From Pseudomonadota bacterium (GTDB lineage Bacteria > Pseudomonadota > Gammaproteobacteria > Halothiobacillales > Halothiobacillaceae), in contig JAJYPA010000113.1 in NCBI GenBank assembly GCA_021795795.1, positions 1-18,531 on the forward strand: 18,531 bases of DNA, in the 5' to 3' direction. The translations under genes were made by a program, and so were the position numbers. The notes below the pieces were generated by a model. The model ran no database searches, was not told where the DNA came from, and saw only the letters and a program-made list of their open reading frames with translations. Shown piece by piece: positions 1 through 18,531 of the stretch. Positions within the stretch are counted from its first letter, which is position 1; each line of letters opens with the position of its first letter.

Positions 1-1
1 A

Positions 2-262
2 TGGGAATTGAACCCAGAGTTTCAGCAACTGGTAGCGAGTTTTGAACAAGTATTACCGCTTAAAAATCCCTCTTTGTTACATCAAAGCGAGACGGTAAGT
101 CTGCTTTTTGCTATTTCCGAAGGGAATCTGGGTAATCTGCACCGCCTTTTGGTGGAGTGTGCGGTGGAAGCCATTAAAACTGGTACGGAGAAAATCGACA
201 AATCGATCATAGAGGGAAAGCAATGGCTACGGCCTACGCGTGGCATCCGGGAACTGGTGTAG
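2..262 (+). CDS. tniB: TniB/TnsC-like transposition ATPase, C-terminal end only
   Basis: Partial gene: the reading frame is open from the first codon in the window (codon at bases 2-4) and the start lies outside the left edge. The 86 visible residues match the helical C-terminal tail of TniB/TnsC-family AAA+ ATPases, with the stretch LLFAISEGNLGNLHRLL followed by a short helix and a variable end. In Tn5053- and Tn7-type transposons this ATPase joins the DDE transposase (TniA/TnsB) to the target selector (TniQ/TnsD). The Walker motifs would be upstream and cannot be checked here. The stop codon overlaps the next gene by 40 bases, and that gene is a clear tniQ, which supports the call strongly. 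A TTG at base 8 is in frame, but it would make an isolated 84-residue fragment, so I do not treat it as a real start. Confidence 0.75.
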   Translation, partial: WELNPEFQQLVASFEQVLPLKNPSLLHQSETVSLLFAISEGNLGNLHRLLVECAVEAIKTGTEKIDKSIIEGKQWLRPTRGIRELV

Positions 263-1350
263 ATCGCCCGCGTTGGGTGCGTTCTGTACCTCTGCTGCCC
301 GATGAGATTATCTCATCGTGGCTGGTACGGGCGGCGCTTGCCCAAGGCTGCGACCCGATGGTGCTTACCGGCGAAATATGGCCTAAGTGGCGCATATGGA
401 CGAGAGACGTGGACCGTTTTCTGGATGACGCACCGTTGAATAAGCTGGTTACGCCGGCGGGGATACCGCTTTCTTCCTTTCGTGCTGCGACGCTTAAAAG
501 TGTCGCTGAGCGTGTCAGTAATGGACCTCTGCCCGACAAGGCCGTGTGGCCGTGGATATTGGCGTTGGGCACCAGGAACACCAAGCGGCGGGGCGGTTTG
601 CAGTATTGCCCCATTTGTCTGGACGAAGACCCCAGGCCGTATTATCGGATACAGTGGCGATTCGCCTGGCATGTCGGTTGCGAACGCCACGGCGGTTTCT
701 TGTTGGACCGTTGCCCAAACTGCGATGCCCCGCTGGAACCTCATCGTCTGTCGGCGGAGAATGGCCATGTGGCGCTCTGCGGGACCTGCAAGGCGGACTT
801 GCGGCGAGCGAAGGTGGAGTTATGCCAGGGAGATGCCATGGCCTTTCAGGGCGTTGCGGATATGGTAGTTCAAAGCGGGGTTGGGCGATTTGTTGGCCGT
901 GAACTGGATGGTGATTCCTGGTTTGCCGGGGTGTCATTCTTCGCTTCCTTGCTGCGGCGCGCCAACCGAGGCGGTACGGGGGCTCTACACGACTTCTTGA
1001 ACCGTTTGGGCGCCACCGCGCCGAGCTTGCCTTTGATCGCGGGAAGCGGAGTCGAGTTACTCCGCACTCAGGAACGACAGCAACTGCTGGATGCCTTGTG
1101 GAAGCTAGTGCAGGCGGATCCGGTGACGTTCGCGAAGAACTTGAAAGCCTCCGGCCTTTCCCGACAAGGATTCGTAGATAAGGGGGAGAGGTCGCCTGAT
1201 ATGCTTGCTGAGGCGTATGCGATGCTCCCTGATAATGCGGTGGAACGCCGCAAGAGGGTTGGTAGGTCACCGCAGAAGCTTCGGCCCCGGCACGAAGTGA
1301 TGCGCATGTGGCAGCGCCTGCAGCGCAAGCTGGAGATGCAGCGACGATGA
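223..1350 (+). CDS. tniQ: TniQ family transposition target-selection protein
   Basis: 375 residues. The N-terminus carries the TniQ signature around residues 23-40 (PLLPDEIISSWLVRAALA). A zinc-finger region follows, with Cys129/Cys132, Cys153/His156, Cys164/Cys167 and Cys186/Cys189, the usual arrangement in TniQ and TnsD N-terminal regions. The family bridges the TniB/TnsC ATPase and the target DNA or a targeting partner. The ATG at 223 is preceded by a purine-rich site (gagggaaag). It sits inside the 3' end of tniB, so the two genes are translationally coupled. The length is near that of Tn5053 TniQ and shorter than Tn7 TnsD. After about residue 200 I see no recognised domain, only a helical, basic C-terminus ending in many Arg residues. 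It overlaps the next gene by the four bases ATGA. Confidence 0.9.
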   Translation: MATAYAWHPGTGVDRPRWVRSVPLLPDEIISSWLVRAALAQGCDPMVLTGEIWPKWRIWTRDVDRFLDDAPLNKLVTPAGIPLSSFRAATLKSVAERVSNGPLPDKAVWPWILALGTRNTKRRGGLQYCPICLDEDPRPYYRIQWRFAWHVGCERHGGFLLDRCPNCDAPLEPHRLSAENGHVALCGTCKADLRRAKVELCQGDAMAFQGVADMVVQSGVGRFVGRELDGDSWFAGVSFFASLLRRANRGGTGALHDFLNRLGATAPSLPLIAGSGVELLRTQERQQLLDALWKLVQADPVTFAKNLKASGLSRQGFVDKGERSPDMLAEAYAMLPDNAVERRKRVGRSPQKLRPRHEVMRMWQRLQRKLEMQRR

Positions 1351-2804
1351 GCGGTGCGGGCCAGATCAACAATGCGGCTGAGGTGATGTGCGACGATTGC
1401 GGGAGACGATTCCGGAAGATCACCCGTATTTATCGGGGGCATCGGTATTGCGGAACGTGCTACGCCCGCGTCTTCAAGCGCCGGATCTGCCCTAAGTGCG
1501 GGAACTTTGCACGCCTGCCCAAGAATGATCCGAAGGCTTTTTGTCACAAGTGCCAAATGGATAGGCCGTGTGCCCGATGTGGGAAGACGGATTACCGGAT
1601 CGGTAAGGTTACACCCTACGGACCGGTTTGCAATAGCTGTGCCCCGTATTTCAGGAAGCCGAAGCCTTGCGAGGCGTGTGGTTCACTCTCCTCGCGTCTT
1701 ACCCGAGTGACCCGCCTGGGTCACGATCTTCGCGTCTGTACGAAATGCGCCCGGGCAGACTATGGAAACTGCCAGTCCTGTCATCGGCATCGACTCTTGT
1801 GGAAATCGCCGGATGGGCGGATGCTGTGCAGGGTATGCACGGAGAAGGGAAACGTGTCCTGCCCGACCTGCGGAAAGCCGATGCCAGCCGGATATGGGAA
1901 GCAATGCCATGGATGCTATTGGAAGGGGCTGCTGGAAAGGCGTGTTGAGATGGATTGCGCGACCTTGTCGACGCCACGGATGACTGCGTATTTTAGGGCA
2001 TTCGGGCAGTGGCTTGGTGAGAATGTGGGCGAGCAAAAAGCTGCGATGGCAGTCCACCGATACGTTACGTTTTTCATGGAAATCGAACATCGGTGGAAGG
2101 CGATTCCTAACTATGAGACCCTATTGACGCACTTTGGAGCCGCAGGCCTGCGCCGGGTGTTGCTTCCCATGCGCTGGATGGAGGAAAGCGGGATCGCCTT
2201 TCCGGATCCTAAGGCCAAGTTGGAGGATTCGGAAAGGCGACGGATCGTGGCGATGCTGGACAAATTCAGGGGAGGGTCGCCAGAAAGGGCGATTCTGGAT
2301 AGCTACTATGAAGCGCGGTTGGAAGCTATGAACGACGGCAAGACGACGCCGCGATCGGTTCGACTGGCCCTGTCTCCGGCGGCTTCCTTAGTGCTCCAAG
2401 CGAGTGCAATGGGTAGTGTGCCTCCGGATCAGCATGCATTGGATGCGTATCTGAAGAAGGCGCCAGGGCAGCGTGCGGCCGTGTCCGGTTTCGTGAAGTA
2501 TCTGCGTGAGGTGCATAATTCCGAAATTATCTTGCCGAAGGGTAAGATAGGTGATGCGCAAAAGGCCCGGCGGAGGAAGTTAGAAGAGGAAGTGCTGGCA
2601 CTGATGTTGGAAGATGGCGAGCGTGAGGGGTTCACGCGGAGCTGGTTTTCGATAGGGTTGGCATACTTTCATGGGCTGCCGAAAAATGTGGGCCAAGCTA
2701 TTCGGATGGAGCAGATTATTACCGACGATGGTGGGAAAGGCTTTTATGTTAATTGGAACGACCAAGTCTATTGGGTTCCTGGCCACGGAGGCGTATTGGT
2801 ATGA
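1347..2804 (+). CDS. Multi-zinc-ribbon protein of the tni operon with recombinase-like helical domains
   Basis: 485 residues from the ATG that overlaps the tniQ stop (ATGA). Residues 15-190 hold twelve CxxC pairs: 15/18, 35/38, 48/51, 66/69, 75/78, 95/98, 108/111, 131/134, 142/145, 161/164, 172/175 and 187/190. That is enough for six zinc ribbons in tandem. Residues about 204-290 (beginning MDCATLSTPRMTAYFRAF) and 355-400 (LDAYLKKAPGQRAAVSGF) look like the SAM-like core-binding domains of tyrosine recombinases. The last 60 residues (SWFSIGLAYFHGLP...VYWVP) recall a recombinase C-terminal segment, but I find no Arg...HxxR...Tyr catalytic set. I therefore infer a DNA-binding accessory factor rather than an active recombinase. 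Its place directly after tniQ suggests a role in target choice or end binding. I know no named family for it. Confidence 0.8.
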   Translation: MSGAGQINNAAEVMCDDCGRRFRKITRIYRGHRYCGTCYARVFKRRICPKCGNFARLPKNDPKAFCHKCQMDRPCARCGKTDYRIGKVTPYGPVCNSCAPYFRKPKPCEACGSLSSRLTRVTRLGHDLRVCTKCARADYGNCQSCHRHRLLWKSPDGRMLCRVCTEKGNVSCPTCGKPMPAGYGKQCHGCYWKGLLERRVEMDCATLSTPRMTAYFRAFGQWLGENVGEQKAAMAVHRYVTFFMEIEHRWKAIPNYETLLTHFGAAGLRRVLLPMRWMEESGIAFPDPKAKLEDSERRRIVAMLDKFRGGSPERAILDSYYEARLEAMNDGKTTPRSVRLALSPAASLVLQASAMGSVPPDQHALDAYLKKAPGQRAAVSGFVKYLREVHNSEIILPKGKIGDAQKARRRKLEEEVLALMLEDGEREGFTRSWFSIGLAYFHGLPKNVGQAIRMEQIITDDGGKGFYVNWNDQVYWVPGHGGVLV

Positions 2805-2870
2805 AGGTGCCGTGCCAGATGCATTTTGGAATCTCCGGATAATGAAGGCAGCAGAGGGAGCACACTAGTT

Positions 2871-3704
2871 ATGCGAGATGAAATAGATCTAAAGGCGGCA
2901 ATTAATGCCGTCTCCGACGTGGTGCAGAACCGACCCCGGCCATTACGGGAGCTTGACCAAATTTATATGAAGACAGGTGATATGGTACTGCAAAGCGAGA
3001 TGGTTGCGCGCTGGGCAGACGGCAAACGGCTTGCCTTTATCGGCGATGGTGATGCCATTAGCATATGCATTGCTTATTTGAAACAGCGCGGCATTATAGA
3101 TTATGGCCCTACAGAAATCGTTGTGTTTGACTTTGATGAGCGTATTTGCGGCGCAGTCGAGCGGTTTGCTGACAAGGAACGCCTTGAGCAGTTACGGGCC
3201 AAGCTCTATAACTGTCTGGACGCATTCCCTGGACCAGAGACTTTCGATTGCTTTTATACAAATCCACCGTGGGGAGCAAGTAACGATGGGTTGAGCGTCC
3301 GAGTGTTTGTACAACGGGGTATGGAGGCGGTAGCGTACGCTGGTGCCGGCATGGTTGTTATTGCGGACGATCAGGAGATCGAGTGGCCCCAATATGTACT
3401 TGCGAATACGCAACGCTTTGCCTTGGAGTCAGGATTTTATGTGCAGCGCATGATGTCACGCGTCCACCAATATCACCTAGATGACGAGCCTGAACTTCAT
3501 TCCTGTAATTTGATGTTGAAGGCATTGCCAGGAGTGAGGCCACTACGGCCTAGCCAGCCGATCACCGATCAATCTCAACTAGAAAATTTTTATGGTCGGG
3601 CGAATCCCCTGAAGGTGAAGTATGTTCGCGAAAGGTTGCGGGTAGACTACGGGAAGGCGCACGACGACGAGTACGAATTTGAATTTCTGGAGCAAGTGAG
3701 ATGA
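2871..3704 (+). CDS. BpsA-like (bis-aminopropyl spermidine synthase family) protein with methyltransferase-like fold
   Basis: 277 residues. The ATG at 2871 has a gagggag site about ten bases upstream; an in-frame TTG at 2826 is less likely. It has a Rossmann nucleotide-binding layout: IGDGDAISI at residues 57-65 (SAM-type glycine loop), VVFDFDERI at 84-92 (end of strand 2, acidic residue for the ribose), then TNPPWG at 130-135. The order and spacing match the family of N4-bis(aminopropyl)spermidine synthases, which moves aminopropyl groups from decarboxylated SAM to polyamines. NPPW is also a classic motif of N6-adenine or amino methyltransferases, so methylation of a base or of another amine is an alternative. 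The N-terminal RPRPLRELDQIYMK stretch fits bacterial members of the family. It is 66 bases after the tni operon and coupled by ATGA to the next gene, so the two products probably act together. The substrate is unknown. Confidence 0.75.
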   Translation: MRDEIDLKAAINAVSDVVQNRPRPLRELDQIYMKTGDMVLQSEMVARWADGKRLAFIGDGDAISICIAYLKQRGIIDYGPTEIVVFDFDERICGAVERFADKERLEQLRAKLYNCLDAFPGPETFDCFYTNPPWGASNDGLSVRVFVQRGMEAVAYAGAGMVVIADDQEIEWPQYVLANTQRFALESGFYVQRMMSRVHQYHLDDEPELHSCNLMLKALPGVRPLRPSQPITDQSQLENFYGRANPLKVKYVRERLRVDYGKAHDDEYEFEFLEQVR

Positions 3705-4276
3705 GTGGAATTATTACACCTGGGGCCGGCATACTATTCATGAAGGTGGGTACCCATGCGCAAGAAACACTAGAACAAATTATTGCCCGTAAAACGAAAG
3801 AAATAAACGATGCGGGTTATGCAATGTGGGGTTACGGGGGTAATACCTGTCATCCTCAAACAATGGTGCAACCATTTGCAAAGACGTTTGAGCAACGCGA
3901 GAAAACAATTTACCTTTGCATGGAGGAGATGGAATCCAAGCATTACGCACAACCAGTCAGGGCGGAACAGTTCTCGGCAGATGGTATACATTGGGAGGAT
4001 ATTCCTCCCGAAATCAATGTCCTAGGATCTCGTTATGCGTTAATTATTAAATATCTAAGGCAAGAGCGATTTTCTCTGCCGTTAGCATGTACGCAAATCG
4101 CCATCGGCAACAGTCAGGGAGTTCCTGGAGATCGCTACCTACGTGGTCGAGTAGACAAGGCGTGTTTAGTAGTTAATGATGCCAATCTGCAGGCTACCGC
4201 AGACGAGCGGTGTGCCCAAATCGGTCTGGTAGCCGAGTTGGCCGAGCCATACGCAGCCTTCTTAAGGAACCGGTGA
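3701..4276 (+). CDS. Unknown small protein, family A (WGYGGN motif)
   Basis: 191 residues. The ATG at 3701 overlaps the previous stop (ATGA) and has a ggag site eight bases upstream. A second in-frame ATG at 3740 (MKVGTHAQ) could be the true start, because the conserved part begins there. Seen in the protein: a short strand ILFMKVGTHA (residues 11-20), a helix TLEQIIARKTKEI, then AMWGYGGNTCHP (41-52), and later IPPEINVLGSRYALIIKYL (101-119). These blocks align in the same order with the protein at 6299-7024, so the two are probably paralogues. There are no membrane segments, signal peptide or known catalytic motif. It is coupled to the BpsA-like gene and its last 15 bases overlap the end of the convergent PIN gene. 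I do not recognise a function. Conserved Trp, Gly, His and Cys in the central motif may bind a ligand. Confidence 0.8.
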   Translation: MSGIITPGAGILFMKVGTHAQETLEQIIARKTKEINDAGYAMWGYGGNTCHPQTMVQPFAKTFEQREKTIYLCMEEMESKHYAQPVRAEQFSADGIHWEDIPPEINVLGSRYALIIKYLRQERFSLPLACTQIAIGNSQGVPGDRYLRGRVDKACLVVNDANLQATADERCAQIGLVAELAEPYAAFLRNR

Positions 4277-4912
4277 CGACGATGACAAAATAGATGGAGA
4301 TGCGGCACGTAGCTCCCGTAGATAGCTCTCTAAAGCTTCTACCCAGCTTGTGAGCCCGACTTCCGGGCTGGAGCAACTAAAACAGATGGCCAAGGATCTG
4401 TCTAGACTTCGTTGTGCGCAAATGGCGCTTCGAATTGCTAGTGGGTCGCCTTTCTGGATTAGTCGTAAGAGAAGTTGTTCAAGACAGATCACCTTCCCGG
4501 CGATATCTTGTATGTCGCCTTTACGGGACAGTAACTCCTCCAGCCCCTGGATAGCCCTTTTATCGCCCGTTACGAGCCATGAAAACGCCCGCATGATTAC
4601 GATGGCACAGAGCAAACTTTCACCGGAGTCGACGCTAAGGCTTGCGCGTTGAGCCTCATACTCTATTTGCGCCGCAAATTCTGCCTCTTCTTTTGTTGGT
4701 TCCAAGCATTGTGCCTGCTGAAGTACCTCATTGAGTAAGGCAAACGCGTCATTAAGGTTGGCTTTACGTAATTTTTTCCCGACTATGAACTTAACTGCGC
4801 CGAGGTACCCCACCTCCGAGATGTCAGCCGGGATGGCGCCAATTATTTGTTTCAGTAGTCCGAAGCCTGCCCCTTTGTGCAGAATGTCATTGTCAATGGC
4901 CGTCATCGTCAT
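4262..4912 (-). CDS. PIN-like nuclease, third gene of an HTH-ImmA/IrrE operon
   Basis: 216 residues from the ATG at 4912, chosen because a ggag site lies about nine bases upstream; a GTG at 4936 and an ATG at 4906 are alternatives. The acidic residues are laid out as in PIN domains: AIDNDILHK at the N-terminus (Asp7, Asp9), EPTKEEAEFA (71-80), SVDSGESLLCAIV (Asp95, Glu98) and LVTGDKRAI (Asp117). PIN proteins are metal-dependent RNases, often toxins, so RNA cleavage is the likely activity. The fold covers about residues 1-135; the remaining 80 residues are a Cys- and Ser-containing helical tail of unknown role. The start overlaps the end of the ImmA/IrrE gene by 20 bases, so it is translated with it. 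The assignment rests on motif spacing, not on close similarity to a named VapC. Confidence 0.7.
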   Translation of the reverse strand: MTMTAIDNDILHKGAGFGLLKQIIGAIPADISEVGYLGAVKFIVGKKLRKANLNDAFALLNEVLQQAQCLEPTKEEAEFAAQIEYEAQRASLSVDSGESLLCAIVIMRAFSWLVTGDKRAIQGLEELLSRKGDIQDIAGKVICLEQLLLRLIQKGDPLAIRSAICAQRSLDRSLAICFSCSSPEVGLTSWVEALESYLRELRAASPSILSSSSPVP

Positions 4913-5906
4913 CCTGTGGCTCTCCGATGACGGCACGCAAGAAACCCATTAGATCGTCTGGAACCATTTCCCAGTCGAGTTGTGACCTAGCTACCCCATT
5001 TACCGATTGCCATGCGGGAAATTTATTGACATAAATGTCTTTCATAGCCAAATTGGCCTTCGCCCAGTTGCCGGTTGTATATCCAAAACATAGCGCGAGC
5101 ACTCCTGGTTCTATATGGATGTCCCGCCCCGTTTTTAGTAAATTTGCTGCGAGCTGCTTAGCAGTGAACCTTTCGGTATCTGTATCAATCTTGGGTTCCT
5201 CTATCCCGGTTAGCAACTCCAACGCATAGCGGTCGGCCGCACGCTCTTCTTCGTCGTCCTCGCAGGTCGCCTCAAGCGGATCGGCGAGATCCACGACGGC
5301 TGAACCATTCTGTAAATGGCCTAGCGCAATATGCCCTAACTCATGGGCAAGGTAAAAGGATATCGGAGCTGGGTAGTTGGAATCCTTACCCAATAAAATT
5401 GCAAAGCGATCCCCGATGCGTACTGACATGGCACACATCCGTTTCGCCGTAAGCGGAAATACTCGCAAATGAATAACGGGGATTCCGTGACTCCAACAAA
5501 TCCCCAACAGATCCTGTAATCCGACAAATTCCTTATTGCTGAGAATGGCGGTACGAAATTCTTTCGCGCTGATACTTAGTGACAGCTCCGTAGGTTTGGT
5601 TGCCGTCGACACCATTCGGCCAACGGAGATTCCAAATGAACTCAAAGCTGCGCGCTCGGCTTCGGACTCACTGCCGAGATGCTTGAACTTTGCCTCATCC
5701 TCCCAGACGAATATGGGCTCATCTCTCTCTAGGAGAACACGAGGATCAAGTCCAAGTTTTCGCGCCAACGAGAAGCGCAATTCTATCCGCCCTGAAATAG
5801 AGCCTTCCGCCTCTTCACTCCACCAGCTTGGCCAGGCAGCCAAAATCGCCGAGTCACTGTAGCCGGACTGTCGAAGGCGCCGCTTAAGGTTACCTGAGTT
5901 CGTCAA
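4893..5906 (-). CDS. ImmA/IrrE family zinc metallopeptidase
   Basis: 337 residues. The start is a TTG at 5906, supported by an almost perfect Shine-Dalgarno site (taggaggagaca) just upstream inside the end of the HTH gene. The peptidase motif is AHELGHIALGH at residues 187-197 (two zinc-binding His and the catalytic Glu), with the third ligand expected in EERAADRYALELL starting near 220. The N-terminal 75 residues (RRLRQSGYSDSAIL, a run of Trp, then SLARKLGLDPRVLL) form the helical lead common in this family. ImmA/IrrE enzymes cut HTH repressors after a stress signal. Here a separate HTH gene lies immediately upstream, overlapping by 17 bases, and is the obvious candidate substrate. The PIN gene downstream would then be the released effector. 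This chain of control is inference from gene order. Confidence 0.88.
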   Translation of the reverse strand: MTNSGNLKRRLRQSGYSDSAILAAWPSWWSEEAEGSISGRIELRFSLARKLGLDPRVLLERDEPIFVWEDEAKFKHLGSESEAERAALSSFGISVGRMVSTATKPTELSLSISAKEFRTAILSNKEFVGLQDLLGICWSHGIPVIHLRVFPLTAKRMCAMSVRIGDRFAILLGKDSNYPAPISFYLAHELGHIALGHLQNGSAVVDLADPLEATCEDDEEERAADRYALELLTGIEEPKIDTDTERFTAKQLAANLLKTGRDIHIEPGVLALCFGYTTGNWAKANLAMKDIYVNKFPAWQSVNGVARSQLDWEMVPDDLMGFLRAVIGEPQDDDDGH

Positions 5907-6246
5907 TGTCTCCTCCTACTTCCCCTAGTTGAGATGGTGGACGAAGTGCGCCAAGCGCGTCAATCACCTGTGCGATTGCGTCTGCGTGCGCCTCGGTATG
6001 ATCCCAGATTCGGTAGAAAGCGGCCAGCACCCTCTCGCTTGGCTTGGCCGGATCGGTTGTGGCTTCTGATTCATTAACTCCAACAAATCTGCATAAACGT
6101 GACCGTGCCTGACCACGCCGTAGCGTTGCCCCCTTGAGCGCCCTGCTCACGGTAGACTGGCTCACCCCAGCGGTAATAGCCATCTGCCGCTGCTTGAGGC
6201 CGTGCTCGTCCATGTAGGCCCGGATCCTATGCGAAAAGGCTTGCAT
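5890..6246 (-). CDS. XRE-type helix-turn-helix regulator
   Basis: 118 residues from the ATG at 6246; a TTG four codons upstream (6258) is possible. The HTH spans about residues 16-40 (LKQRQMAITAGVSQSTVSRALKG), with the typical Gln-x3-Ala-x3-Val-Ser-x-Ser-x-Val-Ser pattern of the Cro/C1/LacI-like class. The rest is helical, with no peptidase or toxin motif. It is first in a leftward operon with the ImmA/IrrE peptidase and the PIN gene. No Shine-Dalgarno site is seen before the ATG, and the best -10 box lies only about eight bases upstream, so the message may be leaderless. It probably represses its own promoter and the divergent gene at 6299, and may be inactivated by the peptidase. Roles are inferred from layout. 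Confidence 0.85.
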   Translation of the reverse strand: MQAFSHRIRAYMDEHGLKQRQMAITAGVSQSTVSRALKGATLRRGQARSRLCRFVGVNESEATTDPAKPSERVLAAFYRIWDHTEAHADAIAQVIDALGALRPPSQLGEVGGDIDELR

Positions 6247-6298
6247 AATGGTGAACAATAATGAATAATTGAATCATCGTCAATATGTGGAGCGTGTG
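6247..6298. promoter_or_regulatory. Divergent overlapping promoters with possible operator
   Basis: 52 bases between the HTH gene (leftward) and the family-A paralogue (rightward). Leftward: -35 TTGACG (complement of 6278-6283), 17-base spacer, -10 TATTGT (complement of 6255-6260). Rightward: -35 TTGCAT (6241-6246), 17-base spacer, -10 AATAAT (6264-6269), then GGAG at 6289-6292, six bases before the ATG at 6299. The two promoters overlap physically. A 5-base inverted repeat, ATTGA at 6268-6272 and TCAAT at 6280-6284, could be an operator for the HTH protein, but it is short. The promoters are predicted by eye only. Confidence 0.45.
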
Positions 6299-7024
6299 AT
6301 GCAACTACCAAGACATTTCTGTTGGACCCGTTTTGGGACCGAATCAGGGGAGGTGATTGGGCAAATACTGGCGCGCAAAGAGGATGAGCGTCGAGCCAAC
6401 GGAGGGATTTTCTTGTGGGGCATTGGGAATGCACTTGCCCCATCCATGCGGGAGCTGGTGTATCGTGAGCCCGCGCCGGAGGTTGTGTTCAGTCCAATTC
6501 GCTCCAAGCCCCGTAAGGAGGATGTGTATCCATCCCGCCTTGTTGCATGGACTGAGGGCCGCACATCGGCTGGTGACGTTTTTAAACTCCCCCCAGGTTC
6601 GATGGTTACCAGTCGCGTGTCGGAAAGGTGCCGGCGACGCAAACACTATGCACTGGTCTGTGCGTCAACGGAGTCCCTGTGTATAAAGGACTCTGCGGAA
6701 AATTTTTCGATCCGCTCTCTGCGAAACCTGTTAACGGGTCGGCAGGTCGGTGCATCGCAGGTCACGGCCATCGTCCAGGTCGCGGAGAGGCAAGAGAGCA
6801 GCGCTGGGGCTATGTATGCGGCGGCTATGCGCACCCGCTTGATACCCCCGTACTTCGTGGAGTTGGTGAATCCGGTGACGCTGCCTATTGCGCTTACTTC
6901 CGATGTTGCCGCAGGAGTGGCGGCATGGAATGATGTGCTTAGCTCTATCCGGCATTATAGTGACGCCGGTGCGCACGCCGGTTCGCCTTCAAGTTCATAC
7001 CTGATGTCGCAGGATTGTTATTGA
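6299..7024 (+). CDS. Unknown protein, paralogue of the WGYGGN-motif family A protein
   Basis: 241 residues from the ATG at 6299, which has GGAG six bases upstream; an in-frame TTG at 6269 is less likely. The first 50 residues, with FGTESGEVIGQILARK, then FLWGIGNALAP (38-48), match the 3701-4276 protein in order and spacing (GT..x..E...QI.ARK, WG.G...P). A later block, KLPPGSMVTSR followed by HYALVCAS, matches its IPPEINVLGSRYALI. The C-terminal 110 residues have no counterpart there. It is Arg-rich in the middle and has no signal peptide or membrane segment. It is transcribed away from the HTH-ImmA-PIN operon, probably under shared control, and its last seven bases overlap the end of the convergent kinase gene. 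The function is not recognised. Paralogy is my reading of a by-eye alignment. Confidence 0.75.
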   Translation: MQLPRHFCWTRFGTESGEVIGQILARKEDERRANGGIFLWGIGNALAPSMRELVYREPAPEVVFSPIRSKPRKEDVYPSRLVAWTEGRTSAGDVFKLPPGSMVTSRVSERCRRRKHYALVCASTESLCIKDSAENFSIRSLRNLLTGRQVGASQVTAIVQVAERQESSAGAMYAAAMRTRLIPPYFVELVNPVTLPIALTSDVAAGVAAWNDVLSSIRHYSDAGAHAGSPSSSYLMSQDCY

Positions 7025-7608
7025 CCAATGTTTGTGGCCCTCAAGAAGTTATCGAGCAAAAGTTCTTGAGAGATTCCAGAATTTAGATAATATAAGTGAG
7101 ATCCGGTCTCAAAAGCGTACATACTGGCGACTTGGCACTGGATCTGAGCGTGCAAATCGAGATCTGACAGAGAGGGAAGCGGTCGGCCGGCAGCGTTGGC
7201 CTTGATTCGATCGGCAATAATTTCTGAGCTGGCGTATAGACAGATAATGACATCAGGAGCTAATTGACTAATCTGTCTCTTGGAAAATGGCGTTACTCGG
7301 AAGCCGTAATTTTCAATCGTTACGGGGTGTGAGTCGACTACTATGTGCTGTTTCTCTCTGGTAGAATTGACAAGATCAAGCAACTGCCTGTCTATTTCTT
7401 CAACATCATCTCGAGTAATTATGTTGGATGATTCACGCCTAAGGTCGTCTTGGGTGGCGATTGATGATAACCTCGTTTTAACCAATGCCAATAGCTCTTT
7501 GTTGTAGGTGAAGATATGTGTTTTGGGGAACAGCTTGCCAAGGTTTTCAGTAAGTGTTGACTTGCCAGTAGCTGGCGCCCCCGTCAAATAAACAAGTTTA
7601 TGTGTCAA
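7018..7608 (-). CDS. Archaeal-type adenylate-kinase-like P-loop nucleotide kinase
   Basis: 196 residues. The start is a TTG at 7608 with AAGGA seven bases upstream. The Walker A loop is GAPATGKST at residues 10-18. HIVVDSHPV (about 88-96) matches the 'DTHAVI' strand of archaeal adenylate kinases (AdkA). PDVIICLYASSEIIADR follows, and then an Arg-containing lid (ANAAGRP). From these blocks the protein looks closer to AdkA than to the bacterial Adk with its large lid domain. It should phosphorylate a nucleotide or nucleoside monophosphate; the substrate cannot be told from the sequence. It lies between a family-A protein (convergent, overlapping by 7 bases) and the restriction operon, from which it is separated by 114 bases. 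By position it could belong to the BpsA-like/PIN block, perhaps handling a modified nucleotide, but that is inference. Confidence 0.75.
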   Translation of the reverse strand: MTHKLVYLTGAPATGKSTLTENLGKLFPKTHIFTYNKELLALVKTRLSSIATQDDLRRESSNIITRDDVEEIDRQLLDLVNSTREKQHIVVDSHPVTIENYGFRVTPFSKRQISQLAPDVIICLYASSEIIADRIKANAAGRPLPSLSDLDLHAQIQCQVASMYAFETGSHLYYLNSGISQELLLDNFLRATNIGQ

Positions 7609-7722
7609 TGAGGTGTCCTTATGGGTGCTTTTGCTGCGATAATGATGGTCTAAAGGTATGTGACTACTTATTCGTGGAGATAGCCGCGAGGATGTTCAAC
7701 CTTTCGGTTTTTTTCACAACGG
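7609..7722. other. Intergenic gap between the restriction gene and the kinase gene
   Basis: 114 bases, the longest non-coding gap in the window. It must hold the end of the restriction operon transcript and the leader of the kinase gene, both leftward. The kinase Shine-Dalgarno site (AAGGA) is at its right... left boundary near 7616-7620. I see no convincing promoter and no strong terminator, only a 4-base-pair AACC/GGTT stem near 7700 with a run of T on the + strand. Confidence 0.5.
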
Positions 7723-10467
7723 TTAAAGATCAAGCCTGCGTTGTTTTTCCTCCCATTCGAGAAAGGCGTTGAAACGCCGCGAGAGCCCCCCTTTGCGGAA
7801 TTGATCGAAAACGCTCTGAGGCACCTTCAGATAACTCCAGAGCTCGCCGGTTTCCCGCCCAACCTCCTCGCACCAGCGATGCATGTGCGTCGCCTTGGTG
7901 TCGGTGTCCTCGAACTCCCGACCCTTGGTTTCGATGATCCAATGCACCGGGCTATCCTTTGTTGTCTGCACGGCGACGAAGTCCGGGTAGTATAGGCGGA
8001 TGGCGCCAGCCTTGGAGAGGTACTGCACGTGAAATTCGGTGAACCATTCCGCCAGCGCCGCGAAACGGTCGATGTCCTCGCAGCTGTCGAGGAACTCGGC
8101 GAAGCGCGCTTCGAAGTCGTTATAGCAGGCCACCCGGTTGAAGATCGTCCTGCTCGCGGGCACGACCATGCGCCGCCAGAGGAACTTGGCAGTATCCGAG
8201 AGCCGGTACGGTTCTCCGACGAGTTTGACCGGCTGCGCCTCGGTAGTAAGCACACCGATCTTTCGTGAAAACAGATTGGCGATTCCATCAAGAAGCCCGG
8301 TATGGTTGAGCGTGCGGCGGACGCGGGCGTCATCCAGTTCGACGATGCCGCCGAAACAGCGCTTCTGCACGTACTCCCTCACCTTGGGATAGAGCTCGCT
8401 GAACTGCCCGGTGAGTCGGGCATGCCGCTCGACACGGCTGGTAAGGGAAGAGAGAAGATTTTCGACCTGTGGCACGTTTTCTGCGTTGAACTCCACCTCG
8501 TCGGAGCCGACTTTGACATCGATGATCCCGTGCATCAGGTCGATCCGATTCCGCAGTTCCTTTTCAAGGTCCTTCTCGGAACTCAAAGGCGGCATCTTCA
8601 ACGGGTCGAGTTCTTCCAACCGGCGATACTGGCGTTCATACAGCGGCGTGGTGCGGGGGATGGCGATATCGTATTTCCGCCGATCTTCCACCGGGAAAAT
8701 CTCGATACCCGGCTTGGGTGGACTGCTCACCGTGCGGATGCCCACGCCTTCCTTCTCCAGTTCCCGGATGAAGTTCTCGAAGGCGTTGGTGCCGATGAGC
8801 TCCAGAATCTGATGGTTGTCGCGCGGCACACCGCGCATGAGGCGCAGGCCCCGACCGATAGCCTGCTCAGGCAAGATATTGGCTTTGGCCGTGAAAGGCC
8901 TCAACCCTAGGATCACCGACACGTTGCGTACGTCCCAGCCCTCGCGCAGCATCAGCACAGAGACGATGGCGCGGATACGCGATCCACCCGAATCTACGTC
9001 CCTGGCCGCCGCCCGCGCGGCTTCCAAGTCCTTCTGGGTGATCTCGCCGTTGCCCTTGGTGTGGATCACCAGCACCCGGTCCTTGTCCTTGAACTCCTTT
9101 TCCCGCCGTAAGCGCTCGGCGATGGAATCGGCGTCTTTAGTATTTTCCGCCATCACAAACAATAATGGCTTTTCGTTTACTGCCCCGTAATCCTTCGCGT
9201 GGTTGCGCCAGCGCTCGACTGCGATGGAGATCCATTCGCTGTAGGCATCGCCAGCCTCGTTGTGGGCGTAGCGATCCGGGTCCGGCTTGTCAGTCTGGTG
9301 GATGATGAGCGGGGTTTTGACGATGCGGTCTTCCACCGCCTGGGCCAGCGGATAGTCCACCACGATCCAGGGGAAGAAGGTGCCATTTTGATTCTTGGGC
9401 GTGGCCGAAAAATCCAGCCATAGCGCGAGCCCGCCGGCGCCCCGGGTCTTGAGGTTGTCGTGCAACGCCATCAAGGTCTTGTTCCATGCGAGGTCTTCGT
9501 CGTGAACGTGGTGGGCCTCATCGTTGAGCACCATGAGATTGGGCAGGCGCTTGACCCGCTCCAGTATGGGCGTGGCCGAAGCGAGGTTGCCCTTGGGCGC
9601 GTTGCCCAGTAGGGCCGCAATGGGGTTGATGGGCGCCTGGGGCGCTCCGTTATCCTCGTAGATCTGCTGGATGTTGGTAAGGAACAGGTTGCCGCCGGAT
9701 GCTGGCTCGCGGCCATCTCCCCGCAGGGTCACCTGGAGCGCGAACTGGTTCTTCCATTCCGGCGGCACAATGGGCAACTGATGGAAAACCCGGGCCGACT
9801 CGAAGTCCTCGCGCAGACGCTCGTAAACGATCACGTTTGGCGCTACCACCAGGAAGTTGTCCGCCGCCGTGCTTCCCGGCTCCAGCCGGCGATGTAGCAG
9901 GCTCCAGGCGATGACCAACCCCATGACCACGGTCTTACCGCTGCCCGTGGCCATCTTCACCGCGTAGCGGGCCAGCCCCGCCGGGGGAAGTTCCTGCTCG
10001 GCCTGCTTGCCGATTTCCGGGATGTAGCGTCGGAAGCTGCGCGTACCCTTGGTGGAAGTCAGAATCTCCAGTTCCAGCAGGTCGGGGCTCTCGAAGTAGA
10101 CCTGGACCAGTTCGGCCACATCCTGCCGCTGCTCGACCTCATAGAGATAGACGAGTGTTTCCACCGCCTCGCGCTGGCAGAAGTAGAAGCGGAACGGCTC
10201 GCCGGAGGGCAGCAGGTGGTCTTCCTCGAACCAGTACTGAAACAGCCGCCGCGTGGTGTCGGATGCACCCGGGTAGTTCTTCTCACGCCATGCGTCGACC
10301 TTCTGACGGATGCGTGTTACTAGCAGAGTGTGGCTCTCGCGCCGACCGTCGGTCTCCTCCCACGCGTCCACGCCAGACTTGACCAGGTGGCTGCGCGGCG
10401 GCGCGTAGGGGTTGCGCGCCTGAATTTCCGGCAGATCGATTTCCAGGACGTTGGCGTGCTCGCTCAT
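7723..10467 (-). CDS. res: Type III-like restriction subunit: superfamily 2 helicase with C-terminal PD-(D/E)xK nuclease
   Basis: 914 residues from the ATG at 10467, which overlaps the methyltransferase stop (ATGA) with a gggaag site upstream. Helicase motifs in order: KMATGSGKT at 171-179 (Walker A), NDEAHH at 315-320 (Walker B), DFSATP at 352-357 (motif III). Later come VLMLREGWDVRNVSVILGLRPF and QAIGRGLRLMRG (motifs V and VI). The C-terminus has YYPDF (Asp829) and IIETKG (Glu846, Lys848), a PD-(D/E)xK nuclease core. The order and size fit type III Res subunits, which translocate on DNA and cut together with the Mod subunit. It is the last gene of the higB-higA-mod-res operon. All motifs are intact, so it is probably active. 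A type I HsdR identity is less likely because there is no specificity-subunit gene and the partner is Mod-like. Confidence 0.88.
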   Translation of the reverse strand: MSEHANVLEIDLPEIQARNPYAPPRSHLVKSGVDAWEETDGRRESHTLLVTRIRQKVDAWREKNYPGASDTTRRLFQYWFEEDHLLPSGEPFRFYFCQREAVETLVYLYEVEQRQDVAELVQVYFESPDLLELEILTSTKGTRSFRRYIPEIGKQAEQELPPAGLARYAVKMATGSGKTVVMGLVIAWSLLHRRLEPGSTAADNFLVVAPNVIVYERLREDFESARVFHQLPIVPPEWKNQFALQVTLRGDGREPASGGNLFLTNIQQIYEDNGAPQAPINPIAALLGNAPKGNLASATPILERVKRLPNLMVLNDEAHHVHDEDLAWNKTLMALHDNLKTRGAGGLALWLDFSATPKNQNGTFFPWIVVDYPLAQAVEDRIVKTPLIIHQTDKPDPDRYAHNEAGDAYSEWISIAVERWRNHAKDYGAVNEKPLLFVMAENTKDADSIAERLRREKEFKDKDRVLVIHTKGNGEITQKDLEAARAAARDVDSGGSRIRAIVSVLMLREGWDVRNVSVILGLRPFTAKANILPEQAIGRGLRLMRGVPRDNHQILELIGTNAFENFIRELEKEGVGIRTVSSPPKPGIEIFPVEDRRKYDIAIPRTTPLYERQYRRLEELDPLKMPPLSSEKDLEKELRNRIDLMHGIIDVKVGSDEVEFNAENVPQVENLLSSLTSRVERHARLTGQFSELYPKVREYVQKRCFGGIVELDDARVRRTLNHTGLLDGIANLFSRKIGVLTTEAQPVKLVGEPYRLSDTAKFLWRRMVVPASRTIFNRVACYNDFEARFAEFLDSCEDIDRFAALAEWFTEFHVQYLSKAGAIRLYYPDFVAVQTTKDSPVHWIIETKGREFEDTDTKATHMHRWCEEVGRETGELWSYLKVPQSVFDQFRKGGLSRRFNAFLEWEEKQRRLDL

Positions 10468-12311
10468 CGCGCTTCCCACGTCAGCAGCCGGCTGGTGTCG
10501 TTGCCGAAGATGTCCACCACCTTAACCAGCACCTGATAGCGGCCCGGCTCGGCGTAATCGTGGGCGTCACTCTCCAACACCAGCTTGCGGCTGACACGCG
10601 TGCGGTAGGTCTGCCACTGGTTCATGAAGGTGTCGTGACGGAAGTCCCAGTCCACCGCCCAGTAGTCGATGTAATCCGACCACTTGGCAATCTTAGCATG
10701 CACCTCGTCGGGAATCAGTTCGGTGTCGGGGATGACGAAGTTGGCGAGCTTCACCCGCACGCGCCGCTTGCCGTACTTGTCCGGCACGATCTCGGCCTCC
10801 AGGTGCGCGAGGTCGAAGAATCGCACGTCTCCGCGTTCCACCGCTTGCCGTTCCATCACCTCGCGCGGGATGTTGAGCAGCCGGAGCTTCATCTGGTGGC
10901 TGCGCTGCACCTGCTGGGCAAGTGGATCGTGCAGGCCCATCTCCCACTCCCAGCCGAGTACGTGCAGCTCCTTCTGGCCCAGGGCTGTGACTTCCGCCAC
11001 GGCCTCGTTCACCTCGCGAATGGTCACCGGTGCGTCCACCGCCCCCACGTGTACCAGTGCCGCGCCCTTCTTGCCATGCACGTGGGAGCCAGCGATTGGT
11101 TGAGCGTGATACAGGTCCAGGATGAAGCGGACGTAAGCTGCCACCGCCGCGACATCCTGCTCCACCGGCTTTTCGTCACCGAAGCTCACCCCCTGCCAGT
11201 ATTTGCGCTCGTACTGGCCCAGGTTGAGGATCTCGAACGGGCGGCAAGCGGGAATGTCCAGCAGCCGCTTGCGGGTGGTGTGGATGGCGAAGCGGCCGAG
11301 GTCGCAGCCGATCCAGCGGCGGTCGTTACGCTCGGCGGCGACAAGGGATGAGCCAGAGCCACAGAAACAATCTAGCACCAAGTCGCCGGGATTGGACGCC
11401 AACGCTAGGACGCGCTCAATCAAGTCAACTGGCTTTTGAGTGGCGTAATGTACCCACTCGGCCTTGTTGGCTGGTTGTAGGCAGCGAATCCGCCACACAT
11501 TGTCAATTTGGCGTTCAGTGCTCAGATATGTGATTGTCTTCCCATTCTCGTCTTTATCGTTGACTATCTTCCCGTCGATGAAGCTGTACTTGAGTTTCTT
11601 TACCGGTTCATCGCGTGGCTCTGCAAGTGTATGGTAGGTGTACTTTGCACCCGTGTTTTTGACGTAATAGAGAATCTGGTCAAATGCTTTTGGAATACAT
11701 CGTTTTTTGGCTCCGTGAAGCTTGTTGTAGTAGTACCAGGCAATCTCATTCTGGAAGTTCTCCCGCCCAAATATCTCATCCATCAGCACCTTGACATAAG
11801 GACCGAGATGAACGTCCAGGTGCACAAAGATGGAGCCGGTTTCGGAGAGTAAATTCCGCAGCAATTCCAAGCGCGATGCCAGCATCGACAGGTACGAAGC
11901 CAGACCGCCGCCCCAAGTGTCCCGGTAGGCTTTCTCTTCCATCAGGGAGGGCTCCTTGCCCGGTAGCAAATTGTCTCCATCGCCCACCAGCACCTTGAAG
12001 GAGAAATCTGACCCTGTGCCAAATGGTGGATCAATGTAGATCAAATCCACCTTGCCCGCGAACTCCTCCAAGAGGCTCGCCATTACCAGTAAGTTTTCGC
12101 CCCAGATGAGCTTGTTGCGCCACTCGTCCTGCCCGCTCGGTTTGGCGGCGAACAGATCGATGGTGTGGCCTTTGGTACGGCTGGCGCGGCTTTCTTTGAT
12201 AGTCTCCACCACCTGGAAGGGCAGCGCCACGCCGCGATTGACGACACGGTTGCCGTGTTCGTCGTACTTGCCGGGCCAGATGAGTTCGGGCTGGGTGATC
12301 TCCAGTTTCAT
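10464..12311 (-). CDS. mod: Type III-like DNA methyltransferase (Mod-type, beta-class amino methyltransferase)
   Basis: 615 residues. The ATG at 12311 has AAGGAG six bases upstream and overlaps the higA stop (ATGA). The catalytic motif IV, YIDPPFGTGSDF, at residues 92-103 precedes the SAM-binding motif I, DCFCGSGSS, at 314-322, with TQKPVDLIERVL just before it. This order defines the beta class used by type III Mod proteins, which usually methylate adenine N6. Residues about 190-300 lie between the motifs and should be the target-recognition domain; their DNA (about 11440-11760) is clearly poorer in G+C than the flanks. The C-terminal 230 residues are an extra region that may contact the restriction subunit. 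It works as the protective and recognition partner of the downstream res gene. Confidence 0.9.
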   Translation of the reverse strand: MKLEITQPELIWPGKYDEHGNRVVNRGVALPFQVVETIKESRASRTKGHTIDLFAAKPSGQDEWRNKLIWGENLLVMASLLEEFAGKVDLIYIDPPFGTGSDFSFKVLVGDGDNLLPGKEPSLMEEKAYRDTWGGGLASYLSMLASRLELLRNLLSETGSIFVHLDVHLGPYVKVLMDEIFGRENFQNEIAWYYYNKLHGAKKRCIPKAFDQILYYVKNTGAKYTYHTLAEPRDEPVKKLKYSFIDGKIVNDKDENGKTITYLSTERQIDNVWRIRCLQPANKAEWVHYATQKPVDLIERVLALASNPGDLVLDCFCGSGSSLVAAERNDRRWIGCDLGRFAIHTTRKRLLDIPACRPFEILNLGQYERKYWQGVSFGDEKPVEQDVAAVAAYVRFILDLYHAQPIAGSHVHGKKGAALVHVGAVDAPVTIREVNEAVAEVTALGQKELHVLGWEWEMGLHDPLAQQVQRSHQMKLRLLNIPREVMERQAVERGDVRFFDLAHLEAEIVPDKYGKRRVRVKLANFVIPDTELIPDEVHAKIAKWSDYIDYWAVDWDFRHDTFMNQWQTYRTRVSRKLVLESDAHDYAEPGRYQVLVKVVDIFGNDTSRLLTWEAR

Positions 12312-13411
12312 GCCTGCTCCTTTTCATCGCAGGGTTCTGACCAGCACAAGCGGCGCTTGAGTCCGTTGCCAATCTTGTGGTTGTACACTCCCTCCTTTTG
12401 CAGGCGACCGACGACGATGCCGGGAGCAATGCCAACCTCGGCGGCAAACGCTTCTACCTGGGCCAGCGTGGGGTGGCCCGCCACCAACAACGCCTTGAGC
12501 TTCGAGGGTGGAATGAGTGTGTCAGCAGCGTAGCGATTCGCCTCGGCTTCCTTTTCGCCATCCAGGCTGTTGCCTTCGATGAATACCTCCTTCTTACTAT
12601 GCAGCAGCACATGTCCGGCCTCATGGAAGAACGTGAACCAGAGCTGGTCGTCGGATTTGTAGCGCAAGGAGAGCTGAATAAGAGCCTTGTCGGGAGACAG
12701 CCAGCGGGTGGCGCCGGAGACACCGGTCTTGGGCAGTTCCGGCACGAAAGCCAGCGCAACGCCTGCGGCGGCACACAGGTCGATGAGCTTCTGCTGGAAC
12801 ATCTCCGGCGGCTGCCGAGTCAGGCTGCGGATTTCCAGCAGCGCAGCCTGGAAGTGGGTCTTGCGATAGGGCGCGCAGCGCATCTCCTGGGCCAGTCGTT
12901 CACCTTGGCGAAGCCAGGCAGATACCGCCTCGGGATGGGCCTCGAACCTGGCGGAACGGCGGTAGGCCACCTGATGGTCTTCCCACATGGCCTGCCACTG
13001 CTCAACCGCATTAACACCGAAGAAGCGCAATATGGCATCAAGTTGCTCCACCGGATCCTTCAGGCGGGGCAGCCAGCCTTGCTTGGTGAGGGCCGTCACC
13101 GGCACGCGCTTGAGCCAGTCGAGTCCGGCTTGCAACCGGTCGCGTTCGGCTTCGCGGGCGCGGACCTCTTGGTAGAGACTTTCCAGATTTTGCCAGAAGT
13201 GGGCAGGCCGGCCAAGCACGCGCTCCAGCTTGAGCGCCGTCTCGGCGGTGACCGGGGCCTTGGCGTTGACGATCTCGTTGATGGTCTTTGGGGTCAGCCC
13301 CGTGCGCACGGCCAAGTCGCGCTGGCTCATGCCAACGGTATCAAGGTACTCGGCTAGGATTTCTCCGGGCGAGACCGTGTAGTCAGGTTGAAAGCCGGTG
13401 TCGCTAATCAT
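12308..13411 (-). CDS. higA: HigA-type antitoxin fused to an ImmA/IrrE metallopeptidase domain
   Basis: 367 residues. The ATG at 13411 has GGAGG six bases upstream. The N-terminus is a HigA-type HTH: PGEILAEYLDTVGMSQ (15-30), then LAVRTGLTPKTINEIVNAKAPVT (33-55) and ALKLERVLGRPAHFWQNL (59-76). A helical linker follows, then a zinc peptidase motif FFHEAGHVLLH (261-271), with EAEANRYA (288-295) supplying the third ligand. It overlaps higB by 8 bases and the methyltransferase gene by 4. The HTH part should bind and repress the operon promoter and neutralise HigB. The peptidase part could cleave the antitoxin itself or a partner under stress. Because it is in the operon with the restriction genes, it probably also regulates them, which is inference from order. 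Confidence 0.9.
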   Translation of the reverse strand: MISDTGFQPDYTVSPGEILAEYLDTVGMSQRDLAVRTGLTPKTINEIVNAKAPVTAETALKLERVLGRPAHFWQNLESLYQEVRAREAERDRLQAGLDWLKRVPVTALTKQGWLPRLKDPVEQLDAILRFFGVNAVEQWQAMWEDHQVAYRRSARFEAHPEAVSAWLRQGERLAQEMRCAPYRKTHFQAALLEIRSLTRQPPEMFQQKLIDLCAAAGVALAFVPELPKTGVSGATRWLSPDKALIQLSLRYKSDDQLWFTFFHEAGHVLLHSKKEVFIEGNSLDGEKEAEANRYAADTLIPPSKLKALLVAGHPTLAQVEAFAAEVGIAPGIVVGRLQKEGVYNHKIGNGLKRRLCWSEPCDEKEQA

Positions 13412-13748
13412 GAGTGTCCTCCACGCCGAGAATGTTGATCGCAGTCACTTGGTGCCAGTCCAGCCCCCCTTCCGGCCGATCAGGCCGCAGATCGTGGTCG
13501 GGCATGAAGATCATGCGGTAAGGATGATCCAGGTCCATGCTCAATTGCCCAGCCCGATCACCCTTCAGTTCATGACAACGTTCCGAACCACCATAGGGGG
13601 GCCAGAAGTCGCCCAGACATTTGGCGGCACGCAAAGCTTGGATACGCCGCATGATGAGACGGGCACGCCGCTCCCCGTGAATCGCCTGGAGGCTCCGACC
13701 TTCGCGGAAGGCTTTCTCCAGTTTCTTGGAATCAAAAGTAATTTCCAC
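13404..13748 (-). CDS. higB: HigB-type toxin (RelE/ParE superfamily)
   Basis: 114 residues. It starts with MEITFDSKKLEKAF, has a central basic helix ERRARLIMRRIQALRAA, then ELKGDRAGQLSMDLDHPYRMIFMP (60-83) and ends ...ITAINILGVEDTHD-like. This is the typical order of HigB 'plasmid maintenance killer' toxins, which cleave mRNA on the ribosome. Toxin before antitoxin is the normal higBA order. The start is a GTG with only a weak ribosome site (ttgagc), which may keep toxin translation low relative to HigA. The gene begins 61 bases after the uvrD-like gene. The size and conserved Arg and Lys residues suggest an active toxin, but I cannot confirm the catalytic set. Confidence 0.88.
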   Translation of the reverse strand: MEITFDSKKLEKAFREGRSLQAIHGERRARLIMRRIQALRAAKCLGDFWPPYGGSERCHELKGDRAGQLSMDLDHPYRMIFMPDHDLRPDRPEGGLDWHQVTAINILGVEDTHD

Positions 13749-13809
13749 TTGCTCAATATATTAACGTGCTGGGTTAAGTATTTCCAGAACTATCTCTGGA
13801 CCATCTCTG
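13749..13809 (-). promoter_or_regulatory. Probable higB-higA-mod-res promoter region with inverted repeat
   Basis: 61-base gap upstream of higB. It contains a perfect 6-base inverted repeat, TCCAGA (13783-13788) and TCTGGA (13795-13800), separated by 6 bases. On the minus strand no run of T follows, so it looks more like an operator (for instance for HigA) than a terminator. An AT-rich stretch with TAATAT (minus strand, near 13757-13762) could be a -10 box, but it is only about nine bases from the GTG and no good -35 box is seen. Low certainty. Confidence 0.35.
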
Positions 13810-16563
13810 TTATTGCGGTCCGATATCAGACCGGCAGATGCCCTGCATGTCGCAGCCGTTGCAGCGGGCGACGCGACACAGCCGGTTGTCGCGGATGTTC
13901 CGGCCAGCGGCGATCACCGCTTCTTCCGTCTCCAGCAGCAGGCGTTCCTCCACCAGTTCCCGCTGGGCCGTGCCAGCGCCTTGGTCCAGGTTATAGATCT
14001 CGATCAGGTCCGCCGAGCGACCGGTCAGCTGCTGGTAGCCCAGGGCATAGATGTGGAGCTGGCGGCTGGTGACGTCCTCCTCCTGGGCGCGCTCGGTGGA
14101 TTTGAAGTCGATGATGATGATCTGCTGGGTATCGGTTCGACGAATCAGGTCAATGCGGCCATGCACCACCACGCCGTCAGCGAGCTTGAGTTCGATGCTC
14201 TTCTCCGCGTACTCAATCTTGTCGAGCAGGTGATGATTCTCGTCCAGGTAGCGGTGCAGAACCCGATCCGCCTGCACCTGCATGTCATCGCGCAATTGCT
14301 GCCAGGCATAGGGCAGGTGCAGGTGGGTGTCGAGCAGTTGCGGCACCGCCCCGGCATCCAGGTATTCACCATCCAGCGCCTTGTGGTGGACTTCCGCTAG
14401 TGCGTCGTGAAGCGATTTGCCGAAGCCGAGCTTCTCGTGAAAACCCGGGTTGAAGCCGTACATGAAGCGCAGTTTGAACTGGTACGGGCACTCGTAGAAG
14501 TACTTCAGCTCGCTGAAGGTTAGCAGGATCTCCGACTGCGCTTGGCGCGGCTGCGGCGGCAGTTTCTCGATGGCCGGCGACGCAGGCTCACGGGTGAGCA
14601 TATAAGCGGAGGCGGTGATTTCGCGCAGGAAGGGCGACTCCTTGGCAAACATGCCTTTGGCCGCCTCGGGTGCCCAAGTGCAGTAGAGATATTTCTTGGC
14701 CCGGGTCAGGGCCACGTAGAGCAAGCGGCGCTCGTCCGCCTCGCCTCCGTCGAGGCGGTGGCCGCCCACCACCGCCGCTGCAGGCAAGACGTGAGACCAC
14801 TTGCGCCCGCCCTGCCCCTTGGCGGGGAATCGGTTCTTCACCAGGTTGGGCAGAAAGACGACGGGGAATTCTGTGCCCTTGGCACGATGCACCGTCATGA
14901 CCTGCACGGCGTCTGGCTGAGCGAAGCCGGTGTCCTCCCAGCCCTCGGGGTAGTAGTCCGGGGCGTTGTGAATCAGATAGCCGGAGAAGCCCGTATACAG
15001 GTCGTCGGGCTTGGTGTGGAAGTGGATGGTCTCGTAATCAGTGATGACCTGGCTGAATTTGCCCAGGTTGTAGAAGACGATTTCGCCTCGCGCCCGCCCG
15101 TCTCCGTCGTGATGGGGGATGACTTCCTCGCGCAGCTCAATCGCGGCGAGGAAACCTGTGTAGGCACCCTGGAGAGAGTAGCTCGACTTTTGCCAGCGAT
15201 TGGGCCAGTCAGCTTTTTCGGCATCCAGCCATGCAATGCCTTGTCGGACTTGCGCCGGTGTCAGGCCCAGATCGGCCTGCCGCCATGCCTGTTCCAGTTG
15301 GGCTGCTGAGACACCGCCGACCAGGTAGTGAAAGAGGGCGCTGGCCGCCTGGACCTCGGCGGTGTCAAATAGCCCGGCCATGCCCTTGACGACATAGGGG
15401 ATGCCGGCCTCGCGCAAGGCATCCAGGATGGGCCCGGCGCTGTTCTTCACGCTGCGCAGGAGGATGGCGCAGTCGGACCACGACAAGCCACGGGTTTCGC
15501 CATTCTCGGTGAACGGCATGCCACGCATTTCCTGAATCTTGTGGGCGATCCATTGGGCTTCTCTGGCTGGGTTGTCGAACTTAAGACAGAGGAGGTCGCC
15601 ATGCCGGAAGGCTTGAGTGCCGGCGCTCTGCATGCGCTTCTCCAGCCGCCCGGCGTTGCGCTCCACGACCTGACTGGCGCTTTCCACCACGCCATCGCTG
15701 CTGCGGAAGTTCTCCGCCAGTGCGATCCGCTGGACACTGGGGTATCTGTCGGCGAAGCCAACGATGTTGGCAATGTCGCTACCGTTCCATTGGTAGATGG
15801 TCTGGTCGTCGTCGCCGACCACGCACAACTGGGCGCCGAGGTCGTGGAGCAGTCGGATCAGGCCTTCCTGCAAAGGGTTCACGTCCTGGTATTCGTCCAC
15901 GATCAGGTATTTCACCCGCTCCGCCATCTTCTGCCGCAGGCCCGCATCGCCCATCAGCGCTTCAACCGCCTCGGTCAGGATCATGCTGTAGTCGAGGTAA
16001 CGGTGGTCGTGGAGCAGGGCCTTGTACTTGGCCAGTGCCTGGCGCACAGGATGATCGTCCAGTGCGGCTTCATCGATCTGCGCCTCGCGCACCAGGGAGA
16101 GGATTTTCATGTAGAGCTTGGAATCCTTCCATCGCTCCAGCCGTTTTCCGTCGTGAGTGGTGAGGTCGCGCAGGCCGCTCTGTATGCTGTAGCGGTCGAT
16201 GAGCAGGCGCTGCTGCACCTCGCTCAGCACCGAATACTTGAGGAAGCGGAAAAGATAGGACTGGAGCAGGTCCAGGCCGAAGCCGTGGATGGTGCCAACA
16301 AACATCTCAGCCAATCCGACGTTCTGCCCCAATTGTTCACGGCACAAGCGGTGAATGCGGTCCTTGAGTTCGCCGGCGGCCTTTTCGGTGAAGGTGAAGG
16401 CCACGATGTTCGCCGGAGTGATGCCCTCGGCGGCCTTGGTGTTCAGGATGTTGACGATGCGCTGGGCCAGTACCTGGGTCTTGCCCGATCCCGCGCAGGC
16501 GATCACCTGGAGGTTGCCATCCAGGTGGTGGATGGCTTGTTGTTGCTGCCTAGTATATTGCAT
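13810..16563 (-). CDS. UvrD/Rep-type helicase fused to an AddB/Cas4-like iron-sulphur nuclease
   Basis: 917 residues from the ATG at 16563; the Shine-Dalgarno site is weak. Superfamily 1A motifs: Q motif YTRQQQQAI (3-11), ACAGSGKT (22-29), FTFTEKAAGELKDRI (56-70), VDEYQDVNP (222-230), VGDDDQTIYQWNGSDI (249-264) and, after residue 550, MTVHRAKGTEFPVVFLP. The C-terminal third is a RecB-type nuclease with His719 (KSLHDAL), GRIDLI (Asp805) and DFKS (Asp819, Lys821). Cys692 together with Cys901, Cys904 and Cys910 (C-x2-C-x5-C) matches the 4Fe-4S staple of AddB and Cas4 nucleases. It thus unwinds and degrades DNA ends. A single-chain helicase-nuclease fits defence or mobile-element processing better than recombinational repair, since no AddA partner is present. 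It lies upstream of the higBA-restriction operon on the same strand. Confidence 0.9.
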   Translation of the reverse strand: MQYTRQQQQAIHHLDGNLQVIACAGSGKTQVLAQRIVNILNTKAAEGITPANIVAFTFTEKAAGELKDRIHRLCREQLGQNVGLAEMFVGTIHGFGLDLLQSYLFRFLKYSVLSEVQQRLLIDRYSIQSGLRDLTTHDGKRLERWKDSKLYMKILSLVREAQIDEAALDDHPVRQALAKYKALLHDHRYLDYSMILTEAVEALMGDAGLRQKMAERVKYLIVDEYQDVNPLQEGLIRLLHDLGAQLCVVGDDDQTIYQWNGSDIANIVGFADRYPSVQRIALAENFRSSDGVVESASQVVERNAGRLEKRMQSAGTQAFRHGDLLCLKFDNPAREAQWIAHKIQEMRGMPFTENGETRGLSWSDCAILLRSVKNSAGPILDALREAGIPYVVKGMAGLFDTAEVQAASALFHYLVGGVSAAQLEQAWRQADLGLTPAQVRQGIAWLDAEKADWPNRWQKSSYSLQGAYTGFLAAIELREEVIPHHDGDGRARGEIVFYNLGKFSQVITDYETIHFHTKPDDLYTGFSGYLIHNAPDYYPEGWEDTGFAQPDAVQVMTVHRAKGTEFPVVFLPNLVKNRFPAKGQGGRKWSHVLPAAAVVGGHRLDGGEADERRLLYVALTRAKKYLYCTWAPEAAKGMFAKESPFLREITASAYMLTREPASPAIEKLPPQPRQAQSEILLTFSELKYFYECPYQFKLRFMYGFNPGFHEKLGFGKSLHDALAEVHHKALDGEYLDAGAVPQLLDTHLHLPYAWQQLRDDMQVQADRVLHRYLDENHHLLDKIEYAEKSIELKLADGVVVHGRIDLIRRTDTQQIIIIDFKSTERAQEEDVTSRQLHIYALGYQQLTGRSADLIEIYNLDQGAGTAQRELVEERLLLETEEAVIAAGRNIRDNRLCRVARCNGCDMQGICRSDIGPQ

Positions 16564-16621
16564 TACTTATTGATCCAGAAAATATTTGTTTGATGGGTCT
16601 TACGTTGAAAGATAAGGTTAA

Positions 16622-18400
16622 TCATAATATTACCCCCGCTTTTTCCAGTGCATTCCTTGCCGCTGACTCGCATGGCGCCTTATCATTTTTCGACGACACG
16701 TGCCGGAACGACCAGGCCTGTCCTGGGCAGCTTTTTAGTAGCCCACCGGTGAATACGCCGTCCTTTGCCGGAAGCGTTTTCATGACCAGAGAAACCCAAT
16801 CCTGCAGTTCTTGTTCGTTTTTGAGCCGGAATACCAGACCGCTGAAGGATTCTTCCACGTTGTCCTTCGTCCCATCGGATTTCTGTGCAGTCCATGTGCG
16901 CCGCTCAATCTCCATCACGAACACGTCACCACTGCTCGTTCGAACCCGCATCACCAAGGCATGACGACGGCGCCCTATCTTTACGTCGATGAACAACCAA
17001 GTATAGCCCCTCTCACCCTTTTTTTGTTCGGGAAAAGGGATCAAAACAGGCTCCAAGTCTTTCTGGATGCCGGCACCGAAGGTGAAAAACCCGATCTCCA
17101 GGATTTCCCTGGGGTATTGTGTCGCCAGCCAGCGGAAGGTATTCCACATGTCCCGCAGTGTACCGCGAGACTCCAGTCGGATCGGTGCGTGGATGGACGC
17201 ATGGCCGATGCCCTTGCCGGTACCGTAGTGTTCCCCAGCAGAGACCGAATCGGTTATGGGACCGATAACCACATCGCCTCCCGTGCGTTGCGTGCGTGCA
17301 TGCCTGACCGGAATTATGGCGGGTGGTCCACCAAGCCACTCCCATGCGATCTCTTCCAGGTCAACTACGCCTGTTCCGTGATTCGGCGCTTCATCCTCGG
17401 CTAGGGACAGCCCCTCGGGAACTAAATTACGGGCTGCCCGTACAGCGCCAGCCCATGCTGCGCTGTTTATCGTTTCCTCGTCCGGTTCCCCGGTTTTATT
17501 CGTATTTGCGCGATCAAGCATGACGGCTGGGGACTTCGGTGGGGACATGCCGATAATGTTCAGGGCCAGGAAGCTGCCAGTTTCGGGAATATCTATGCCA
17601 GCAATACGGATGCGGCCTCGTCCTCGGTTCCACGGCGCCACCTTCAGGAAAATAGGATTGTCACCTGACATGCTCTCTGCCTGAGACCAAATGCTCTTTG
17701 CCTGGTCACGGGCGTAGGGGTCGTATTTCAGGTGCGCGAGGAACAGGGCGTCGTCGTCGCGCATGTCGCGACCCAGGCAAACCGCCCATGTCCCTGGGTT
17801 GTGTGGCAACGGTTCAGACGGTGTGGAGAAAAATCGGCGTTCCGCCTTATCCCAGGGCAATGTCACCAATACACGTTTGACTTCCTCGGAAAATCCATAG
17901 TAGCGGGAGAAGAATTCCATGCAGGGGACCAAAAGCGATGAGGTGCCGTTGTTCTTTGTAGAGAAATGGAGCAATGAACCGTCCGCCATAGCGTTTGGGC
18001 AGCCCTTGAATATGGGGTATGTGTCACGGGGAATAAGCCTACGCTCGTTTGATGGGGCGTTTTTGCCCATGGAAGAGTAGCGCCATCCGCCTGGCGAGAA
18101 ATCGACGTTAAATATCCTGGTGGTGTAACTGGCCCTGGCGATTAGCTTGCCTTCATGCCACACGGTTCCGATACGCATAAACCCAAGGCTGGTGACATTC
18201 ACGCGCTTGCACTGAAAATTATCCAGTAAAATCCCGTCGTTCCTCACTTCCCGAAACAGGACGGTCACCTTTGGTTGGTATTTGTCCGAGCGGTTGGGCG
18301 CGAGCGTCCCATACCACCAGACCATAAATGGTCGACCCTCCAGATCGCCTATGTCGATGGTAACTGGAGCGTAGGCCTTTTTCAGGGGAAGTCGTTCCAT
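16622..18400 (-). CDS. TnsE-like transposition targeting protein
   Basis: 592 residues from the ATG at 18400. An in-frame TTG at 18460 would put a terminator-like hairpin inside the coding sequence, so I prefer the ATG, which has a ggtgg site just upstream. Blocks resembling Tn7 TnsE in order: LVPCMEFFSRYYGFSEEVKRVL (157-178), a mid-region with RGRIRIAGIDIPETGSFLALNIIG (261-284), and a C-terminal domain (about 415-545) with WNTFRWLATQYPREILEI, RRRHALVMRVRTSSGDVFVMEIE and a final FSGLVFRLKNEQELQDW. TnsE directs Tn7 to replicating DNA through the sliding clamp and DNA ends. The N-terminal 150 residues are unlike Tn7 TnsE and rich in aromatic residues. The match is by memory and eye, so the family call is moderate. 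It faces opposite to tniB-tniQ and is 14 kb away from them. Confidence 0.55.
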   Translation of the reverse strand: MERLPLKKAYAPVTIDIGDLEGRPFMVWWYGTLAPNRSDKYQPKVTVLFREVRNDGILLDNFQCKRVNVTSLGFMRIGTVWHEGKLIARASYTTRIFNVDFSPGGWRYSSMGKNAPSNERRLIPRDTYPIFKGCPNAMADGSLLHFSTKNNGTSSLLVPCMEFFSRYYGFSEEVKRVLVTLPWDKAERRFFSTPSEPLPHNPGTWAVCLGRDMRDDDALFLAHLKYDPYARDQAKSIWSQAESMSGDNPIFLKVAPWNRGRGRIRIAGIDIPETGSFLALNIIGMSPPKSPAVMLDRANTNKTGEPDEETINSAAWAGAVRAARNLVPEGLSLAEDEAPNHGTGVVDLEEIAWEWLGGPPAIIPVRHARTQRTGGDVVIGPITDSVSAGEHYGTGKGIGHASIHAPIRLESRGTLRDMWNTFRWLATQYPREILEIGFFTFGAGIQKDLEPVLIPFPEQKKGERGYTWLFIDVKIGRRRHALVMRVRTSSGDVFVMEIERRTWTAQKSDGTKDNVEESFSGLVFRLKNEQELQDWVSLVMKTLPAKDGVFTGGLLKSCPGQAWSFRHVSSKNDKAPCESAARNALEKAGVIL

Positions 18401-18408
18401 GACCCACC

Positions 18409-18447
18409 AAAAATAATAAAGGGCACCATGGTTTGAGCCATAGTGCC
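18409..18447 (-). terminator. Terminator-like hairpin in the leader of the TnsE-like gene
   Basis: On the minus strand a 10-base-pair stem, GGCACTATGG with CCATGGTGCC (one G-T pair), closes a CTCAAA loop (18422-18447). It is followed by a T-rich run (tttattattttt) that ends about eight bases before the ATG at 18400. This is the form of an intrinsic terminator reading leftward. It could end transcription from outside the window or act as an attenuator for the TnsE-like gene. On the + strand no T run follows. Confidence 0.6.
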
Positions 18448-18470
18448 AGTATTGTAGCAATAATAATTGG

Positions 18471-18499
18471 AATGTAGCGATAATTGATGGAAGTCACAA
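18471..18499 (-). promoter_or_regulatory. Candidate promoter upstream of the TnsE-like gene
   Basis: Minus strand: -35 TTGTGA (complement of 18494-18499), a 17-base spacer and -10 TACATT (complement of 18471-18476). Each box matches four of six consensus bases. If used, transcription would begin just before the terminator-like hairpin and have to read through it to reach the ATG at 18400. Predicted by eye, weak. Confidence 0.3.
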
Positions 18500-18531
18500 G
18501 AATCCCCGCCCGTTCACGGCGGGGAGGGATA
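18491..18531 (+). mobile_element. Hairpin resembling an IS200/IS605-family right end (remnant or element continuing off the edge)
   Basis: A perfect 8-base-pair stem, TCCCCGCC (18503-18510) with GGCGGGGA (18518-18525), and a 7-base loop, followed by gggata. Right ends of many IS200/IS605 and TnpB-only elements look like this (AATCCCCGCC..., hairpin, GGGGAGG). One frame through it reads GSHKNPRPFTAGRD, which resembles the C-terminal tail seen in some TnpB proteins. No tnpB lies to its left in this window, so it would be a remnant, or part of something beyond the right edge. A plain GC-rich terminator stem is the alternative. Confidence 0.4.

Follow-up and report, generated by a model that had tools for sequence, protein, structure and literature searches.

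Do the seven closely packed genes of this locus belong to one system, and if so, what might that system do? A sequence-only reading of the window (the whole stretch of 18,531 nucleotides analysed here) had proposed a single undescribed system. The gene content described in that reading was recovered in full: seven genes occupy positions 2871-7608, with BPSA and WGYGG joined at an ATGA junction.

2871..3704, plus strand: BPSA, BpsA_C-family protein with NPPWG; probable SAM-dependent amino-methyltransferase, judging from its sequence
3701..4276, plus strand: WGYGG, 191 aa, family unassigned; invariant W43 and W98; ATGA-coupled to BPSA
4262..4936, minus strand: PIN, predicted VapC-like PIN-fold nuclease; probable toxin/effector
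4893..5906, minus strand: IMMA, ImmA/IrrE (M78) metallopeptidase, CapP-like
5890..6258, minus strand: HTH, XRE-type probable repressor (HTH_31 E 9.7e-9)
6247..6298, no strand: divergent gap between HTH and WGIGN with one TGMATA copy; candidate operator
6269..7024, plus strand: WGIGN, paralogue of WGYGG; invariant W50 and W94
7018..7608, minus strand: KIN, adenylate-kinase-like P-loop protein (AAA_17); optional partner

The minus-strand operon runs in the order HTH-IMMA-PIN, WGIGN diverges from HTH across a gap of ~52 bp, and KIN converges on WGIGN. To the left of the block lie a TniQ-family gene (Pfam E 8.3e-22) and a gene for a 498-aa protein whose Pfam family assignment is not confident; to the right lie a restriction gene, a type III-like methyltransferase gene, a HigA-type antitoxin gene, and a UvrD-like helicase gene. 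Further along, a 612-aa protein (16622-18460) had no meaningful match in Pfam, NCBIfam, or the PDB, and a supposed TnsE-like character gained no backing from these searches. Rfam and tRNA scans of the window returned no hits, and the whole window had no megablast match among plasmids. PADLOC-DB 2023 and NCBIfam gave a confident match for none of the seven block proteins and no match to the model of a named system; the best among weak, partial PADLOC matches were mad2 (E 6.4e-7, BPSA), capP (E 1.5e-6, IMMA), and VakA (E 2.6e-5, KIN). A Foldseek search against viral structures gave nothing at E 0.001.

Co-occurrence of the genes across genomes and plasmids

Genomes from 84,980 species were scanned with WGYGG alone as bait, which yielded 103 confirmed relatives. 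The loci of the best 80 of these 103 were all inspected, and profiles of the window proteins were run across all of their open frames. The five core genes (BPSA, WGYGG, PIN, IMMA, and WGIGN) were present together in 74 of these best 80 loci, with per-gene counts of 80 for WGYGG, 79 each for BPSA and IMMA, 78 for PIN, 76 for WGIGN, and 33 for KIN. Five of the six loci without the full core are cut by contig ends: in L005, L006, L056, and L058 the end falls at the absent core gene, and L028 stops 1.1 kb past WGYGG, where its relatives L027 and L032 carry an insert of ~1.5 kb before PIN. The sixth, from Bacteroidales (L081), has no PIN and a BPSA of only 111 aa, and looks like a degraded or mis-assembled locus. 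By record titles, the best 80 of 103 loci derive mostly from Alphaproteobacteria, together with other proteobacteria, Acidobacteria, Actinobacteria, Cyanobacteria, and the one Bacteroidales.

Screening of 199 genomes of one order gave a concordant distribution, in that WGYGG, PIN, BPSA, and WGIGN each matched the same two genomes, namely that of the seed and that carrying L036. IMMA matched 14 of the 199 genomes, full length only in the same two and partially, over the protease region, in the other 12. KIN matched six, strongly in the two core-gene genomes, at E 1.1e-9 in one, and by the P-loop stretch only in three. Among 72,556 plasmids, BPSA and WGYGG share the same five records, two of which represent one strain; a PIN search recovered four of these five plus two cyanobacterial plasmids, and PIN was identified by profile in the fifth (Pseudomonas koreensis).

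The operon with PIN also occurs outside this set. A PIN search of 347 genomes of the phylum to which L007 belongs identified six places in five genomes, four of them module loci (L007, L091, L092, and L093, with L092 being L005 again, cut at a contig end). L094 and L095 encode HTH-IMMA-PIN without the remaining module genes; a sce7726-family protein neighbours the trio in L094 and L095 has a look-alike. In the two cyanobacterial plasmids IMMA-PIN is a stand-alone pair. Because the trio or pair is found without the rest, one reading is that IMMA-PIN is an older, separable unit to which BPSA-WGYGG-WGIGN was added. The HTH-ImmA-PIN trio of the sequence-only reading is present in the window, but is not exclusive to the set. 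A further BPSA-WGYGG pair is found, in turn, in L051 and L069.

Pairwise distances of the core proteins show positive correlations across 73 loci (r 0.58-0.81; maximum of 500 permutations, 0.24), although shared ancestry is by itself able to raise r. These 73 comprise the 74 loci with all five core genes plus the window and L001, minus three near-copies of L001. KIN distances correlate likewise over the 33 of 73 loci that were compared (r 0.64-0.81; permuted maxima 0.30-0.42). Gene order is variable: in the best 80 of 103 loci, WGIGN diverges from IMMA-PIN in 37 and was not seen in four; the remaining 39 have it on the other strand, in front of IMMA-PIN in 38, the 39th being L081. L093 and L097 are rearranged and keep every gene, KIN included, while WGIGN is split over two frames in L097 and L098.

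Collectively, these observations indicate that the block is, almost certainly, one conserved, mobile, and undescribed module. It may serve in stress responses or in defence against viruses. The neighbourhood comparison that the earlier reading had called for did not reveal the rarity of co-occurrence that would have spoken against it; rather, the presence of the core five in 74 of the best 80 of 103 loci and in the same two of 199 genomes bears out the claim of one undescribed system. KIN, seen in 33 of these best 80 loci (one, L019, a 63-aa fragment) and not seen in 47, some of them short, was rejected as a core part.

The module is present on plasmids and in two related viral contigs, and WGYGG was found in none of 50,697 phage records. 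Integrase-like genes (11) and serine-recombinase-like genes (10) were identified by eye near the module in the best 80 of 103 loci, and 101 flanking proteins sampled with Pfam included three phage integrases and one resolvase. A TniQ relative is close to the module in four of these best 80 loci and on one plasmid, which fits the listing of ImmA and PIN genes as frequent cargo of Tn7-like elements in the available portion of PMC8649781.

For the defence setting proposed earlier, the signs are mixed. The restriction operon of the window is consistent with it, as are the Abi-type, ABC-three-component, or ATPase-helicase neighbours, read as defence-type from annotation, in three of four distinct plasmid contexts (the fourth has none). 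However, a 10-versus-10 PADLOC comparison did not support enrichment of defence neighbours: the 101 flanking proteins on the module side matched 15 families at E 1e-8, no family by more than one protein, and 101 control proteins from the same genomes matched 134, in a control that was not clean because one control region, L106, lies 30-45 kb from the module on the same contig and turned out to be a defence island (five of seven scanned proteins match Gabija-, Sng-, or PD-T7-type models), and one of three scanned proteins in L108 also matches. The claim of defence-island enrichment was therefore rejected. An anti-phage function is a plausible candidate role of the module.

Protein families and a seemingly exchangeable regulator

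BPSA matched the Pfam family BpsA_C (E 9.3e-19; 68.1 bits against a cut-off of 27). Its profile matched the N4-bis(aminopropyl)spermidine synthase BpsA best in the PDB (5xnc, E 1.1e-15), pointing to a homologous catalytic domain, followed by METTL5 (E 1.5e-4). BPSA differs from BpsA in that NPPWG, present in 72 of 73 BPSA sequences with a gap in the other, replaces the DPPET of BpsA, leaving no DPPE-type motif, and in that the N-terminal part of BpsA is unmatched, the alignment beginning at BpsA residue 126. Because of the motif change, an amino-methyltransferase appears more likely than the polyamine chemistry suggested earlier, and polyamine synthesis was dropped as the first-choice reading. 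The NPPW motif is also present in N6-adenine DNA methyltransferases. Records of three plasmid contexts annotate BPSA as 'bis-aminopropyl spermidine synthase family', and one as 'putative methyltransferase'.

WGYGG and WGIGN are paralogues (hhalign E 3.4e-11). A total of 2,427 homologues of WGYGG reach E 0.001 or better; no precomputed Pfam domain was found among the 120 of these that were listed, and no Pfam family of note among 89 members scanned. No Pfam family was found for WGIGN, whose invariant residues W50 and W94 are kept in all 73 sequences. Searches against PDB sequences gave 11 unrelated matches for WGYGG, all at E 0.17 or worse, and none for WGIGN. YTH and EVE domains are readers of modified bases. 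The predicted order of strands and helices and the two invariant tryptophans resemble, by eye, those of YTH; all 50 matches listed in a structural comparison were YTH domains, although weak and none significant. Pfam YTH or EVE was not detected at E 0.1 in 89 WGYGG or 64 WGIGN members, and hhalign, a weak method here in that YTH against EVE itself gave P 0.016, returned P 0.21 for WGYGG with YTH, P 0.017, off-register, with EVE, and P 0.58 and 0.31 for WGIGN with YTH and EVE. An assignment of WGYGG as a YTH domain was rejected. Neither paralogue reaches a significant score with any method, and the likeness to this m6A reader is a weak match of predicted fold that may serve as a lead only. The CoCoNuT systems, which target RNA, are predicted to include YTH-like domains, as described in the accessible part of PMC11090510.

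PIN has a predicted VapC-like fold, and the acidic residues D15, D17, E106, and D125, judged by eye to be equivalent to the VapC acids, are conserved in 73 of 73 sequences. It had no match among PDB sequences. Relatives of the PIN-VapC type cut RNA. The predicted fold and invariant acids argue for the toxin-like effector that had been proposed. IMMA matched M78 in Pfam below the cut-off (E 0.01), and its profile is closest in the PDB to CapP (7t5t, E 5.8e-4), with similarity confined to the protease region; the HExxH residues H188, E189, and H192 are kept in 73 of 73 sequences. The CapP match favours the view that IMMA is a protease of the repressor-cleaving type. The AdkA-like kinase of the sequence-only reading is adenylate-kinase-like (AAA_17 E 1.3e-11; PDB adenylate kinase 7owe E 1.5e-14) and co-inherited, but optional. 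Overall, a single system, an ImmA protease, and a PIN effector survive from that reading, whereas polyamine chemistry and the kinase as a fixed part do not.

The HTH regulator anticipated earlier is an XRE protein in the window but apparently not throughout. An XRE-like gene precedes IMMA in at least 23 of the 37 divergent-layout loci, 17 of these genes having a WDGSEEHA-like tail (both by eye; best 80 of 103 loci), and a pattern search found this tail in none of the 38 operon-type loci of the same best 80. In those 38, an AbrB-like gene (eight loci) or a MerR-like gene (four) was seen by eye at the place of the regulator, and no regulator was recognised in the remaining 26. The HTH profile matched antisense WGIGN frames, so HTH counts were not drawn from it. 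The regulator of the module thus seems exchangeable.

TGMATA (TGAATA/TGCATA-type) repeats occur in 13 of 16 HTH-WGIGN gaps, in 23 copies against a mean of 1.8 and a maximum of 7 in shuffles, with the motif having been picked by eye from the same sequences that were then counted. Twenty-three loci were tried, of which 16 had a gap definable by rule, six failed the rule, and L018 was dropped. Stretches of up to 200 bp before BPSA in the same 16 loci contain, as a raw count, six copies on either strand. TGMATA copies can double as -10 boxes.

A proposed mechanism and its alternatives

We tentatively favour, at somewhat less than an even chance, an inducible PIN-RNase toxin/defence system joined to a nucleic-acid methyltransferase and reader-like proteins. 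With its NPPW motif of the amino-methylating kind, BPSA would act as a SAM-type enzyme that marks host RNA (or DNA), and WGYGG, encoded right behind BPSA, would be its partner and probably read or guide the mark; WGIGN would be a second, diverged reader or sensor. Upon an infection or damage signal, the CapP-like IMMA would cut or inactivate the repressor (the XRE protein in the window, probably regulators of a different kind in other loci), and RNA would then be cut by the coupled PIN nuclease, with the mark determining which RNA is cut and which is spared. The optional kinase may handle nucleotides from modified or cut RNA. Of this picture, the gene set and its co-inheritance, the predicted PIN fold, the families of BPSA, IMMA, and KIN, and the conservation of catalytic-type residues are established, whereas nucleic-acid methylation, the reader role, the trigger, the target, and defence are proposals. 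We consider this the best explanation because the core five are linked in 74 of the best 80 of 103 loci and in the same two of 199 genomes, their distances are correlated, and the gene set is retained despite rearrangement (L093, L097); because of the predicted fold and acids of PIN, the NPPWG motif and METTL5 match of BPSA, and the CapP match of IMMA; because L051 and L069 have a second BPSA-WGYGG pair; and because analogous predicted systems combine PIN, two PUA-like domains, AAA_17, and XRE, as far as the available text of PMC7641849 shows. A more specific version is unlikely as it stands: RNA modification and restriction, in which BPSA would be a METTL5-like writer, WGYGG and WGIGN YTH-like readers, PIN an RNase that uses an N6-methyladenine-type mark to separate host RNA from that of phages or from damaged RNA, and the ImmA protease with its exchangeable repressor the alarm.

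The occurrence of the trio or pair alone on mobile elements and small plasmids, and of the module itself on plasmids, in viral contigs, and near recombinase-like genes, would also suit a three-component toxin-antitoxin (HTH-ImmA-PIN) serving to stabilise mobile elements, with the methyltransferase and WGxG proteins as a specialised antitoxin or immunity arm and addiction, not phage defence, under selection. A 2009 study predicted such a three-component toxin-antitoxin (PMC2701414, in the part available). Such a function has some standing but is rather unlikely, given that the main lineage almost always has BPSA, WGYGG, and WGIGN too, and a plain addiction pair needs none of them.

Distinctly less probable is restriction linked to DNA modification, in which BPSA would methylate host DNA, with the WGxG proteins as recognition factors for modified or foreign DNA and the PIN-fold protein acting on DNA or R-loops. 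The occurrence of NPPW in DNA methyltransferases, the weak mad2 match of BPSA, and the adjoining type III-like restriction operon of the window are compatible with this, but Pfam identified no DNA specificity domain or recognised DNA nuclease in the seven proteins, PIN-VapC relatives act on RNA, and an rRNA methyltransferase ranks next to BpsA among the PDB relatives of BPSA. Finally, the small-molecule chemistry first proposed, with BPSA as a polyamine aminopropyltransferase, the kinase as a nucleotide enzyme, and a toxic or signalling product, is very improbable, since the BpsA_C homology, the adenylate-kinase-like KIN, and the spermidine-synthase annotation of BPSA in plasmid records (one of which reads methyltransferase) are countered by NPPWG in place of DPPET, METTL5 as the next relative, and a kinase unseen in 47 of the best 80 of 103 loci, some of them short.

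Relation to known systems

The gene set is very likely a working system, so far unnamed, given its tight linkage in loci whose record titles span four phyla (Pseudomonadota, Acidobacteriota, Actinobacteria, and Cyanobacteria), two core families without a Pfam entry, and ~2,400 homologues of one of these. No description of it was found in a search of full-text literature, whose coverage excludes subscription papers and most preprints. If BPSA marks RNA and PIN obeys the mark, as in the mechanism we favour, the module would be a bacterial RNA counterpart of restriction-modification. Were it no more than a PIN toxin under ImmA control, it would still extend the kind of toxin-antitoxin predicted in 2009 (available part of PMC2701414) by an arm of three genes with unassigned chemistry.

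CapH/CapP comprises a repressor and an ImmA-type protease beside a toxic effector. The module likewise pairs a repressor and an ImmA-type protease with a predicted effector of toxic type, but CBASS genes were not seen at the module and the likeness is limited to the protease region. The three-component toxin-antitoxin of an XRE regulator, a COG2856 (ImmA) protease, and a PIN toxin (Makarova 2009; PMC2701414), as set out in the portion available, corresponds to the HTH-IMMA-PIN operon, in which all three genes are present in the window; the module differs in that BPSA, WGYGG, and WGIGN almost always accompany this operon and in that its regulator seems exchangeable. With the predicted (PIN)-GNAT-EVE/ASCH/AAA_17/XRE systems, which have a second PUA-like protein, AAA_17, and XRE (Bell 2020; PMC7641849, accessible text), it shares a PIN nuclease, an XRE regulator, mobile and defence settings, two small proteins that in the module may be PUA-like, and a frequent but optional AAA_17-type P-loop protein. 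Unlike them, it has a BpsA-type methyltransferase for GNAT, a constant ImmA protease, and separate genes; its WGYGG and WGIGN have no significant similarity to EVE or YTH, and Pfam detected no GNAT or EVE domain, and so no GNAT-EVE fusion, at E 0.1 in the seven proteins. The module is thus most like a cross of the PIN-GNAT-EVE and XRE-COG2856-PIN predictions, with a methyltransferase as its enzyme.

Genes surrounding the module

In the window, the module is accompanied by the following genes:

1308-2804: 498-aa protein with many cysteine pairs, its gene overlapping that of TniQ
7723-13748: compact run of a restriction gene, a type III-like methyltransferase, a HigA-type antitoxin and an adjoining short gene
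16622-18460: 612-aa protein

The restriction gene resembles BPTD_3080, with a score below the cut-off. The 498-aa protein had no confident family in Pfam or NCBIfam, and the 612-aa protein matched nothing in Pfam or NCBIfam and nothing of significance to its identity in the PDB. Among related loci, a prophage-like neighbourhood enclosing the module was common to five (L001, L002, L033, L037 and L038), which come from three genomes and two viral contigs. In the genome of L061, Gabija-, PD-T7- and Sng-type genes (control region L106, 3919-12163) lie on the same contig as the module, 30-45 kb away.

Additional and divided copies of module genes

L051 5954-7428: second BPSA-WGYGG pair, adjoining a complete module
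L069 4685-6105: the same
L097 10184-10955: WGIGN split over two frames, plasmid copy
L098 11266-12062: the same

Both second pairs lack PIN and IMMA. Because their reading frame is divided in two, the WGIGN genes of L097 and L098 may be broken or mis-sequenced.

HTH-IMMA-PIN genes apart from the module

L094 8574-11236: HTH-IMMA-PIN trio without BPSA or WGxG proteins
L095 6483-9145: the same
L114 4966-6675: IMMA-PIN two-gene pair, small cyanobacterial plasmid
L115 4999-6666: the same

The trio is adjoined by a sce7726-family protein (NF033832; family match checked in L094 only), and a gene labelled by eye as integrase-like lies close to the trio in L094 and L095. The plasmid IMMA-PIN pair is possibly a minimal toxin-antitoxin system.
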